Below, in pieces: positions 1 through 64,000 of a DNA stretch of 64,000 nucleotides (position 1 is its first letter; each line of letters starts with the position of its first letter). The notes under the pieces are model-generated. The model was not told the DNA's origin and made no database searches. It saw only the letters and a program-made list of their open reading frames with translations. Source of the DNA: Flavisolibacter ginsengisoli DSM 18119 (GTDB taxonomy: Bacteria > Bacteroidota > Bacteroidia > Chitinophagales > Chitinophagaceae). The stretch lies in assembly GCF_900129295.1 (NCBI RefSeq), contig NZ_FQUU01000001.1, positions 310,001-374,000 of the forward strand, written 5' to 3'. The position numbers and the translations under genes are program-made.

Positions 1-519
1 AGCAACCCTGTAGCCGTGAGTGCCGACATCAATACAGGAAAAGGCAGCATTACAGTAGTGTCTCACATGAATGTGCAAAAGGAAGTATCCTTTGAATTTA
101 GCTGTAATGGACAAAGCTTTAAAGATCTGGACGGTACCGTTACCGCATCCACATCAGCAGGTACCTTATACGTTTTTATGATGTCAAAAGTAATTACGGG
201 GGATAAAATTCCCAGCCTGGTGTTGGAAATGGGTGAAGGATTTCATGGAAAAGGAAGTTATGCATTTGGAGAGAAAAACCTGGTAGCCTGTTCTGTCACT
301 ACATACCCGTATGAATGGCATACAGAATATTATGAAGAAGATTCTGCAATGCCCAAATTTGGAAGTGGAACAGTCACTATTGATACCTGGGGAAATATTG
401 GTGAACTGGTATCAGGAACTATTTCCGGCACCCTGCATTTCCAGAAAACAGTGCTAAATGTTACTGAGCACAAAACGGCTGCCCTCAATGCCAGGTTTTC
501 TTATATCAGGAATGAATAG
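1..519 (+). CDS. Beta-rich hypothetical protein, 5' end cut off by the window edge
   Basis: The reading frame is open from base 1. The first possible start inside the window is a GTG at base 16, with five sense codons before it, so the N-terminus very probably lies outside the window. The visible 172 codons alternate hydrophobic and polar residues, with many Thr, Gly and Ser, as in small Bacteroidota beta-sandwich lipoproteins. The end of the protein has the pattern GSGTVTID...GELVSGTISGTLHF. Similar endings occur in DUF6252-like lipoproteins, where a final strand reports a modest effect on filling the sandwich. No catalytic motif is visible. A signal peptide and lipobox are expected upstream but cannot be seen. 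A strong hairpin terminator follows 50 bases later. Confidence 0.7.
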   Translation, partial: SNPVAVSADINTGKGSITVVSHMNVQKEVSFEFSCNGQSFKDLDGTVTASTSAGTLYVFMMSKVITGDKIPSLVLEMGEGFHGKGSYAFGEKNLVACSVTTYPYEWHTEYYEEDSAMPKFGSGTVTIDTWGNIGELVSGTISGTLHFQKTVLNVTEHKTAALNARFSYIRNE

Positions 520-571
520 CCAGGATAATTGCTTTACTCAAACTACGATCTGCATCTCTATTTACCTTACT

Positions 572-606
572 AATATCCCGGGTTTCAACCTGGGATATTT
601 TATTAT
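572..606 (+). terminator. Rho-independent terminator
   Basis: A 13-bp stem including one G-U pair joins AATATCCCG..GGTT to AACC..TGGGATATT around a 2-base loop. It is followed by TTTATTAT. It lies 50 bases after the stop of the truncated first gene. Confidence 0.8.
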
Positions 607-728
607 ACTACAAATAACCCACACCACTAAGCCATACAATGTCATTCATTTGCCCATATTTTTTCAATAGTGCCTCCTACACTATCCGTTAAATGAAGCC
701 TCCAAAATGTCCTAAATACGATTATCAC

Positions 729-746
729 TTGGCACCAACATTGCAT
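729..746 (+). promoter_or_regulatory. Sigma-54-like (-24/-12) promoter
   Basis: The sequence TTGGCAC, five bases, TTGCAT matches the RpoN consensus TGGCAC-N5-TTGC at every core position. The -24 GG falls at 731-732 and the -12 GC at 743-744. Transcription would start near 756, almost at the ATG at 758, giving a leader of only a few bases. Chitinophagaceae genomes generally carry rpoN. No enhancer-binding protein is visible nearby. Confidence 0.45.
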
Positions 747-757
747 TCCACATTCAT

Positions 758-1252
758 ATGTTTGATAAAAATCTACTGATTACCATAGGCGACCAATTAA
801 AGGGCAAGGAACAATCGGTTGCCACTGCAGAAAGTGTTACAAGCGGCCTGCTACAATGCGCATTTAGTAATATACCAGATGCCTCAAATTTCTTCCAGGG
901 AGGTATTACTGCTTACAATGTGGGCCAGAAATGCCGTCATCTCCTGGTAGAACCTCTGCATGCCATTGCAAATGACTCTGTTTCTGAAAAAGTGGCAAGG
1001 GACCTTGCGAGTAATGTTTGCAACCTCTTCACCAGCAACTATGGTATAGGCATAGTTGGTTATGCTGCTACCATGCCTGAAAAGAATATCAATTCACTAT
1101 TTGCTTATTATGCTATTGCCTTTGAAGGAGAGATCATCCATGCAGGGAAAATAACCACGGAGGCAAAAGAAGGGTTTCCTGCCCAACTTTATTTTACAGA
1201 AGAACTGCTAAGAGAGTTTTTAACCTGTCTTAAAGCAATCAAAATACTGTAA
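758..1252 (+). CDS. CinA C-terminal domain protein (nicotinamide-nucleotide amidohydrolase family)
   Basis: The 164-residue protein covers only the CinA C-terminal (PncC-type) domain. Members of that family deamidate nicotinamide mononucleotide in pyridine nucleotide salvage in the cytoplasm. Visible landmarks are ATAESVTSG (residues 22-30, canonical ESCTGG), QGGITAYNVGQK (47-58) and VSEKVA (75-80). The canonical TGIAGP is replaced by GIVGYA (98-103). The Cys of ESCTGG and the final Gly-Pro loop are altered, so activity cannot be assumed. The ATG at 758 has no Shine-Dalgarno and sits directly behind a sigma-54-like promoter. The gene appears monocistronic. Family membership is fairly certain; enzymatic activity is inference. 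Confidence 0.8.
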   Translation: MFDKNLLITIGDQLKGKEQSVATAESVTSGLLQCAFSNIPDASNFFQGGITAYNVGQKCRHLLVEPLHAIANDSVSEKVARDLASNVCNLFTSNYGIGIVGYAATMPEKNINSLFAYYAIAFEGEIIHAGKITTEAKEGFPAQLYFTEELLREFLTCLKAIKIL

Positions 1253-1254
1253 AA

Positions 1255-1292
1255 TGAGTTGACAAATAGATTGAGGAAAAATTATCAACTCA
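1255..1292 (+). terminator. Possible stem-loop terminator
   Basis: TGAGTTGA (1255-1262) and TCAACTCA (1285-1292) form a perfect 8-bp stem with a 22-base loop, immediately after the CinA-family stop codon. No T-run follows, so termination is uncertain. Confidence 0.3.
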
Positions 1293-1440
1293 AAATGCCC
1301 AGGACATATGTAAACTTAGCTGCGCTGTGAAAAAAGACCAAGATCATTGAGTAAATAGCCGTTTGGTAGGGTGAAATATTTCTCAACCACCAAACAGCTT
1401 AAACAATATAGAACAACAATACTTCTTGTAACTATTGAAA

Positions 1441-2070
1441 TTAGTTGACCGGCCTACAGTCATTATTGTACACATCAAAAACACTGTTCAGGTAATTAGG
1501 GTCTTTTTTTATAGCTTTCCTGATCTGCCTATTACTGAGATCTATCATACTAACAGCCCGGGGACAATCGCTCACTGCTTTTTTAATATCCTTTTGTCCA
1601 GCCATAGCAGTCATAATACCATCATCCCCTTTCTGTGTATAATGGTCAGTTCTTACATACGATCGCGTTCTTGTAAAACCTCCTCTGTCTGTAGTGGTTG
1701 ATGAAACATTTGTATACTTTATATACACATTCAACTTTCCATGCACAATCCTTTTGATGTATTCATTTTTCAACCTACCATAAAACAGATCATTGTAGCG
1801 GTATCCTCTAATATCTGAAATTTTAAAATCCTGTTTGTCGATCGATATTTTATCCTTTGCCAATAAGCCGGACTGCCATTTTACCTTTTCACCATAAATC
1901 CTGGTGCCGTCATTTTTTTCAAGGTAATTTCTTTTATCTGTTTTGTCTTCCACCTTGTTACCAGCGTTGAAGGCTCCCATATGGATCTTGTTCACCGCTG
2001 AGCCTAGCGCCAGTGAAATAAAAACAACTAAGGTGCAAACGGAAAGCAGTTTCTTTTTAAAATCTTTCAT
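1441..2070 (-). CDS. Hypothetical exported protein
   Basis: I do not recognise a family. The ATG at 2070 is preferred because it gives MKDFKKKLLSVC followed by a hydrophobic segment (residues about 9-27), a signal peptide or membrane anchor. An upstream in-frame start at 2136 would add 22 residues rich in aromatics and lies deep inside the preceding gene. The mature part (about 180 residues) is basic and soluble, with many Lys, Asp, Tyr and Arg. It has an SSTTTDRGGFTRTRS loop and two Cys (CPRA and NNDCRP near the end) that could form a disulfide. The start overlaps the end of the upstream membrane-protein gene by 14 bases, so the two are probably co-transcribed and translationally coupled. 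Confidence 0.6.
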   Translation of the reverse strand: MKDFKKKLLSVCTLVVFISLALGSAVNKIHMGAFNAGNKVEDKTDKRNYLEKNDGTRIYGEKVKWQSGLLAKDKISIDKQDFKISDIRGYRYNDLFYGRLKNEYIKRIVHGKLNVYIKYTNVSSTTTDRGGFTRTRSYVRTDHYTQKGDDGIMTAMAGQKDIKKAVSDCPRAVSMIDLSNRQIRKAIKKDPNYLNSVFDVYNNDCRPVN

Positions 2071-2428
2071 AATAATCAGTATAAAAAGGGTTTTGGTTGA
2101 TTTGTAATGCCAGTAGAAAAAACAGTAAATAAACAACTACATCCCCAAGGTCTCCCGTGCCGGCGACCAGGTGCCAGTATTGAAATAATTCAAACAGGAT
2201 GGAAATAACAATGGTGAGCACTATCCAGGTCAGGTTGGATTTCCTGTCCCAGATAATAAGTATGCATGAAAGAAATGCATATGCCCACAATCCATCTGCC
2301 AAATGGTTTTGCAGTAACATGGGAAGCACATGGGCATCCCCGGTTATATAAATGATGCAGCCCAGTATAACAGGAACGATAGTGTGTAAGATGAAGTCAA
2401 TCGTTTTAAAATATTTTATCCTTTTCAT
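2057..2428 (-). CDS. Small integral membrane protein
   Basis: The 123-residue protein has about four hydrophobic segments (roughly residues 9-27, 40-57, 65-84 and 95-113). The third and fourth are linked by ELFQYWHLVAGTGDLGDVVVY. This resembles the loop of VanZ-like and related four-helix membrane proteins, but I cannot assign a family. The ATG at 2428 (MKRIKYFK) is chosen over a GTG 15 bases upstream. It overlaps the following exported-protein gene by 14 bases, indicating an operon. Confidence 0.6.
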   Translation of the reverse strand: MKRIKYFKTIDFILHTIVPVILGCIIYITGDAHVLPMLLQNHLADGLWAYAFLSCILIIWDRKSNLTWIVLTIVISILFELFQYWHLVAGTGDLGDVVVYLLFFLLALQINQNPFYTDYYERF

Positions 2429-2608
2429 GTACGGAAAGCGCACAAGATATAAGGAATTAAAAATAATAAAAGGCGATTCAACAATATTGTAAGTTTAATT
2501 TACACGACTAAGAATTTTCACTTAGCGGAGTGATCAAAACCATTGCATTGCTTTGGCTATCTCCGCTTGTTTTGTATTTTAGATACTTCAACAAATAACC
2601 CCTATTTT

Positions 2609-3157
2609 ATGAAACAACTGCTTTATGGCACCCTGTTCTTTTTCGTATTAGCCTCTGTTTTTACAAGCTGTAAAAAAGATGATTCTACCAGTAATGGTGG
2701 TTACTATATTAAAGGAAAGAAAGACGGTGTGGCTTTTACGTACTCCTCAAATGCGATGGCAATGATCACTGACTATACCTCTTCAGGTGCAGGGCTCCAG
2801 CTTTCACTTATGGCCAATCCAAAACCTGTCAGCGCATCCAATATGGAAGGCCTTGGGGTTTCCATTAATTTTTCCAATGGAGTGAGCATAGTACCCGGTA
2901 CTTATACGGAAGACTATTCCGGTTATGATTACACAGCCGCTGGTGTATACAACCCTAACAGTAATACCATTGTATGGGGCGCAGGTATTCACTATCCCAC
3001 TGTGAAACCTTTAAAGATCATTATAGCTACCAAAACAGCAACTGAGATGACAGGCACCATTGAAGGGGCCTTTTACAAACAGGATGTATCCACGGGACAA
3101 TTATATGATGATTATACCCTGTTCACAGAATGCGAATTCAAACTGCCCGTTAAATAG
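2609..3157 (+). CDS. Small beta-rich lipoprotein
   Basis: From the ATG at 2609 the protein starts MKQLLYG, with a hydrophobic core and lipobox FTSC. Cys21 is followed by KKDD, the usual Bacteroidota lipoprotein pattern. An upstream in-frame start at 2543 would place a Cys-rich, non-signal-like extension in front and is rejected. The mature domain (about 160 residues) looks like the DUF6252-type beta sandwich: GYYIKGKKDGVAFTYSS near the start, a central GTYTEDY turn, and MTGTIEGAFYKQ near the end. It is probably anchored in the outer membrane. Its function is unknown. It is single and followed by a good terminator. Confidence 0.75.
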   Translation: MKQLLYGTLFFFVLASVFTSCKKDDSTSNGGYYIKGKKDGVAFTYSSNAMAMITDYTSSGAGLQLSLMANPKPVSASNMEGLGVSINFSNGVSIVPGTYTEDYSGYDYTAAGVYNPNSNTIVWGAGIHYPTVKPLKIIIATKTATEMTGTIEGAFYKQDVSTGQLYDDYTLFTECEFKLPVK

Positions 3158-3177
3158 ATTAAAATTAGTTATATAGC

Positions 3178-3200
3178 AAAGCCCCATTAGGGGCTTTTTT
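3178..3200 (+). terminator. Rho-independent terminator
   Basis: AAAGCCCC, the loop ATTA, then GGGGCTTTTTT: an 8-bp stem (with its flanking A/T) plus a T-run, 20 bases after the lipoprotein stop. Confidence 0.85.
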
Positions 3201-3252
3201 AATGGTATAGGTTAATGCTATTTTTTTTCTACAAAAGAATTTGTAACTTAAA

Positions 3253-3423
3253 TCAGTCATAAGATTTGCTAGCATTCTTTACAGTTTTACGCCCTATCAT
3301 TAAGAAAAGTAAAGGCAGGAATAAATCGAAATATTTGATCTTTCCAAAATATATGATCATTTGCCCTGCGAGGAACAACCCCATAACCTGTAGTAAACTT
3401 CCGCCTTCCCTCCTGGAATCCAT
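3253..3423 (-). CDS. Possible small membrane protein (56 aa)
   Basis: A short minus-strand frame reads MDSRREGGSLLQVMGLFLAG, then a hydrophobic stretch (about residues 30-44, FDLFLPLLFLM) and a basic tail, IGRKTVKNASKSYD. The frame stays open upstream of the ATG to a double stop. Its composition is protein-like (charged N-terminus, one membrane helix, Lys-rich end), whereas the surrounding spacer is otherwise non-coding. No family is recognised. It could be a real small protein or the remnant of a larger gene. It fills most of a 337-base gap between a terminator and the cytochrome gene. Confidence 0.3.
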   Translation of the reverse strand: MDSRREGGSLLQVMGLFLAGQMIIYFGKIKYFDLFLPLLFLMIGRKTVKNASKSYD

Positions 3424-3494
3424 CTGACCCCGAATACAACAGCTACCGCTCCCTGGATTTCCATGTTATTAGTTAACCAACAATACTTTTCGTT

Positions 3495-4082
3495 ATGAGA
3501 AAGTCTAACCTTTTATTATGCCTGGTCAGTATTGCTTTACTGCAGGTGCAGTGCAACAGTAATGAACCCAAGACCCTTGTAGCTGGCGAATCTACCTTTA
3601 ATGGTTTTGAATCACAGGTAGAATGGGGTCGCCACCTGGTAATTGTCAGTGCCTGTCATGATTGCCACAGTCCCAAAAAAATGACCGCTGAAGGTATGGT
3701 CATTGACAGCTCGCGCATGCTATCAGGACATATAGCAGGGTCTCCCGAACCCAATGTGAACAAAAAGGAAATGCAGCAAAAAGGGCTGGTGGTAACCAAC
3801 GATCTTACAACCTGGGTGGGGCCATGGGGGACTTCGTATACAGCCAACCTGACCTCTGATGCAACAGGCATTGGCAACTGGACCGAAGCACAGTTTATGC
3901 TCGCCATTAAAGAAGGAAAATATAAAGGCCTTCCCGGTTCCAGGAACCTTCTGCCACCTATGCCATGGCAGATGTACAGGAATTTAACAGACGAAGAATT
4001 GAAGGCCATTTTCGCCTATCTGCAAACTACCAACCCCGTTAAGAATATAGTACCGCAACCTTTACCACCCGCGGCTAAATAA
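3495..4082 (+). CDS. Mono-haem c-type cytochrome lipoprotein
   Basis: The 195-residue protein begins with a signal peptide and lipobox LQVQC (Cys20). A single haem-attachment motif, CHDCH, lies at residues 54-58. A Met in the PPMPW segment (about residues 154-158) is the likely distal haem ligand. The C-terminal helix, LTDEELKAIFAYLQTT, is typical of class I cytochromes c. It would act as an electron carrier tethered in the periplasm or outer membrane. Many Bacteroidota annotate such proteins as diheme cytochrome; only one CxxCH is visible here. There are no oxidase or dehydrogenase partners next to it, so its redox partner is unknown. Confidence 0.85.
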   Translation: MRKSNLLLCLVSIALLQVQCNSNEPKTLVAGESTFNGFESQVEWGRHLVIVSACHDCHSPKKMTAEGMVIDSSRMLSGHIAGSPEPNVNKKEMQQKGLVVTNDLTTWVGPWGTSYTANLTSDATGIGNWTEAQFMLAIKEGKYKGLPGSRNLLPPMPWQMYRNLTDEELKAIFAYLQTTNPVKNIVPQPLPPAAK

Positions 4083-4094
4083 GAAATTACAATT

Positions 4095-4143
4095 ATAAAC
4101 CCACAGGTCTTCCATGCAGGTGCATGCAGACTAGTGGGTTTAT
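4095..4143. terminator. Bidirectional terminator between convergent genes
   Basis: ATAAACCCAC (4095-4104) pairs with GTGGGTTTAT (4134-4143), with an inner CATGCA/TGCATG stem. A and T runs flank both sides. It separates the cytochrome gene from the convergent lipoprotein gene and could stop transcription from either side. Confidence 0.65.
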
Positions 4144-4188
4144 TTATTATGAGTAAACTTATCGAAAGACAGGCTAATCCAGGCCATA

Positions 4189-4686
4189 TTATTGCACTAC
4201 AAAAGTCACATCTGTAAAACTGCCATTGGTAACAGTTTTGGTACCTGTCGCGTTGGAACCTGCAGCCGGGGCAGTAAAGGAAAAAGTTCCTGACATTTTT
4301 TTGGAACTCACATCATACTTGGTTATCGTTATTGTAACAGTTCCATCACCCATAGAAGACATCCACAATGCCCCATCCTTATTGATATAAATACCAGAGG
4401 TTTCATCATTGGTTGCACCCGTGTAGGTACCTACTGCTGCTGGCCCGGTAAGGGATATACTATTATCCTGTGCATCAGTTGCTGAAAGAAAAAAACTGTG
4501 TGAATCGATGCTGGAAACTGCGCCGGCTTCTTTGGATTGAAAATTAACACCATCCACTTTGGCAGTAAGCGCTGCACTGGTTGGGTTAACTATTGGGTCG
4601 GTTGAATCTTTGTCTTTTTTACAGGCAGAAAATACTACAATAAGCGCCAGTAAAGCACTGGAAAGAATTCTTGATCTCATACTCAT
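4189..4686 (-). CDS. Small beta-rich lipoprotein (DUF6252-like)
   Basis: The protein has a signal peptide with lipobox FSAC (Cys22) followed by KKDKD. The mature part contains SAALTAKVDGVNFQSKEAG, then alternating strands, a GTYTGA turn, and ends KKMSGTFSFTAPA...VTNGSFTDVTF. This order (an opening strand over the substrate-free core, a GTY turn, then SGTFSF) is the pattern of DUF6252-like lipoproteins common in Bacteroidota. No enzymatic residues are visible. The start could be the ATG at 4686 or the next Met two codons on; both keep the signal peptide. It is distantly similar in layout to the lipoprotein at 2609-3157. Confidence 0.75.
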   Translation of the reverse strand: MSMRSRILSSALLALIVVFSACKKDKDSTDPIVNPTSAALTAKVDGVNFQSKEAGAVSSIDSHSFFLSATDAQDNSISLTGPAAVGTYTGATNDETSGIYINKDGALWMSSMGDGTVTITITKYDVSSKKMSGTFSFTAPAAGSNATGTKTVTNGSFTDVTFVVQ

Positions 4687-4863
4687 TTTGATTTTTAAAT
4701 GGTTAATTGTAGCGCAAAAATCATCAACACAGTCTACTTCTATTTAAGCAATACTGATGATTTACAGAAATACGTAGAAGTACCGGGTTATGCCAATAGC
4801 GAACATTGTGATAGTTCCCGAATTTGATACTGTGTTATAAACAATTATCATTGCATGGTAACC

Positions 4864-6000
4864 ATGAAAATAAAAATTACGGTCCTGTTATATTGTATCT
4901 GCTTTTGCCTGGTAATGAATGCCCAGGATTCCCAATTATTGAAAGGTAATTTAGGAACTCACCCTATTGTGATGTATATAACCTATGACCTGGATAGTGC
5001 TATCTACATTAGATATTTTTATGAACATCAAAGAAGGGATATAGAACTGAACGGCACAATAAACAATAAAGGTCTGATCACGGTTGTGTGTTATAACAAT
5101 GTTGACGAACGATTCGATAGCAGCTCGGAAAAATTTGAATTAAGTAAAGTTAAGGATGGTTATTCCGGGATATGGATCAGCAATAAAAGAATTTTACCAG
5201 TGCAATTACAACCTCTGATAGCTAATGGTATCAAAAACCCTTATGCCGGACATCCCGGAATGAAACCAATAAGATCAAACCCTCTTGATTACGTTCGAAC
5301 TGCAGCTTTGGGATTTATTAAAGATTCTACTACACGTAAGCGTAATTTCTTCCTGGACTGGTATCATGAAAAATACTCAGGCATTAGTTTATTCAGGCTC
5401 AGGAAAAAGACCATGGATGCAAGGATCAATAAAATAAATCGTGAACTGGAAGCTATGCACGTTATTGAAAGCAATGCAGCCTTATCCTGCACTTCCCCCA
5501 TAGGTGAGAGCCAATACGATTTGCAGATCGATCATGTTTTTATGAACAATGATCTTCTGAGTATAAACCTGGTATCCAGCTTCTATTGCGGAGGGGCACA
5601 CCCTGATTTTGGTTCCACAGGATACAACTTTGATCTTCATACAGGCACTTTGCTGGAACTGGAAGATATATTATGGTTTGGCAAAAGAGCCAGGCCAGCG
5701 GCTAACACCATTGCCTGGTTTAATTACCGGGACTCGGTATTTGCTCCAAAACTGATAGCCGTACTGAATAAATTATACCCTGGTAAAATGAAAACTACGA
5801 TTAGTGAAGATGAGTGTGATTATTCGAATCCTGAGGTTTGGAGTATTCCAAACTGGTACTTTACACCGAAAGGATTATACCTGGGGGCTTATTTTGCACG
5901 TTATGCCAGGAGTTGTGATGAACCGGAATGGTCTGTCATCCCTTATAAGATCCTCAAAAAATATATACATCCTAACGTAAAGATCAAATTCCCGGAATAA
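4864..6000 (+). CDS. Exported protein with DUF3298/RsiV-like C-terminal domain
   Basis: The 378-residue protein starts at the ATG at 4864 (MKIKITVLL); a Met three codons upstream is an alternative. A signal peptide ends near MNAQ. The first half is an uncharacterised beta domain. The second half has SPIGESQYDLQIDHVF, followed by SFYCGGAHPDFG, the hallmark loop of DUF3298 (RsiV/PdaC-type) domains. It then continues into GTLLELEDILWFG and a WSIPNWYFTPKGLYLGAYF segment, where DUF3298 proteins have their closing strands. PdaC deacetylates peptidoglycan, and RsiV binds lysozyme. This protein lacks a recognisable deacetylase domain, so a ligand-binding role in the envelope is the safest guess. Confidence 0.65.
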   Translation: MKIKITVLLYCICFCLVMNAQDSQLLKGNLGTHPIVMYITYDLDSAIYIRYFYEHQRRDIELNGTINNKGLITVVCYNNVDERFDSSSEKFELSKVKDGYSGIWISNKRILPVQLQPLIANGIKNPYAGHPGMKPIRSNPLDYVRTAALGFIKDSTTRKRNFFLDWYHEKYSGISLFRLRKKTMDARINKINRELEAMHVIESNAALSCTSPIGESQYDLQIDHVFMNNDLLSINLVSSFYCGGAHPDFGSTGYNFDLHTGTLLELEDILWFGKRARPAANTIAWFNYRDSVFAPKLIAVLNKLYPGKMKTTISEDECDYSNPEVWSIPNWYFTPKGLYLGAYFARYARSCDEPEWSVIPYKILKKYIHPNVKIKFPE

Positions 6001-6115
6001 GAAATATTTCTGTATTGATTTCCTGGTGGCCCGATATCCGGGTGAACTTTAAGCAATTAACCTGTCAGCCCATTTTCATTTTATAATATCTTCATCCTCT
6101 ATTGATATTTGAATT

Positions 6116-6613
6116 ATGGCCGGAAGAACCGATTACATAAGCTGGGACGAATATTTCATGGGTGTTGCCTTATTAAGTGGATTGCGCAGCAAGGATCCTT
6201 CCACACAAGTGGGTGCCTGCATTGTGAACAGCCAGAACAAGATCGTGGGAGCAGGATATAACGGCCTGCCCATGGGATGCAGCGATGAAGACTTCCCCTG
6301 GGAGAAAACGGGAGACTTCCTGCAGACCAAGTACCCCTATGTATGCCATGCGGAACTTAACGCCATCCTTAATAATATCGGTATGGACCTGACAGGTTGC
6401 CGTATCTATACAGCTTTGTTTCCCTGCAATGAATGCAGTAAGGCCATCATACAATCAGGAATCAAGGAAGTGATATTCTTAAGTGATAAATACGATGGTA
6501 CCCATGTTTCCATTGCCAGTAAGCGTATGCTGGATACTGCAAAAGTTTCCTACCGCAAAGTGGAAGCAAAGCGGGGACATATCCAGTTATCATTTGACGA
6601 AAAGGATGTGTGA
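6116..6613 (+). CDS. dCMP deaminase
   Basis: The 165-residue cytidine/deoxycytidylate deaminase-fold enzyme converts dCMP to dUMP, feeding thymidylate synthesis in the cytoplasm. Zinc-site residues are all present: His78 and catalytic Glu80 in CHAELNAI, and Cys104 and Cys107 in PCNEC. N-terminal features typical of dCMP deaminases (rather than tRNA or cytidine deaminases) are [26 protein letters not shown] and [18 protein letters not shown], which shape the phosphate and base pocket. The length matches the family. It is a single gene with its own upstream spacer. Confidence 0.92.
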
Positions 6614-6746
6614 TATTTCCAGAAGCTTCTCTTCCGATTTCAATTATTAAGTAAAGCAATAAATAGCTTAGGCCTGTTAACAACAATGGTTCATAATAGG
6701 CTTAGCTGTAGATGAAATGCAAAATTTCTATCCCTAACTTTACAGC

Positions 6747-7568
6747 ATGCTTACCCGAAACATACCATCTACAGGCGAAACTTTGCCGGTGATTGGGCTC
6801 GGTACCTGGCAGACATTTGATGTAGCACCGGCACGATACCCCCTATTAAAGGAAGTGCTGGAAACACTGTATGCTGCTGGTGGAAGACTGATCGATTCTT
6901 CACCCATGTATGGACGCTCTGAAGAAGTAGTAGGCGATATAACCAGCTCCATGCCAGAACAAAATGATTTCTTCTATGCTACCAAGGTATGGACACAGGG
7001 GGCATCAGCCGGAAAGTCACAAATAGCGGAATCATTCAGGCTGATGAAACGTAAGGTTATGGACCTGGTGCAGATCCATAATTTGCTGGACTGGCATATT
7101 CACCTGCCTTACCTGCGCGAATTGAAAGAGGAAGGCAAATTGCGCTATGTTGGCATAACCCATTACCAGGACAGCAGTCATGATGACCTTGCTAAATTGA
7201 TCCGCAATGAGCCTATAGATTTCGTACAGTTCAATTACTCCATTCTTTCACGACATGCTGAAAAATCCCTGCTGCCACTTTGCGCCGATGAAGGAGTGGC
7301 AACGCTGATCAACCGGCCATTTGGTGAAGGCAGCCATTTACGCAAGGTGACGCATTTGCCCCTGCCTTCCTGGGCTGCTGATTGGGGTATAGACAATTGG
7401 GGTAGTTTTTTTCTGAAGTTTATCCTGGCACACCCTGCCGTGACCTGCGTAATCCCTGCTACCAGCGACAGGCAACATGCTATAGAGAATTTGCAGGCAG
7501 CCAATGGCCCCCTTCCAGATGTAGGCACACTGAAGAAAATGGTTGCCTATGTGGAACATGCCAACTAA
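6747..7568 (+). CDS. Aldo/keto reductase
   Basis: The 273-residue protein has a TIM-barrel AKR sequence and reduces or oxidises carbonyl substrates with NADP(H). The catalytic tetrad is visible: Asp50 and Tyr55 (IDSSPMYGRSE), Lys80 (ATKVW) and His111 (VQIHN). The C-terminal segment has the usual cofactor-binding pattern VIPATSDRQHAIENLQA. There is no signal peptide in the called frame. The protein is on the short side for the family and lacks long substrate loops, so the substrate cannot be predicted. No pathway genes adjoin it. Confidence 0.88.
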   Translation: MLTRNIPSTGETLPVIGLGTWQTFDVAPARYPLLKEVLETLYAAGGRLIDSSPMYGRSEEVVGDITSSMPEQNDFFYATKVWTQGASAGKSQIAESFRLMKRKVMDLVQIHNLLDWHIHLPYLRELKEEGKLRYVGITHYQDSSHDDLAKLIRNEPIDFVQFNYSILSRHAEKSLLPLCADEGVATLINRPFGEGSHLRKVTHLPLPSWAADWGIDNWGSFFLKFILAHPAVTCVIPATSDRQHAIENLQAANGPLPDVGTLKKMVAYVEHAN

Positions 7569-8254
7569 CCCCTAAATGATACGGATACCAGGTTGTATCC
7601 ATACTCCTGGATTGCACTTTACCCTTTTTTACAACTATAGCTTAAGACTATAATGCCTGGTTACAAACCAAACGCAACCTATCATGAGTATAATCAAATG
7701 GGCGTTTCTACCATCATATAAGATTATAAAAGCGAAATAAGGCTGTTTCAATGCATGGAATAGTATATCGGGAATTTGAGAAAGACTTTGAAGCAAGCAA
7801 TTATAATGACTTTTTCAGCCATTGTAAAAGCCCACCAAAGGAGAGGATGTCCCGAAGATATCCCGAGGATATCCCGAGGATAAGCCGACGATAAGCCGAC
7901 TCTTATAGAGTCGGGATATCCCCGGGATATCTATAGCTTATGTATGGGATATGGATGGCAAAAGCTGCCATTTGGCCCGGCTGTTCATGGTTTTTCGTTT
8001 ATTGTAACTGGTTCCTTAGCTATTACTAGTTTTCAAGGGTCAATTGGCATTTGATTAAGGTTACAGAGCTTTCTTTATAAGCAAATTTTATCAAATCATA
8101 GTTTTAGAGCCAGGTAGTAAAACCTTGTATATACCGCGTCGGGATATTACATTTTTTACATAAAATATTCACCCCCTATTTATGGCTTTTGATTGTTTCT
8201 TACAAGCCCTGGATATCCATTTAAAAAAAATATTTATTTATTTATTTTAGCGCC
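7569..8254. other. Long spacer carrying repeat copy 1
   Basis: This 686-base gap holds the structured repeat at 7844-7948 and otherwise no convincing gene. A 47-codon frame at 7751-7894 runs into the repeat and is not supported. After the repeat there is a small hairpin (ATGGCA/TGCCAT near 7955-7971). The last 60 bases before the next gene are very A/T-rich and probably contain its promoter. Confidence 0.6.
7844..7948. repeat. Structured intergenic repeat, copy 1 of 3
   Basis: Five direct 11-bp units start at 7846: GATGTCCCGAA, GATATCCCGAG twice, then GATAAGCCGAC twice. They end in a perfect 8-bp hairpin, CCGACTCT-TAT-AGAGTCGG (7896-7914). Three more units follow in inverted orientation: GTCGGGATATC, CCCGGGATATC and TATAGCTTATG. 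The arms can pair into a long imperfect stem. The same element recurs at 35399 and 63654. Confidence 0.9.
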
Positions 8255-9565
8255 ATGAAAAATCTTTCAACCCTTTGTATAACTGTTTTGCTTTTCAGTA
8301 TACTGTCATTATATTCCTGTCAGAAAGAACAAAGTTTTGAACAAAACCAATCGGGTGCCACCGGGGGAAACAATTCATTCATTCCTGGCTGGACTTTTAA
8401 GAATAATGACAAGACCTTTACAGGTTGCGTTGATACAGCTTATTTTGATCAATCCACTGGTATCAAAGTACTATCTATAGAAGGCAGTGATGCACCTGGC
8501 AATGCTTTCATGATCTTTCTTTACTCCCCTTCCGGCAATATTACCAAAACAACATACACAGGTGCACAAGGTTCAGGCATCATTGTAAGCGATAGCACCG
8601 GCAATACCTATATTTCAGGAGCTACTGCTTCCACCTTCTCGTTTACGGTAACGGCCATTACAGATACTTCGATCAGCGGAAACTTTTCAGCTTCACTTAC
8701 TGACCCGGTAACCAATGCAGCCTATATGATCACGAGCGGAACTGTCAATGCATTGATTGGTAAAGCCAATGGCTGTTCACAAAACACAGGTGGAAATACG
8801 GGCGGTGGTACAGGAGGTGGTACCGGAGGAAACACGGGAGGAAATACCGGGTCCACTTCAGAGTATACATTGGTAAGTTCTGGTACTGCCTGTGCCGATG
8901 TGAGCCTGGAAGGAAATTACAATACAGGTGTAGCCTTGACGTCAGCCAATAAAGCTATCATCCAGGTGAATGTTATTAAAACGGGTACGTGGAATATAAC
9001 TTCCGAAACAGTAAATGGAATAAAATTCAGTGGAAGTGGCACTTTCTCAACTACAGGCGCTCAATCCATTATTCTTTCTGGTTCTGGAACGCCTGCCGAA
9101 ACCGGAAGTTTTGACTTTCCTTTTTCTACAGGCACTGCAGATTGCAATTTTACCGTTTCCGTTATTGGTGCAGGTACTGCAAGCTGTAACCCGACTGACA
9201 ATACAGCAAACTTTTCTAGTGTTGGAACTGTTAGTTTTTATTCAGTAGCGCATGACCCCAATGTCGGTGGGTATACGATCACTGCCAATGGCATGGGCGG
9301 TGATCTGAGCCTGCAATTTGCCGGTACTACCCAGCCTAAACCCGGGGTTTACCATGTGAAGCAGGTAGGCGGAGCCAGTGCAGTTGATGATGTGGCTGTG
9401 TATGCTGTGGCGGGTAGTATTTTATGGCAATCTTCCCAGGGTAATGTGTATGTTACTGTTACCAATAACAAAGTAACTGCAGTAATATGTGATGTTCCTT
9501 TTTCAGGATCCCTGGGTGGTCCCTCATTTACAACTAAGCTCACTGCGAAGATCACCGAGAAGTAA
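8255..9565 (+). CDS. Two-domain beta-rich lipoprotein with Gly/Thr linker
   Basis: The 436-residue lipoprotein has a lipobox SLYSC (Cys22). Residues 45-172 form a first beta domain with the GCVDTAYFD...YMITSGTVNAL pattern. Residues 176-201 are a flexible linker made of NTGG and GGGT units. Residues 203-310 form a second Ser/Thr/Gly-rich beta domain (TGTWNITSETVNGIKFSGSG). A third strand-rich part (315-436) again has GTVSFYS and GVYHVKQ elements resembling DUF6252-like lipoproteins. It is probably a surface or outer-membrane lipoprotein. There are no catalytic motifs. Cys pairs at 58/174, 213/297 and 311/412 could be disulfides. Confidence 0.7.
   Translation: MKNLSTLCITVLLFSILSLYSCQKEQSFEQNQSGATGGNNSFIPGWTFKNNDKTFTGCVDTAYFDQSTGIKVLSIEGSDAPGNAFMIFLYSPSGNITKTTYTGAQGSGIIVSDSTGNTYISGATASTFSFTVTAITDTSISGNFSASLTDPVTNAAYMITSGTVNALIGKANGCSQNTGGNTGGGTGGGTGGNTGGNTGSTSEYTLVSSGTACADVSLEGNYNTGVALTSANKAIIQVNVIKTGTWNITSETVNGIKFSGSGTFSTTGAQSIILSGSGTPAETGSFDFPFSTGTADCNFTVSVIGAGTASCNPTDNTANFSSVGTVSFYSVAHDPNVGGYTITANGMGGDLSLQFAGTTQPKPGVYHVKQVGGASAVDDVAVYAVAGSILWQSSQGNVYVTVTNNKVTAVICDVPFSGSLGGPSFTTKLTAKITEK
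8783..8851 (+). repeat. In-frame Gly/Thr codon repeat
   Basis: Degenerate 12-base units encoding N/G-T-G-G are reiterated about five to six times inside the lipoprotein gene and form its interdomain linker. Codons differ between units, so recent slippage is not obvious. Confidence 0.6.
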
Positions 9566-9910
9566 TTTTATGAATTAGTTTAAGTCAACTGCTTTTGTGT
9601 TGGTCATAAAACCAGTTGTCATATAAAGCATAGTGGTAACCAGGTTATTTCGATTTCGTCCATTCTGGCAGGCCGCTCACAAATACCTTTGCTGAGAACT
9701 TTCCAAGTTTCTATTATTACCTAATGAGATCTCGATACTTTTTTCTCCACGGCCATACCTCAACACTTAAACCTTGATCATTTAACGTTTATATTCTTTG
9801 CTGGGAACCTCATCCGGACAAGTTTAATTATGAAATCTTTCAATAATATAACTGACAGCCATCATTGAATAGCATTCCAGGTATTTCTAATTTGATTTAT
9901 ATAAAGCAGG
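9566..9910. other. Intergenic spacer, possible minus-strand gene relic
   Basis: This 345-base gap contains no supported gene or terminator. A 22-codon minus-strand frame (9645-9710) reads GKFSAKVFVSGLPEWTKSK and a stop, which looks like the last residues of a protein but has no upstream continuation. It may be a decayed gene end or chance. Confidence 0.35.
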
Positions 9911-11347
9911 GTGAAAAATAGAATAACATCTATTGTACATTTTGTATTCAGTATAGTATTGGTTCTGACCACGTATATTTCCAAAGCGGGGATGCAGGAC
10001 AGCATTGTACCGGCGGTTTTTAGTGACCGTACCATGGTTAATCCTATAACAGTTTCTGAATCACCTATCAAAAGTATATTGATAGCGAAGAAACATTTCT
10101 CAAGAGGATTGAAAGAGCTTTTTGCTGCACAAGTTTTTCCCTGGAGCTATAACCGGTACGTGCGAAAGGCGGATTTTGCGAAGATCTCTTTTGGTTCTAT
10201 TGGTACCAACCTGAAACCCTCCAGCTGGCAATGGGATGATAACAAGTTTATCAACAACCATATTTCTCACCCTTATCATGGCAACATTTATTTTAATGCA
10301 TTTCGCACCAACGGATATGGATTCTGGAGATCAGTTCCAGGTACTTTTGGCGGCGCGTTATTCTGGGAACTTTTTTGCGAGACCCACTACCCTGCCCCTA
10401 ATGACATGGTAAATACCAGCCTTGGAGGAATTGCTATAGGAGAAATGACCTACAGGTTATCCAATGCCCTGGTCAAAAGACCGCACAGGGGGCTTAAAGG
10501 TCAATTTCTTGAAGCGCTGGCACTTATAGTCAATCCATTGAATGGATACAACCGTATTGCAGATAAAAAATGGAACCAGTACTTCCGTGACAATATCAAC
10601 CAGGAAGATTTCATTGCAGAAAATGATATTGGTTCCCGGCAATATGTGAACAGGAGCAATGGCAAATTAGAGAAATGGAAGAATGAATTGTTTACAAGGA
10701 TAAACCTTGAATATGGCGATCCATTTAAAAATATCAAAACTCCTTTTGGTTATTTCTCTACAACCATTGAAGCGGGTTCCTCAGCGCAATTAAATATGGT
10801 ACGTATCAAGGCTCCGTTATATGGCTGGAAAATTACGAGTAAGGATCAAAGCAAGCATATTACCAACGTTACCATGAGCTTTGATTTTTACAAGAACCAG
10901 GCTTTTACTTATAGTGCACAAAGCTTTCACTATAACCTGGTTTCAATGTTTAAAAAAGGAATACTGACTCAGGCAAGAACCAGTATCGGTGCAGGAGTAA
11001 TTGCGCTGGCGGCAGTACCAAATGAATACCTCTATTATGGTGAGGGAAGAAATTATGACTATGGTTGCGGCCTGGGTATCGCTACTGCTGCCAGGCTTGT
11101 CATTTCCAACCGTTTGATCCACATTCTGCAGTATCGCAGGGGATGGTTTAAAACCATTAACGGATATAACTCATCCTACTTCCTTGGCACCACTAATTCA
11201 GAATTAAAATACAATTTGTGGAAGAACTTCCTGGTAGCTTTTGAATGGGGTACCTATTTTTTAAAAGGCAGGTATGTAGGCTTTCAGGACATCAATAAAA
11301 GATACACCTATGTAAGGTTATCAATGGAATATACCTTTAGTCTTTGA
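9911..11347 (+). CDS. DUF3943 family exported protein
   Basis: The 478-residue protein begins at a GTG (9911) preceded by AAGCAGG, a plausible ribosome-binding site. An in-frame TAA lies three codons upstream and there is no ATG before the signal peptide. A hydrophobic signal spans residues 8-24. The sequence NNHISHPYHGNIYFNAFRTNGYGFWRS and the following SLGGIAIGEMTYRLS segment are the hallmark of DUF3943, a family of uncharacterised Bacteroidota envelope proteins. The second half consists of amphipathic strands ending ...YTYVRLSMEYTFSL, a C-terminal aromatic like an outer-membrane beta-barrel strand. An outer-membrane location is inferred. Confidence 0.8.
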   Translation: MKNRITSIVHFVFSIVLVLTTYISKAGMQDSIVPAVFSDRTMVNPITVSESPIKSILIAKKHFSRGLKELFAAQVFPWSYNRYVRKADFAKISFGSIGTNLKPSSWQWDDNKFINNHISHPYHGNIYFNAFRTNGYGFWRSVPGTFGGALFWELFCETHYPAPNDMVNTSLGGIAIGEMTYRLSNALVKRPHRGLKGQFLEALALIVNPLNGYNRIADKKWNQYFRDNINQEDFIAENDIGSRQYVNRSNGKLEKWKNELFTRINLEYGDPFKNIKTPFGYFSTTIEAGSSAQLNMVRIKAPLYGWKITSKDQSKHITNVTMSFDFYKNQAFTYSAQSFHYNLVSMFKKGILTQARTSIGAGVIALAAVPNEYLYYGEGRNYDYGCGLGIATAARLVISNRLIHILQYRRGWFKTINGYNSSYFLGTTNSELKYNLWKNFLVAFEWGTYFLKGRYVGFQDINKRYTYVRLSMEYTFSL

Positions 11348-11602
11348 GAGATTGCAACTTTAAATATTCATACTTCATTGTTACTGGTGGTAGCATATTA
11401 TTGGCAGACAATCATGTCGCATTATCATATTACCCTTTCCATTTAACTTTTGAAACTTTTAACTAGTAAACCACGCATGGTTAATTTGTCAACCATTAAA
11501 CTTATCAACCTTATTTTCCCATTTCCATATTTCATTTTACATTGGTCATTCAACTTCTTAACTTGTTGACCAGTTTTCATTAATCAATCATTATTCCTCA
11601 AA

Positions 11603-13939
11603 ATGAACAGACTATTAATTATTGTATGCTCCTTCACTTTCATGAACGCAGGGGCGCAACATGCCCTGACAGCAAAGGACTATGCACAGGCAGAGAAGTT
11701 CCTGGGTTATAATACCCAGTCGCTGGTAGACCATGCCCCAGCCCAACCGAACTGGTTGCCGGGTGACCGTTTCTGGTACCGCACCCTAACCCCTAATGGA
11801 AGTGAGTACATAATAGTAGACCCTGCAAAAGGAAAACGTACGGCAGCTTTTGACAAAGAAAAGCTGGCGAAAGCCCTTTCTGATGCAACAGGGCAATCCT
11901 TTTCGGGTGCAATGCTTTCTTTGTCGTCCTTCAACTTTTCTGATGATGCCAAATCCTTCACCTTTACAACAAATGGGCAACAGTGGAAGGCCAACCTGAA
12001 GGACTATTCATTGACGAAAGATTCTTCAACTGCAAAAAACAACACAGGCATGTCACGCCGGTCACGTAGCAGGAACAATGAAGTGCTATCGCCTGATGGA
12101 AGCAAGGCAGCCTTTATAAAAGATTATAACCTGTGGGTGCGGAATGTGAAGACCGGGCAGGAAAAACAATTGACAACAGATGGCATAAAGGATTTTGGTT
12201 ATGCTACCGATAACGCCGGGTGGAAAAGCAGTGATGCTGCCATCCTTAAGTGGTCGCCCGATTCAAAGAAAATAGCCAGTTTCAAACAGGACCAGCGAAA
12301 TGTAGGTGATATGTACCTGGTTTCTACCAATGTAGGCCACCCCACTTTAAAAGCGTGGAAGTACCCTCTTCCCGGGGATTCCGTCATTGCAATGATACAT
12401 CGTGTGATCATTAACGTTGATGAACCAAAGGTCATTCCACTTAACATTCCGGCTGACCCACACAGGGCTACGCTAAGTGATGATATTTCCAGCAGTGGCA
12501 CGTTTGATGATGTTGACTGGAGCCCTGATGGTTCACAACTTGCCTTTGTATCAACTTCCCGTGATCACAAGCAGGAGAAGGTTCGTATAGCCAATGCAGC
12601 CACAGGTGAAGTGCGTGAAGTGTTTGAAGAGACTGTACCTACACAATTTGAATCGGGTCAAGGTACCATCAACTGGAAATATTTACCTAAGACCAACGAG
12701 ATCATCTGGTATTCAGAAAGAGACAATTGGGGGCACCTGTACCTTTATGATGCCGCCACCGGGAAAGTAAAAAATCAAATTACAAAAGGCGACTGGCTGG
12801 TAAGCGAGGTACTGAAAGTGGATGATAAAAAAAGAGAGATCTACTTCTATGCCTTCGGGTTACAACAAGAGAATCCTTATTTCCAGTCCTTATATAAGAT
12901 AGGTTTTGATGGAAAGGGACTAACCTTACTGACACCAGGTGAAGGTTACCATATGGTCAGTTTTTCTCCATCAGGCAATTATTTTGTGGACAACTACTCC
13001 AAACCAGATGTATCCTTTGTTACTGTATTGCGCAACAGTAAAGGGAAACAGATCACAGAACTGGAAAGAACAGATGTATCAAGATTGAAGGCTGAAGGAT
13101 GGAAACCGCCAATGCCGATAAGTGTAAAGGCACATGATGGAAAAACGGACCTATATGGTTTGCTGTATACGCCTACACAGCTTGATCCTTCCAAAAAATA
13201 TCCCATCATTGATTATATCTATCCAGGTCCCCAGGGTGGAAGCATGGGCGGCAACTGGTTTTTTAATGCATCGCGGGGCGACAACCAGGCACTGGCCGAA
13301 CTGGGATTTGTAGTATTGGTACTGGAAGGCAGCAGCAATCCTTTACGCTCTAAGAGCTTCCACGATATGTATTACCCAAACATGTCTGAGAATACACTGC
13401 CCGACCAGGTAACAGGTATCAGGCAACTGGCACAGCGCTTTTCCTATATTGATACCAGCCGCATTGGTATTTGGGGGCATTCTGGCGGAGGCTTTGCCAC
13501 TGCCGCAGCTATGTTTCGCTATCCTGATTTTTTCAAGGTTGGTATCTCCGAATCGGGTAACCATGAGAACAGGAATTATGAAGATGACTGGGGTGAACGC
13601 TACATTGGATTATTGACCAAGAACCCTGATGGTACAGACAATTACACTGCACAGGCCAACCAGTTGTATGCAAAGAACCTTAAAGGCAAACTGATGCTGG
13701 CTCATGGCATGATGGATGATAATGTGCCTCCTTACAATACACTGCTGGTAGTGGAGGCGCTTGAAAAAGCCAATAAGGATTATGACCTTGTCATCTTTCC
13801 TAATAGTGCTCATGGTTATGGGCCATATAGCTACTACATGATGCGCCGTCGCTGGGATTATTTTGTAAAGAATCTTCTGGGTGCCGAGCCTCCCAAAGAA
13901 TATAAACTGGAACCCAAAAGTGATCCAAGGATGAAGTGA
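11603..13939 (+). CDS. S9 family dipeptidyl/tripeptidyl peptidase (DPP-IV-like)
   Basis: The 778-residue exported serine peptidase removes Xaa-Pro dipeptides or tripeptides from peptides in the periplasm. It starts with a signal peptide ending near AGAQ. An N-terminal beta-propeller (about 40-500, with SPDGSKAAFIKDYNLWVRN and WSPDGSQLAFVS blades) is followed by an alpha/beta hydrolase domain. The catalytic triad is complete: Ser627 in GHSGGG, Asp705/706 in MDDNVPPYN and His737 in SAHGYG. Length and layout match DPP-IV and prolyl tripeptidyl peptidase of Bacteroidota. It is monocistronic and followed by a terminator. Confidence 0.93.
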   Translation: MNRLLIIVCSFTFMNAGAQHALTAKDYAQAEKFLGYNTQSLVDHAPAQPNWLPGDRFWYRTLTPNGSEYIIVDPAKGKRTAAFDKEKLAKALSDATGQSFSGAMLSLSSFNFSDDAKSFTFTTNGQQWKANLKDYSLTKDSSTAKNNTGMSRRSRSRNNEVLSPDGSKAAFIKDYNLWVRNVKTGQEKQLTTDGIKDFGYATDNAGWKSSDAAILKWSPDSKKIASFKQDQRNVGDMYLVSTNVGHPTLKAWKYPLPGDSVIAMIHRVIINVDEPKVIPLNIPADPHRATLSDDISSSGTFDDVDWSPDGSQLAFVSTSRDHKQEKVRIANAATGEVREVFEETVPTQFESGQGTINWKYLPKTNEIIWYSERDNWGHLYLYDAATGKVKNQITKGDWLVSEVLKVDDKKREIYFYAFGLQQENPYFQSLYKIGFDGKGLTLLTPGEGYHMVSFSPSGNYFVDNYSKPDVSFVTVLRNSKGKQITELERTDVSRLKAEGWKPPMPISVKAHDGKTDLYGLLYTPTQLDPSKKYPIIDYIYPGPQGGSMGGNWFFNASRGDNQALAELGFVVLVLEGSSNPLRSKSFHDMYYPNMSENTLPDQVTGIRQLAQRFSYIDTSRIGIWGHSGGGFATAAAMFRYPDFFKVGISESGNHENRNYEDDWGERYIGLLTKNPDGTDNYTAQANQLYAKNLKGKLMLAHGMMDDNVPPYNTLLVVEALEKANKDYDLVIFPNSAHGYGPYSYYMMRRRWDYFVKNLLGAEPPKEYKLEPKSDPRMK

Positions 13940-14013
13940 AGAGGCCAGGTAAAATGTAAAGTGTACAGTAAAAGATGATTCCTGGGAAGAAATCATTTTC
14001 TTAAGGAAAATAT

Positions 14014-14044
14014 AAACGGCGGTCAAAATTGACTGCCGTTTTTT
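14014..14044 (+). terminator. Rho-independent terminator
   Basis: AAACGGCGGTCAA and TTGACTGCCGTTTTTT pair with one mismatch around a short AA loop and end in a T-run, about 75 bases after the S9 peptidase stop. Confidence 0.8.
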
Positions 14045-14160
14045 ATAAAAGAAGTGGGATGTTGAAGTCCTGGCAAAGCAGTTAAATGGCAACCTTATCA
14101 TAACAATACAAGTTCCAATGTGTCAATGAAAATATTATATTCGGGAACAAACCACCATTG

Positions 14161-15549
14161 ATGAAAGTATTGATCATTTTATGCACAGTTTTCCTATGCA
14201 TTTCAACGAAGGCTCAAGAGTGTAATTGCAACAAAGAGTTAGGTTATATTCAGCAATTTATGGAGCAGAATTATGTAGGCTTTAAGGATAAAATAAATCC
14301 ACAGACAAGGTTATCTTATTTGAAAATGAAAGCTGGTCTTCAGAAGCTTTCGAAAGCGCCTGGTGCCGCAACTCAGTGCCTGCTGATGATATCCAAATAC
14401 CTTGATTGGTTTAGGGATAATCATATTCAAATACGGGCATCATTTGATGCTACAAAAACAGATACTGCTCTTGCTTTAAAAACTACGTTGACATCAGTTA
14501 CATCCCAAAAATTAAATTCACTTAGATCTTCCAAAGGAATAGAAGGCATTTACAATTTTCAATTTGATTCTGCTTACCAGATTGCAGTGATACATGAACC
14601 AGGAAAGCTTTACGACTATAAAGGAGTAATCCTTCATTCTAAACTCTCTCACTGGAAGCCAGGAATGATAAAGTTCCTTGCGTATAAGATCAATGACAGC
14701 CTATATAAAGGTGTACTTTTTATGCGCAACCATATGCCTAAAGTAGACTACTTCTTTATGGGAAAGAATACTATAGGCGGTGACTGGCTAAGGGAAGGGT
14801 CAGTTAAAGACACGACAACCTATAATTATGAACCTGTAGCCTCCAGGCTGTTAAATAACCAGACCCTGTATATGAAGATCTCCAGCTTTGCTCCCTCTAA
14901 TGCAAAAAATATAGATTCGATGGTAAAGCACAGAGATAAAGAATTGAGGTCACTTCCTTACCTGGTACTTGACCTGAGGAATAATGGTGGCGGATCGGAC
15001 TTTACCTACTCACCACTTTTACCCTATTTATATACATCCCCCGTTAAGAACATTGGTGTTGATGTTTATTCCACTGATGCCACTATTGCTGGTTGGAAAT
15101 TGATTCTTAAAGACAATGATATTCCTGAAAGTAGCAAGGAAGAGATAAGAACAATGATAGCAAAAATGGAAGCTGGTAAAGGAACCTTTGTGAACATTGT
15201 TGATGACACCATTGATTCCAGCTTTCAATCGTTGACCAATCCAGCAAGAATTGTAATACTCGTAGATAAGAATTGTGCCAGTACTACAGAACAATTTCTG
15301 CTTTTTGCCCGGCAGAGCAGCAAGGTTATTATTGCTGGTGAAAAAACGCAAGGCACCCTTGATTATTCCAATATGCGTGAGGCATCCTTTTCCTGTATGC
15401 CTTATAAATTAGAATTTGCCACCACTCGTAGCCGAAGATTAGATATTGGCCAGGGTATCGACAATATGGGCATTAAGCCAAATTATCACCTGCAGCCGGG
15501 AATAGATTGGATAAAAGAGGCACTGAAACTGTTAAAGAAGAAGAAATAA
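14161..15549 (+). CDS. Exported S41 family peptidase
   Basis: The ATG at 14161 (MKVLIILC) is preferred over an adjacent upstream TTG. A signal peptide ends near STKAQ. The mature protein starts with a Cys-containing ECNCNKELGY segment and a helical N-domain. It then has the S41 (C-terminal-processing/tricorn-type) core: LPYLVLDLRNNGGGSDF, then NCASTTEQFLLFARQ with the catalytic Ser near residue 374 and Glu377. The GEKTQGTLDYSNM segment follows, as in the family. No PDZ domain is recognisable. It probably degrades peptides in the periplasm. The gene at 57480 encodes a shorter relative. Confidence 0.82.
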   Translation: MKVLIILCTVFLCISTKAQECNCNKELGYIQQFMEQNYVGFKDKINPQTRLSYLKMKAGLQKLSKAPGAATQCLLMISKYLDWFRDNHIQIRASFDATKTDTALALKTTLTSVTSQKLNSLRSSKGIEGIYNFQFDSAYQIAVIHEPGKLYDYKGVILHSKLSHWKPGMIKFLAYKINDSLYKGVLFMRNHMPKVDYFFMGKNTIGGDWLREGSVKDTTTYNYEPVASRLLNNQTLYMKISSFAPSNAKNIDSMVKHRDKELRSLPYLVLDLRNNGGGSDFTYSPLLPYLYTSPVKNIGVDVYSTDATIAGWKLILKDNDIPESSKEEIRTMIAKMEAGKGTFVNIVDDTIDSSFQSLTNPARIVILVDKNCASTTEQFLLFARQSSKVIIAGEKTQGTLDYSNMREASFSCMPYKLEFATTRSRRLDIGQGIDNMGIKPNYHLQPGIDWIKEALKLLKKKK

Positions 15550-15561
15550 AGATATATAAAT

Positions 15562-15587
15562 AAAAAAAGGCCGGATCGCTCCGGCCT
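15562..15587 (-). terminator. Rho-independent terminator of the cupredoxin gene
   Basis: Read on the minus strand, AGGCCGGA, GCGA, TCCGGCCT is followed by TTTTTTAT: an 8-bp G/C-rich stem plus T-run, 27 bases after the stop. On the plus strand it may also help end the S41 gene. Confidence 0.85.
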
Positions 15588-15613
15588 GATTCATAGTTAA
15601 CCTTAAAAAATAT

Positions 15614-16111
15614 TTATTGGGCAGTCAAAACACCCGTCATGCTTTGGTAGTGACCAGGGAAACTGCAGATAAATGTGTAAGAACCTGCAGGCACTGTAAA
15701 TTCAATGGTATCAGATTCACCAGGGCCTAACAATTTAGTATGTGCCAGAATATTGGCATCACCCGCAGGAATATGCTCAGGAGCGGAAATGGCTTCCTTG
15801 GCGAATGCTGCCAGGTCAGTACCATCTTTTAAAAGCACAAAATTATGCGCCATCGATTCTTTAGGCATAGTGCCCACGTTCTTTAATGTAAGTGTCACTT
15901 TTTCACCAGCTTTTACATTAAGCTCAATGGTGCTGAATTTCAATTGGTCATTGGCTGTCAATTCGATCACGTTGGAAACATTAGCAGCCGGTGCTTCTGA
16001 AGGCTTTGCCGTGGTAGTAGTTGTTTCTTCAGTTTTCTTCTGTTCATTGTTACCACAGGATGCAAAGAAAAAGGGCAAAGCAAGGGCCGATAATACGAGT
16101 AGTTTTTTCAT
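15614..16111 (-). CDS. Cupredoxin (azurin/plastocyanin-like) lipoprotein
   Basis: The 165-residue blue-copper protein starts at the ATG at 16111 (MKKLLVLS); in-frame codons further upstream lack a signal. The lipobox is FASC (Cys19). A Thr/Lys/Pro-rich tether (about 25-45) leads to a beta-sandwich. All four type-1 copper ligands are visible: His89 (MAHNF), Cys149, His154 and Met158 (in ICSFPGHYQSM). Together they form an azurin-like site for single-electron transfer at the envelope. The gene diverges from a ThuA-like gene across a palindrome with an FNR-like core (16185-16204). Its electron partners are not encoded nearby. Confidence 0.88.
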   Translation of the reverse strand: MKKLLVLSALALPFFFASCGNNEQKKTEETTTTTAKPSEAPAANVSNVIELTANDQLKFSTIELNVKAGEKVTLTLKNVGTMPKESMAHNFVLLKDGTDLAAFAKEAISAPEHIPAGDANILAHTKLLGPGESDTIEFTVPAGSYTFICSFPGHYQSMTGVLTAQ

Positions 16112-16184
16112 TTCGTTTATTTTGTATTGAAGCCGCAAAGTTACCACGCTAAATAGGATAGGTTTTTGAAATGCGGAAAATTAG

Positions 16185-16204
16185 AACATGATTTTTATCA
16201 TGTT
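16185..16204. promoter_or_regulatory. Palindrome with FNR-like core between divergent genes
   Basis: AACATGAT-TTTT-ATCATGTT is a perfect 8-bp inverted repeat with core TGAT-N4-ATCA, the spacing of FNR/DNR operators. It is centred about 83 bases upstream of the cupredoxin ATG and 128 bases upstream of the ThuA-like ATG. A terminator reading is possible but no gene ends here. Confidence 0.45.
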
Positions 16205-16322
16205 TTCAAGGGGTGTTAGACCTTGAAGCTTCTTCGGCCCCAGTTCCTTTAACAATAAACTGCCGGGATTGGTCAGCCATACAGATCTGGCAAATTCATT
16301 ATCTTCCCTTCAAACTGTTACT

Positions 16323-17078
16323 ATGAATCTAATAAGGGGTTTGCTTACCATAATATTGATCTCATTTGGCCTATGTTTATCTGCACAAAAGCAATTCAAT
16401 GTATTACTGGTCACTACCACCAGGGGTTGGCATCATGAATCTGTTCATTATGGAGTAGTAGCTATGGAGCAGCTTGCTATCAAGCACAATTTTGGTTTGA
16501 CACTGTTTGAAGATCCCGCCAGTTTTACAGACAAGAATCTGGAAAAATACCAGGTGGTACTGTTCTTAAATACAACAGGGGATATTTTTGATTCTGCACA
16601 GCAAAAAGTAATGGAACGCTTCATTCGTTCCGGGAAGGGTTTCGTAGGCATTCATAGTGCCTCGGATACAGAATACGATTGGGACTGGTATAATAAGCTT
16701 GTAGGGCGCATGTTCCATATACACCCGGTTATTCAAACAGCAAGGTTAAAGGTATTGGATGGCACATTTCCTGGATTAAATGGATTTGCCAATGGAAAGC
16801 TTTGGACTGACGAATGGTATGAGTTTGGCCCTGAAAAAATTCAAGGTCTTAATTATGTTTTAGGTGTGGATGAAACAAGTTACAATCCCAAAGTGCAATG
16901 GGGAGATAAAAAAGGAGAAGGCATGGGTGCATTACATCCAGTATCCTGGTATCACAACTACGATGGGGGACGTTCATTTTATACGGCACTCGGACATTTG
17001 CCTGCCATCTATTCAGACCCTGTGTTCCTGGATCATGTATTTGCAGGCATCCGTTGGGCCGCAACGGGAAAGAAATAA
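16323..17078 (+). CDS. ThuA-like domain protein, exported
   Basis: The ATG at 16323 (MNLIRGLLTIILISF) starts a clean signal peptide ending near LSAQ; an upstream TTG-initiated extension is rejected. The 251-residue protein consists of a single ThuA-like (class I glutamine-amidotransferase-fold) domain. Landmarks are FNVLLVTTTRGWHHESVHYG, the GKGFVGIHSASDTEYDWDWYNKLVG block and a final DHVFAGIRWA. Such proteins are tied to trehalose or other sugar utilisation, often as envelope proteins in Bacteroidota, but their reaction is unclear. It is followed by a terminator. Confidence 0.88.
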   Translation: MNLIRGLLTIILISFGLCLSAQKQFNVLLVTTTRGWHHESVHYGVVAMEQLAIKHNFGLTLFEDPASFTDKNLEKYQVVLFLNTTGDIFDSAQQKVMERFIRSGKGFVGIHSASDTEYDWDWYNKLVGRMFHIHPVIQTARLKVLDGTFPGLNGFANGKLWTDEWYEFGPEKIQGLNYVLGVDETSYNPKVQWGDKKGEGMGALHPVSWYHNYDGGRSFYTALGHLPAIYSDPVFLDHVFAGIRWAATGKK

Positions 17079-17104
17079 TAAAGAAGTTTTGATCAGGAAA
17101 CAAT

Positions 17105-17134
17105 ATGGCCCCGGAAGTAACCAGGGCCATTTTA
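17105..17134 (+). terminator. Rho-independent terminator
   Basis: ATGGCCC (17105-17111) pairs with GGGCCAT (17124-17130) and TTTATT follows. It lies between the convergent ThuA-like and PhnA genes. Confidence 0.65.
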
Positions 17135-17158
17135 TTGAGAAAGAGAATATTGTAGTGG

Positions 17159-17743
17159 TCAGTTATTTTGCTTTCTTACATATTTTGTAAGGATCACTAT
17201 CACCTGACCTTCTATCCGCCCTTCTATTTGTTCTGTATTATTTTCAACAAGCCTGATATTTCTTACTACTGTTCCTAATTTAGCATTCAGCGTTGAACCT
17301 TTTACATCCAGTGATTTTGTCAATACAACAGTATCATCGGAATGAAGCACCACTCCATAGGCATCTTTATGCAAGTCCACAGTTCCATCACTTTCATGAT
17401 CGCCTGTAGCTTTTGCCCAGGTCAGCTTCTCCTCATCGAGGTATAAAAGGTCAAGGTTATCAGCAGCCCAGCTTTCATTGCGCAATCGGTTCAGCATTCT
17501 CCAGGCTACTACCTGCACACCCGGTACTTCGCTCCACATGGTTTCAGATAAGATCTTCCAGTGATTGCCATCCAGTTCTTCCTTCTTTTCCACCTGGGCC
17601 TCGCATTTAGCGCATATCATGATGCAGTTGTCTTCACTCCTGGTATCCTGTGGCTGCACTTCATACAATTTCAAGACTGTTGCAGATCCACACAGTTCAC
17701 ATTTGTTACCACTTCTTTGAAGCAGTACTTCTTCGAGCTTCAT
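17159..17743 (-). CDS. PhnA domain protein
   Basis: The 194-residue protein starts at the ATG at 17743 (MKLEEVLLQRSG). It has an N-terminal zinc-ribbon with Cys15/Cys18 (KCELCG) and Cys44/Cys47 (ICAKCE), as in the PhnA_Zn_Ribbon family. The C-terminal domain (about 120-194) has SDGTVDLHKDAYG, TKSLDVKGST, GTVVRNIRLV and IEGQVIVILTKYVRK, the PhnA/YjdM barrel. Despite the name, there is no evidence these proteins act in phosphonate breakdown, and no phn genes are nearby. The middle (50-115) is longer than in E. coli PhnA and carries an extra helical segment. The function is unknown; nucleic-acid or metal binding is possible. Confidence 0.88.
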   Translation of the reverse strand: MKLEEVLLQRSGNKCELCGSATVLKLYEVQPQDTRSEDNCIMICAKCEAQVEKKEELDGNHWKILSETMWSEVPGVQVVAWRMLNRLRNESWAADNLDLLYLDEEKLTWAKATGDHESDGTVDLHKDAYGVVLHSDDTVVLTKSLDVKGSTLNAKLGTVVRNIRLVENNTEQIEGRIEGQVIVILTKYVRKQNN

Positions 17744-17911
17744 GTTATTTGGATTTTGGGGGCGAAGGTAATGGTTCCAATGCATTGCTGGCTACACCAA
17801 TTGGCTATTAAGATTAACAACTGATCCATTCCGTTTCTCAAAAAATTTTGCTATTCAGGAATTAATTGGAACAAGAAATATATATTCTTTATAATTTACA
17901 ATTACAATTGG

Positions 17912-17925
17912 ATGATCATGATCAT
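17912..17925. promoter_or_regulatory. 14-bp perfect palindrome over alternative start codons
   Basis: ATGATCATGATCAT reads the same on both strands and contains TGAT-CATG-ATCA, an FNR-type core. It spans three in-frame ATGs (17912, 17918, 17924). It may be an operator placed just before the real start, or simply a repetitive N-terminus. Confidence 0.3.
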
Positions 17926-18205
17926 GGATAATTTTATAAAGAGCCTGGATAGCGATCACCCACCTTCCCCTATATCAATTTACTTGCAGGCTTTATGGTA
18001 TGATGCAAAAGGAAACTGGGAGCAGGCGCACCAACTGGTACAGGACATAGAGACTGCAGAAGGATCCTTGATACATGCGTATCTGCATAGAAAGGAAGGC
18101 GATATTGCCAATGCAGGTTACTGGTACAGGAGGGCAGGTAAGTTACTGCCGGAAATATCGCTGAAGCAGGAATGGGAAAATATCGTCAAAGCCTTTTTAC
18201 TATAA
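17924..18205 (+). CDS. Conserved small protein of unknown function
   Basis: This is a short soluble protein of 93 residues, or 97 if the ATG at 17912 is used. The third ATG (MDNFIKSLDSDHPP) is preferred because the extra residues only repeat Met-Ile. The sequence LQALWYDAKGNWEQAHQLVQ, a following IHAYLHRKEGDIANAGYWYRRAGK and a final EWENIVKAFL match a widespread family of conserved hypothetical proteins. Their helix pairs look like degenerate TPR-type hairpins. No enzymatic role is known. It stands alone between PhnA and the GH43 gene. Confidence 0.75.
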   Translation: MDNFIKSLDSDHPPSPISIYLQALWYDAKGNWEQAHQLVQDIETAEGSLIHAYLHRKEGDIANAGYWYRRAGKLLPEISLKQEWENIVKAFLL

Positions 18206-18222
18206 ACGTGGCAGAGACATTA

Positions 18223-19203
18223 TTACTTCAATTTGATCTTTCCCACACCTTGTTTTGTAATTTTTACAGGTTTAATAAAGCCTTTTTCATCGAAGTACAT
18301 TTTGTCTATACAAACTACTCTATGATTTGCGGCCTTTTCACCTAATGGGCGGCGATGATAAATGATATACCATTGATCCTTACCAGGAACCTGTACCACT
18401 GAATGGTGCCCTGCTCCTGTTGCCACAGTAGAATCCTGTTTCAGGATAGTTCCTATGCGCTCAAAAGGACCAAAAGGTGAATCAGCCATAGCATATGCTA
18501 CTCTGTAATTAGGACCGCCCCACCCCCCTTCAGACCACATAAAATAGTATTTGTTTTTACGGGTGAACAGCACAGGTCCTTCAACATAATCTTTGGATGT
18601 AATCTCTTTAAATAGCTGTCCATCTTTTAAAGGCTGCAAACCTGTAAAATCATCTTTTAACCTTACTATGTTACAATGTCCCCATCCCCCATAGATCATA
18701 TAATACTCACCATCCTTATCACGAAATACAAACTGGTCTATGGGTTGCGCCCCATTCTCAACCGTACCAATCAATGGCTTGCCAATGTAATCTGTAAAGG
18801 GACCTCCAGGATCATTGGAAACAGCTACACCTATACCACCGATTTCACCAGGATGAACATCATTAGCGCTAAAGAATAAATAATACTTTCCGTTTTTGGA
18901 TATTATGGCAGGTGCCCAGATAGCTTTGGTGGCCCATTTAACTGATGCGGTATCCAGTATATGCTTATGGGTTTTCCATTTTACTCCATCACTGGAGGAA
19001 AAAGCATTTAGGTATACCTGTTGCTCATAAGGTGCCGAATAGGTGGGATAGATCCATAATTGCTTATTAAAAATGGCACCTTCCGGATCGGCATACCAAC
19101 CTGGAATAACCGGGTTGGAACGAGAAACAAATACGGATTTCTGCGCTTGCGCATATATAGAAGAGAAAAATAAATAGAATATAATTGCTACTAGCCTGTT
19201 CAT
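18223..19203 (-). CDS. Exported GH43 family glycoside hydrolase
   Basis: The ATG at 19203 (MNRLVAIIFYLF) is chosen because it starts a signal peptide ending near YAQAQ. The 326-residue enzyme is a single five-bladed beta-propeller of GH43 type, which removes arabinofuranosyl, xylosyl or related units from plant polysaccharides. Catalytic candidates are Asp39 (WYADPEG, general base), Asp156 (IDQFVF, pKa modulator) and Glu208 (VEGPVLF, general acid). GGWGGPNYRVAYAMADSPFGPF is the usual blade-5 pattern. There is no carbohydrate-binding module and no SusCD pair or other glycosidase next to it, so the substrate is open. Confidence 0.9.
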   Translation of the reverse strand: MNRLVAIIFYLFFSSIYAQAQKSVFVSRSNPVIPGWYADPEGAIFNKQLWIYPTYSAPYEQQVYLNAFSSSDGVKWKTHKHILDTASVKWATKAIWAPAIISKNGKYYLFFSANDVHPGEIGGIGVAVSNDPGGPFTDYIGKPLIGTVENGAQPIDQFVFRDKDGEYYMIYGGWGHCNIVRLKDDFTGLQPLKDGQLFKEITSKDYVEGPVLFTRKNKYYFMWSEGGWGGPNYRVAYAMADSPFGPFERIGTILKQDSTVATGAGHHSVVQVPGKDQWYIIYHRRPLGEKAANHRVVCIDKMYFDEKGFIKPVKITKQGVGKIKLK

Positions 19204-19385
19204 TTGGGGAATTTGATTAAGCATTAAAAGTATTGAATATCATATTATTTTTTTAAGTGCTACAAAATTTAAAGCAGAGAGCCAGGGAAATCTAAATTAT
19301 GGCATGGAATTTTAATTGCTGTGGAGCATTCCCGGTTGAATGACATAAGTTAGGCCGGGCATTATTTTAAATTAAAATTTTAAGT

Positions 19386-19874
19386 ATGAAGACATTTATT
19401 TTAATAGCGGGTATAGCTGCTAGCCTTATTGCCTGTAATAATGAATCAAAAGAAACAACAACAGTTGAACAGGATACTGTGTCTGATACAGCTACTACAA
19501 CAAATACAACAACCACTACCACAACTTATACACCAGCAGAAGGAGATGTTTCTTACAGGAATGGAAATGTAGTAGTGTGGAGAAACAATGAATGGACGAA
19601 AACTGATAAGGATGTAACGCTTGATAATGGTGTGGTTGTACATAAAGATGGCAAGGTGGAAAAAGATCATAATGTTGTGGTACTGGATGATGGAGAAGTG
19701 GTAAATAAATCAGGCAGGTTTTTCGACAAAGCTGGCAATGCTATAGATAATGCCTGGGATGCCACCAAAGAAGGAGCTAAAAAAGCTGGTAATGCCATAG
19801 AAAAAGGAGCCAATAAAGTTGGTGAAAAAGCAAAAGATGTATTTGATAAAGATGATAAAAAGGAACATAAATAA
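19386..19874 (+). CDS. Lipoprotein with DUF6799-like core and amphipathic Lys/Ala repeat tail
   Basis: The 162-residue lipoprotein has lipobox SLIAC (Cys17), a long Thr-rich tether (residues 25-48), then VSYRNGNVVVWRNNEWTKTDKDVTLDNGVVVHKDGKVEK...LDDGEVVNKSG. This repeated hairpin unit, one line of NG-V and DG-V, matches DUF6799-type domains. The tail (about 112-162) is a charged amphipathic helix, KAGNAI-DNAWDATKEGAKKAGNAIEKG, with roughly 11-residue periodicity like LEA/apolipoprotein-type repeats. It is probably an envelope stress or membrane-associated protein. The next gene encodes a second protein with the same kind of Lys/Ala/Gly repeat. Confidence 0.75.
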   Translation: MKTFILIAGIAASLIACNNESKETTTVEQDTVSDTATTTNTTTTTTTYTPAEGDVSYRNGNVVVWRNNEWTKTDKDVTLDNGVVVHKDGKVEKDHNVVVLDDGEVVNKSGRFFDKAGNAIDNAWDATKEGAKKAGNAIEKGANKVGEKAKDVFDKDDKKEHK

Positions 19875-20050
19875 TTCTATAAACATTTACTTGTAATTAC
19901 CTCACTTCGTAAACCGATCTTATTTACATTTTTTTACGCTTAACCAATTGTGTTAGAGCAAGATAGCAGTTGTGTAACCTTTCATGAATATATGAAAAAG
20001 CAGTGGCATCATTTTAGTGTAAATAAGTAATAACACTAAAAAGTACAACT

Positions 20051-20389
20051 ATGAAAAAGATAATAGGTATAGCACTGGTAGCTATTTTGGGTTTAAATGC
20101 TCCGGCATTTGCTCAAAACAAAGTGGATAAGGCTGGCAAAGCCGTAAAAAAAGGTGCATCAAAAGCCTGGCATGGCACTAAAAAAGGCGCCAAGGCAGTA
20201 GGTAATAAAACTGCGCAAGTAGCCTCAAAAGGCAAAGCCCGGGTTACGGATAAAAAATCTGATGTGTGGATAGGCCCTGAAGGCCAAACTATATATGTTT
20301 CTGGTGATAACCGATATTATTGGGTTAATGGTAAGGGAAAACATATTTACGTAAGTGAGGCCGCTTTAAAAGCCAGGAATAAAGACTAG
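20051..20389 (+). CDS. Exported Lys/Ala/Gly-repeat protein
   Basis: The 112-residue protein has a signal peptide ending PAFAQ. Residues 24-66 then repeat KAG-KA-KKGASKAW, TKKGAKAVGN and KTAQVASKGKARV, a basic amphipathic helix of LEA-like character. A final domain, SDVWIGPEGQTIYVSGDNRYYWVNGKGKHIYVSEAAL, reads like a short beta-hairpin domain. The repeat resembles the C-terminal tail of the preceding lipoprotein gene (162 bases upstream). Both could protect or organise the envelope under stress, but this is inference from sequence character only. A clear terminator follows. Confidence 0.7.
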   Translation: MKKIIGIALVAILGLNAPAFAQNKVDKAGKAVKKGASKAWHGTKKGAKAVGNKTAQVASKGKARVTDKKSDVWIGPEGQTIYVSGDNRYYWVNGKGKHIYVSEAALKARNKD

Positions 20390-20404
20390 GCGTTACCAAC
20401 TTTT

Positions 20405-20457
20405 AAAAGGTCATCATCTGTTGCTCAGATCATTAGGGCAACAAATGATGATCTTTT
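20405..20457 (+). terminator. Rho-independent terminator
   Basis: AAAAGGTCATCAT..TGTTGC pairs with GCAACA..ATGATGATCTTTT over about 18 bp with few mismatches and ends in TTATTTT. It lies 16 bases after the stop of the Lys/Ala/Gly-repeat protein gene. Confidence 0.8.
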
Positions 20458-20488
20458 ATTTTGCAGCTATTCCTTATATGCTCACCAA

Positions 20489-20534
20489 TATTTATTATAA
20501 CTATTAGCTGCTATTTATTATAACTATTAGCTGC
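20489..20534. repeat. Perfect 23-bp tandem duplication
   Basis: The unit TATTTATTATAACTATTAGCTGC occurs twice in direct contact (20489-20511 and 20512-20534) with no mismatch. It is downstream of the terminator and in no gene. It may be a recent slippage product or a doubled binding site. Confidence 0.85.
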
Positions 20535-20584
20535 TGTAAGCTTCTTTATAGCAGTAACTTAAAATTTACCAATACAGATTAAAA

Positions 20585-20968
20585 TTAACTCCTTCTATTG
20601 CAGACGAGCAATGTATGGAGCAGGAAACCTATGCATATGCCTGCTATTATTTGCCTGGTGTTGTCAACAGGTATAAATCTTGTGCAACCAGGTGTTATTT
20701 CGTAAACACCTTTGGCACGGGCATACATACCACCGCCTCCTCCCGCTCCTTCCCCTATGGGTTGATCTTCCTGGGTAATAGCATTACTATCACCATGTTT
20801 CTTATTTTTCTTTCCCTGTCCAAATCCTCCACCTAGTCCATAAGCTATTCTTGCCACAGGAATAATGGTTTTATCGCCGGCTCTAATAGGCTCACCAAAA
20901 ATATTTTTTACTGACGCTGATTGTTGAAAACCAGATGCCAGTTTTTCTATGAAATTTTGATCAGGCAT
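20585..20968 (-). CDS. GerW (YtfJ)-family protein with C-terminal membrane segment
   Basis: The ATG at 20968 (MPDQNFIEKLASGFQQ) gives a 127-residue protein; an upstream start at 21055 adds a basic, non-conserved stretch. NIFGEPIRAGDKTIIPVARI, YGLGGGFGQG, GEGAGGGGGMYARAKGVYEITP and RFIPVD are the family hallmark. GerW was named in Bacillus, where it is a spore protein, but homologues are widespread in non-sporulating bacteria. The last 20 residues (AGICIGFLLHTLLV) form a membrane helix. No sporulation genes are present, so the role here is unknown. Confidence 0.88.
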   Translation of the reverse strand: MPDQNFIEKLASGFQQSASVKNIFGEPIRAGDKTIIPVARIAYGLGGGFGQGKKNKKHGDSNAITQEDQPIGEGAGGGGGMYARAKGVYEITPGCTRFIPVDNTRQIIAGICIGFLLHTLLVCNRRS

Positions 20969-21242
20969 ATAGTTTGATTTAAATGATTTAGCAGAACGTT
21001 TACGATACAAACATTGATCTGTAAGATTCAACTTGTACAAAGCTCGCTTTTTCACCTAAATCAGAACTCAGCAACAGCGTTGATTACATGGTTATAATAA
21101 TTCAGAAAAAAATGTTTCCAGGTTAACAGAATCAATTACTACCTTTCAATAGGCTTTACCATGATCTGTAAGATCATCCAATCTTTCCCCTGCGCATAAC
21201 TCCCCTAGTCCGGCATTTACATTTTTAAACCAAAACAATAAT

Positions 21243-21788
21243 ATGAAACAGTTGATCATTTGTTACTGTCTGGCGTTCTTTTTATTCTCATGCAAAGACA
21301 ATGAAACAAAAACCAAAGGCATGGCTACAGTTGCCACAGACAGTACTACTACAAAAACAGCGACAGATCTCCCTTACCAGGCTTTATATTCAAGCGAATG
21401 GAATAATGATGTTTCAGATGCAGACCTTAAAATGGTTTTAACTACTTACAAAGACTGGGAGAATAATAATTTGAGCGGTCTTTTGAAATCCATGGCGGAT
21501 TCAGTTGAAATTGATATGTCTTCAGGGGAGCATTCCAAAAAAACCAATGCCGACCTGGGGAAGATGTGGTCTACTTACAGGGACAGTTTGAGTTCAGTTA
21601 AAATTACTATGCATGCATGGAACAAAATGCATTCTATTGACAAGAAAGACAATTATATCGTTACCTGGTATGACGAAACTGATACATACAAAAACGGCAA
21701 AGTAGATTCAGCGAGTTATCATGATATCAACCAGGTAAAGGATGGAAAGATCAACTGGTATTCCCAATACAAAAGACCCAAAAAATAG
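21243..21788 (+). CDS. Lipoprotein with SnoaL/NTF2-like domain
   Basis: The protein has lipobox FLFSC (Cys17), a Thr/Lys-rich tether (20-40), then about 130 residues with helices and strands. The central pattern is YKDWENNNLSGLLKSMADSVEIDMSSGE, followed by WSTYRDSLSSVKITMHAWNKMHSI and YIVTWYDETDTYKNGKVDSASYHDINQVKDGKI. This order (helix, D-V-D strand, helices, then two strands with a GK turn) is that of SnoaL/NTF2-like alpha+beta barrels. It probably binds a small ligand at the envelope. Catalytic residues cannot be assigned. Confidence 0.65.
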   Translation: MKQLIICYCLAFFLFSCKDNETKTKGMATVATDSTTTKTATDLPYQALYSSEWNNDVSDADLKMVLTTYKDWENNNLSGLLKSMADSVEIDMSSGEHSKKTNADLGKMWSTYRDSLSSVKITMHAWNKMHSIDKKDNYIVTWYDETDTYKNGKVDSASYHDINQVKDGKINWYSQYKRPKK

Positions 21789-21887
21789 GCTGCATCAACT
21801 TTTATTATATTGTGTGCAGCAGGATAAAGCAATAAGATTTGAATTCCCAGGATAATTCGTGAAGCAAGGTAATGCCCTGCATTACCT

Positions 21888-22361
21888 TTATTTTAATTGC
21901 ATAAGGCCTTCGAAACTGTTTCTTAAACTTACTGCACCCAATACCATTAATGCAGCTAAAACAAGTCCCAGGATGAGAAATACAAGGGCCATGTCCGCTA
22001 ATGGGAAATCTATATATGTATTAATCCCAATTAATTTTGCCAACAGTACAATTATCATAAGATAAAAAGCAGCCACCATAGTATAGTTAGGCCTGGCAAT
22101 AGTTTGAATGTATGTTTTCCTGTCCTCTTCTTTTAAGGTACAATTCAGGTAAGCCATCCTTTTGGGGAAACCGATAACATTTAAACTGGCAAATGTCCAT
22201 TTAGGCCAAAATTGAAAACTTCCATCATCGTATAGCTTACCGGAAATATTTTCGGAGTAATCATACCATGGAAGCCTGAGGATAGATTTTATTTCTGCAT
22301 GTACATTTTCGAAAGAGTCCTGTACTAAATATGTCTTTTTAAATGAAAAGAATAGGGTCAT
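21888..22361 (-). CDS. Hypothetical protein with two C-terminal membrane helices
   Basis: I do not recognise a family. The 157-residue protein has a soluble N-terminal part (about 1-92) with FENVHAEIKSILRLPWYDYSENISGKLYDDGSFQFWPKW, a likely PH-like or small alpha+beta domain, followed by two transmembrane helices (about 93-115 and 120-143). This resembles small membrane-anchored proteins with a cytoplasmic N-domain. The upstream spacer has three inverted repeats (22412-22489) that may control it. Confidence 0.6.
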   Translation of the reverse strand: MTLFFSFKKTYLVQDSFENVHAEIKSILRLPWYDYSENISGKLYDDGSFQFWPKWTFASLNVIGFPKRMAYLNCTLKEEDRKTYIQTIARPNYTMVAAFYLMIIVLLAKLIGINTYIDFPLADMALVFLILGLVLAALMVLGAVSLRNSFEGLMQLK

Positions 22362-22411
22362 AGAGTATTGCCAAAACGCTTATTGCTAATCGTGAAAGCG
22401 TAGTCGCAAAT

Positions 22412-22489
22412 GTATGGCCATTGGCAAACTGGCCATACTTGTTTTGGTTGCCAATTTTTTAACTATGTAAAACTATATCCGTATAGTTT
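22412..22489. promoter_or_regulatory. Cluster of inverted repeats upstream of the hypothetical gene
   Basis: GTATGGCCA (22412-22420) and TGGCCATAC (22430-22438) form a perfect 9-bp stem. TTGGCAA (22421-22427) and TTGCCAA (22448-22454) interleave with it. AAACTATA-TCCG-TATAGTTT (22470-22489) is a separate 8-bp stem that could end the upstream DinB-like gene on the minus strand. Confidence 0.45.
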
Positions 22490-22528
22490 AATTTACAAAA
22501 TACATTTATTTGTCTGGAATTTAGGTAA

Positions 22529-22978
22529 CTATTCACTGTCTAATAACCTTCGGTGATAGTTAACCTGACCTAAATGATAGGCAAGGTGAGTCGCCAGGTG
22601 AACCAGCATATATTCTGTTGATGTTCTTGTGTCCAGGACAAATAATGGATACTCTTTACTTAGCTCCGATTCATCAAGCTTGCTGAGTACCTGGTCAATT
22701 ATTGACATTAAGCCTGTAATTTTCTTCACCAGTACTGTCCTTGGAATGTATTTAAGTGAGAACTCCTGGTCCCTGTTTCTAATGTAATTTATTCCTCCCA
22801 GTTCTTTCCCGATATAGGTATTAAGATTACCCGCAATGTGCAGGCAGAGATTTCCTGAAGAATTGGCAATTTGCTTATCTATGATCCAGATCTTTTCTTC
22901 GCTGGTATAACTTTCTATTTCTTTTTTCAACCTGTTAAGGTCCCTGTTAAACAGGCTTTTAAGTGTTTCCAATAACAT
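22529..22978 (-). CDS. DinB-like four-helix metal-binding protein (DUF1572-like)
   Basis: The 149-residue protein is all-helical. SSGNLCLHIAGNLNTYIG contains the first metal-ligand His (residue 47), and LATHLAYHLGQVNYHRRLL carries the last cluster of His near the C-terminus. This His arrangement is that of the DinB/YfiT superfamily, specifically the DUF1572-type branch with N-x-x-HIAGNL. Members of the superfamily include mycothiol- or bacillithiol-dependent transferases. The substrate here is unknown and there is no signal peptide. It may be followed by the AT-rich hairpin at 22470-22489. Confidence 0.8.
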   Translation of the reverse strand: MLLETLKSLFNRDLNRLKKEIESYTSEEKIWIIDKQIANSSGNLCLHIAGNLNTYIGKELGGINYIRNRDQEFSLKYIPRTVLVKKITGLMSIIDQVLSKLDESELSKEYPLFVLDTRTSTEYMLVHLATHLAYHLGQVNYHRRLLDSE

Positions 22979-23072
22979 ACTAAGAAGAATTAATTAAATA
23001 CATGGAGACAAAGCTGCTTTCCGTTTGAGAAAACGCTTATCTACAGTTATAATCCCACACATAAATTACTAA

Positions 23073-24023
23073 CTAATCTATCGGGATAAGTTTTGCATTT
23101 TCATCCAGCCACATCTTGAATGATTTTAATTCAGGATTTAACTGTTTTGAAAATTCAACATTGCGCACACTGTTACAAACCTCATCAAAGTCACGATAAA
23201 ATTGAAACATATTGCCCAAGTCATCCGAACCAGGAAATCCCAGTTTACGATAGCTTTCAGGAGAAATATTATTAAAACGAACTTCTTTACCCAAGGCGCT
23301 GGTAAGCGCATTTGCCATTTCCTGCCCTGTTAGATGCTCTCCGGCAACGCCAATTGTCTTTCCTAATAATTCTTTACCTTTTTTAAAGATCCCATAGGCA
23401 CATTTACCTATATCTTCAGCAGCTATACCAGCCATTTTTTTATCACCTAATGGGAGTGTCAGGTACAATATACCGTCCTCACCTCTTTTTGGTCCACTTC
23501 CAAAATAAATAAAATTATCCCAATAGAAAGAAGCCCTTAGAAAAGTGGTAGGGACGCCAAAGTCAATAAAGAATTGATCTGCTTCACCTTTAGCATCAAA
23601 ATGGGGAACTTTATATTTTCCCATCAGGGTTGGAATGCGATCATCCTCAATTGGAACCCATTTTCGGGTATCCTCCAGCGTTGACCAGATCACATGTTGC
23701 AATCCAGCTTCTTTAGCAGCTTCTGCCATTTTTTTAGCTTCCTCCAATTCTTTTTCAGGTGAAAAATGTGCCCAATAAAAAGTAACAAAATAAGCCCCAT
23801 AGGCGCCTGCCAATGCCTTTGCCACAGTTTCACGATCATCAATATTGGCCGCTACAACTTCAGCTCCCAATTGAGCCAGCTCCTTCGCTTTGTCAGAATT
23901 CACATCTCTTGTGACAGCCCTGACTGCGAATTCCTTGCTTTTATCAGAAAGAATAGCACGGGCCACACCTCCGCCCTGGGCCCCGGTAGCACCGAATACA
24001 GTGATAATTTTTGATTGTGACAT
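23073..24023 (-). CDS. NmrA/HSCARG-like NAD(P)-binding protein
   Basis: The 316-residue protein is a Rossmann-fold member of the atypical short-chain dehydrogenase group. The N-terminal VFGATGAQGGGVARAIL is the NmrA-type dinucleotide motif. RAVTRDVNSDKAKELAQLGAEVVAANIDD supplies the NADP-preferring Arg and the second strand. HVIWSTLEDTRKW and PTTFLRASFYWDNF are typical of NmrA/HSCARG proteins, which act as redox sensors or regulators more than as enzymes. It lacks the YxxxK catalytic pair. There is no operon partner. Confidence 0.88.
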   Translation of the reverse strand: MSQSKIITVFGATGAQGGGVARAILSDKSKEFAVRAVTRDVNSDKAKELAQLGAEVVAANIDDRETVAKALAGAYGAYFVTFYWAHFSPEKELEEAKKMAEAAKEAGLQHVIWSTLEDTRKWVPIEDDRIPTLMGKYKVPHFDAKGEADQFFIDFGVPTTFLRASFYWDNFIYFGSGPKRGEDGILYLTLPLGDKKMAGIAAEDIGKCAYGIFKKGKELLGKTIGVAGEHLTGQEMANALTSALGKEVRFNNISPESYRKLGFPGSDDLGNMFQFYRDFDEVCNSVRNVEFSKQLNPELKSFKMWLDENAKLIPID

Positions 24024-24393
24024 GGCTGTTAGTTTATAGTTTTTATAAATGATGTTATTTACTACGGTAAGTCCGAGTTAACAAAAACAAAGATTTCCAG
24101 GTATAGAATATTTGAATGGGTGGAATTAATAAGTGACAAAGTCCAACAGGGCACTAGATTTCAACTTCACTTTTTACCAAGAAGCTACGTGTTCATGAAG
24201 TTCCAAAAAATTACAATATTATAAGAAGCTTTTTACAACTTCCCCAGGATCAACCATGTATTGGACTTAATTACAGCTACAAGACAAAATGATCTTATGT
24301 ACATGTGCTTACCTAATTTCAACATGAAATGAACAGTTATTGCTTTTCTTTGTATTCTGCTAGAGTATTCAATTATAACCCAAAAACCAATTT
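24024..24393. other. Divergent intergenic spacer
   Basis: This 370-base gap separates the NmrA-like (minus) and SDR (plus) genes and must hold both promoters. I see no gene, terminator or clear repeat in it. Confidence 0.5.
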
Positions 24394-25107
24394 ATGAACC
24401 TCAAGGATAAGGTAGCTTATATCACAGGTGGCAGCAAAGGAATAGGATATGGTATAGCGAAAACACTATTGAATGAAGGGATGCGTGTCGCCATAACAAG
24501 CCGTAATTTAACTTCTGCAAAAAAAGCTGCAGAGTCCCTTAGCAATGACCCTACACGTATTTTGGCCATTGAATCAGAGGTAAGTTCAATGGCTTCGGAA
24601 GTGAAGGCCATTCAATCCGTCATTGAACATTTTGGGCAATTGGATGTGTTGATTGCCAATGCAGGTGTTGGACATTTTGCACCTATAGATACCCTTTCAG
24701 AAACAGAATGGAAACAAACAATTGATACCAACCTTACTGGTGTATTCAATAGTGTAAAAGCAGGAATTGATGCATTGAAAAAAACCAAAGGCTATATTAT
24801 CACCATTGCCAGCCTGGCAGGCACGAATTTCTTTGAAACTGCTTCCGCTTATAATGCCAGTAAATTTGGGTTGGTAGGCTTTACCCAAGCTATTATGCTG
24901 GATCTGCGTAAGTATGGTATCAAGGTTACTACCATCATGCCTGGATCTGTAGCTACTCATTTCAATGACCATACACCTTCAGAAGCTGATGCCTGGAAGA
25001 TCCAGCCTGAGGATATTGGACAGATCGTTGCTGACCTGTTGCATATGCCTGCAAGAACATTACCAAGCAAGGTGGAGGTTAGACCCTCAATGCCAGGAAA
25101 AGGATAA
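24394..25107 (+). CDS. Short-chain dehydrogenase/reductase
   Basis: The 237-residue classical SDR is an NAD(P)-dependent oxidoreductase. Visible motifs are TGGSKGIG (11-18, cofactor), NAG (89-91), Asn113, Ser140, Tyr153 and Lys157 (catalytic, in SAYNASK) and MPGSVATHF after the active site. SR at residues 36-37 after the second strand suggests NADPH. It is slightly short for classical SDRs. The substrate is unknown and it is not in an operon. Confidence 0.9.
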   Translation: MNLKDKVAYITGGSKGIGYGIAKTLLNEGMRVAITSRNLTSAKKAAESLSNDPTRILAIESEVSSMASEVKAIQSVIEHFGQLDVLIANAGVGHFAPIDTLSETEWKQTIDTNLTGVFNSVKAGIDALKKTKGYIITIASLAGTNFFETASAYNASKFGLVGFTQAIMLDLRKYGIKVTTIMPGSVATHFNDHTPSEADAWKIQPEDIGQIVADLLHMPARTLPSKVEVRPSMPGKG

Positions 25108-25129
25108 TCCTGCTTTAAATAAAATAATA

Positions 25130-26170
25130 TTATTGATAGAGTTCACTGGAAATGGTTACACAAACACAGGTACCCAATCCTTTTCCTGTTTTCACCTTTA
25201 GCTGGCCATTGATAGAGGCTACTCTTTCCCTGATATTGGTGAGGCCTGGAGTGATCTTTTGCTGGCCTAATTCAAATCCCTTTCCGTCATCTTGTATTGT
25301 GAGACATATTTCATCATTCAACTTTTCAAGGCGGATCTTTACAGATGAGGCACCTGCATGGTTCATAATATTGCTGAGCGCTTCCTGGCAGATCCTGAAG
25401 AAATCCAACTGCGTATCATAGGTTAATAGATCTTCATTAAACCTGCTCTCATAAATGCAGGGAATGCCGTTCAAAATAGAAAATTCATTACAAAGCCATT
25501 CCAGTGTATCATGCAGGCCCAGGTCTTCCAACATATTTGGACTAATGGAAAAAGAGATCCGGCGCATAGCATTGATCAGGAGGTCAGAAACTCCCAGGGC
25601 ATGGTCGATCCTGGTTTGAGTTGGCCTCGGCAGATCTGGAGTATGGTGCCTGATCCAGTCAAGATCCATTTTTACAACGGAAGCCAACTGTGCCAGCTCT
25701 TCATGTAGTTCAATAGCCAGATATTTCCTGTCTTTTTCCAAACTGGCTTTAAAGTGACTGGCCAGGCTTTTAAACTTTTTATACTTTTCCTCTATTTCCA
25801 GTTCTGCCTGTTTTTTGACAGTTATGTTCTTGGCAATGGCCAACACAACTTCCATGTCCGGAAGATAAATGGAGGTCCAGTGCAACCATACTACTTTACC
25901 TGACTTTGCAACATAACGGTTCTCAAAATTTACCAGGGCCTCGCCTTCAAATAACTTATTTCTTTTACGGCTGGTGAGCTTTTTATCTTCCGGGTGAATT
26001 AAGCTGGAAATAGGCCTTGCCAATAATTCTTCCCTTGTAAATTCCAGTGTATCTATTACTGACTGATTTATTTTTTTAAAGAATCCCTCCCTGTCAGCTA
26101 TGCACACCAGGTCCGGCGTGCGTTCAAGAAAGGAGAATACATCATAATCAGTTTGTTTCAATAGGTCCAT
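25130..26170 (-). CDS. PAS-domain sensor histidine kinase (NarX/LytS-type HisKA_3)
   Basis: The 346-residue cytoplasmic kinase has one PAS domain (about 8-118; RTPDLVCIADREGFFKKINQS, then the IHPEDKK and WLHWTSIYLP strands). A coiled linker (118-150) leads to a HisKA_3 dimerisation domain with phospho-acceptor His156 in AIELHEELAQ. The HATPase domain carries the N-box CQEALSNIMNHAGAS and the G1 box DDGKGFEL. There is no membrane segment. Its response regulator is not adjacent. The gene follows the sugar dehydrogenase on the same strand (88-base gap) and could be co-transcribed with it. Confidence 0.9.
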   Translation of the reverse strand: MDLLKQTDYDVFSFLERTPDLVCIADREGFFKKINQSVIDTLEFTREELLARPISSLIHPEDKKLTSRKRNKLFEGEALVNFENRYVAKSGKVVWLHWTSIYLPDMEVVLAIAKNITVKKQAELEIEEKYKKFKSLASHFKASLEKDRKYLAIELHEELAQLASVVKMDLDWIRHHTPDLPRPTQTRIDHALGVSDLLINAMRRISFSISPNMLEDLGLHDTLEWLCNEFSILNGIPCIYESRFNEDLLTYDTQLDFFRICQEALSNIMNHAGASSVKIRLEKLNDEICLTIQDDGKGFELGQQKITPGLTNIRERVASINGQLKVKTGKGLGTCVCVTISSELYQ

Positions 26171-26258
26171 GGAAAAATGAAAATACAGAAATACAAGTAT
26201 ACTAAAGATTAAACTATTAGATTGATTTGCTTCTCTTTATGAAACTTCACTATATCAT

Positions 26259-27497
26259 TTATTCCTTCTTAGTTACCTTGTATAGCCTCCCTTCATCCGT
26301 TATTGCATATAAAGCACCATCTTTACCTTCAGCTACATCCCGAAAGCGCTGTCCTTCATTGGCCAGCAAGCGCTCTTCACCAGTTACTTTGTTATTTTGG
26401 ATAACAAGGCGGGCAATATGGTTGCTGTTTAAACCGGCAACAAATAAATTATTCTTCCATTCAGGTATTTGATCGCCTGTATAGAAGGTTATGCCACTTG
26501 GAGATAATACAGGATCCCAATAATAAACAGGTTGTTCCATCCCATCCTTCTGAGTAATCCCTTCTCCCACCTTCTGTCCACTGTATTCCAGCCCATACCC
26601 TATGACCGGCCATCCATAATTATGTCCTGGCTGTATCCGGTTCACCTCATCTCCTCCTCTTGGACCCATCTCAGATTCCCAAAGGTCTCCAGTCTGGGGA
26701 TGGAAGGCCAGGCCCTGTACGTTCCTGTGTCCATAGGAATATAGTTCGGGTCGCACACCTTCCTTTCCAATAAATGGATTCCCGGGAACTGGCTGACCTT
26801 CCTTCGTTACACGGATGATCTTTCCCAATGCGGAGTTCAATTGCTGGGCCTGTGGTCTTGTAGCCAGGTCTGAACGTTCACCGGTACTAATTATAAGGTT
26901 CCCTGATGGATCTATAAGCAGGCGGCCGCCATAATGCAGGTTTCCATTATAAGCGGGGGTGGCACGGTATATAACTTTTGCATTTTCCACCTGCTTTTCA
27001 TCTGCAGACAAACTGCCCTTAGCCAGTGCCGTTAGATTACCTTCCGGAGTGCTTTCTGAAAAAGTCCAGAAGATCATCCGGTTTTGATTGAACTGCGGAT
27101 CTACAGCAACATCCAGCAAGCCCCCTTGCCCGGATGCATTCACTTCGGGCAACCCGGTAATAGGTTCGCTAACTTCTCCGCTTGTGGTTACAATGCGCAT
27201 AACCCCGCCTTTTTCAGTAATTAGCAAACGACCATCAGGAAGAATAGCTATACCCCAGGGTCTTTTGAGGGAATTGGTAAGTATAGAAACTGAATAAGGT
27301 GTATTGGTGTTTACACTCCCTATCCTTGTTTGCCCTGGAAAAGCTGGCTTATAATCAGAATTGGGTTTCCTGGTTTCAACTGGAGGCAAAGTAGCAGTAT
27401 CCCGGGGTAATGAAACGGAAGATGTATTATTGGAATAGCTACTGCAAGCTGCGAATAATAAAGAGGTAATAGCCACTATCATTCTAAACTTAAACAT
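26259..27497 (-). CDS. PQQ-dependent sugar dehydrogenase-like lipoprotein
   Basis: The 412-residue lipoprotein has lipobox FAAC (Cys18) and a Pro/Thr-rich tether. It then forms a six-bladed beta-propeller of the soluble glucose dehydrogenase (Yli/GSDH) family: RPWGIAILPDGRLLITEKGG, GQGGLLDVAVDPQF, the LHYGGRL segment with the His that acts as base in GSDH, SYGHRNVQGLAFHP and GPRGGDEVN. Such enzymes oxidise aldose sugars with PQQ or a related cofactor in the periplasm. No PQQ synthesis genes lie in the window. The real substrate is unknown. Confidence 0.9.
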   Translation of the reverse strand: MFKFRMIVAITSLLFAACSSYSNNTSSVSLPRDTATLPPVETRKPNSDYKPAFPGQTRIGSVNTNTPYSVSILTNSLKRPWGIAILPDGRLLITEKGGVMRIVTTSGEVSEPITGLPEVNASGQGGLLDVAVDPQFNQNRMIFWTFSESTPEGNLTALAKGSLSADEKQVENAKVIYRATPAYNGNLHYGGRLLIDPSGNLIISTGERSDLATRPQAQQLNSALGKIIRVTKEGQPVPGNPFIGKEGVRPELYSYGHRNVQGLAFHPQTGDLWESEMGPRGGDEVNRIQPGHNYGWPVIGYGLEYSGQKVGEGITQKDGMEQPVYYWDPVLSPSGITFYTGDQIPEWKNNLFVAGLNSNHIARLVIQNNKVTGEERLLANEGQRFRDVAEGKDGALYAITDEGRLYKVTKKE

Positions 27498-27555
27498 ATG
27501 TATGGTTTGGATGAAGTTATAAATTACAAAAGCACTTGCAATAACTTTACCATTA

Positions 27556-27587
27556 AATTAAAAAACCGCTTCATTTCTGAAGCGGCT
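27556..27587 (-). terminator. Rho-independent terminator of the M16 operon
   Basis: On the minus strand, CCGCTTCA, GAAA, TGAAGCGG is followed by TTTTTTAATT. It lies 6 bases beyond the stop of the second M16 gene. Confidence 0.9.
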
Positions 27588-27592
27588 TGTAT

Positions 27593-29170
27593 TTACATGG
27601 TCTTCTTTGGCAATCGTTCCTTACCTGTAAAAGGCAGGTCAGAAGATATGATGGTCACTTTGTTCACCTTCATTGGATATTGTTCTACTACCTTATCTTC
27701 TTCCAGTATAGAGGCAGGCAGTGCTGACTTCAGGTTATTGGAATAAGACATGGGAGAAGGAGCATTTTCCTGCAGGCTTTTAGCTAGTGGCTCCGCTTCC
27801 GATTGGTCTGTAACAATTACTATATCCATGTTCTTCGTCTGCCAGTATTTTTTCATAGCCCTGTTAACATCAGATAAGGTAAGCTTCGCCAGCAGTTTAT
27901 CCATCTCTGAGATATAATCTTTACGCCCATAGAAACGTGAATCCATTAAAAAGCCCAACTGCCTTTCAGGACTTTGTATATACAATTTAATATAGCTGCG
28001 CAGGAAATCCCTGGTAAGGTCAAAGTCTTGCTGCGACATGCCGTTCTGGATCATATTATCCATTTCCTTCAGTAACATCCGCAATGCATAGTGTGCATGC
28101 CCAATATTAATTGTATTCAATTCAGGGTATTGTCCTTTCAATCCCTTAGCTGTTTGCACCGGCCGTATCCAAAAACTAAAATAATTAGATGACCTGGGCA
28201 CACCTGGTGGAGGCAACATGTTTGCTCCTCCGTTATCATACCATTCGATATAGGTATAATCACCATAGTTCATTGAGCGTTGTTCCCTCAATTTCTGGTA
28301 TAGGCGTGAATACTCCTTGCGGTGTTCACCCAGCCATGAATTAGCCACCATCATAGCGGCAAAATCATCGTTAGCCCGGGTAAGATTCATGGGAAAGCCT
28401 CCAAAGATGGCAGACCCCAGGGCATTCTTTTTTGCTATGATCTCTACGTTGATGCCATCAGGCATTAGAGCCCTTCCGGCAACAGGCAAAGCACCCTGCA
28501 AAGCTGGCAGCGCCTGCATGTCCTTTTTTAAGGTGGCTAGAAATGCCGGGGTATAATTACCTGCTATGCCAATGGTCAGGTTATTTCGCGTGAAGTATTT
28601 TTTATACTGCTTCTTAACATCATCCAGGGTTATATCTTTCAAACTATTGCTATTCCCGGCAGTAAGGTGCTGGTAATTTGTTCCCCGGAATAAAAGGTCT
28701 TCCAAAGCCTTCTTACTGAACTCTTCATCCGATGATGTGCGGATCACTTCATCAACATAATTCTGTTGATTTGATTTCACCCTGTCGAAGTCCTTTTGGG
28801 CAAATGAAGGATTCAATATCAACCCTTTTATTATTGGGTAAAATTTAGAAAGAAACACAGCAGGCACCTGGAAGGTGAATACACTTACTTCTTTATCTAC
28901 ATGGCTGCTATAGTTAGCAGCCCAGGGATATATCTTATCAGTGATCTGTTCTTTGGTCAGTTCTTTAGTGCCTCCTTCGGTGATCAGTGAGGTTAGTAAT
29001 TGGGTAACACCTTCTTTACCTGCCGGGTCGGCAATAGAACCATTCCGAAACATGAGCTTTATTACCACCTTGTTGGATTTTGGCATTTTCAACTCCACCA
29101 ACTCCTGTGCAAAGATGTGAGTGCTGGCAGCAGCCAGTAATAAGAATAATATTTTTATGCGCAGTTGCAT
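27593..29170 (-). CDS. M16 family peptidase, non-catalytic partner subunit
   Basis: The 525-residue exported protein (signal ending IFAQ) has the M16 fold. It contains FRNGSIADPAGKEGVTQLLTSLITEGG where the catalytic subunit has the zinc motif, but no HxxEH. The C-terminal part has RLYQKLREQRSMNYGDYTY, the conserved segment that closes the active-site chamber. In Bacteroidota and other bacteria, catalytic (HxxEH) and inactive M16 proteins pair to form a clam-shell peptidase. The partner is the gene 24 bases upstream. Together they probably degrade peptides in the periplasm. Confidence 0.9.
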   Translation of the reverse strand: MQLRIKILFLLLAAASTHIFAQELVELKMPKSNKVVIKLMFRNGSIADPAGKEGVTQLLTSLITEGGTKELTKEQITDKIYPWAANYSSHVDKEVSVFTFQVPAVFLSKFYPIIKGLILNPSFAQKDFDRVKSNQQNYVDEVIRTSSDEEFSKKALEDLLFRGTNYQHLTAGNSNSLKDITLDDVKKQYKKYFTRNNLTIGIAGNYTPAFLATLKKDMQALPALQGALPVAGRALMPDGINVEIIAKKNALGSAIFGGFPMNLTRANDDFAAMMVANSWLGEHRKEYSRLYQKLREQRSMNYGDYTYIEWYDNGGANMLPPPGVPRSSNYFSFWIRPVQTAKGLKGQYPELNTINIGHAHYALRMLLKEMDNMIQNGMSQQDFDLTRDFLRSYIKLYIQSPERQLGFLMDSRFYGRKDYISEMDKLLAKLTLSDVNRAMKKYWQTKNMDIVIVTDQSEAEPLAKSLQENAPSPMSYSNNLKSALPASILEEDKVVEQYPMKVNKVTIISSDLPFTGKERLPKKTM

Positions 29171-29194
29171 GTGATTGTTTTTTGATTAAGAAAA

Positions 29195-30547
29195 TTACTT
29201 TACATCAACAGAGTCGGCGGGCGATATGGTACCAATAGTAAGCCCTGTAGGCACGAAATACTTTTGTGCTACATTGACCAGGTCCTGCGTACTTACCTTA
29301 TCATATAATGCATATAGCCTGTTCAACGATTCAGGATCACCAGTCAGGTACACGTAATGAGATAGTGATTCTGCAATGCTCGTTGGGTTGTCTATGCTCA
29401 TGGCAAAGCTGTACTTCAGGTTGGACTTGGTGTCGGCCAGCAATTGTGCCGGCACTTTATTTATTTTAGCATCTTCCAGCGCCTTAACTATTTCATCTTT
29501 TACATACTGCATATCTGCGGCATTCACTACAGAGGCATAAATATTAAACAGGTTAGGATCTCTTGAATCAGTGGCACCGGCTTGTATAAAGCGCACCTTC
29601 TGTTCATCCAGCACCAGCTTTTTATAGAGATCACTTTTTTCAGAAAACAGTAGGCTGGATAATACGTCCAGTGCGGGCATATCTATTTGCTGGTCATTAA
29701 AAGATGGACCTTTATAATTCAGGGTAAGCAAAGGCGGAAAGCCTTTTAATTGTATATGCGTATACCTGGTTTCTGTTTGAGCTTCCTCAAAAGGGATCTT
29801 CGAAACATAGTCACCTTTCTTCCAGTTTCCAAAGTATTTCTCAGCCAGGGCATTTACCTTGTCGGAGGCTACATCTCCCACCACAATGATAGTAGCATAT
29901 TCAGGCCGGTAAAACCGTTTAAAGAATTCTAATGAATAGTCGTACTGGTTAGGCATGTCTACCACATCTTTAAAATAGCCCATTGTTGTATGCCCATAGG
30001 TATGAGCCTTAAAAGCAGTTTCAGCAATTTTTTCATTTAACTGCACAAAGGGGCTGGCAGAGTTCTTGGTATACTCTCCTTTCACTGCACCCGCCTCCGT
30101 TTTAAAGTCCTGCACAGAATACTTCAGGTTCTGAAACCTGTCGCCTTCTATCTCAAACATGGTTTCCAGTTTACCGGCATTACCCGTCATATGATAGATG
30201 GTCCTGTCAAGCGAGGTATTGGCATTGGCAGAAGCGCCAGTGCTTTTGAGAATAGCGCTGTATTTATCAGAAGGAAACTTGTCCGTTCCCCTGAACATCA
30301 TATGTTCAAAGAAATGCGCAAAGCCTGTTTTCCCTGGCTCTATTTCATCCCTGGAGCCAGCACGGATAACAATATAAAAGGCAGCAAGACCAGGACTGTT
30401 GTACGGCACCGTCACAACATTTAAACCGTTAGCCAGTTTCTTTTGAAAAATTGGATAAGGCAGAATCTTCTGTACAGCCGACTTTTGGGCATATCCAATT
30501 CCTGAAAGCATAAGAAACGCCATCGCAAGCAATAATGTACTTTTCAT
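29195..30547 (-). CDS. M16 family zinc peptidase, catalytic subunit
   Basis: The ATG at 30547 (MKSTLLLAMAFL) starts a signal peptide ending GYAQ; further upstream codons lack signal character. The 450-residue peptidase has the inverted zinc motif HFFEH (78-82) inside GFAHFFEHMMFRGT. The third ligand is probably Glu151 in EAGAVKGEY. The second half carries SDLYKKLVLDEQKV, the R/Y-type substrate segment. It is the active half of a two-gene M16 pair (24-base gap to the non-catalytic partner). The pair shares one terminator. Confidence 0.92.
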   Translation of the reverse strand: MKSTLLLAMAFLMLSGIGYAQKSAVQKILPYPIFQKKLANGLNVVTVPYNSPGLAAFYIVIRAGSRDEIEPGKTGFAHFFEHMMFRGTDKFPSDKYSAILKSTGASANANTSLDRTIYHMTGNAGKLETMFEIEGDRFQNLKYSVQDFKTEAGAVKGEYTKNSASPFVQLNEKIAETAFKAHTYGHTTMGYFKDVVDMPNQYDYSLEFFKRFYRPEYATIIVVGDVASDKVNALAEKYFGNWKKGDYVSKIPFEEAQTETRYTHIQLKGFPPLLTLNYKGPSFNDQQIDMPALDVLSSLLFSEKSDLYKKLVLDEQKVRFIQAGATDSRDPNLFNIYASVVNAADMQYVKDEIVKALEDAKINKVPAQLLADTKSNLKYSFAMSIDNPTSIAESLSHYVYLTGDPESLNRLYALYDKVSTQDLVNVAQKYFVPTGLTIGTISPADSVDVK

Positions 30548-30701
30548 TTTTTCGTTGAAGGTTAAATTGATTACAGACCCGAGTGGGCCATAAAAGAACA
30601 CTATAAGATATTAAATAAAATGATCAAATGGCGCATTTTCTCTTTTTACCTGTTATTAATGTCATTTATGTGCACAGTCCCATTTTATAAAACATGCCTG
30701 G

Positions 30702-32483
30702 TCAATTTAGAAAGTACATTTTAAGGGAGCCCCTGTTCTTCACTTCGATTTCTCCACGGTATTCACATGAGAATTCATTTTTTATCTCATTATAAGTGGT
30801 CTCTGATAAATTGATGCGTCCATGTTGAGACATGGATTCCATGCGGGAAGCTATGTTAACAGTATCACCCCAGATATCATACTGCCATTTCTTGATACCT
30901 ACTATTCCAGCTACAACGGGACCCGTGTGAATTCCTATCCGGATATCAAAATGACTTAACGTATCCGGAGCATGCAGCTCTGTTCGCACCAGCTCTATCA
31001 TTTCCCTGGCAGCCTGCACCACATTCCTTGCATGTGCATGATTGGCAGTAGGTAGTCCACAGGCACACATATAGGAATCCCCAATGGTTTTGATTTTCTC
31101 CAGTCCATATTTAGTAGTTATTTCGTCAAAACCTTTGAAATAAAAATCAATACTCCGCACCAACTGTTCCGGTTCAACATATTCAGCATATTTGGAAAAT
31201 TCCACAAAGTCAGTAAACAAAACAGTAACCTGGTCAAACTTGACTGCTTCTACCTTACCATAACGTTTTAACTCCCGGGCTGTTTCAGCTGGTAAGATAT
31301 TAAGTAACAGGCTTTCTGATCTTTTCTTTTCTTTTGAAATGATCCTGTAAAACCAGTACAAGGTGACAAGAATTATAGAAGCAAGGCCCAGGATAATGAG
31401 GAGGGATAAAACAATAATATGCTGGTTTCGCTTTTCCTGGTTCAGCAGGTCCACCTCTACCTGCTTTTGAGCTACTTCATAATCCGTCCGCAGATCTGCC
31501 ATTTTTTGTACAGACCTTATGTTATTCACACTATCCCTGTAGATTATATGATCCTTGTAATATTTTAATGATGCTTCTGTATTGCCTGCTTTCTCATATA
31601 GTTCAGAAAGTTTTAGATTGGCATCGCTGATCTGCTCCTTTAGACCATATTTTTTTGCCAGCCCGAGGCTTCTTTGGGCATAATTCAATGCTGTCTGGTG
31701 GTCACCTTTTTCCTGGTAAATATCTGACATGGAAATAAGGTATACACATATGGGATAGTAATCTTCCAAAGAAGACAATAATTGAATGGCTTCATTAAGG
31801 TTCCTCTCTGCTAGTTCTTTAGCACCAATGTTAGCATATACCATCCCGATATTGCCCTTGCTGTACCCTTTCCCCATCAGGTAATTCACTTTTTCAAAAA
31901 TGAGTCCTGACTCCTTGAAATATCTAAGAGCAGAATCATAATTCTTATTATTGAGAAATTCATCACCTGCATTTGAAATAGCAGATGCCAGGGCAATTGA
32001 ATCCTTAAATTGCCTCAGCGTAGCAATAGCCTTATTATAATAAAGCATTGCATTGTTATGATTATTGGAGATTGAATAAATATCTGCAATGGCGCCATAT
32101 ACGCTCCCTTCGCCTTTCAGACTTTTGGCCTTTCTTGCAGCTTCTCCACTTTTGAAATAGGCATCCAGGGCTTCTTCCATATCGCCCAGTAATCTTTTTT
32201 TATTTCCTTTTTGAAAGTAACCTTGGTGCAGGTAAAATTCATTGCCTTCCTTGCCAGCCAAACTAATCAGTTGTTCGGAATATTTCAGAGCCAGTTGAAG
32301 ATCATTCACTTCATTAAATGCAAGGTTCCTCAATAACTCCATTCTGGCAACACCTCTTAAAGTATCTGCCTTATAGATCTTTGATAAGCTGTCTGCCAGT
32401 TTTTGATCCTGTGCAAACCCATAATGGATGGTCATACAAAAAAAGCTTATCAATAAGTAATAAGCTTTCCGTTTCCAATTCAT
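30702..32483 (-). CDS. Class III adenylate cyclase with extracytoplasmic TPR sensor
   Basis: This 593-residue membrane receptor has a signal peptide or first helix (about 8-24), TPR repeats (about 40-315, including DAYFKSGEAARKAKSLKGEG and LKYYKDHIIYRDS), a coiled coil (325-352), one membrane helix (355-378) and a cytoplasmic class III cyclase domain (410-593). All catalytic residues are present: metal Asp425 (FTDF) and Asp469 (IGDS), the adenine-selecting pair Lys465 and Asp536 (QYDIWG), and transition-state Asn543 and Arg547 (NIASR). ATP to cAMP is therefore the likely reaction. The preceding gene ends only 9 bases upstream, so both are probably one transcript. Confidence 0.92.
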   Translation of the reverse strand: MNWKRKAYYLLISFFCMTIHYGFAQDQKLADSLSKIYKADTLRGVARMELLRNLAFNEVNDLQLALKYSEQLISLAGKEGNEFYLHQGYFQKGNKKRLLGDMEEALDAYFKSGEAARKAKSLKGEGSVYGAIADIYSISNNHNNAMLYYNKAIATLRQFKDSIALASAISNAGDEFLNNKNYDSALRYFKESGLIFEKVNYLMGKGYSKGNIGMVYANIGAKELAERNLNEAIQLLSSLEDYYPICVYLISMSDIYQEKGDHQTALNYAQRSLGLAKKYGLKEQISDANLKLSELYEKAGNTEASLKYYKDHIIYRDSVNNIRSVQKMADLRTDYEVAQKQVEVDLLNQEKRNQHIIVLSLLIILGLASIILVTLYWFYRIISKEKKRSESLLLNILPAETARELKRYGKVEAVKFDQVTVLFTDFVEFSKYAEYVEPEQLVRSIDFYFKGFDEITTKYGLEKIKTIGDSYMCACGLPTANHAHARNVVQAAREMIELVRTELHAPDTLSHFDIRIGIHTGPVVAGIVGIKKWQYDIWGDTVNIASRMESMSQHGRINLSETTYNEIKNEFSCEYRGEIEVKNRGSLKMYFLN

Positions 32484-32492
32484 AAACGTGTT

Positions 32493-32837
32493 TTAAGGAT
32501 TCACCTGGATTTTAGGATCATAGGTAAATGACCCTCCTCCATTTTCAGCTGTCCATTGTATGTAATAGGTTTCTTCCGATCCCTTCACTATGTTCGGATT
32601 AACTGCTCCCTGCCAGTTAGCACTATTGCCGCTTCCCATCTTTGCAGGATCAGGGTTGAAAACATCCGTAGAGTTAGGATAATCTGTAACCGAGGTAACG
32701 GACTGCACTCCTGAATTTTGCCCTATTAGCCAGGTTACGGTATCACCTGGATCTACATTGGTTTTCCCATGGTCAGATAAGGTTAGTGCTCCGGTGGAAG
32801 TATTACTGCCTACGATTGTAATGGGACGATTTGCCAT
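32493..32837 (-). CDS. Small beta-rich protein co-transcribed with the adenylate cyclase
   Basis: This 114-residue protein has no signal peptide. Its sequence is strand-rich with short Gly/Asn/Asp turns: VDPGDTVTWLIGQNSG resembles the strand that opens cupredoxin-like sandwiches, and GGGSFTYDPKIQVNP could be the last strand. However, no Cys is present and the only His is residue 23, so it is not a copper protein. I do not recognise the family. It sits 9 bases upstream of the TPR-cyclase and is probably its partner, perhaps a ligand or a cytoplasmic regulator; this is inference from position. Confidence 0.7.
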   Translation of the reverse strand: MANRPITIVGSNTSTGALTLSDHGKTNVDPGDTVTWLIGQNSGVQSVTSVTDYPNSTDVFNPDPAKMGSGNSANWQGAVNPNIVKGSEETYYIQWTAENGGGSFTYDPKIQVNP

Positions 32838-33194
32838 TTTGATATAGTTTATTGGTTAAAGAATTGTATTGATATATTTCACCTCATTAATGGAATGAAA
32901 ATACATTCTAGAAAATGGTGTCGTCGCCTGGTCAGCACTCTGTTTCAGAGGCGGATCTGCCTGGTATTTTTGAAGTTAAATTCCGTGAAGGATATTATGA
33001 TCTTGATTGAGTAGTATTCTAACGGGCAGGTACAAACCGATAACTTCACTTATGTACTATTAAATATAAATAAATAATCCGAAAGAACTTTCCATTGTTT
33101 GAATTATTATTTTACACTCCCTTAATTATTATACAAAAAGAAGAAATTGATTTATTCGAAAAAAAAGAATTTAACTCCTTGCTATTTTTAACCC
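32838..33194. other. Divergent intergenic spacer
   Basis: This 357-base, very A/T-rich gap lies between the cyclase operon (minus) and the GNAT gene (plus). It must contain both promoters. I see no gene or strong repeat; a weak GGAATG/CATTCT hairpin lies near 32893-32910. Confidence 0.5.
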
Positions 33195-33677
33195 ATGATG
33201 ACCGCATCAACCGTAAAAAGAACTAATTCATCAGATAAAGACTTTCAAATACTTATTACGCATTTGGACCATGAACTGTGGAATGAATTAAAAGAAGACC
33301 AGGCAACCTATGATCAATACAATAAGGTACCCGACCTTGACACTGTACTTATAGCTTATGAAGGTGAGCAAGCGGTGGCATGTGGATGCTTTAAGGTAAT
33401 TGCTCCTGGCACTATTGAGATAAAAAGGATGTTTGTTGAAAAAGAATGGCGGAGAATTGGTCTTTCCAAAATAATTCTTAATGCCTTGGAACAATGGGCA
33501 TTAGAGAAAGGATATCAGCATGCCGTTCTTGAAACAAGCATTCATTTTACAACTGCACGACGTTTGTATGAATCAAGCGGCTACACCATCATCCCCAATT
33601 ATCCACCTTATGAGGGTTTGTCAAAAAGTGTTTGCATGTATAAGCATTTAAAAGCTTCACCCTCATCTGGTTCGTAA
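33195..33677 (+). CDS. GNAT family N-acetyltransferase
   Basis: The 160-residue protein has the GNAT fold. VACGCFKVIAPGTIEIKRMFVEKEWRRIGLSKIILNALEQWA contains strand 4 and the acetyl-CoA pyrophosphate loop (R-R-I-G-L-S, a variant of Q/RxxGxG/A). ETSIHFTTARRLYESSGY is the following motif B. It transfers an acetyl group from acetyl-CoA to an amine in the cytoplasm. The substrate is unknown. Two consecutive ATGs make the start ambiguous by one codon. Confidence 0.88.
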   Translation: MMTASTVKRTNSSDKDFQILITHLDHELWNELKEDQATYDQYNKVPDLDTVLIAYEGEQAVACGCFKVIAPGTIEIKRMFVEKEWRRIGLSKIILNALEQWALEKGYQHAVLETSIHFTTARRLYESSGYTIIPNYPPYEGLSKSVCMYKHLKASPSSGS

Positions 33678-33765
33678 TTGAACTCTTCCCATCAGCTATG
33701 AATATCTGACAGTAAAAACCTGTATATTTAGTAAGAACACGTTTTTATTACCAATAAAACTGCTT

Positions 33766-34401
33766 ATGAAATTTTTGGCATTTATAGCCCTTTGTATTTT
33801 TTGTTATCATTCATCATGGGCACAACCTTCTGCGAATAATAAACAGGATAGCATAGCACGGGCAAAAAAAGATTCAATGAAAATGGCAGCTTTCTTTGCC
33901 AGGGCTTATTATCCCCTGATCAAGGGTAGTAAAATGTCAGGAGTTTTGCCTGTAGAAGGCATAACCGAGATACCAGACCCGAAGATGAAGTATAAGTTAT
34001 TGCTGGAAGATGTGTTCCCTGTAAGGGATTCAGTTTCAGCAAAAGAGGTTAATGGAGGGTTGGCCGAGGTAGGTCGGATCATGAACCTGCATATAGCATC
34101 CGGTATTCCGAAAAACAAGTTAGACATCGTAGTGGTGGTGCATGGCCCGGCTATATTTTCTCTTTATAATAACCAGAATTATCATAAAAAATACGGCATT
34201 GATAATCCAAACATTGCCATGATGGATGAATTGGTAAAAAATGGAGTGCGCTTCATTGCCTGCGGACAGGCTATGAATTTTCTTGAGGTAAAAAAAGAAG
34301 AAATAGATCCCCGTGTACATATTTCATTGACAGCTCAAACCGTATTATCTGGTTACCAACTCAAGGGATATATACTGAATACCATATCAGATGATAAATA
34401 A
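33766..34401 (+). CDS. Exported DsrE-like protein
   Basis: The 211-residue protein has a signal peptide ending SSWAQ, a Lys/Asp-rich linker, then a DsrE/DsrF-like alpha/beta domain (about 70-205). KLDIVVVVHGPAIFSLYNN, the NPNIAMMDELVKNGVRFIACGQAMNF segment with its single conserved Cys (Cys166), and the DPRVHISLTAQTVLSGYQLKGY ending are typical of the small sulfur-carrier and related DsrE families. In sulfur metabolism that Cys carries persulfide. Here the protein is exported and isolated, so the partner is unknown. Confidence 0.8.
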   Translation: MKFLAFIALCIFCYHSSWAQPSANNKQDSIARAKKDSMKMAAFFARAYYPLIKGSKMSGVLPVEGITEIPDPKMKYKLLLEDVFPVRDSVSAKEVNGGLAEVGRIMNLHIASGIPKNKLDIVVVVHGPAIFSLYNNQNYHKKYGIDNPNIAMMDELVKNGVRFIACGQAMNFLEVKKEEIDPRVHISLTAQTVLSGYQLKGYILNTISDDK

Positions 34402-34486
34402 GCAATTTACAATTTTATTGTAGTGCTAAATATTGAAAGCACTGGTAAGTCTTGTAAAAAATATTAACCATTCACCTCTTGAAATA

Positions 34487-34531
34487 GCCTGTTTCATAGC
34501 ACTAATGTTTTATGAAACAGGCATAAGTTTG
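34487..34531 (+). promoter_or_regulatory. 12-bp inverted repeat abutting a TAnnTTTG promoter element
   Basis: GCCTGTTTCATA (34487-34498) and TATGAAACAGGC (34511-34522) are a perfect inverted repeat. TAAGTTTG (34524-34531), the exact Bacteroidota -7 consensus TAnnTTTG, begins two bases later, 25 bases before the SRPBCC ATG. The repeat could be a terminator of the DsrE-like gene or an operator. Confidence 0.55.
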
Positions 34532-34555
34532 TATCAGCATTAAAACGCATCAATC

Positions 34556-34981
34556 ATGGAAACAGCTAACAAAACCAGGATCACTGTTGAGACAACAGTC
34601 AATGCACCCATTCAAAAAGTTTGGGACTACTGGATAAAACCAGAACACATCACCAAATGGAATGCAGCTTCCGACGACTGGCATACCCCATGGGCTGAGA
34701 ATGACCTTCGTGTTGGAGGAAAATTCCGCGCACGCATGGAAGCAAAGGATGGAAGTTTTGGATTTGATTTTGAAGGTACCTATGACGATGTGCAGGAGAA
34801 TAAATACCTGGAATACACCATCGCTGATGGACGGAAGGTGCAGGTTGATTTTTCAAGCCAGGGAAATTCAACGAAAGTCACTGAAACTTTCGAAGCAGAA
34901 AATACTAATTCAATAGAAATGCAACGAGGGGGATGGCAAGCCATCATGGATAACTTTAAAAAGTATGCAGAATCAAAGTAA
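34556..34981 (+). CDS. SRPBCC/AHSA1 domain protein
   Basis: The 141-residue protein has the START-like SRPBCC fold of the AHSA1 branch: TVNAPIQKVWDYWIKPEHITKWNAASDDWHTPWAENDLRVGGKF (strands 1-2, the two helices and the P/W-rich loop), FDFEGTYDDVQENKYLEYTIADGRKVQVDF, and the long C-terminal helix MQRGGWQAIMDNFKKYAE. These proteins bind hydrophobic ligands or act on them; activity here is unknown. It stands alone. Confidence 0.9.
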   Translation: METANKTRITVETTVNAPIQKVWDYWIKPEHITKWNAASDDWHTPWAENDLRVGGKFRARMEAKDGSFGFDFEGTYDDVQENKYLEYTIADGRKVQVDFSSQGNSTKVTETFEAENTNSIEMQRGGWQAIMDNFKKYAESK

Positions 34982-34997
34982 ACATTCAAGTTGTTAG

Positions 34998-35033
34998 CCC
35001 GGTAACAGTTTGCATAACAGCTCTATTACCGGG
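34998..35033 (+). terminator. Possible terminator
   Basis: CCCGGTAA (34998-35005) and TTACCGGG (35026-35033) form an 8-bp stem 17 bases after the SRPBCC stop. The following TTGCATTC has few T residues, so the signal is weak. Confidence 0.45.
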
Positions 35034-35039
35034 TTGCAT

Positions 35040-35318
35040 TCAACTACTTTCAATATCATGGGTACTCATGCCATGGGAGTAAAGTAAAAGAACATGATCC
35101 TCTATCTCCTCCATTACTCTTTTACGCCTGGGTACTACCTGGGGCTCAAAACTCGATTCCCTATCCCTGCGAACTTCTATTGTAATATTACCAGGCTTTG
35201 TTTTAAGTTTTTTTGAGCTGGTTCTATTGCGGCTATTGGGGTACTCACAGGCATCAGGAGCCTGCTTTTTAACTAAAATCGCCCGGCAATAGCAGCTGCG
35301 GTAATCCTGATCACCCAA
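35040..35318 (-). pseudogene. IS256-type transposase fragment
   Basis: The 92-codon frame contains NSRNRTSSKKLKT, TIEVRRDRESSFEPQVVP, RKRVMEEIEDHVLLLY and HGMSTHDIES. This is the central N-terminal block of IS256/mutator-type transposases (RNG..KT, EVPRDR..FEP.iV..., ...LYA.GMST.DI). The first 90-100 residues and the DDE catalytic domain are missing. The frame opens only at a TTG and stops right after the DI motif, so it is a decayed remnant that cannot move. It lies 82 bases from repeat copy 2. Terminal inverted repeats are not recognisable. Confidence 0.8.
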
Positions 35319-35398
35319 GTGCTGTGCCTCCCTGTCCCTTTATACAGTTATCTAAACACTTCAGGACAAGACACTATGGTACATCCTGCCAACCTTCG

Positions 35399-35502
35399 GG
35401 ATGTCCCGAAGATATCCCGAGGATATCCCGAGGATAAGCCGAGGATAAGCCGACTCTTATAGAGTCGGGCTATCCTTGGGACATCTATGGCTTATGTATG
35501 GA
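35399..35502. repeat. Structured intergenic repeat, copy 2 of 3
   Basis: It has the same architecture as copy 1. Five 11-bp units start at 35400, here with GATAAGCCGAG as unit 4, followed by the hairpin CCGACTCT-TAT-AGAGTCGG. Inverted units GTCGGGCTATC, CTTGGGACATC and TATGGCTTATG end at 35496. The GACATC unit restores pairing with the first GATGTCCC unit. Confidence 0.88.
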
Positions 35503-35611
35503 ATATCATTGGGTTATGGTGGAGAGTGTTAACCTAACTGCTTAAGAATGGTTTGCCATAAAAAAAGTCCTTGGCATGGAATTCTTATTTTTATCTAAAT
35601 AATTGATTTTC

Positions 35612-37420
35612 ATGAGGAAGTTATTTCTATTGCTATTCGTTACCCTTAGTTATACCATATCGTGGGCCCAACAGGTACGTTATGATTTCGCTGCACCTAA
35701 TGCAGCTCACCACGAAGCTGAGATCACACTCACAATTTCTGGCATTAGGCAAGGCCCTGCAATCTTCCGCATGAGCCGCTCCTCTCCCGGCCGTTATGCC
35801 ACACATGAATTTGGGAAAAATGTATATAATGTATCGGCAGCAGATGGAAATGGAAAAACACTAACAGTAATAAAAACTGACGGTGATGTATATACGGTAC
35901 CGAATCATAAAGGGCAAATTGTTCTGCATTATACCCTTTATGGAAATTATGCCGATGGCACTTATGCAAGCATTGACCAAACGGGTTACCATCTGAATAT
36001 GCCCGCAAGCTTTATGTGGGTAAAAGGGTTGGAAAATGCGCCCATCACCATCCATTTTTCCGATGTTGACAAAAGCTGGAAGATCGCTACACAGCTAAAG
36101 CCTTCCGGAGAGGCCAATACTTTTACAGCTTCGGGATTACAATATTTCATGGATTCTCCTGTCAAGATCGGTAAGCTGCATACCAGGGAATGGAAGGTGA
36201 CCAATCCTGACCATAAGACCTACACCTTCAAGCTGGCGCTGGAAGCAGAAGCATCTGAATCGCTGGTTGATTCCTTCACCCAAAAACTACAGCTTATTGT
36301 AAAAGAAGCACAGGCCGTGTTTGGAGAAGTGCCTGCTTATGATAATGGAAGCTATACATTTATTGCCAGCTTAAACCCTTATGTGCACGGAGATGGCATG
36401 GAACACCGCAATTCAACTATGATTACCAGTGGCCGGGTATTCACCGGAGCTAATAGTTTCCTGGGCACTTTTGCTCATGAATTTTTTCACTGCTGGAATG
36501 TGGAACGAATACGCCCCAAATCGCTTGAGCCCTTCAATTTTGAAAAGAGCAATATGAGTGAAGGCCTGTGGGTGGCTGAAGGGTTCACTCAATATTACGG
36601 ATTGCTCTTAATGAGAAGAGCAGGTTTAACCCCTGATTCTATTTTCACCCTGCAAATGGCTTCCCTTGTCAATGCAAAGGAAAACACGCCAGGGGGGAAA
36701 TATTATACTCCCCTTGAAAACAGCCAGCGTGCGGTATTTGTAGATGCAGGTGTTTCTGTTGACAGGACCAATTACCCAAACATGTTTACTTCTTATTATT
36801 CTCATGGTGGCGCATTAGCACTTGCGCTGGATATGGAACTGCGGGATAGGCCCGGCAAATCGCTGGATGGGTTTATGCGTGAACTCTGGAAGCGCTTTGG
36901 CAAAACTGAAAAACCATATACTATGAATGGCTTACAGGATGCATTGGCTGCTTATACGAATGCTGATTTTGCTAAAGTATTTTTTACAAAATATGTATAC
37001 GGGCATGCTTCCATTGATTATAGAAAGCTATTATCAAAAGCAGGTCTTGAAGTTTCAAGTACAGGTGCAGTAGCTGACATTACAGGCAGTACACGTTTGG
37101 AAACAGAAAAGGGCAAACTGGTAGTTGCAGATAATACCATTCGCGATACCCCCTTGTATGATGCAGGTGTGGATGCTGGGGATGAATTAACAGAATTAGA
37201 TGGTGAGGCACTTCATAATGAACAGGATTTAGAAAGTATCTTGTCAAGGCACAAAGCTGGCGAACAGTTGAAACTGGTTTATAAGCACCGCAATGCGTTA
37301 ATTGAAACCAGCATAAAATTGAAAGGCAATACTGTGTTGAATGTTATCCCATCCAACAAGCTTAATACTTCCGGGAATGAAAAATTAAAATCCGATTGGC
37401 AATCATCAAGGGCAAAGTAA
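35612..37420 (+). CDS. M61 family glycyl aminopeptidase with PDZ domain
   Basis: The ATG at 35612 (MRKLFLLLFVTLS) begins a signal peptide ending SWAQ; a TTG three codons upstream is rejected. The 602-residue protein has an N-terminal beta domain (about 20-190) and a thermolysin-like peptidase domain. The zinc motif is HEFFH (289-293), with Glu323 in WVAEGFTQYY as third ligand. GDGMEHRNSTMI is the M61 signature just before it. A PDZ domain (about 505-570, VDAGDELTELDGEAL) ends the protein. M61 peptidases prefer N-terminal Gly or Ala. It acts in the periplasm. Confidence 0.92.
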   Translation: MRKLFLLLFVTLSYTISWAQQVRYDFAAPNAAHHEAEITLTISGIRQGPAIFRMSRSSPGRYATHEFGKNVYNVSAADGNGKTLTVIKTDGDVYTVPNHKGQIVLHYTLYGNYADGTYASIDQTGYHLNMPASFMWVKGLENAPITIHFSDVDKSWKIATQLKPSGEANTFTASGLQYFMDSPVKIGKLHTREWKVTNPDHKTYTFKLALEAEASESLVDSFTQKLQLIVKEAQAVFGEVPAYDNGSYTFIASLNPYVHGDGMEHRNSTMITSGRVFTGANSFLGTFAHEFFHCWNVERIRPKSLEPFNFEKSNMSEGLWVAEGFTQYYGLLLMRRAGLTPDSIFTLQMASLVNAKENTPGGKYYTPLENSQRAVFVDAGVSVDRTNYPNMFTSYYSHGGALALALDMELRDRPGKSLDGFMRELWKRFGKTEKPYTMNGLQDALAAYTNADFAKVFFTKYVYGHASIDYRKLLSKAGLEVSSTGAVADITGSTRLETEKGKLVVADNTIRDTPLYDAGVDAGDELTELDGEALHNEQDLESILSRHKAGEQLKLVYKHRNALIETSIKLKGNTVLNVIPSNKLNTSGNEKLKSDWQSSRAK

Positions 37421-37582
37421 AAACAGAAAACATAAAAAGATAATGCAAATGCATCCAGCGTAAATTATTAACCACGAAGGAGAAGAAAAGCGACCCCTAT
37501 GTAAAACACTCGCATTTAAGCATAAACTTTGTTTAGCATTCCAGGGACAGGTTATATATAGAAAGGCTTTAAAAAGTGCCAG

Positions 37583-38827
37583 ATGAAATTACCAGGTGGT
37601 TTAAAAGCATTGCATTATTATAATTTCCGGCTATATTTTTCAGGACAGGCTATTTCATTGATAGGTACCTGGATGCAACGTATAGCCGTGAATTGGCTGG
37701 TATATACGGTGACGCATTCAGCTTTTATGCTCGGCCTTGTTGCTTTTGCGGGACAGATACCGATGTTGATATTATCACCCTATGCCGGAGCCTTTGTTGA
37801 CCGTCATAGCCGTTATCGTACGTTATTAGTTACACAGATAGCATCAATGGTGCAGGCAGGCCTCCTGGCCCTTATCGTATTGACAGGCTTTTATAATATT
37901 CCTGCCATTATCTTTTTAAGTGTGCTGTTGGGTGTGATCAATGCATTTGATACTCCTGCCCGGCAATCGCTCATGATAGTACTTGTAGAAAACAAGGGCG
38001 ACCTTCCCAATGCCATTGCACTGAATTCCTCGATGGTAACCCTGGCGCGGCTCATTGGCCCCGCGCTTGCTGGTATCCTGCTAAGCAGCTTTGGTGAAGG
38101 TGTTTGTTTTCTTGTCAATTTCCTGAGTTTTATTGCAGTCATCCTATCGCTGCTTTTGATGAAAATTAAGGTGCCGGAACGTAAAAAACATACTGAACCC
38201 ATATGGAAAGGATTAGTGGAAGGGTTTAATTACATGAAAAAGCATAGGGGCATCAGTTCTGCAATTGGTTTAATGGCGTTGACAAGCCTGATCGTAATGC
38301 CTTATTCCAATCTGTTCCCGGTGTTTGCCCAAACCATTTTCAAAGGCAATGTCACCACCTTCAGCTGGCTTAACAGCATATCTGGTTTAGGAGCCCTTTT
38401 TGGAGCTATTTATATGACCACTATCAAGCCTGGAAAAAGCCTGTTGCGCATCATCGTTTTATCAAGCCTGCTTTTATCTGTATCCCTGATGTTTTTTGCA
38501 TATAGCCATTCCCTGCTTGCTGCCCTCATTTTCATACTGGTGGGTGAAAGCGGCATGCTGGCACAGATAGCTGCTACCAACACCTATGTGCAAACGAATG
38601 TTGATGAACATATGCGGGGAAGAGTTATCAGTTATTACGTTATGGCTTTCCAGGGCATGCAGCCAATAGGAAGCTTATTGGTTGGCTGGTCAGCACATGC
38701 AGGAAGTGCACAGGCAACAGTTTTCCTGGAAGGATTGGCAGGTGTTGTCATTGCCTTGTTGTTTATCCCCGCTTTGAAAAGAGTTAAAAGAATGTCCCTG
38801 GAAAAACAACTGCACCGTAACAACTGA
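37583..38827 (+). CDS. MFS transporter (EntS/MFS_3-type exporter)
   Basis: The 414-residue protein has 12 predicted membrane helices. The segment between helices 2 and 3, AGAFVDRHSRYRTLLV, is the MFS motif A (G-x-x-x-D-R-x-x-R). The halves are linked by the MKIKVPERKKHTEPIWKGLVEGF loop. HMRGRVISYYVMAFQGMQPIGSLLVG near the end is typical of the EntS/DUF894-like group that exports siderophores or drugs. The substrate is unknown. It is followed 61 bases later by a Crp/Fnr regulator on the same strand. Confidence 0.9.
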   Translation: MKLPGGLKALHYYNFRLYFSGQAISLIGTWMQRIAVNWLVYTVTHSAFMLGLVAFAGQIPMLILSPYAGAFVDRHSRYRTLLVTQIASMVQAGLLALIVLTGFYNIPAIIFLSVLLGVINAFDTPARQSLMIVLVENKGDLPNAIALNSSMVTLARLIGPALAGILLSSFGEGVCFLVNFLSFIAVILSLLLMKIKVPERKKHTEPIWKGLVEGFNYMKKHRGISSAIGLMALTSLIVMPYSNLFPVFAQTIFKGNVTTFSWLNSISGLGALFGAIYMTTIKPGKSLLRIIVLSSLLLSVSLMFFAYSHSLLAALIFILVGESGMLAQIAATNTYVQTNVDEHMRGRVISYYVMAFQGMQPIGSLLVGWSAHAGSAQATVFLEGLAGVVIALLFIPALKRVKRMSLEKQLHRNN

Positions 38828-38888
38828 TCATAGCTCCCTGTCAATAAGATGCTATTATCTTTTCTAACTTTAGGAAAAGCATCTAACC

Positions 38889-39485
38889 ATGAGCGACGAA
38901 GATAAAAAGAAGTTGCACCTATTCTTTGAACAAAGTGGATTCATCAATGCTTTAAAAGCGAGAGAAATTGGTGAATTTTTTAATCAAAGAAAAATTGATA
39001 AGAACCAGCTATTTTTAAAAGAAGGACAGGTAAATAATGAATACCTTATCCTGGAGGAAGGGTGCATGCGGGCATATACTTATGATGTTACAGGAATGGA
39101 AGTAACTACTGCATTTTATGAAGCAATAGAACCTGTCTTTGAAGTAGCCTCCTATTTTAACCGTACGCCTTCAAGAGAAAACATCCAGGCTTTAACAAGC
39201 TGCAAAGGTTGGAGTATCAGTTATGAGAAACTGAATTACATTTTTCATGCTATACCCGAGTTCAGGGAATTTGGCAGGTCAATACTGGTGAAGGGCTTTG
39301 CCGGTTTGAAAGTCAGGATGCTCTCTATGATCACTGAAACAGCAGAAGAAAGATATACTGGATTATTAACCGCTAAGCCCGGGATATTTCAATATGCTCC
39401 ACTAAAATATATTGCTTCCTATCTTGGCGTTACTGACACTTCCTTAAGCAGGATAAGAAAAGAAAGAATGAAAAAAATCAATTAG
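38889..39485 (+). CDS. Crp/Fnr family transcriptional regulator
   Basis: The 198-residue protein has an N-terminal cNMP-type beta-roll (about 25-120; FLKEGQVNNEYLILEEGCMRAYTYD) and a C-terminal helix-turn-helix (about 165-195; KYIASYLGVTDTSLSRIRKER). It lacks the Cys cluster of FNR. The phosphate-binding cassette (RE-S of CRP) is not recognisable, so cAMP is not assured. Bacteroidota members often regulate neighbouring genes. A perfect palindrome (39523-39540) lies between this gene and the following membrane-protein gene. Confidence 0.88.
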   Translation: MSDEDKKKLHLFFEQSGFINALKAREIGEFFNQRKIDKNQLFLKEGQVNNEYLILEEGCMRAYTYDVTGMEVTTAFYEAIEPVFEVASYFNRTPSRENIQALTSCKGWSISYEKLNYIFHAIPEFREFGRSILVKGFAGLKVRMLSMITETAEERYTGLLTAKPGIFQYAPLKYIASYLGVTDTSLSRIRKERMKKIN

Positions 39486-39522
39486 TCCATCGAATTATTT
39501 CAATTTTATTGGAGCAGTTAAT

Positions 39523-39540
39523 TCTTGCCATTTGGCAAGA
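39523..39540. promoter_or_regulatory. 18-bp palindrome, candidate operator
   Basis: TCTTGCCA-TT-TGGCAAGA is a perfect 8-bp inverted repeat centred 55 bases upstream of the membrane protein's ATG (39587) and 46 bases after the regulator's stop. A dimeric regulator site for the Crp/Fnr protein is plausible; a short terminator is the alternative. Confidence 0.45.
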
Positions 39541-39586
39541 GAAATGAATTTGAACTTTAATTCCTTTGTTGTATAAATATTCATTT

Positions 39587-40297
39587 ATGCAACACTTACC
39601 TTTCTGGCTGCCACTCCTTTTCATACTGATCACATTTTGCACCATCAGTGTATTCTATTTCGCTTCAGGCAAACGAACAATTTTTCTTGTTATCATTCTA
39701 TGCTTCCTCCTGGTAGAAGCTGGTCTGGGCCTCTCAGGCTTTTTTACAAAAACAGCTGGCATACCTCCAAGACTGGCTTTGCTTGTCCTACCTCCCCTAT
39801 TATTCATTATTGGCCTGTTCATTTCCTCAAAAGGACGTTCTTTTATTGATAGTTTGAATATGGCAACACTCACCATTTTACATACCATCAGGATAGGGGT
39901 TGAGATAGTGTTATTTGGCTTGTTTCTTTATAAGGCAGTACCCGGGTTAATGACATTTGAAGGCAGGAATATGGATATCATTTCAGGCCTTTCCGCTCCC
40001 ATTGTTTATTATTTTGGGTATAAAAAAGCCAAGCTACCTTCAGCAGTCATTCTTGGTTGGAACCTGCTTTGCCTGGCCATATTGCTCTTTACAGTTATCA
40101 ATGCTATTTTATCTGCACCTACACCTCTGCAACAATTGGCTTTTGATCAGCCAATGATCGCCATTCTGTATTTTCCATTTGTATGGCTGCCGGGAATAGT
40201 AGTACCTCTTGTTATACTATCACATCTTTCTGCAATTAGACAACTGGTAAAGTCATTACTATTAAAAAAGCAAACAAGGGTAACATTGGCCATTTAA
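39587..40297 (+). CDS. Seven-helix integral membrane protein of unknown function
   Basis: The ATG at 39587 (MQHLPFWLPLLF) is preferred to a TTG seven codons upstream. The 236-residue protein has about seven hydrophobic segments joined by short loops, with a conserved-looking VPGLMTFEGRNMDIISGLSAPIVYYFGYKK in the middle and a short basic tail. I cannot assign a family. Its spacer carries a palindrome, and it follows the Crp/Fnr gene on the same strand, which suggests a regulatory pair. Confidence 0.7.
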   Translation: MQHLPFWLPLLFILITFCTISVFYFASGKRTIFLVIILCFLLVEAGLGLSGFFTKTAGIPPRLALLVLPPLLFIIGLFISSKGRSFIDSLNMATLTILHTIRIGVEIVLFGLFLYKAVPGLMTFEGRNMDIISGLSAPIVYYFGYKKAKLPSAVILGWNLLCLAILLFTVINAILSAPTPLQQLAFDQPMIAILYFPFVWLPGIVVPLVILSHLSAIRQLVKSLLLKKQTRVTLAI

Positions 40298-40310
40298 AGC
40301 AATGCCAGGA

Positions 40311-40781
40311 TCAATTTAATTTCCAGATGGTATAATTTAATATGCCGGCAAAACTGACCCAGGATATATAGGGTACTAATAACCAGGCGGCAGTTTTATT
40401 GATTTGGGAAAAGAGGATTATAGTCACCAGCAAACAAATCCAAAGCAATACGATATCAATAAAAGCCAGTCCTATCTGGTGTTGATTGAAGAAAATAAAG
40501 GACCAACAGAAATTAAAAAATAATTGTAATGCAAAAAAGACCAGTGCCACTCTTTTTTCGTCTACCGGCTTATCATTCTTCCATACCAGGTATAGCGCAA
40601 TGCCCATAAGGATATACAGTATTGTCCATACGGGACCAAAAACCCAATTTGGCGGGTTCCATGAAGGGGTTTTAATGGACCTGTACCAGGTACCTGTCCC
40701 AGTAGCTGTAAAATAACCTGCAATTGCTGCCACTACCAGGGGAATGGCTATTGATATAACGAGTTTGGTTGTGTTATTCAT
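40311..40781 (-). CDS. TspO/MBR family protein
   Basis: The 156-residue five-helix membrane protein matches TspO. IAGYFTATGTGTWYRSIKTPSWNPPNWVFGPVWTILYILMGIALYLVW covers helices 1-2 with the W-x-P-P-x-x-x-F-x-x-V-W-T motif, and PYISWVSFAGILNYTIWKLN is the conserved last helix. TspO binds porphyrins and helps regulate tetrapyrrole or light and stress responses. It converges with the preceding membrane-protein gene with only 13 bases between stops. Confidence 0.93.
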   Translation of the reverse strand: MNNTTKLVISIAIPLVVAAIAGYFTATGTGTWYRSIKTPSWNPPNWVFGPVWTILYILMGIALYLVWKNDKPVDEKRVALVFFALQLFFNFCWSFIFFNQHQIGLAFIDIVLLWICLLVTIILFSQINKTAAWLLVPYISWVSFAGILNYTIWKLN

Positions 40782-40884
40782 ATCCGTGACGATAAATTTA
40801 ATACAATCGAATAGAAGAATTGTTTATTGTCCTGCCAGATAATGAGCAGAACTGAAACAAAACCCGGATTGAAAAAGTGTTGCT

Positions 40885-40952
40885 ATTCCACAATTTGTCA
40901 TGGAATGATTGTTTATACATTTTGTGGAATAAAAAATCAATGGATAAACAAT
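40885..40952. promoter_or_regulatory. Interleaved inverted repeats upstream of the DUF4397 lipoprotein
   Basis: ATTCCACAA (40885-40893) pairs with TTGTGGAAT (40922-40930), and ATTGTTTAT (40908-40916) pairs with ATAAACAAT (40944-40952). Two 9-bp perfect repeats interlock about 100 bases upstream of the ATG at 41053, in the divergent TspO/DUF4397 spacer. Confidence 0.45.
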
Positions 40953-41052
40953 ATTATGTACACCACAATAAATCTTCTATTTTGATTAAAAAAAACATGC
41001 TAATCCTTCAACAATTTTTGATCCAGCGGTGTTATTCTGACAAATTAATCAT

Positions 41053-41748
41053 ATGAAAAGAATACTGTTGCACTCACTCCCATTACTATTATTAATAGGT
41101 TTTCTAACCTCCTGTTCAAAAGAAGATGATGTGATGGCACCTGCTACCGCCCGCGTGATGGTGGTGCATGCTTCACCCAATGCACCTGCTGTAGACGTAA
41201 GAGTAAATAACACTGTTGCCTTATCCAATGTGGCCTATCCTGTGAACAGCGCTTATACAAGTATCAATGCTGGCAGTACGAATTTAAAAGTGTCGCCAGC
41301 CGGATCCACCAATTATGTTATTGATGCTACTGTAGATCTGAAGAGTAATATGAACTATTCAGTATTTGCTATAGATTCAGTTTCTAAGATCAAGGCAGCG
41401 GTTGTTATGGACGATCTGACTGCACCAGCAACTGGAAAAGTACATGTGCGTTTTTTCCATTTCAGCCCTAATGCCCCGGCAGTGGATATTGCTGTAACCG
41501 GAGGACCAGTAGTGTTTTCAAACAGGATGTTCAATGACCAGGCAACAAACGCTTCTTTGTCCAATTTCACTCCTTTGGATGCTGGTACCTATAACCTCGA
41601 GGTTAGGCTGGCAGGAACCAATACTGTTGTATTAGCGCTCCCTAATGTAACGTTAACTGCAGGCAAGATCTACACTGTTTTTGCCAAAGGATTTGCAGGC
41701 GGAACTGGCATGCAGGCATTAGGTGCACAGATCATAGTAAATAACTAA
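41053..41748 (+). CDS. DUF4397 lipoprotein
   Basis: The 231-residue lipoprotein has lipobox FLTSC (Cys21). It carries two DUF4397-type units of about 100 residues. The first has RVMVVHASPNAPAVDVRVNN and the second VRFFHFSPNAPAVDIAVTGG, the signature segment being repeated once per unit. Each unit ends in YSVFAIDS or YTVFAKGF. These domains are immunoglobulin-like and stick to surfaces or other proteins. Its location is probably the outer membrane. A moderate hairpin follows. Confidence 0.92.
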   Translation: MKRILLHSLPLLLLIGFLTSCSKEDDVMAPATARVMVVHASPNAPAVDVRVNNTVALSNVAYPVNSAYTSINAGSTNLKVSPAGSTNYVIDATVDLKSNMNYSVFAIDSVSKIKAAVVMDDLTAPATGKVHVRFFHFSPNAPAVDIAVTGGPVVFSNRMFNDQATNASLSNFTPLDAGTYNLEVRLAGTNTVVLALPNVTLTAGKIYTVFAKGFAGGTGMQALGAQIIVNN

Positions 41749-41771
41749 TTATCCTTATTATCTAGCTATTG

Positions 41772-41792
41772 TGCCCCGCTTTATGTGGGGCA
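41772..41792 (+). terminator. Possible terminator
   Basis: TGCCCC and GGGGCA form a 6-bp G/C stem with a 9-base loop, 23 bases after the DUF4397 stop. Only a weak T-run follows. Confidence 0.45.
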
Positions 41793-41893
41793 TAGTACTA
41801 TATGATATTTATTTTTATACTGACCATCATCTGTCCTTATTATAACCAAAATCATAGATTACGGGTGTGTCTCCTACTACCTTTACACCCTAT

Positions 41894-43090
41894 ATGGAAT
41901 ACTATAAACAATCATTGGCACTTCATAAGCGCCTGGAAGGTAAAATTGAAACAGCCATTAAAATTGATATAGAAACCAAAGAAGATCTTTCACTTTTATA
42001 CTCGCCGGGTGTAGCCCAGCCCTGCATCGAGATTTCCAAAGACCCTTCCACTGTATATGATTATACGCTTAAAGGGAATACCATAGCTATTGTATCCGAT
42101 GGCTCTGCCATCCTGGGCATAGGTAACCTTGGTGCCCTTGCAGCCATTCCGGTAATGGAAGGCAAGGCTATGCTATTCAAGAAATTTGGCGGTGTTAATG
42201 CTTTCCCTATTTGCCTGGATACGCAGGACACGGAAGAGATCATTGAAACCATCAGGAGAATAGCCCCTGTATTCGGTGGCATCAACCTGGAAGACATTTC
42301 TTCCCCACGTTGCTTTGAAATAGAAGAGCGCCTGCAAGACCTGGGCATACCAGTTTTTCATGATGACCAGCATGGAACAGCTATCGTAGTACTTGCTGGA
42401 CTTATTAATGCCTGTAAAGTGGTAGGTAAGAATATATCAGACCTGAAAGTGGTGATCAATGGAGCAGGAGCCGCAGGAATTGCCATTACAAAGATGCTCA
42501 AGTGCATTGGCTATGATGACACTATTGAATGCACACCTGTAAAAGATGTCATTGTTTGTGATACTAAAGGTATTATCCATAGTGGAAGAAAGGACCTCAA
42601 TAAAGTAAAGATTGGCCTGCTTGATTATACCAATACGAATGATATTTCCGGGACGCTGAAAGATGCTTTGAAAGATGCAGATGTATTTATTGGTGTGAGT
42701 GGACCAGGTATGCTGCATGAAAGTGAAGTGCATACAATGGCCCCGGATCCGATCATATTTGCCTGCGCTAACCCTACTCCTGAAATAACCCCTGAGGAAG
42801 CTTTCAAAGGTGGTGCTGCTATATTCGGTACTGGCCGAAGCGACCTGCCCAACCAGGTAAATAATGTGTTGGCCTTTCCTGGTTTGTTCCGTGGCGCGCT
42901 GAATGCAAAAGCAACCTGCATTACCCCGGGCATGAAACTGGCCGCAGCCTATGCTATTGCTGCCTGTGTGGAATTCCCAACAAAAGACAAGATCATTCCG
43001 TGCATTCTCGATCTGACTGTAGCTGATAAAGTGGCAGTTGCGGTCAGTGACGCATGGAAAGAATACCAGGAAGCCTTGCTTGTTGGATGA
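41894..43090 (+). CDS. NAD(P)-dependent malic enzyme
   Basis: The 398-residue enzyme oxidatively decarboxylates malate to pyruvate. The ATG at 41894 (MEYYKQSLALHKRLEGKIE) is chosen because it matches the start of short bacterial malic enzymes; a GTG at 41867 is the alternative. Visible motifs are YSPGVAQPC, SDGSAILGIGNLG, EGKAMLFKKFGGVNAFPI (catalytic Lys), the metal-binding INLEDISSPRCFEIE, FHDDQHGTA and the dinucleotide-binding GAGAAG (190-195). This is the single-domain type without a fused phosphotransacetylase domain. It stands alone. Confidence 0.93.
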   Translation: MEYYKQSLALHKRLEGKIETAIKIDIETKEDLSLLYSPGVAQPCIEISKDPSTVYDYTLKGNTIAIVSDGSAILGIGNLGALAAIPVMEGKAMLFKKFGGVNAFPICLDTQDTEEIIETIRRIAPVFGGINLEDISSPRCFEIEERLQDLGIPVFHDDQHGTAIVVLAGLINACKVVGKNISDLKVVINGAGAAGIAITKMLKCIGYDDTIECTPVKDVIVCDTKGIIHSGRKDLNKVKIGLLDYTNTNDISGTLKDALKDADVFIGVSGPGMLHESEVHTMAPDPIIFACANPTPEITPEEAFKGGAAIFGTGRSDLPNQVNNVLAFPGLFRGALNAKATCITPGMKLAAAYAIAACVEFPTKDKIIPCILDLTVADKVAVAVSDAWKEYQEALLVG

Positions 43091-43131
43091 ACATTTTACT
43101 AAATAAATAATTCTGCCTAATCAGACAGGAG

Positions 43132-43377
43132 CTAAGCTTGTTGCTCTATTGATTTACGTGCATAGGTTAAAGCTGCAACGGGAGATTCAAATAATTTAAT
43201 ATTCCCGTCTTCATCTTTGATAAACTCACCCCTATCCGATTCAACTTCAGGTTCATTGCTGAAAAAGCTCACAGTGAAATATTCTGTAGGTATGATTTGG
43301 GGGTTGGAACGTTCCACTTTATAAGGATCTACTTTTAACCAAACGTCCCTATCCCTGATGGTTTGTTTTTCTATCAT
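43132..43377 (-). CDS. Small conserved hypothetical protein
   Basis: The 81-residue soluble protein is acidic, with a strand-like core (PTEYFTVSFFSNEPEVESDRGEFIKDEDGNIKLF) and a C-terminal helix. I do not recognise a family. The frame has normal composition and a convincing spacing to both neighbours. It converges with malic enzyme. Confidence 0.6.
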   Translation of the reverse strand: MIEKQTIRDRDVWLKVDPYKVERSNPQIIPTEYFTVSFFSNEPEVESDRGEFIKDEDGNIKLFESPVAALTYARKSIEQQA

Positions 43378-43440
43378 AACTGTTTTAATAAAAAGTACAA
43401 AGTTGAGGCCATGTACATTCTTTCTTTAAAGTAATCAGAT

Positions 43441-44202
43441 CTACATCTTGGTCAAAAGGAATGCAGCCAGGAAGCCCAGCACCGTAATAATCCCAACAAA
43501 ATCATGTCCTTCTTCAAATGCTTCAGGCATCATAGTATTGGATAACATGGTAAGGATAGCTCCTGCGGCTACAGCTACAGTTGCTGATATCACCTCAGTA
43601 GAAAACATTCGGAATACAGAAAAGCCTACCAGGGAAGCTATCCCGGAAATAACAGCTATAGCTGACCAAACTGTGAAAATGTATTTAGCTGACCTGCCAG
43701 CCTTTTTCATACCCGCAGAACTTGACATTCCTTCAGGCAAATTGGAAAGGAAAATAGCAATAACAGCAGCCGTGCTAACTGCACCCCCAGCTATCATGCT
43801 TACCCCTATGGCAATTGATTCAGGAATTCCATCAATCAGTGCGCCTATTGCTATGGCCAGGCCACTCCCCGGATGTGACGATTCATCAGCTTGTTGTTCT
43901 CCAGACCTTTTCCGGTGCCGGGCTCCTTTTTTATTTACAAGGTAATTAGCCAGGGAATAGATCAATGCCCCTGAAACAAAACCAATGGCTGTAGCCGGAA
44001 ATCCACTCCTTTGAAAGGCCTCATCCATCAGGTCAAAAGCAAGTGCTGATATCAACACACCGCTACCAAATGCCATAACAAAAGCGATGATCCTTTTTGG
44101 CAAATCTGCCATATAGCCTGTGGCGGCCCCAATCACCAATGCAGAACCAGAAAGAAATCCCCAGAGGCTGGCTTTTAGCCATAATGGTAAAAAAAGGAGC
44201 AT
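43441..44202 (-). CDS. ZIP family metal transporter
   Basis: The 253-residue protein has about eight membrane helices and a His-containing loop (HRKRSGEQQADESSHPGSG) between the third and fourth. The metal-pathway helices carry IDGIPESIAIG (about residues 123-133) and SNLPEGMSSS (153-162), the PE-containing ZIP motifs; the usual HN of the first is DG here. It transports a divalent metal such as zinc, probably inward. It is not in an operon. Confidence 0.85.
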   Translation of the reverse strand: MLLFLPLWLKASLWGFLSGSALVIGAATGYMADLPKRIIAFVMAFGSGVLISALAFDLMDEAFQRSGFPATAIGFVSGALIYSLANYLVNKKGARHRKRSGEQQADESSHPGSGLAIAIGALIDGIPESIAIGVSMIAGGAVSTAAVIAIFLSNLPEGMSSSAGMKKAGRSAKYIFTVWSAIAVISGIASLVGFSVFRMFSTEVISATVAVAAGAILTMLSNTMMPEAFEEGHDFVGIITVLGFLAAFLLTKM

Positions 44203-44344
44203 AGTTTATGGATGGTGCAACAATACTAATGCCCCAGTTACAAGCTTTATAATGTAGTCTGAAAAAGACTGCTGGAAAATGAAGAAACCAGGCCTGATAG
44301 CCCGGCTTCTAAAAATAATGGTTAAGGGTGCGGAAATGCTTTTA

Positions 44345-44719
44345 TTAATTTGACAATTCTACAATAGACTTATACAACTGGTCACGCGTAAAAGGCTTTT
44401 CGAGGAAAATATCAGCACCATTTTCAATGGCTACATCCTTTGCGGAAGAATCAAAGCCCGATATCATAATGATCTTTATATCAGGATAATTCTTTTTGAT
44501 GGTAGTAATAAAATCTATTCCAAATCCATCAGGAAGCTTGTTATCCAGGATTACTACAGAAGGTTTTTCCTCCTTCAGATATGCTTCGGCTTTGGAAAGG
44601 TTTTGAACGTGGTCAAGCTCCATGTCTTTACCATTGAGTAAAATATTCAACAATAAGCACATGTCCCCTTCATCCTCGATAATAAGTACCTTCTTTTTTG
44701 CAATAGCAGTCTTTGACAT
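44345..44719 (-). CDS. Stand-alone response regulator receiver domain
   Basis: The ATG at 44719 (MSKTAIAKKKVLIIED) is chosen; an earlier in-frame start adds an unrelated stretch. The 124-residue protein is a single CheY-like domain: Glu15/Asp16 acidic pocket (IIEDE), phospho-acceptor Asp59 (ILDNKLPDG), Ser of MISG, and Lys in the LEKPF loop. No output domain is attached. It may serve the PAS histidine kinase elsewhere in the genome or a hybrid phosphorelay. Confidence 0.92.
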   Translation of the reverse strand: MSKTAIAKKKVLIIEDEGDMCLLLNILLNGKDMELDHVQNLSKAEAYLKEEKPSVVILDNKLPDGFGIDFITTIKKNYPDIKIIMISGFDSSAKDVAIENGADIFLEKPFTRDQLYKSIVELSN

Positions 44720-44876
44720 GATGTGAGTATTTATAAATGATTTAAATGGTTTAATAGGCAGTATCGGGTGGCAAGCTATGTCTATTTCCAACCTAAATAA
44801 GCAGCCTTATCCGTATATAATAAAAAACCGTTCCAATTTTTTTGTGGAATTACACGCGCTTTCCTGGCTCCCGGGA

Positions 44877-45851
44877 TCAAATAAATCTTACTTTAACCAA
44901 TACAGGTTTTCCAATAAAACTGCTGGCACCTGCAAGTGGAGTCCTGTAAACAAATAATGTTCTTTGATTAACCAGGTAGTAGTATTTTGAGCCGGCAGGT
45001 AAAGGATCTTTGTATGGAAGTACAGTCACCCATGTATTGTTATCCTGCACAACAACTTCCATAGGAATATTTGGGTTTGCAAAAAGATTAAAACCAGGCA
45101 GGATTGTGACAAATACATCATTATCATCACAACGATCTTTACAGGTCCAGAAAAGGTTGAATGTAAAGCCCCCGCCTTGAACTACAGGTTGAAGCAATTC
45201 ACATTGTATTGTGTCTGCCCCAGACAGTCCACCATTATCCGTTACAATTAATACGAAATGGTAAGTTCCTTTTTTTAAATTCGTAACCAGGGTATGTACA
45301 TTATTGATGTCTTCTATATTGGCCAGTGCAGGCCCATCCAGCTGTTTCCATTCATAGGAAACGATCCTTCCATCCGGATCAAAAGAAGAACTACCATCAA
45401 GGTTCATGGTATCTGCAGGCAATGTAAAACTTTGGTCCTTTCCTGAGATGGCAACGGGTGGAATATTGCCTGTTGATGGCACAACACTTATCTGAAGAGT
45501 ATCACTTCCCGTTGCACCTTTATTATCTGTTACTATTAATTGAACCTGGTAGGTACCTACAACCAGATTCCTGAATATAGTTTGTACGGAATGGGGATTA
45601 TTAAAAAGGTACAGCGCAGGTCCTGAAATAACAGTCCATTCATATTCTAAAATCTTTCCATCAGGATCGAAGGAGGCAGAGCCATCTAATAAAATACTAT
45701 CTAATGGCTTTTGAAGGACCTGGTCGGCACCTGCCTTTGCTATGGGAACCTGATTAATCCCATCTATGCAATTTTCACATGAGCGTTCTTTCTGGCAGGA
45801 AATCATCCAAAAACCAGTGATGCATAAGATTAAAAGGTGTAGCGCTTTCAT
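44877..45851 (-). CDS. Lipoprotein with two PKD domains
   Basis: The 324-residue lipoprotein has lipobox MISC (Cys19) and a Cys-rich segment after it (QKERSCENCIDG). Two PKD/K319-like repeats follow (about 36-128 and 130-222). Each has a LDGSASFDPDG or LDGSSSFDPDG turn, then EYEW or SYEW, and GTYQVQLIVTDN or GTYHFVLIVTDN near its end. The final about 100 residues are a separate strand-rich domain with Cys pairs (TCKDRCDDND). It is probably a cell-surface adhesive protein. Confidence 0.9.
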   Translation of the reverse strand: MKALHLLILCITGFWMISCQKERSCENCIDGINQVPIAKAGADQVLQKPLDSILLDGSASFDPDGKILEYEWTVISGPALYLFNNPHSVQTIFRNLVVGTYQVQLIVTDNKGATGSDTLQISVVPSTGNIPPVAISGKDQSFTLPADTMNLDGSSSFDPDGRIVSYEWKQLDGPALANIEDINNVHTLVTNLKKGTYHFVLIVTDNGGLSGADTIQCELLQPVVQGGGFTFNLFWTCKDRCDDNDVFVTILPGFNLFANPNIPMEVVVQDNNTWVTVLPYKDPLPAGSKYYYLVNQRTLFVYRTPLAGASSFIGKPVLVKVRFI

Positions 45852-46000
45852 TTTAATTGCCCACTATAGCAAGTTAGTATAAATACACCTAGTGAAAACC
45901 CAACCAATTTAGTGAACGCCACCACCTATTGTGATGAACGGCACGAAAGCCATCGTATTTCTTTCTACCTTTTATTTCTTGTTTACTTAAAATTGATAAG

Positions 46001-48448
46001 ATGCTTAAAACTTATATCAAACTGGCTTTCAGAAGCCTGATAAAAAACAGGGTATTTTCCTTTATCAATATTTTCGGTCTTTCCCTTGGCCTCACCAGCT
46101 GTTTGCTCATATCTTTTTATGTACTCAGCGAGTTTAGCTATGACTCTTACCAAAAACTAGGCCCACGCCTTTTCCAACTTGACGCCGTATCAGCCAGGGA
46201 TGGAAAAGAATATTCTACCGGCCATACACCCGCACCTATGTCGCAAGCGCTTCAGTTGGAATTTCCAGAAATAGAGTCTACTACAAGACTAATTGACGCC
46301 TTCCAGGATGATAAGACCTTATTACAATATCAATCAGGAAATGATATAAAGTCTCTTTATGAAACCAAAGTTTTTTTTGCCGACTCTAACTTCTTCAGAT
46401 TATTCACCTACAAGTTTAAAGAAGGTAATTCCCTCACTGCTCTCAATGAACCCAATACGGTGGTGCTATCAGAGGATATTGCCAAAAAGCTTTTTGGTAA
46501 CGAACCTGCTTTGAACAAAGTGATTCATATTAATAGCAATACAAATGGAGAATATGATTTTAAAATAACCGGTGTTTTCAAATCCATAGCAACACCTTCT
46601 CACATAGACGCTCGCCTTATAATGAGCATCAAAGGAGGCAGCATAAGTGAGTGGATCAATTCCATGGGCAATAACCTGGTGGACAACAATATGTTTTTTA
46701 CTTATTTGCTATTAAAGCCTGGTATAGACCATAAACAACTGGAAAGTAAGTTGAAAAACTTCATGGAAAAACATGCAGGAACTGAACTCAGAAGTTCCGG
46801 GCGTTCTGTAAAACATTTCCTGGTGCCGGTAAAGGATATTCATTTATATGCAACAGAAGGTAATGTATCTGCCGGAGGCAACATTGCATACCTCTTTATC
46901 CTTATTTCCATTGCTATCGTTATATTATTAATAGCCTGTGTAAATTTCATGAATCTTTCCACCGCCCGTTCTTCCAAAAGAGCTATTGAAATAGGCGTTC
47001 GGAAAGTGCTGGGAGCTGAAAAAAACTCCTTGATATTACAATTTCTTTGGGAAGCTATTTTGCTTTCTTTTTTCGCATTCCTTGTCTCTCTTTGTTTCGC
47101 AGTATTATTATTACCCTTATTTGAAAAAGTTACAGGAAATGAATTTCAGTTCACAACATTTCAATCTATTTATTTACTCATTGGACTATTAATTATAACA
47201 ATCCTGGTAGGATTACTGGCAGGCATCTACCCCGCTTTTTATTTATCAGCATTTAAACCCGTTAAAGTATTAAAAGGAAAATTCACTAATTCGCTTGGGG
47301 CGGTTTCATTTCGAAAAGTACTGGTAGTTTTTCAATTTATAATAGCTGTTACACTGATAGTCGCATCCATAACGATAGGCAATCAAATGAAATATTTACA
47401 CACTAAGGACCTGGGTTTTGAAAAAGACCAGCAAGTTGTCATTCCTCTCCGCACATCAACTTCAAAAAATATTTATCCCGCCTTAAAAAACGAATTATCA
47501 ATGAATTCATTTGTTTCCAGGGCAGGAGGATCACTATATTACCCAGGTATAAAAAATGTAACAGACTGGCTTTTGTATAAAAAAGGCAATTCACCTAATC
47601 AAACCAGGGACGTTTTTATTAATTGGGTTGATACAAGTTATTTGCAAACCATTGGCGTTCACCTTGTAGCTGGAAGGTTATTTTCCAGGGAGTTTCGGGC
47701 TGATACAGCCAACAGGATCATTTTGAATGAACAGGCAGCCGGGGATTTTGGGTTTACTTCAGCAGAAGAAGCAATTGGTAAGGAAATAGCAGCCATGCGC
47801 GGCAACAGGGAAGATATTTATACTATTGTAGGTATAGTTAAGGATTTTAATTTTGAGGGATTACATTCCCAGATAAAGCCCTATGGGTTTTTATTAAATC
47901 ACGGAAATGACTACAACTACCTGGTAGCACATACAGCAACGGGTACTATCCAAACTGCTTTAAAAGCAATATCTGAAGCATGGTCAAGGTTAAATCCTAA
48001 CGAGCCATTTGAGTATAGCTTTCTTGATGAGGATTTTCAGAAAAACTATATTTCAGATGAGCGCATGGCGGCAATCATCCGCTATTTCACTGTCATTGCC
48101 ATATTTATCTCCTGTCTCGGATTGTTTGGATTGACAACATTCAGCGTTGAACAAAGAATAAAAGAGATAGGGATACGAAAAGTGTTAGGGGCAAGTACAA
48201 TGGGTATTGTATCATTATTATCGAAGGACTTTTTAAAACTGGTTTCTATTGCTTTTCTTGTTGCCTCTCCTCTTGCCTGGTTTTTTATTCATAAATGGCT
48301 ACAGGATTTTGCATACAAAGTCCCATTTACTATATGGATCATTATAGCGGCATGGGTTCTGGCGTTATTGATCGCTTTTTTAACCATAAGTATACAGGCA
48401 GTGAAAGTTGCCCTGACAAACCCTGTCCAAAATTTACGAACAGAATAA
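46001..48448 (+). CDS. MacB/FtsX-type ABC transporter permease
   Basis: The 815-residue permease starts with FRSLIKNRVFSFINIFGLSLGL (helix 1) and a large periplasmic MacB_PCD domain (about 50-285). An FtsX block of three helices (about 290-425) follows, then a second periplasmic domain (about 450-680) and a second FtsX block near the end (RIKEIGIRKVLGASTMGIVSLLSKDFLKLVSIAF). This doubled layout is typical of Bacteroidota two-half permeases. No ATPase gene lies beside it. MacB-like systems move lipoproteins, toxins or antibiotics through mechanotransmission. The substrate is unknown. Confidence 0.9.
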   Translation: MLKTYIKLAFRSLIKNRVFSFINIFGLSLGLTSCLLISFYVLSEFSYDSYQKLGPRLFQLDAVSARDGKEYSTGHTPAPMSQALQLEFPEIESTTRLIDAFQDDKTLLQYQSGNDIKSLYETKVFFADSNFFRLFTYKFKEGNSLTALNEPNTVVLSEDIAKKLFGNEPALNKVIHINSNTNGEYDFKITGVFKSIATPSHIDARLIMSIKGGSISEWINSMGNNLVDNNMFFTYLLLKPGIDHKQLESKLKNFMEKHAGTELRSSGRSVKHFLVPVKDIHLYATEGNVSAGGNIAYLFILISIAIVILLIACVNFMNLSTARSSKRAIEIGVRKVLGAEKNSLILQFLWEAILLSFFAFLVSLCFAVLLLPLFEKVTGNEFQFTTFQSIYLLIGLLIITILVGLLAGIYPAFYLSAFKPVKVLKGKFTNSLGAVSFRKVLVVFQFIIAVTLIVASITIGNQMKYLHTKDLGFEKDQQVVIPLRTSTSKNIYPALKNELSMNSFVSRAGGSLYYPGIKNVTDWLLYKKGNSPNQTRDVFINWVDTSYLQTIGVHLVAGRLFSREFRADTANRIILNEQAAGDFGFTSAEEAIGKEIAAMRGNREDIYTIVGIVKDFNFEGLHSQIKPYGFLLNHGNDYNYLVAHTATGTIQTALKAISEAWSRLNPNEPFEYSFLDEDFQKNYISDERMAAIIRYFTVIAIFISCLGLFGLTTFSVEQRIKEIGIRKVLGASTMGIVSLLSKDFLKLVSIAFLVASPLAWFFIHKWLQDFAYKVPFTIWIIIAAWVLALLIAFLTISIQAVKVALTNPVQNLRTE

Positions 48449-48523
48449 AGTGGATAATATCCGAAACCGTAGATGTTTTATAATCGATGATTTAATGGAT
48501 AGTTGGAATTGAAGTAACTTTCT

Positions 48524-49516
48524 ATGATAAATAAAATCATGACTAGCGCTTCATCTTATAAGATCATCTTGCTGCTGTTTATATTGTTTTTTAAAGGTCT
48601 GCCGTCAATCGCACAACAGACAGCACAACAATTCACGCAGCAGATCAGTTATTTATTAGCACTACCGGAAGGTTATGATAAGGATACAACTGCAAGGTGG
48701 CCGCTTGTCATCTTCCTTCATGGAAGCGGGGAAAGAGGCAATGACCTTGGAAAAGTAAAAAAGAATGGGCCACCTAAATTAGTTGACCAGGGTAAAAAAT
48801 TTCCATTCATCCTGGTATCTCCTCAGGCAGGTGCTGAAGCAGCCTGGGACCCTGAAATGCTTTATCGGTTGGAGCAATACCTTAAAAAAGAATACAGGGT
48901 CAATAGCGATAAGGTTTACCTGACGGGTTTAAGCATGGGTGGATATGGTACCTGGGACCTCGCCATGAAACACCCTGAGGAATTTGCAGCCATTGCACCC
49001 ATATGCGGCGGCGGCGATGCTGCATCTGCCTGGAAATTGCGCAATATACCTATATGGTGCTTTCATGGTGCAAAGGATAATGTAGTGCCCTTAGCAGCTA
49101 GTGAAAATATGGTCAAGGCTGCAAAGGAATATAACCCTGATGTAAAGTTTACTGTATATCCCAATGCAGATCATAACAGTTGGGATGCCAGTTACAATAA
49201 TGATGCTCTATATACCTGGCTATTGTCAAATAAAAAATATGTTTATAAAGAGGTTTCTGTGAAACCTGCTATTCTAAGATCATATGCCGGGAAATATTTG
49301 GGCCCGGATAAGGACACTGTGTCCCTGGTTTTTGAAAAAGGAAAACTAATAGCAAGACCAGGTAAGGACACGGTACCTTTAAAACCGGCAGGTGATAATC
49401 TATTTTTTATAGACGCGAATAAGCCTATGGATATCCGCTTCCAGCGAAATAAATCAGGAATTGTATCCTTCTTATTCCTGGGCGATAGAAAGTTATTGTA
49501 TCGAAAGTTCAAATAA
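48524..49516 (+). CDS. Exported alpha/beta hydrolase (carboxylesterase/PHB-depolymerase-like)
   Basis: The 330-residue protein has a signal peptide ending SIAQQ. Its alpha/beta hydrolase core has the oxyanion HGSGERG, nucleophile Ser137 in GLSMGGYG, Asp185 (KDNVVP) and His217 (NADHNSW). It resembles the family of secreted esterases that includes feruloyl and acetyl xylan esterases and phospholipase/carboxylesterase proteins. The last about 85 residues form a beta domain (YAGKYLGPDKDTVSLVFEKGKL), like the lipocalin-type DUF3471 domain attached to serine hydrolases. The substrate is unknown; MINKIM and MTSASS are alternative starts. Confidence 0.82.
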   Translation: MINKIMTSASSYKIILLLFILFFKGLPSIAQQTAQQFTQQISYLLALPEGYDKDTTARWPLVIFLHGSGERGNDLGKVKKNGPPKLVDQGKKFPFILVSPQAGAEAAWDPEMLYRLEQYLKKEYRVNSDKVYLTGLSMGGYGTWDLAMKHPEEFAAIAPICGGGDAASAWKLRNIPIWCFHGAKDNVVPLAASENMVKAAKEYNPDVKFTVYPNADHNSWDASYNNDALYTWLLSNKKYVYKEVSVKPAILRSYAGKYLGPDKDTVSLVFEKGKLIARPGKDTVPLKPAGDNLFFIDANKPMDIRFQRNKSGIVSFLFLGDRKLLYRKFK

Positions 49517-49520
49517 TAAA

Positions 49521-49940
49521 TCAGGAAATACCTGCTACATTAGTACTATCTGATGGTATCAACACCAATTGTTCCAAAAGCTTTTTGATTGCTTCACCCG
49601 GATTACCACAAAACCCTGGATGAACTTTGGAAGTTTGTACAATGGTGCTTCGGGTTGCTGTAAGCCACCTGAAACGTGAAGCAAGATCCATTCTTGCAAT
49701 AGGTCCACCCCCACTGTCTCCTTTTGATATTAATTCAAATGCGCGCAGATGATGTTCAATATCATTAATATCAAGTGAAGGATTGAGAGCTTTCAGCCTG
49801 TTTGAATCCAAAGCAAAAAGGGTTTGCAGAAATTTAGCGTCTCTTGAATAAAGTATGATACCTACATTCAAAAACTCTTCTCTCTCCACTCTTGGCACAA
49901 CCCGGATAACGGCATACTCAAATAATTGCTTTTCTTGCAT
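49521..49940 (-). CDS. DUF3037 family protein, overlapping a HipA-like kinase gene
   Basis: The 139-residue protein (143 if the ATG at 49952 is used) starts MQEKQLFEYAVIRVVPRVEREEFLNVGIILY, the signature of DUF3037. HHLRAFELI and RMDLASRFRWLTATRSTIVQTSKVHPGF follow. Its function is unknown. It overlaps the end of the upstream HipA-like gene by 23 bases (or 35), so the two are certainly co-expressed. DUF3037 genes typically follow HipA_2-type kinases. Confidence 0.9.
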   Translation of the reverse strand: MQEKQLFEYAVIRVVPRVEREEFLNVGIILYSRDAKFLQTLFALDSNRLKALNPSLDINDIEHHLRAFELISKGDSGGGPIARMDLASRFRWLTATRSTIVQTSKVHPGFCGNPGEAIKKLLEQLVLIPSDSTNVAGIS

Positions 49941-50712
49941 GTTGTGCTTCATTTAAAAATATGGCGGCATGAGCTAAACGGTTCATTAAGAACTCTTCGT
50001 AAACTTTTCGGTTTGCTTCAGGATCAGGAAGGGTTTCAAAAACCAACCATTCCGCAGGGATAAAGCTAACAATAGTCTTTATTTTTTCGGGTGTTAATTG
50101 TTCCAGGAAAATAGCATTGACCTCTTCCAGTGCTGAAGCCCATGGCAACAAAACATGATCCTTCACCTGGACAAAAGGCCTTTCTGACTGTTGTTTCCAG
50201 TTATCCCATGAATGGTGAAAATAGAAAGAAGCACCATGATCTATCAGCCACAACTCTTTTTTCCACATGAGCATATTTGTATTCCTTACGGTGCGGTCAA
50301 CATTGGTAATAAGACAATCCAGCCAAACAATTTGCGATGCCAGTAATGGATCTGGCTTATTCACTCCCGGATCAAAGGTTATGGCGCCCGACAGGTAATG
50401 TAACCCAAGATTCAAACCTTCACTGAATTTAAGCAGATCCTGTATTTCTTCATCCGGCTCTGTTCTGCCAAATGCAGGATCTACATTTGCATATACTATT
50501 TCAGGCACCCGGAAGCCCAGAATCCGGGCTATTTCCCCACCAAGAAGTTCTGCAATTAATGCTTTGATCCCCTGACCTGCACCCCTGAACTTCAGTACAT
50601 ACAAAAAGCCATCATCAGCTTCTACAATTGCAGGCAGTGAGCCACCTTCCCGCAAAGGTGTTACATAACGTGTTACATCAACCGTCCTTATCAGTGCATT
50701 ATTATTTACCAT
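49918..50712 (-). CDS. HipA-like kinase (HipA_2 type)
   Basis: The 264-residue protein is a compact HipA-like kinase. Lys41 (YVLKFRG) would bind ATP, and GQGIKALIAELLGGEIARILGFRVPEIVYANVDP forms the helical N-lobe. The catalytic loop is TNVDRTVRNTNMLMW (Asp139 and Asn144/146), and IDHGASFYF supplies the metal-binding Asp158 of the DFG-like motif. HipA kinases phosphorylate glutamyl-tRNA synthetase in toxin-antitoxin pairs. This one has no HipB antitoxin next to it, but overlaps a DUF3037 gene. Whether it is a toxin is unknown. Confidence 0.9.
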   Translation of the reverse strand: MVNNNALIRTVDVTRYVTPLREGGSLPAIVEADDGFLYVLKFRGAGQGIKALIAELLGGEIARILGFRVPEIVYANVDPAFGRTEPDEEIQDLLKFSEGLNLGLHYLSGAITFDPGVNKPDPLLASQIVWLDCLITNVDRTVRNTNMLMWKKELWLIDHGASFYFHHSWDNWKQQSERPFVQVKDHVLLPWASALEEVNAIFLEQLTPEKIKTIVSFIPAEWLVFETLPDPEANRKVYEEFLMNRLAHAAIFLNEAQHARKAII

Positions 50713-50902
50713 CTATGATATTATGTACCTGCAGAATCCAGGAAAAAGAAAATTAAATTATAAAAACAAACCTGATCTCCAACGAATGAAATTAGCACAA
50801 CAGGAGAGTTTTACTCTAAAGATGAAGGCTGCAAACAGGTATGTACACCTGGAACCAATTGAAGTTCATGAAGTATTTTGTTAATCAGGAATAATTAAAA
50901 CT

Positions 50903-51118
50903 TCATCCTGCGATGCCTTTATTAAAAGATACACTTTCAATCCAGGTTTTAACTTCCGAAATAGATTTATTCATTTTCCGGGATAATCTTTCCAATAGTT
51001 CTTTTTCACCTCCAGGCTTTAATTCCAGGTCTTCATCTGTCAATTCCATGTTCACTTCTTTGAGCATTTCTTTGACCTCAGGCCAGGGAGCTTCCAGTTT
51101 TAATTGATAACTATCCAT
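50903..51118 (-). CDS. CsbD-like stress protein
   Basis: The 71-residue protein from MDSYQLKLEAPWPEVKEMLKE is helical and charged: TDEDLELKPGGEKELLERLSRKMNKSISEVKTWI matches CsbD-like general stress proteins (WxxVKG.LK, LTDDDL, G..eeL). Starts at MHKTMN (51136) or MNMDSY are alternatives. It is a single gene. CsbD proteins have no known biochemical role. Confidence 0.72.
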   Translation of the reverse strand: MDSYQLKLEAPWPEVKEMLKEVNMELTDEDLELKPGGEKELLERLSRKMNKSISEVKTWIESVSFNKGIAG

Positions 51119-51236
51119 GTTCATTGTTTTATGCATCCCAAAGGTACCTGTTCTGCTTAGCCGAAAAAAGAATAAATAGTACTGGTATTAATGATGAGCC
51201 GGTAATTCCGAACAAGGAATTCCCCAATTTCTCATA

Positions 51237-51980
51237 TCACAAAGGTGCTGTTGCTGTTGCAATTTCAGTTCCTTTTATGTCCACTTCAGCACTTGTGGTT
51301 GTTGAAGTAAAGGCATTGATTAAGGCTTTCCAGAAAAATAGTACCATCAACAGCATTACAAGCGTATGTATGATTATAATATCAGGAGTACCCATTATGG
51401 TTATACCTGTTCCTATACCTTTATGCAAAAGGTAGTTGAGGAACATATGGTGGTAAAGCATTCCATAAATAAGAGGCAGCGCTAAAAAAGCGGCTATGAT
51501 CCACCCCCGCAATTTATTGGAAAGATTACGGTACACCAGTACTACCGGCGGGATAGCCAATAATCCTACTATCAAAATAGCTGCTATTTTGGGAAATATA
51601 CCCAGGCCTGTCAAATGTTGCAATACCACTTTCTCATCTCCCCCTCCCATAAAAGCTGTAAAAAGTCGTGCAAAAGGAAGGTTGGCAAATAGTATAGAAA
51701 AACCAAGCGCTTTTCTGGAAATATTTAAGCTCCTGCTAAACCACAGGCCCCCAAGCCACATCAGTATAAAAGAGTAGATCGGTCCTGCGAGGGTGGCCAG
51801 GAAACTCCAATCTGAATGGGCACAATTATCACAGGTTGACCATACACTAAAGTCGCGCTCACCGTAGCAACCACAAATGAAGTAGCCTGTTGTAATATGT
51901 GCCTGCTCATGAAGTTCACCAAGAAACATATTCAGGCCAAAAAATGCCAGTACATATTGCCAGCTGATCCTGAAAGACAT
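51237..51980 (-). CDS. Multispanning membrane protein with HExxH motif (M50-like?)
   Basis: The 247-residue protein has about six membrane helices. In the first, FLGELHEQAHITTG carries HEQAH (residues 24-28). The following loop has Cys36, 38, 50 and 53 and SDWSFLATLAGPIYSFILMWLGG, where AGP recalls the region following HExxH in M50 site-2 proteases. Later helices contain NLPFARLF and HHMFLNYLLHKG. It could be a membrane zinc protease or a metal-handling protein. The Cys cluster could bind zinc or iron. No exact family is recognised. Confidence 0.55.
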   Translation of the reverse strand: MSFRISWQYVLAFFGLNMFLGELHEQAHITTGYFICGCYGERDFSVWSTCDNCAHSDWSFLATLAGPIYSFILMWLGGLWFSRSLNISRKALGFSILFANLPFARLFTAFMGGGDEKVVLQHLTGLGIFPKIAAILIVGLLAIPPVVLVYRNLSNKLRGWIIAAFLALPLIYGMLYHHMFLNYLLHKGIGTGITIMGTPDIIIIHTLVMLLMVLFFWKALINAFTSTTTSAEVDIKGTEIATATAPL

Positions 51981-52133
51981 AATTACCTTTTGATAAGTAA
52001 ATTAAGGTCCTTAGGCCATGCCTGGTCCTGGCATTGACATTAACTGTACATTTTCTGTCATGAATTGAAAAACTGTCCTGGAGAATAGAAGAAATAAAAT
52101 AATGCCTGATGATTAGTTGTGCCAGTTCACTGA

Positions 52134-53210
52134 TTACTGAACGTGCTTTTGCCCAAGGTGTTTCATGGTCCTTAAATGAGAACCTATAGCATGACTTACT
52201 GTAGGGAATGAATGATAAGGAAGCTGGAACTGCTGGCAATGATCCTTTACGATCTTGCTCAGTGCCGGGTAATGAATATGGCTTACACGGGGAAATAAAT
52301 GGTGTTCGATCTGGTAGTTCAATCCACCAACAGCCCATGAAATGAATTTATTCTGGGGAGCAAAGTTAGCTGTGGTCTTGATCTGGTGCACAGCCCATTC
52401 TGTTTCTATCATCTTGTCATCAATACCTACAGAATCAAATTCAGGGCCTTCCACTGCATGAGCCAACTGGAATACATAAGAGATGACCACACCGGTAACA
52501 ATGCCCATGGTGAGGTATCCTATCAACCAGGCAAGTGGCCCAACACAAAGAATAGGTATCAATACATAAAAAACGAGGTATAATGCCTTACTTACCCAAA
52601 AAGTAATGTGCTCATTTACACTCATAGGCTGTAAGGGAGTATTATGTATCTTCCTGGTAAAATACTTTTCAAAATCCCTAACGCCAACCCACATAAATAA
52701 GGTCAGTGCATAAGCAACCGTTACATAAATATGTTGGTAACGGTGAAAAGGCTTCCATTCCTGGGCAGGGCTTTGGCGTAATAATTTGCTTTGTGCTATA
52801 TCGTCATCTGCACCTGTAATATTGGTGTAGGTATGATGCAGTACATTATGTTTTTGTTTCCAGAAAAAAGCATTTCCCCCAATCGCATTCAAAGAAAGAC
52901 CAAGTATATTGTTCAGCCATTTTTTACTGGAATAACTTCCATGGCATGCATCATGCATCACATTGAAGCCTATACTGGAAAGCGTTAATCCTAAAAGTGC
53001 ACAAAGTACCAACGCTATTGCTGTTGGCATTGTAAAAACCATGAGACTTATATATAAACCTATTGCTGCGGGAATTAATATCAGTGATTTGGAGTAAAGA
53101 CGCCAGTTGCCGGTTTTTTTGAGATCGTGTGTTTTAAAGTAATCTTCTACGGAGTGCTTAAGAGACTGAAAGAAAACATTGTTGGAATTGTTAAACGAGA
53201 CTTTATTCAT
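52134..53210 (-). CDS. Acyl-lipid/acyl-CoA desaturase
   Basis: The 358-residue membrane enzyme introduces a double bond into fatty acyl chains, which keeps membranes fluid in the cold. All three His boxes are present: HDACH (86-90), HNVLHH (121-126) and QIEHH (300-304), plus four to six membrane helices. QIEHHLFP is typical of front-end (delta-6-like) or DesA-type desaturases. No cytochrome b5 domain is fused. It precedes the RRM/cold-shock genes. Confidence 0.93.
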   Translation of the reverse strand: MNKVSFNNSNNVFFQSLKHSVEDYFKTHDLKKTGNWRLYSKSLILIPAAIGLYISLMVFTMPTAIALVLCALLGLTLSSIGFNVMHDACHGSYSSKKWLNNILGLSLNAIGGNAFFWKQKHNVLHHTYTNITGADDDIAQSKLLRQSPAQEWKPFHRYQHIYVTVAYALTLFMWVGVRDFEKYFTRKIHNTPLQPMSVNEHITFWVSKALYLVFYVLIPILCVGPLAWLIGYLTMGIVTGVVISYVFQLAHAVEGPEFDSVGIDDKMIETEWAVHQIKTTANFAPQNKFISWAVGGLNYQIEHHLFPRVSHIHYPALSKIVKDHCQQFQLPYHSFPTVSHAIGSHLRTMKHLGQKHVQ

Positions 53211-53339
53211 AGAGACAAGGCGTTGTTACTTAAAATATTGTATCTGAAGATACGTATTACTGCGCATATAGAATGTTAATGAAATGAACTTTATGTTGTT
53301 GATGGCAGGAAAAAGAACAATTATAACTTAACGCATATG

Positions 53340-53660
53340 CTAGCTGGTTAATTCCAATATATTTTTAAAGGCTAACACTTTTTTAAATCTTACAATAAAA
53401 CGGCGGATGCTAACTTCACGTTGGCTACTCTTTTTATACAACTCATTGGTCTTCCCATAAGCAGATTCCTGCACTCTCTTAAGGTCATCTAATAATGGAT
53501 TCTCCCTGGCATCATTACCATATTCCCTTGCTATTGACAAGGCTTCATAAAATAACAATTCCACCTTTAGAAAAGCGCTTTCCTTACTACCAATAAGGGT
53601 GACCTCTTTTCTTATTTCTTCCAATCTTCTTTTATGCTGATCCGTTAATATCAATGTCAT
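53340..53660 (-). CDS. Unknown 106-aa protein coupled to a degenerate RRM gene
   Basis: The 106-residue helical, charged protein has LTDQHKRRLEEIRKEVTLIGSKESAF and a basic C-terminal half (VSIRRFIVRFKKVLAF). I do not recognise a family. Its ATG overlaps the TGA of the upstream RRM gene (ATGA, 53657-53660), so the two are translationally coupled. A physical partnership, such as an adaptor with the RRM protein or RNA, is likely but not shown. Confidence 0.65.
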   Translation of the reverse strand: MTLILTDQHKRRLEEIRKEVTLIGSKESAFLKVELLFYEALSIAREYGNDARENPLLDDLKRVQESAYGKTNELYKKSSQREVSIRRFIVRFKKVLAFKNILELTS

Positions 53661-53935
53661 AATAATAATTTTGCTGAACTGATGCCCTCATCTTTATCAT
53701 TGGGAACTTCAACTACATTAAGTGTTTTACCTGCAAACTCCCGGCCATGCAAACTAATTATAGCTTGCTTTGCTTCAATATTCACAGGCATTTGTATCAA
53801 TGCTTTTCCCCTGGAACGATTGTTCAACTTGTCCCGGACGATACTAATGGAACCAATCTCTCCATATGGTGTAAACAATCTTTGCAAGTCCGTTTCAATT
53901 AGATTAAGATTCAGATTACTTACCTGGATATTCAT
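53657..53935 (-). CDS. RRM-fold protein with degenerate RNP motifs
   Basis: The ATG at 53935 (MNIQVSNLNLNLIETDLQRLF) gives 92 residues. The overall RRM pattern is intact (NLIETDLQRLFTPYGEIGSISIVRDKLNNRSRG and VVEVPND). RNP2 is IQVSNL and RNP1 is RGKALIQM instead of RGFGFVEM, so the aromatic residues that stack on RNA bases are gone. It may bind protein rather than RNA. It overlaps the next gene by ATGA. Confidence 0.82.
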   Translation of the reverse strand: MNIQVSNLNLNLIETDLQRLFTPYGEIGSISIVRDKLNNRSRGKALIQMPVNIEAKQAIISLHGREFAGKTLNVVEVPNDKDEGISSAKLLL

Positions 53936-54377
53936 AATTTGGATTAAGAAATGTTGAGTGTAGCAGGGTAGTAATTTATGACCGAAAGAAAAACTGATCA
54001 AGTACTAGAGTGCAATGGCTCATGAACGGAATACCTTAAAGATAACTTAATTAATCCATACTAAGCATAGCTGGGCTGACTGCGTTATAAGACAGGAAAT
54101 CAAACAACAATGTTCATGACTTATTCATGCCAATTGAACTCAGATATGCCATGTGAAACAATCGTATTAATTAAAATATATCAATGAAATTACAATGCAT
54201 AATAAAGACGCCATACAATGGATCACTTCAATTAGCACCAGGTATCTGTATTTAATAACGTACCTTTACGCATTAATTGTTTGAGCGCTGGGCTTCAGTA
54301 TTGGATCTCCATCATTTTCTGTTCTCTACTTCTTGGCACATTCTCAAATTTTATTTCACTCTTAATAAGAACTTTTT
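53936..54377. other. Divergent intergenic spacer between two RRM genes
   Basis: This 442-base gap separates two divergent RRM genes and should hold their promoters and possibly cold-responsive leaders. The element TACCTTTA (near 54266) resembles the TAnnTTTG -7 box, but no matching -33 box is visible. I see no gene in it. Confidence 0.5.
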
Positions 54378-54686
54378 ATGAATATATATATAACCCAATT
54401 AGATACCCAGTGGAAGGATTTGGACCTGAAAAATCTTTTTGCTCCCTATGGCGAAGTTGCTTCAGCAGAAATTTCAATTGACTCTTTCACTGAAAAGTCA
54501 CGTGGCTTTGGTTACGTGGAAATGCCCAATGATGAGGAAGCTCAAAAAGCAATCAAAGCGCTTAATGAAACAGAAGTAAACGGTCAAAAGATCACAGTGC
54601 AGCAAGCAGAACCAAAAGATGTCAGGAAAGGATCCTACAAAGTAGGCAACGGTGCAGTGAATATGTATCGCTTCAGAAAGAATTAA
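54378..54686 (+). CDS. RRM RNA-binding protein
   Basis: The 102-residue protein is a single RRM. RNP2 is IYITQL and RNP1 is RGFGYVEM (42-49), with the aromatics intact. The conserved PYGEVASAEI and IKALNETEVNGQKITV elements complete the fold. A short basic tail lacks the glycine-rich region of the RRM protein at 55495. Such small RRM proteins are induced by cold in cyanobacteria and may act as RNA chaperones. Confidence 0.93.
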   Translation: MNIYITQLDTQWKDLDLKNLFAPYGEVASAEISIDSFTEKSRGFGYVEMPNDEEAQKAIKALNETEVNGQKITVQQAEPKDVRKGSYKVGNGAVNMYRFRKN

Positions 54687-54838
54687 TAATCAGAAATTAA
54701 ACTGACCTGACCTTGTATTAAAGGAAAAGATTCAGTGCAATATAGTTCATGGCCATTTTGTTCATATTACCAGGACATAATGGCCATTTTCATGTGCAGC
54801 CGAAAATCAATCCCTATTTTATACTAGGGGTATAGCCT

Positions 54839-54872
54839 GAAAAAATAAAGCCCTCAACAAATTGAGAGCTTT
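54839..54872 (-). terminator. Rho-independent terminator of the cold-shock-domain gene
   Basis: On the minus strand, AAAGCTCTCAA, the loop, then TTGAGGGCTTTATTTTTT forms an about 11-bp stem with one mismatch and a T-run. It lies 43 bases after the stop. On the plus strand it may also end the RRM gene. Confidence 0.75.
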
Positions 54873-54914
54873 GAAAAAAGACGATCTGTAAAAAGTATTC
54901 CTATAATTATTTGA

Positions 54915-55364
54915 TTATACTGCTTTCTTCACATTAACAGCATTCAGGCCCTTAGGTCCATTCTCTACTTCAAATGTGACCTTATCCTGTTCATAGATCG
55001 CTTCAGTCAATTGGTTTACGTGGATAAACACCCGCTCCCCTGTTTTTGAATCGTTAATGAATCCAAATCCTTTTGATTCGTTGAAAAAAGTAACCACACC
55101 TGTCCTGATGGGATCTTCTTCTTCTGCCTGGTACTTGGGTACACCTATCTGCATGTCTTCTATGTTGAAGACCTTCTTTTTCTTTGGATCCGGTGGTGTA
55201 TTGGATATGTTGCCGTCTTCATCAATATAAGCCATCATATCATCCAAAGATTTTTTGCCTGCATTGGCTTTTCTCTCATCCATCTTTTCTTTCTTCTCCT
55301 GCCGCAGCTTTAAACGTTTTTTTTCCTTTTCTTTTTTACCAAATGTTTCCTTTGATTTAGCCAT
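54915..55364 (-). CDS. Cold-shock-domain protein with charged N-terminal extension
   Basis: The 149-residue protein begins with an about 60-residue Lys/Glu-rich extension (KKEKEKKRLKLRQEKKEK), a PDPKKKKVF segment and then a cold-shock domain (86-149). The domain contains RTGVVTFFNESKGFGFI (RNP1 KGFGFI at 98-103) and VFIHV (RNP2, 112-116). It binds single-stranded RNA or DNA, melting secondary structure at low temperature. The extension is disordered and basic and could add RNA affinity. Confidence 0.93.
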   Translation of the reverse strand: MAKSKETFGKKEKEKKRLKLRQEKKEKMDERKANAGKKSLDDMMAYIDEDGNISNTPPDPKKKKVFNIEDMQIGVPKYQAEEEDPIRTGVVTFFNESKGFGFINDSKTGERVFIHVNQLTEAIYEQDKVTFEVENGPKGLNAVNVKKAV

Positions 55365-55459
55365 ATAAGTTTTTTAAGTTAAAGATTGAGAGCTGCTCTT
55401 TTTCAGTTCCCATTATTTAATTAGTGAATGAATTGTGTGTTTTTTAATATACTAAATAA

Positions 55460-55483
55460 AAAGCCCCCATCCGGAGGCTTTTA
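55460..55483 (-). terminator. Rho-independent terminator of the RRM gene
   Basis: On the minus strand, AAAAGCCTCC, GGAT, GGGGGCTTTT plus TTATTTAG: an about 9-bp stem with one mismatch and T-run, 11 bases after the stop. Confidence 0.8.
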
Positions 55484-55494
55484 TATAAAAAATC

Positions 55495-55812
55495 TTACCA
55501 CTTTTTTTTATAACCGCCCCCATTATCATTTCTGAAAGGGCTACCACCACCGCCACGCGCTGGTCTGTCTTCCCTTGGCTTGGCTTCCATAACCTTTATG
55601 GTTCTGCCTTCTACTTCACCATTATCCAACTCAGCAATAGCTGTTTTGGCAGCAGCGTCATCAGACATCTCCACAAATCCAAATCCTCTTGATTTGCCTG
55701 TGAACTTATCATTGATGACTTTGGCAGAAGTCACTTCCCCATACGGTGTGAAAAATCCTTTTAGGTCTTCATCCTGTATGTTGAAGCCTAAGTTTGAAAC
55801 ATAAATGTTCAT
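55495..55812 (-). CDS. RRM RNA-binding protein with Gly-rich tail
   Basis: The 105-residue protein has a canonical RRM: RNP2 IYVSNL, RNP1 RGFGFVEM (42-49) and PYGEVTSAKVINDKFTGKSRGF. A tail of Arg, Gly and Asn follows (RPARGGGGSPFRNDNGGGY), as in cold-induced RNA-binding proteins. It probably acts as an RNA chaperone. It has its own terminator, so it is separate from the cold-shock-domain gene downstream. Confidence 0.95.
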   Translation of the reverse strand: MNIYVSNLGFNIQDEDLKGFFTPYGEVTSAKVINDKFTGKSRGFGFVEMSDDAAAKTAIAELDNGEVEGRTIKVMEAKPREDRPARGGGGSPFRNDNGGGYKKKW

Positions 55813-56151
55813 ACTTGATGTTTAATTATTAATAATGATCTGAGGAAGGCAACAAGTAAGGGACTAACTAAGATGCAGAGCAGAATAATTAACGATTACT
55901 AATGCGAGGCTCAAATTAACATGGTAAAGATAGCTTTTAATTCCCAGTATTATTACTAAGTGATTCATAAAGTCAACTTTAGTTGGGCCTATCGTTAATG
56001 TATGTTTGATAATCCTGGTTAACTCCTCACCTTTTTATCCATGAATTTGCAGTCAGGACTCCATTTGCGGGGCCTTTACCCATCCATTATTTCTAATGAG
56101 TTTATATATGTTTTATCATTATAATCGCACCTTTGCCATCAAAATCAGAAT
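55813..56151. other. Divergent intergenic spacer
   Basis: This 339-base gap between the RRM gene (minus) and the SDR gene (plus) probably holds a long RRM leader. No gene, terminator or clear repeat is seen. Confidence 0.5.
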
Positions 56152-56916
56152 ATGTCAGCAGCACAAAAAATAGCACTTGTAACTGGTGGAAGCCGGGGAT
56201 TAGGAAAAGAAATGGCCTTAAGCCTTGCCAGGAAAGGTATAGATGTGATCATTACCTATCGGGCAAATGAGGAGGAGGCTAGTAATGTTGTCGCAAGCAT
56301 GCAACAATTAGGTAGAAAAGCAGCAGTGCTTCACCTTGATATGAGCCGTTTTCAGGATCTTGATCAATTTGTAAATGCTATAAAAGGCACTCTTCAAACA
56401 GTTTGGCAATCAAACAGTTTTGATTTCCTGGTCAATAATGCTGGCATGGGTGCAACAGTTCCCTTTGAACAGGTAACTGAAGACCTATTTGACGAGTTTA
56501 TGAACGTTCATTTTAAAGGTGTTTATTTCTTAACCCAAAAATGTATACCCTTACTGAATCATGGGGGAAGGATCATAAATATATCTTCCGGAACTACCAG
56601 GTTCAGCAACCCGGGGTACTCTGTTTATGCCTCTATGAAAGGAGCCATAGAGGTTTTTACCCGCTACCTTGCTAAAGAATTAGGAACGAAAGGTATAGCC
56701 GCAAACGTTGTAGCTCCAGGTCCTATCGAAACAGATTTTAATAATGCAGCCATCCGCAATAATCCTAATATGAAAGGAATTCTAAGCTCCTTAACTCCAT
56801 TGGGTCGCGTAGGCACTTCCGAAGACATTGGTGGTGTGGTGGCTTTTTTATGTAGTGAAGAAGGACGTTGGATTAACGGGCAAAGAATTGAGGTCAGTGG
56901 AGGCATCAACTCATGA
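56152..56916 (+). CDS. Short-chain dehydrogenase/reductase (FabG-like)
   Basis: The 254-residue classical SDR has TGGSRGLG (11-18), NNAG, Ser in INISSG, and Tyr-x-x-x-Lys in YSVYASMKG. VSGGIN near the C-terminus is the FabG-like ending (G-Q-x-I-x-V-x-G-G). It probably reduces a ketone with NADPH. Its stop overlaps the start of the next gene (ATGA), which makes a coupled pair with the DUF5990 protein. Confidence 0.92.
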   Translation: MSAAQKIALVTGGSRGLGKEMALSLARKGIDVIITYRANEEEASNVVASMQQLGRKAAVLHLDMSRFQDLDQFVNAIKGTLQTVWQSNSFDFLVNNAGMGATVPFEQVTEDLFDEFMNVHFKGVYFLTQKCIPLLNHGGRIINISSGTTRFSNPGYSVYASMKGAIEVFTRYLAKELGTKGIAANVVAPGPIETDFNNAAIRNNPNMKGILSSLTPLGRVGTSEDIGGVVAFLCSEEGRWINGQRIEVSGGINS

Positions 56917-57356
56917 TAAACCCGCTTGTAGATCTTACATTACAGATCGCATTTGAAGCTTCACCACAAGGGGTGCTTTTCGGAATTCAGAAAGGCAGCG
57001 GAAGTCATTATGAAACTATTCAGCCACAAATCGGAAATGGCAAGACGCTTTATTTTGAATGTACCATCAGGATGAAAAAGGATCAAAATGGTCAAATAGA
57101 CTTTTCAGGCCCTATAGTGCAGGGATCTCCGGGTATCCGCTTTATCTATATAGATATTGGCACTGCCGCCGGACAGCATGGTAGTGAATGGAGCAGGCGA
57201 TTGAAGATACCATTGTCAGGCTATTTGCATCCAGGCGATGATCTTACCAGCCTGCCTGGTGGCATTACCTTCCAGGCAACCATCAATGCCATTGGTAAAG
57301 ATGGGAGTCCTGCCTGCGGTACAGTAAAGAATTTTAAAGGCTGGATCATTGTCTAG
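56913..57356 (+). CDS. DUF5990 family protein
   Basis: The 147-residue protein contains VLFGIQKGSGSHYETIQPQ, FSGPIVQGSPGIRFIYIDIGTAAGQHGSEWSRRLKIPLSG and a final DGSPACGTVKNFKGWIIV, which match the DUF5990 pattern known from many bacteria. It has no catalytic motif and no signal peptide. The ATGA overlap with the SDR suggests a shared role. It may assist or modify the substrate of the SDR, which is speculative. Confidence 0.85.
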   Translation: MINPLVDLTLQIAFEASPQGVLFGIQKGSGSHYETIQPQIGNGKTLYFECTIRMKKDQNGQIDFSGPIVQGSPGIRFIYIDIGTAAGQHGSEWSRRLKIPLSGYLHPGDDLTSLPGGITFQATINAIGKDGSPACGTVKNFKGWIIV

Positions 57357-57479
57357 ACAGGGATAATGCCTGATTTAAATCTCATACCTTTTATTGTCCG
57401 TTTCATACAGCAACTATAGCAGGTAGTTACATAAGATAAGCCGGAAATTTTCTATATTTCTACCTTAGTAAAAACTGCC

Positions 57480-58523
57480 ATGAGACAAAAATTAATTCTG
57501 CTCTTCATTTTATTACAGATTGCCATTATTTCCAGTGCTCAATCAAATGACAGTGTCCGGGTATTTGTAGACAGTGCATTAAATATCATGCAACGCAGGT
57601 CAATATTTGCCAGTTCACTGAATTGGATGGTAATCCGTGATAGTGCCCATAAAATGTCAGCTAAGGCCACTAACTATGCTGAGGCAATTCCAGCCATTCA
57701 GTTTGCTTTCAATCTCCTCCAGGATAAACATGGGTGGCTTGATTTAAATGGTGTACAATATTTCAACCCATTTGTAAAAAGGGATGAAAGCAGGATCAAT
57801 GAACAAACTTTGAAAGCTATAGTCAGAGCTCCCATAAAAAGTGCGCTTTTAGAAAAGGGCTATGCCTACCTGGCAATACCTTTCACTAATGGACAAACGA
57901 AAGATAAGATGAACAGGTTTGCCCAGCAGGTGCAGGATTCATTATGTAAGGTTGTTACTTCTACCACCAAAGGACTGGTCATTGATCTTAGGTTAAATGG
58001 CGGTGGCAATGTATTTCCTATGATCATCGGGATCATAAATGTGCTGGGAGATGGTAATTATACAGAATCTGTCAATAGCCTTGGAGAAAAAGAAGGAGAA
58101 CTGGTAATTAAGGGACAGCAGATCACTCTCTTGGATACTATCGTGGTTAAACTACAGAAAAGCTGTGGCGACCTTACCGGGTTACCAGTGGCCGTATTGA
58201 CCGGGCCCGCAACCGGCAGTTCAGGCGAACAGTTAGCCATTATCCTTTCTATGAGAAAGAATACCATTTTGATAGGAGAAAATACAGCAGGATATACAAC
58301 AGGAAACAATGGATTTCTTTTACCCGGAACTGATAATGGCATCGTTATCGGTGAATCTTACACAAGGGATAAGGCAGGCAAAATATATCTAGGCGAAGTG
58401 AGCCCTTCTATCTATGTTATAGGAGGAGATAATTTTATTGACTTCACCAAAGACATTAAGATACAATCTGCGCTAAAATGGTTGAAACAACAGGGAAGTA
58501 AACCCCTAAAGCGAAAGCAGTAA
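57480..58523 (+). CDS. Exported S41 family peptidase (short form)
   Basis: The 347-residue protein has a signal peptide ending ISSAQ and an S41 core. The N-domain has FAFNLLQDKHGWLDL, where other S41 proteins bind the substrate N-end. TKGLVIDLRLNGGGNVFPM, ATGSSGEQLAIIL (Ser247/248 and Glu250) and GENTAGYTTGNNGFLL follow. Hence the catalytic serine is visible and the enzyme is likely active. There is no PDZ domain. It is a shorter relative of the protease at 14161. It stands alone. Confidence 0.88.
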   Translation: MRQKLILLFILLQIAIISSAQSNDSVRVFVDSALNIMQRRSIFASSLNWMVIRDSAHKMSAKATNYAEAIPAIQFAFNLLQDKHGWLDLNGVQYFNPFVKRDESRINEQTLKAIVRAPIKSALLEKGYAYLAIPFTNGQTKDKMNRFAQQVQDSLCKVVTSTTKGLVIDLRLNGGGNVFPMIIGIINVLGDGNYTESVNSLGEKEGELVIKGQQITLLDTIVVKLQKSCGDLTGLPVAVLTGPATGSSGEQLAIILSMRKNTILIGENTAGYTTGNNGFLLPGTDNGIVIGESYTRDKAGKIYLGEVSPSIYVIGGDNFIDFTKDIKIQSALKWLKQQGSKPLKRKQ

Positions 58524-58725
58524 AGCTAGACATTTTATTAGCCTATTTGCAACAAATCACACAAATCCAAGACTTGCATACCCTAATTTTTTGGGTAAAA
58601 GGCGGATGCTCATTGCCTAACCTCATCCATAAATCAATAGTCGAAATAATACAATAAGTTGGAGCAAATATGCTCTAACTTTATAAGGACCATTATCAGT
58701 ATCTCTCATCCTTAAACCTGAATTT

Positions 58726-59802
58726 ATGAATACTGAACTTACTGCCGAAAAAACAACCCAGTTAAAAGGCCAGTTAACTCCTTCAAAGATCATGCAGGTT
58801 GGCATGGGCTTCTGGGCTTCCAAAGCACTGTTAAGTGCAGTACATTTTGAACTATTTACACTTTTAGGTCCTGGTCCATTATCGGCACATGACATACAGG
58901 AAAAATTATCATCCAAAGCTTCAATCCGTCACATTTACGACTGGCTGGACACCCTCGTTTCACTTGGATTTCTTGAAAGAAAAGGTTTGCTGGATCAAGC
59001 TGTTTATTCCAATGCTGAAGACACCGACTTTTTTCTTGACATGAAGAAGCCCGGGTATATGGGTGGCATACTTGAAATGGCCAATAACAGGTTGTATAAA
59101 CACTGGATGAACCTCGATGAAGCCCTGCTTACCGGCCAGCAACAAAATGAGAGCAAGGATGACCCTCATGGGAATATGGATTTTTTTTCCAAATTATACC
59201 AGGATCCCGGAAAACTCCAGGAGTTTATGAACGCCATGAGTGGCATACAAACCGGTAACTTCATAGCACTCTCCAATAAGTTTAATTTTGATAACTATTC
59301 CAGCCTGCTTGATGTGGGCGGTGCTGACGGATGGTTAAGCATACAGGTTTGCCTGCATCATACCGATATTCAATGCACTACATTTGACCTTCCTCCCATA
59401 GAGCCGCTGGCAAAAAAGAAGATAGAATCATATGGACTGAAAGACCGCATACAATTCATGCCTGGCGACTTCTTTAAAGATGAACTTCCAAAAGCTGATA
59501 TTATAGTCATGGGAAATATACTTCATGGCATGAATGAAGAGGGCAAACTGCAATTGCTTGATAAAGTATTCAAGACCTTACCTGATGGTGGTGTATTTAT
59601 GACGGTCGAAAACATCATTGACAACGAAAGAAGACAAAATACTTTCGGGTTGTTAATGAGCCTCAATATGTTAATAGAAAACGGCGATGCCTTTGATTAT
59701 ACTTTGGATGATTTTAAAAACTGGACTTCCAGGGCTGGTTTCAAACGTGTTGAATTGTTACCACTTAGCGGCCCTACCAGCGCAGCAATAGCATATAAAT
59801 AA
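58726..59802 (+). CDS. SAM-dependent O-methyltransferase (COMT/ASMT-type)
   Basis: The 358-residue enzyme has the plant-like dimerisation domain (about 20-115; winged-helix with IRHIYDWLDTLVSLGFLERKG) and a Rossmann methyltransferase domain. SAM-binding motif I is LLDVGGADG (194-202), motif II is TTFDLPP, GDFF follows, and catalytic His267 lies in GNILHGMNEE. Such enzymes methylate hydroxyl groups of small aromatic or polyketide substrates. No biosynthetic cluster surrounds it. Confidence 0.92.
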   Translation: MNTELTAEKTTQLKGQLTPSKIMQVGMGFWASKALLSAVHFELFTLLGPGPLSAHDIQEKLSSKASIRHIYDWLDTLVSLGFLERKGLLDQAVYSNAEDTDFFLDMKKPGYMGGILEMANNRLYKHWMNLDEALLTGQQQNESKDDPHGNMDFFSKLYQDPGKLQEFMNAMSGIQTGNFIALSNKFNFDNYSSLLDVGGADGWLSIQVCLHHTDIQCTTFDLPPIEPLAKKKIESYGLKDRIQFMPGDFFKDELPKADIIVMGNILHGMNEEGKLQLLDKVFKTLPDGGVFMTVENIIDNERRQNTFGLLMSLNMLIENGDAFDYTLDDFKNWTSRAGFKRVELLPLSGPTSAAIAYK

Positions 59803-60014
59803 ATGTCGGTAGACCAAAGACAATTATAAAATAGTTACAGGCTTATAGCAAAAAAAGGACAATATAAAGGGCTCTATAAGAAAATGGAATGACCTATTTA
59901 TTTAGTCATCTATAAGATAAGAGGCTTTACATAATTGTTCTTTCACCTTCCCTACTGAAGTACATTTCGATGATCCTCCCTAGGATTCAATTTTATCAAT
60001 CTAAATCAAAATGT

Positions 60015-61484
60015 ATGAAAGTTATCAGCAAGTTTCTCCTCATTATCCTGGGCATGGCATGTTACCAAACAGAACTTCATAGCCAGCAAAATAAAATATC
60101 AGGTATAATGTTTTCCAGTTCTTCCAATGAAGCGCTTACATCGCTGCAGGAAGGAATAAAATTCTATGATCTTAATGAGAACAAAAAGGCACATGGTTAC
60201 TTTGAAAAAGCGATACAACAGGATCCTAAATTGACAATGGGCTACCTATTGCTAGCTGACCAGGCTAACTCCCCTGGCGAATTTGTAAAGTATTTGGACA
60301 AGGCAAAAGAGAACCTTACCAATGCCAGCGATTGGGAAAAGATGTACTATACCTATGATGAAACATTTTTAAGTGATGATCTAAATAAGCGCCTGGACGC
60401 TGCGCAGAAAATAGTAGCTAAATTTCCTGACGTTCCACGCGCCTATCTCATGCTTGGGAATGCCTACGCTGAAACAAATGACTTTGCCCATGCCCGGCTC
60501 AATTATCAAAAGTCAATTGCAACTGATCCCAAATGGACTGGTGGCTATTATGCACTAAGCAATTCTTTTTTATTCCAGGACCCAAAGAATTTTAAACAAG
60601 CTGAGGCCAATGCTGCAAAGCTTACAGAACTGGCACCCGAAAGTTCTGGTTCGTTTATTTTATTAGGAGATACATACAGGGCCCAAAATAATATGCAGAA
60701 AGCCTACGAATCCTATTCTAAAGCAGTAATGCTTGATCCTGAATCTCCCACAGCACTTTATAAGAGAGGTCATGCAGAAACTTTTTTAGGTGAATACGAA
60801 AAAGCAAGGGCAGATTACCAACAAGCCGGCTCCCTGGATGTTTCTCCTGGTTTTGCTATACAGGTCATTTCCTTTACTTATTTATACCAGGATCAACCTG
60901 GTAAAGCCATGCAGGTTTTATTGGATGAAGCCCAGAGAACGGGTGATGTGAAAGATGCCAACAGGGATGTTGTAGATAAATTCCAGTTATTAACCACGGC
61001 GGCACAAATAGCTTTTCATACCGGGGATGCCAACAAACTGGAAACAATTATCAATATGCTTGAACCTGTTTCTGAATCAATGGGAAAAAGTATTGGAACC
61101 AACGAAGGAATAATAAACCAAAAGAGCAATATGCTTTATTGGCAAGGAATGGTGAAAACATTGAACAGGGATCTTATGAATGCAATGGCAAAAGCAACGG
61201 AAATGAAACACATGCTGGAACCTATTCAAAATCCGCGCAAACTGGAAGCTTATGAAGAATTATTAGGTCATATTAACTATTACCAGAAGAACTATAAGGA
61301 AGCTACCCAACATTTTGCAAAGACCAATCCCCTCGATATCTATCAACGTTATTGGTTAGCCAGGTCTTATGAAGCATCTGGAAAAAAAGACAAGGCAGAA
61401 GCTATATATAAAGAGATAGCTGATTACAATTTTAATAACATTGGTTTCGCACTGGTGCGCAATGATGTAAAGAAAAGATTGTAA
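60015..61484 (+). CDS. Exported TPR protein
   Basis: The ATG at 60015 (MKVISKFLLIILGMACYQ) starts a signal peptide; a start at 59970 would put charged residues before it. The 489-residue protein has several TPR repeats: DLNENKKAHGYFEKAIQQDP, NDFAHARLNYQKSIATDPKW, NNMQKAYESYSKAVMLDPES and others near the C-terminus. It is probably a periplasmic or lipid-anchored scaffold. There is no enzymatic domain. A very strong terminator follows. Confidence 0.88.
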   Translation: MKVISKFLLIILGMACYQTELHSQQNKISGIMFSSSSNEALTSLQEGIKFYDLNENKKAHGYFEKAIQQDPKLTMGYLLLADQANSPGEFVKYLDKAKENLTNASDWEKMYYTYDETFLSDDLNKRLDAAQKIVAKFPDVPRAYLMLGNAYAETNDFAHARLNYQKSIATDPKWTGGYYALSNSFLFQDPKNFKQAEANAAKLTELAPESSGSFILLGDTYRAQNNMQKAYESYSKAVMLDPESPTALYKRGHAETFLGEYEKARADYQQAGSLDVSPGFAIQVISFTYLYQDQPGKAMQVLLDEAQRTGDVKDANRDVVDKFQLLTTAAQIAFHTGDANKLETIINMLEPVSESMGKSIGTNEGIINQKSNMLYWQGMVKTLNRDLMNAMAKATEMKHMLEPIQNPRKLEAYEELLGHINYYQKNYKEATQHFAKTNPLDIYQRYWLARSYEASGKKDKAEAIYKEIADYNFNNIGFALVRNDVKKRL

Positions 61485-61499
61485 TAAGTGTAATATATA

Positions 61500-61526
61500 A
61501 AGGGCCCACCAGGCAGGTGGGCCCTT
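61500..61526. terminator. Bidirectional terminator
   Basis: AAGGGCCCACC, AGGCA, GGTGGGCCCTT: a perfect 11-bp G/C-rich stem between convergent TPR (plus) and CoA-disulfide reductase (minus) genes. Confidence 0.85.
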
Positions 61527-61549
61527 GATTATTTGATAAATACCGCAAA

Positions 61550-63244
61550 TTAAGCTATGGCCAGGTCAGCCTTTTTCGCTTTCTCACCGATCATGATCTC
61601 ATTATGACAGGCCTGCCAGGTGGTAAAACCTCCTGAAAGATTGTTTACTTTTTCAAAACCGCTTTGTTTCAAAATGCGGTATGCCAGGTAGCCTCTTAAA
61701 CCAACCTGGCAATAAATATTGATACCAGCATAAGTACGCAACTCTTCCAAATGATTTCTTAATTCATCAACAGGAAAAGAAAGGGCTCCCGGGATATGAG
61801 CTTTATTATATTCTTCGCGGGTGCGGACATCTATAAGCACTTCGTTTTCTTTTACAGCCTCAACTTCATCCCAATAAAATAACGACAATTGACCCGCCAG
61901 TATATTCTCGGCAACAAAACCTGCAATATTCACAGGATCCTTAGCTGAAGAAAATGGAGGTGCATAGGCATGCTCAAATTCCGTCAATTCATGAATGGTG
62001 CTTTCCCGTTTAATAGCAGAAGCCAGAAGATCCAGGCGCTTATCAACTCCCTTAAACCCGGCCACTTGTGCGCCCAGCAATTGGCCCGTGCCTGGAGCAA
62101 AACAGAGTTGAATACTCATTTGCTTAGAACCAGGATAATAACCGGCATGTGAACCACTATGTGTGGTGGATACTAAATGATCTATTCCTGCAGCCTGCAG
62201 GTGTTTGGATGCCATACCCGTGGTGCCTACCGTCATATCAAACACTTTCACAATAGCTGTATTGATGGAACCAGGATATTTTTGAACATTGCCCAGCACC
62301 ATATTATTGGCACAAATGCGGCCTTGTTTGTTAGCAGGACCAGCGAGGTAAGTACTCATTGATCTGCCGGTTAGCGGGTTAGGAAATTCTATAGCATCCC
62401 CCACTGCATAAATATCAGGGTCAGAGGTCTGCAAATATTCATTCACTTTAATACCTTTTGATGCTCCCAGTTCAAGCCCGGCTGCCTGGGCAAGCCTGGT
62501 ATCGGGCCTCACACCGATAGATAAAATAACCACATCAGCATCAATGGGCTCTGCATCCTTCAACATTACCCGAACTCCATTCTTTAATTTATCAAACCCC
62601 GTAACGGCTGAAGATAACCGGAGGTCCAGCCCTTTAGACCTGATATGTTGCTGCACAATGGCAGCCAATGGAAAGTCCAGCGGCGCCAACACCTGGTTGC
62701 CCATTTCAATAATGGTTACTTTCATTCCCAGGTGGTGCAGGTTCTCTGCCATTTCCAATCCTATAAATCCACCTCCAATGATTACGGCATGCCCCAATCT
62801 CCTGTTTTTGGCAAACTCCTTTATCCGGTCCATATCGGGTACAGATCGTAAAGTGAAAATACCATCCAGGTCTATCCCGGGAAGTGGTGGCCGGATAGGT
62901 TCAGCGCCGGGTGACAATACAAGCTTGTCATAGCTTTCAGTATAAGTTTCGCCCGTTTTAAGGTCAGTGACAGTAATTAATTTCTGAGCAGTATCTATAC
63001 TTTTCACCTCTGAATATATCCTGACCTCGATATTAAAACGCTTGTTAAAGCTGGCCACAGTTTGAACAAAAAGCAGGTCGCGGTCATTGATCACCTCACC
63101 AATGTAATAGGGCAATCCGCAATTGGCATAAGAAACATACCCGCCTTTTTCAAAGAGTATGATCTCTGCCTGCTCATCCATTCGTCTCAGCCTGGCTGCC
63201 GTACTGGCACCTCCGGCAACAGCTCCTATTATTAAGTATTTCAT
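61550..63244 (-). CDS. CoA-disulfide reductase-like flavoprotein fused to rhodanese
   Basis: The 564-residue protein has an N-terminal FAD domain (GAVAGGASTAARLRR), redox Cys42 in YANCGLPYYIG, an NAD(P) domain (IIGGGFIGLEMAENL), and a dimerisation domain ending near 450. The rhodanese domain (about 465-552) has DVRTREEYNKAHIPGA and an active Cys512 in YCQVGLRG. This is the CoADR-Rhd type, which reduces CoA-persulfides or polysulfides with NAD(P)H. It stands alone, convergent to the TPR gene. Confidence 0.94.
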   Translation of the reverse strand: MKYLIIGAVAGGASTAARLRRMDEQAEIILFEKGGYVSYANCGLPYYIGEVINDRDLLFVQTVASFNKRFNIEVRIYSEVKSIDTAQKLITVTDLKTGETYTESYDKLVLSPGAEPIRPPLPGIDLDGIFTLRSVPDMDRIKEFAKNRRLGHAVIIGGGFIGLEMAENLHHLGMKVTIIEMGNQVLAPLDFPLAAIVQQHIRSKGLDLRLSSAVTGFDKLKNGVRVMLKDAEPIDADVVILSIGVRPDTRLAQAAGLELGASKGIKVNEYLQTSDPDIYAVGDAIEFPNPLTGRSMSTYLAGPANKQGRICANNMVLGNVQKYPGSINTAIVKVFDMTVGTTGMASKHLQAAGIDHLVSTTHSGSHAGYYPGSKQMSIQLCFAPGTGQLLGAQVAGFKGVDKRLDLLASAIKRESTIHELTEFEHAYAPPFSSAKDPVNIAGFVAENILAGQLSLFYWDEVEAVKENEVLIDVRTREEYNKAHIPGALSFPVDELRNHLEELRTYAGINIYCQVGLRGYLAYRILKQSGFEKVNNLSGGFTTWQACHNEIMIGEKAKKADLAIA

Positions 63245-64000
63245 GGCTCCAATTCTATTTCCTACAAAGGTGAACCCTTTAAAATACCCCTTCCATGACT
63301 TAGGTCACATGCTAAAAAATCATATACCCTTACCTATATATTTTAATTCAACCTGCTTAACCGCATAAAGTAAACTGTGATTTCATAAAATCAGTAACTA
63401 TATGATGTATAAGTTTAGATAACTGTTTTATTTTAACCAATATCAATGAATTACAATAGTTATGCGTTGACTCATATCCACTCGTTTCTCCCATCCAGAT
63501 ACCATCTGAATGAATGAAATCCCTTCACAGGGAAAGAGAAATATATTCCAGGCAGGATTAAAAAACTTTCAGGCAATTGCAATTTTAAACTGACTTCTGT
63601 TTAACACCGCTCACTCTTCCTGTATAAGCTCTCTGAACAGCGGACAATAGAGCAGGATGTCCCGAAGATATCCCGAGGATATCCCGAGGATAAGCCGACG
63701 ATAAGCCGACTCTTATAAAGTCGGGATATCCTCGGGACATCTTTGGCTTATGTATGTGATAATGGTAGGATATGGCGGCTCTCACAATTGTTCCGTAAAG
63801 TTTTCGAAAAGGTGGAGATAGCTGGAAATAAGTAGGGAGTTCGCCTACCTATTTTCATTTTATTAATTGAAGTATAATTTCATTTACATGCTATATAATG
63901 ATGATTATTAATTAAATGTTTAAGTAAAACTGTAAAGCATTACAAGTAGGGAGGTTTGAATAGTTAGAATCATTTATTATTTTACGGTCGAACCGAAAAT
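63245..64000. other. Long terminal spacer with repeat copy 3
   Basis: This 756-base region up to the window end holds repeat copy 3 (63654-63756) and no convincing gene. A hairpin (GTAGG/CCTAC near 63833-63860) and A/T-rich sequence follow. A minus-strand frame inside the repeat (63585-63785) is an artefact of the 11-bp units. Confidence 0.55.
63654..63756. repeat. Structured intergenic repeat, copy 3 of 3
   Basis: Five 11-bp units from 63656 match copy 1 exactly through the hairpin arm CCGACTCT. The hairpin has one mismatch (AAAGTCGG). Inverted units GTCGGGATATC, CTCGGGACATC and TTTGGCTTATG end at 63752. Confidence 0.9.

Follow-up and report, generated by a model that had tools for sequence, protein, structure and literature searches.

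Interspersed hairpin repeats built on an 11-bp module in Flavisolibacter ginsengisoli

Dispersed extragenic palindromes described as 20–40 bp long are known as REPs, and REPs and REPINs are associated with RAYT transposases (PMC3733652, PMC3116915, PMC2817692); IS elements target REPs (PMC1525189). The enterobacterial ERIC/IRU elements are intergenic, non-autonomous and 127 bp long, with long stem-loop transcripts (PMC2229807). BrickBuilt of Porphyromonas gingivalis is a minisatellite-MITE with 19 intergenic copies in one strain (PMC4596501). Here we describe an intergenic repeat, family A, which shares properties with each of these elements, as far as the excerpted accounts describe them.

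Family A resembles BrickBuilt in having intergenic copies of tandem units, in its predicted long stem-loops and in the lack of a reported Rfam match (PMC4596501). BrickBuilt, however, has 23-nt direct repeats, one element of 991 nt, and a leader and tail with IS5-like terminal repeats (PMC4596501); no such feature was found here, where the unit is 11 bp and the arms are inverted. With ERIC/IRU, compared by description rather than by sequence, family A shares its size, its intergenic site, its stem-loops and a presumed non-autonomous nature. ERIC has 7-bp terminal inverted repeats, a target-site duplication and TA at its ends (Table 1 of PMC2229807), and the excerpted descriptions make no mention of 11-bp modules (PMC2229807). 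Like REPs and REPINs, family A is dispersed, extragenic and present in many copies, but it measures ~120 bp, its arms are modular, and no transposase gene was found to have the repeat at its flanks. A MITE with sharp terminal inverted repeats was rejected as a candidate, because the right border of family A fades in the information profile without a sharp terminal repeat; the consensus fold shows a weak outer CCAAA/TTTGG match only. A CRISPR was likewise rejected, since the units are contiguous and have no unique spacers. By the defining features tested, family A is therefore not a REP, a sharp-ended MITE or BrickBuilt, and the statement in an earlier note on this DNA that the repeat is neither a CRISPR nor a simple REP holds. 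In excerpted literature covering repeats of 11 bp, Bacteroidetes REPs, minisatellite MITEs, ERIC and scattered stem-loops, the exact 11-bp module recurring in unrelated sequences had no counterpart.

Family A in the window and across the genome

The window is the whole stretch of DNA analysed, 64,000 nt of F. ginsengisoli DSM 18119 (contig NZ_FQUU01000001.1, assembly GCF_900129295.1, positions 310,001–374,000). The three intergenic copies reported in the earlier note at 7844, 35399 and 63654 were found in those places, all on the forward strand. In copy 1, the left arm (7846–7900) consists of five contiguous 11-bp units, which from L5 to L1 read GATGTCCCGAA, GATATCCCGAG, GATATCCCGAG, GATAAGCCGAC and GATAAGCCGAC. 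The palindromic apex CCGACTCTTATAGAGTCGG (7896–7914) overlaps L1 and R1, and the right arm R1–R5 (7910–7964) runs in the inverted sense, with R4–R5 degenerate. Copy 2 has its five left units (L5–L1) at 35400–35454, the palindrome CCGACTCTTATAGAGTCGG as apex at 35450–35468 and its right arm (R1–R5) at 35464–35518; in copy 3 the five 11-bp units L5–L1 occupy 63656–63710, the apex at 63706–63724 carries one change (TATAAAGTCGG), and R1–R5 lie at 63720–63774. In the right arm, the family consensus reads GTCGGGATATC, CTCGGGACATC and TATGGCTTATG, followed by the two weaker units R4 and R5. The layout previously described, of five direct units, a hairpin and three inverted units, was thus seen in all its parts and has to be extended by R4 and R5. 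A 22-base two-unit pattern, allowing up to two mismatches, gave 14 matches in the window, all within the three copies, and none in 100 dinucleotide shuffles. Elsewhere in the window, a 23-bp sequence forms a perfect tandem duplication at 20489–20534.

Further copies in the genome, whose absence the earlier note had named as an argument against its interpretation, were found in number. The genome (4.68 Mb in 55 contigs, here G000) contains 22 full copies of family A, which align over 133 columns with zero gaps, and three diverged copies (family B) with GATATCCCATA-type units, detected with a covariance model on contigs C8, C34 and C13. The ~120-bp element comprises ten modules, with a regular left arm of five units of the GATATCCCGAG and GATAAGCCGAC types and a right arm that decays outwards. 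Mean column identity over the 22 copies is 1.00, 0.96, 0.98, 0.99 and 0.88 for L1–L5, and 0.98, 0.88, 0.91, 0.77 and 0.70 for R1–R5, so that conservation peaks centrally and drops outward, more on the right side than on the left. The left units vary chiefly at one dinucleotide (TC or AG), and their ends, GATA..CCGA, are nearly invariant. Within their loci, 20 of the 22 copies are flanked on both sides by an ORF of at least 80 aa, and the other two lie at contig starts. No ORF overlaps 19 of the copies; the putative ORFs of 83–104 aa overlapping the remaining 3 of 22 were taken as spurious. No empty site or target-site duplication was seen by eye in the flanks of the 22 copies in this single genome.

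A recognisable relative is present in one of 17 congeners, while neither family A nor such a relative was found in the other 16, some of them incomplete assemblies, with 150 candidates scored per genome. A pattern search of 195 genomes of the bacterial family, three of them from the genus, matched seven, own genome included. The six others had 1–2 matches each, and a control pattern matched two genomes; we attribute the matches in the six to chance, apart from a direct array in G201. A search of phage, plasmid and viral-contig sequences for family A returned nothing. When nine of the 22 loci were compared with Rfam, no family reached its gathering score; the best candidate, mir-M7 (31.6 bits against 91 needed), was rejected along with the others, all scoring far under their thresholds.

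Sister families and neighbouring insertion sequences

Two additional families of the same architecture were identified in the genome. Family C, built from units TATGTAACGGC, TATGTGCCGCC and TTTGTGCCGCC around the apex CTCTTTAAAGAG, occupies ~32 places (40 of 41 first-look candidates scored). Family D has GGTATAGCTAC-type units and the apex CTCCGTGCGGGCACGGAG and occupies ~28 places, which may be an undercount, as 40 of 50 first-look candidates were scored. One genome thus carries interspersed palindromic repeats of no fewer than three families that are unrelated in sequence (A with its variant B, C, and D), all with a module of exactly 11 bp. Both A and C have five regular left modules and a shorter or degenerate right arm; the apex is A/T-centred in A, B, C and the families read in the congener G015, and G/C-rich in D. 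At C10:150173-150498 of G000, two of the families are close neighbours, a hairpin of family D standing ~150 bp away from a copy of family A.

The period was examined by a scan for hairpins with periodic arms, in which lags of 6–23 were left open and low-complexity matches were dropped. In 454 kb of contig C18 of G000, 10 of 11 periodic hairpins had a period of 11 or 22, namely five of family A, three of family C and two of family D. In 400 kb of G015, the count was 7 of 10, with unit sequences different from those of the own genome (GGATAACCCGA, GTATATAAGCC and others). Of the eight periodic hairpins in 400 kb of a further congener, G003, none had a period of 11 or 22, nor did any of the six in four 80-kb samples (G013, G009, G006 and G014). 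G015 thus has period-11 families of its own, and none were seen in the samples of five other congeners. A cruder fixed-lag scan gave 12, 12 and 1 matches at lag 11 in G000, G015 and G003, and was less clean: lags 8 and 14 gave 12 and 7 in G003, lags 8–10 and 12 gave 2–8 in G000 and G015, and non-11 lags overall gave 0–7 in G000, 0–8 in G015 and 0–12 in G003.

Insertion sequences stand beside some of these hairpins. A whole-genome search with one IS end gave 12 matches, 11 of which lie within 2–33 bp of a family C hairpin, at ten places (G000 C37:243-337, C24:192402-192672, C50:1-95, C35:251-345, C16:126652-126746, C6:22365-22441, C20:127427-127515, C48:1-37, C41:338-367 and C13:112546-112584). 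Ten of these 11 lie to the left of the hairpin in the same sense; the twelfth, a 23-base match, has none of the listed hairpins in its vicinity. The sequence that separates hairpin and IS end, compared at eight places, is unconserved, so the hairpin is apparently no part of the IS. This IS end is missing from about 22 of the 32 places of family C. The simplest reading is insertion near a pre-existing family C hairpin, which makes the hairpin a candidate structure-guided target for the IS. A 39-aa fragment of this IS matched no NCBIfam model and no plasmid record.

In the window, the N-terminal part of an IS256-family transposase relic lies left of copy 2 and outside the repeat (35043–35318, reverse strand; NCBIfam NF033543, E 2e-15, 56.6 bits, under the whole-protein cut-off of 150). 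A second IS end, matched at 35336–35359 on the reverse strand, ~40 bp left of copy 2, adjoins family A copies L001 (window copy 2), L002 and L005, and also occurs on C41 near a family C copy. These occurrences come from DNA mostly chosen around repeat copies and are no unbiased genome-wide count. Translations beside L002 and L005 and in C41 contain what we take to be IS256-like transposase pieces. Repeat copies are found 45–380 bp from contig ends (the starts of C17, C11, C41, C50, C37, C35 and C48, and the ends of C24 and C16), probably because adjoining IS copies break the assembly. The earlier note had named a position inside the end of a mobile element as an argument against its interpretation; this is not what was found, although copy 2 lies beside the IS256 relic and family C copies beside another IS.

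We lean towards the interpretation that families A, C and D are non-autonomous interspersed hairpin repeats with a lifestyle like that of REP, ERIC or BrickBuilt, serving as landing sites for an IS. The likeness of lifestyle is suggested by tens of intergenic hairpin copies, in few species, next to IS elements.

Pairing between the arms

The three window copies fold with z-scores of –4.0 to –4.9 on the forward strand and –5.4 to –7.4 on the reverse strand, and none of 200 shuffles folds as well. The stem potential behind the earlier proposal is thus strong on both strands. The mirror register of family A is nevertheless incompletely paired: its mismatches include ones of two or three bases in each of L1, L2 and L3, spaced by exactly 11 columns. 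The right arm pairs best when shifted by two units along the left arm (0.87, versus 0.71 in register). Among 50 pairing shifts, the best five are 0, 11, 22, 33 and 44 in A, C, D and G015-2, one of the G015 families; the unshifted register is clearly best in D, and shifts 0 to 33 are equal in G015-2. Given these shifts, the stems of A and C are better described as slipping by whole units than as one fixed cruciform.

The earlier note held that the differences of the GATGTCCC / GGGACATC kind preserve the complementarity of the arms, and this was not borne out. Of the 22 copies, 7 combine the two positions as G-C or A-T, 5 as G-T and 10 as A-C, a distribution that leans away from pairing (Fisher p 0.17), and L5 and R2, the units carrying the differences, do not face each other in the mirror register. 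Covariation was not detected in family A, where 1 of 836 cells is double-changed and 198 of 500 shuffles equal this, nor in 16 of the ~32 copies of family C, where paired cells are fewer than in shuffles. It was detected in the ten copies of G015-2 at four depths (pairing p 0.0015–0.0085, double changes p 0.0015–0.033; whole-arm shuffles, p 0.0015 at 16 pairs), with left ATCTCG accompanying right CGAGAT in three copies, and AAGCCG accompanying CGGCTT in the others. In 11 of the ~28 copies of family D, taken in mixed orientations, it was found over the inner 16–20 pairs (p 0.003–0.007) and lost with deeper pairs (p 0.66–0.99). Kinship among copies inflates all of these tests. Of the earlier proposals of arm covariation and of selection for a cruciform or RNA stem, what remains is the stem potential and the covariation in G015-2 and the inner stem of D; the covariation of the own families A and C did not materialise.

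One non-coding stretch is present twice, with the repeat copies L006 and L011 at its right end. Upstream, the two share ~400 bp with 54 differences in 394 aligned sites (86% identity), as compared to 2 in 88 sites over L5–R2 (binomial p 2.6e-4 versus the flank). Over R3–R5, 11 of 33 sites differ, and beyond them there is no clear similarity; that the duplication ends inside the repeat, at R2/R3, suggests recombination between copies. The core of the element thus changes more slowly than its flank, through selection or conversion, and the low L5–R2 divergence fits functional selection as well as homogenisation.

These observations bear on the possibility that the repeat is a functional cis-acting RNA hairpin, acting in mRNA stability, termination or processing and selected at each site. 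The strong folding, the slow L5–R2 core of L006/L011 and the arm covariation in G015-2 and inner D are in its favour, as are the six consensus columns of family A that read G·T on the forward strand in the mirror register, against one A·C (cells 113 versus 59), though these six columns repeat one unit change. However, the flanking ORFs of family A occur in all four orientations, and no T tract follows the stem, either in the three window copies or in the flank comparison of the 22. Considering also the lack of covariation in family A and its single recognisable relative among the congeners, we regard selection as an RNA hairpin at each site as unlikely.

Dispersal and the 11-bp module

A further possibility is that a Y1/HUH transposase of the REPIN/RAYT type moves the repeat in single-stranded form and inserts it with respect to fork direction. 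Measured against GC skew, calculated from the DNA of each copy's contig (20–454 kb each), 19 of the 22 copies of family A share one orientation (binomial p 8.6e-4), and orientation is uniform within each of the six contigs that hold at least two copies (16 copies). The test was devised after the uniform contigs had been noticed, and hand counts elsewhere do not repeat the bias (1 of 3 in B, 5 of 10 in G015-2, 4 of 6 in G015-1, and 11 of the 21 family C places, of 32, that lie on contigs of known skew), so the polarity is treated as a lead. Transposase models are well represented in the genus, PF01797 in 14 of 18 genomes and the REP-type transposase NF047646 in 15 of 18, including the own genome and G003. 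The seven NF047646 matches in the own genome are all under the curated cut-off, and none has a listed copy of family A, B, C or D within 5 kb; no period-11 hairpin was found in the stretches scanned around four of the seven. The repeats flank no listed transposase gene, and such genes also occur in genomes where no period-11 hairpin was seen, as in G003, which has NF047646 but 400 kb without one. A link to Y1/RAYT was accordingly rejected for want of association, and Y1/HUH mobilisation seems to us rather improbable.

The earlier note also offered selection for a protein that binds one face of the DNA. An array of sites on one face of the duplex would agree with the 11-bp spacing, near one helical turn, and with the nearly invariant unit ends of the left arm. 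However, families of unrelated units with the same period would need several proteins, and inverted arms are needless for a protein that reads one face. The B-DNA turn is 10.5 bp, and across five units a spacing of 11.0 bp would drift off it. A period common to several unrelated units is better explained by a geometric or process-based constraint than by one binding site, and we doubt strongly that the repeat is such an array.

Least probable is a pure mutational by-product of slippage and template switching at quasi-palindromes, with no selection or dispersal machinery, which would account for the register shifts by whole units and for arrays in scattered genomes with and without an evident inverted arm (see below), but leaves the dispersal to 22–32 places as gap-free copies unexplained.

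Under the preferred interpretation, of non-autonomous hairpin repeats that serve as IS landing sites, the copies would spread as non-autonomous repeats, and a hairpin on one strand may be the acting form, as RNA or as extruded or single-stranded DNA. Slippage and conversion would then remodel the arms by whole 11-bp units, so that the remodelled right arm could pair with the left in several registers. Judging by position, one insertion sequence or more would use the hairpins to land, as happens with REPs elsewhere.

The exact 11-bp module common to unrelated families makes two questions directly testable: how the size of the module is set, and whether the acting form is RNA or DNA. We put forward, tentatively, a general class of undecamer hairpins: unrelated families of recurrent origin across lineages, whose stems consist of modules exactly 11 nt long (one A-form turn) and can slide in 11-nt steps, with a shared enzyme or process setting the length of the module and not its sequence.

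Outside the genus, a search for three GGATA-NNNN-GA units returned 67 stretches in named genomes. Of these, 26 come from the Sphingobacteriia MAG MS_R2_22, and a lax criterion finds a period-11 hairpin in 21 of the 26; in several other genomes, the direct array alone is evident. As the pattern preselects an 11-bp spacing, the frequency of period 11 is not measurable from it. Arrays of GGATA-NNNN-GA units were seen (loci L094–L160) in Tannerella, Prevotella, Anaerolineae, Cloacimonetes, Oceanihabitans and others, several of them with inverted arms by the lax criterion (24 of 50 pairs).
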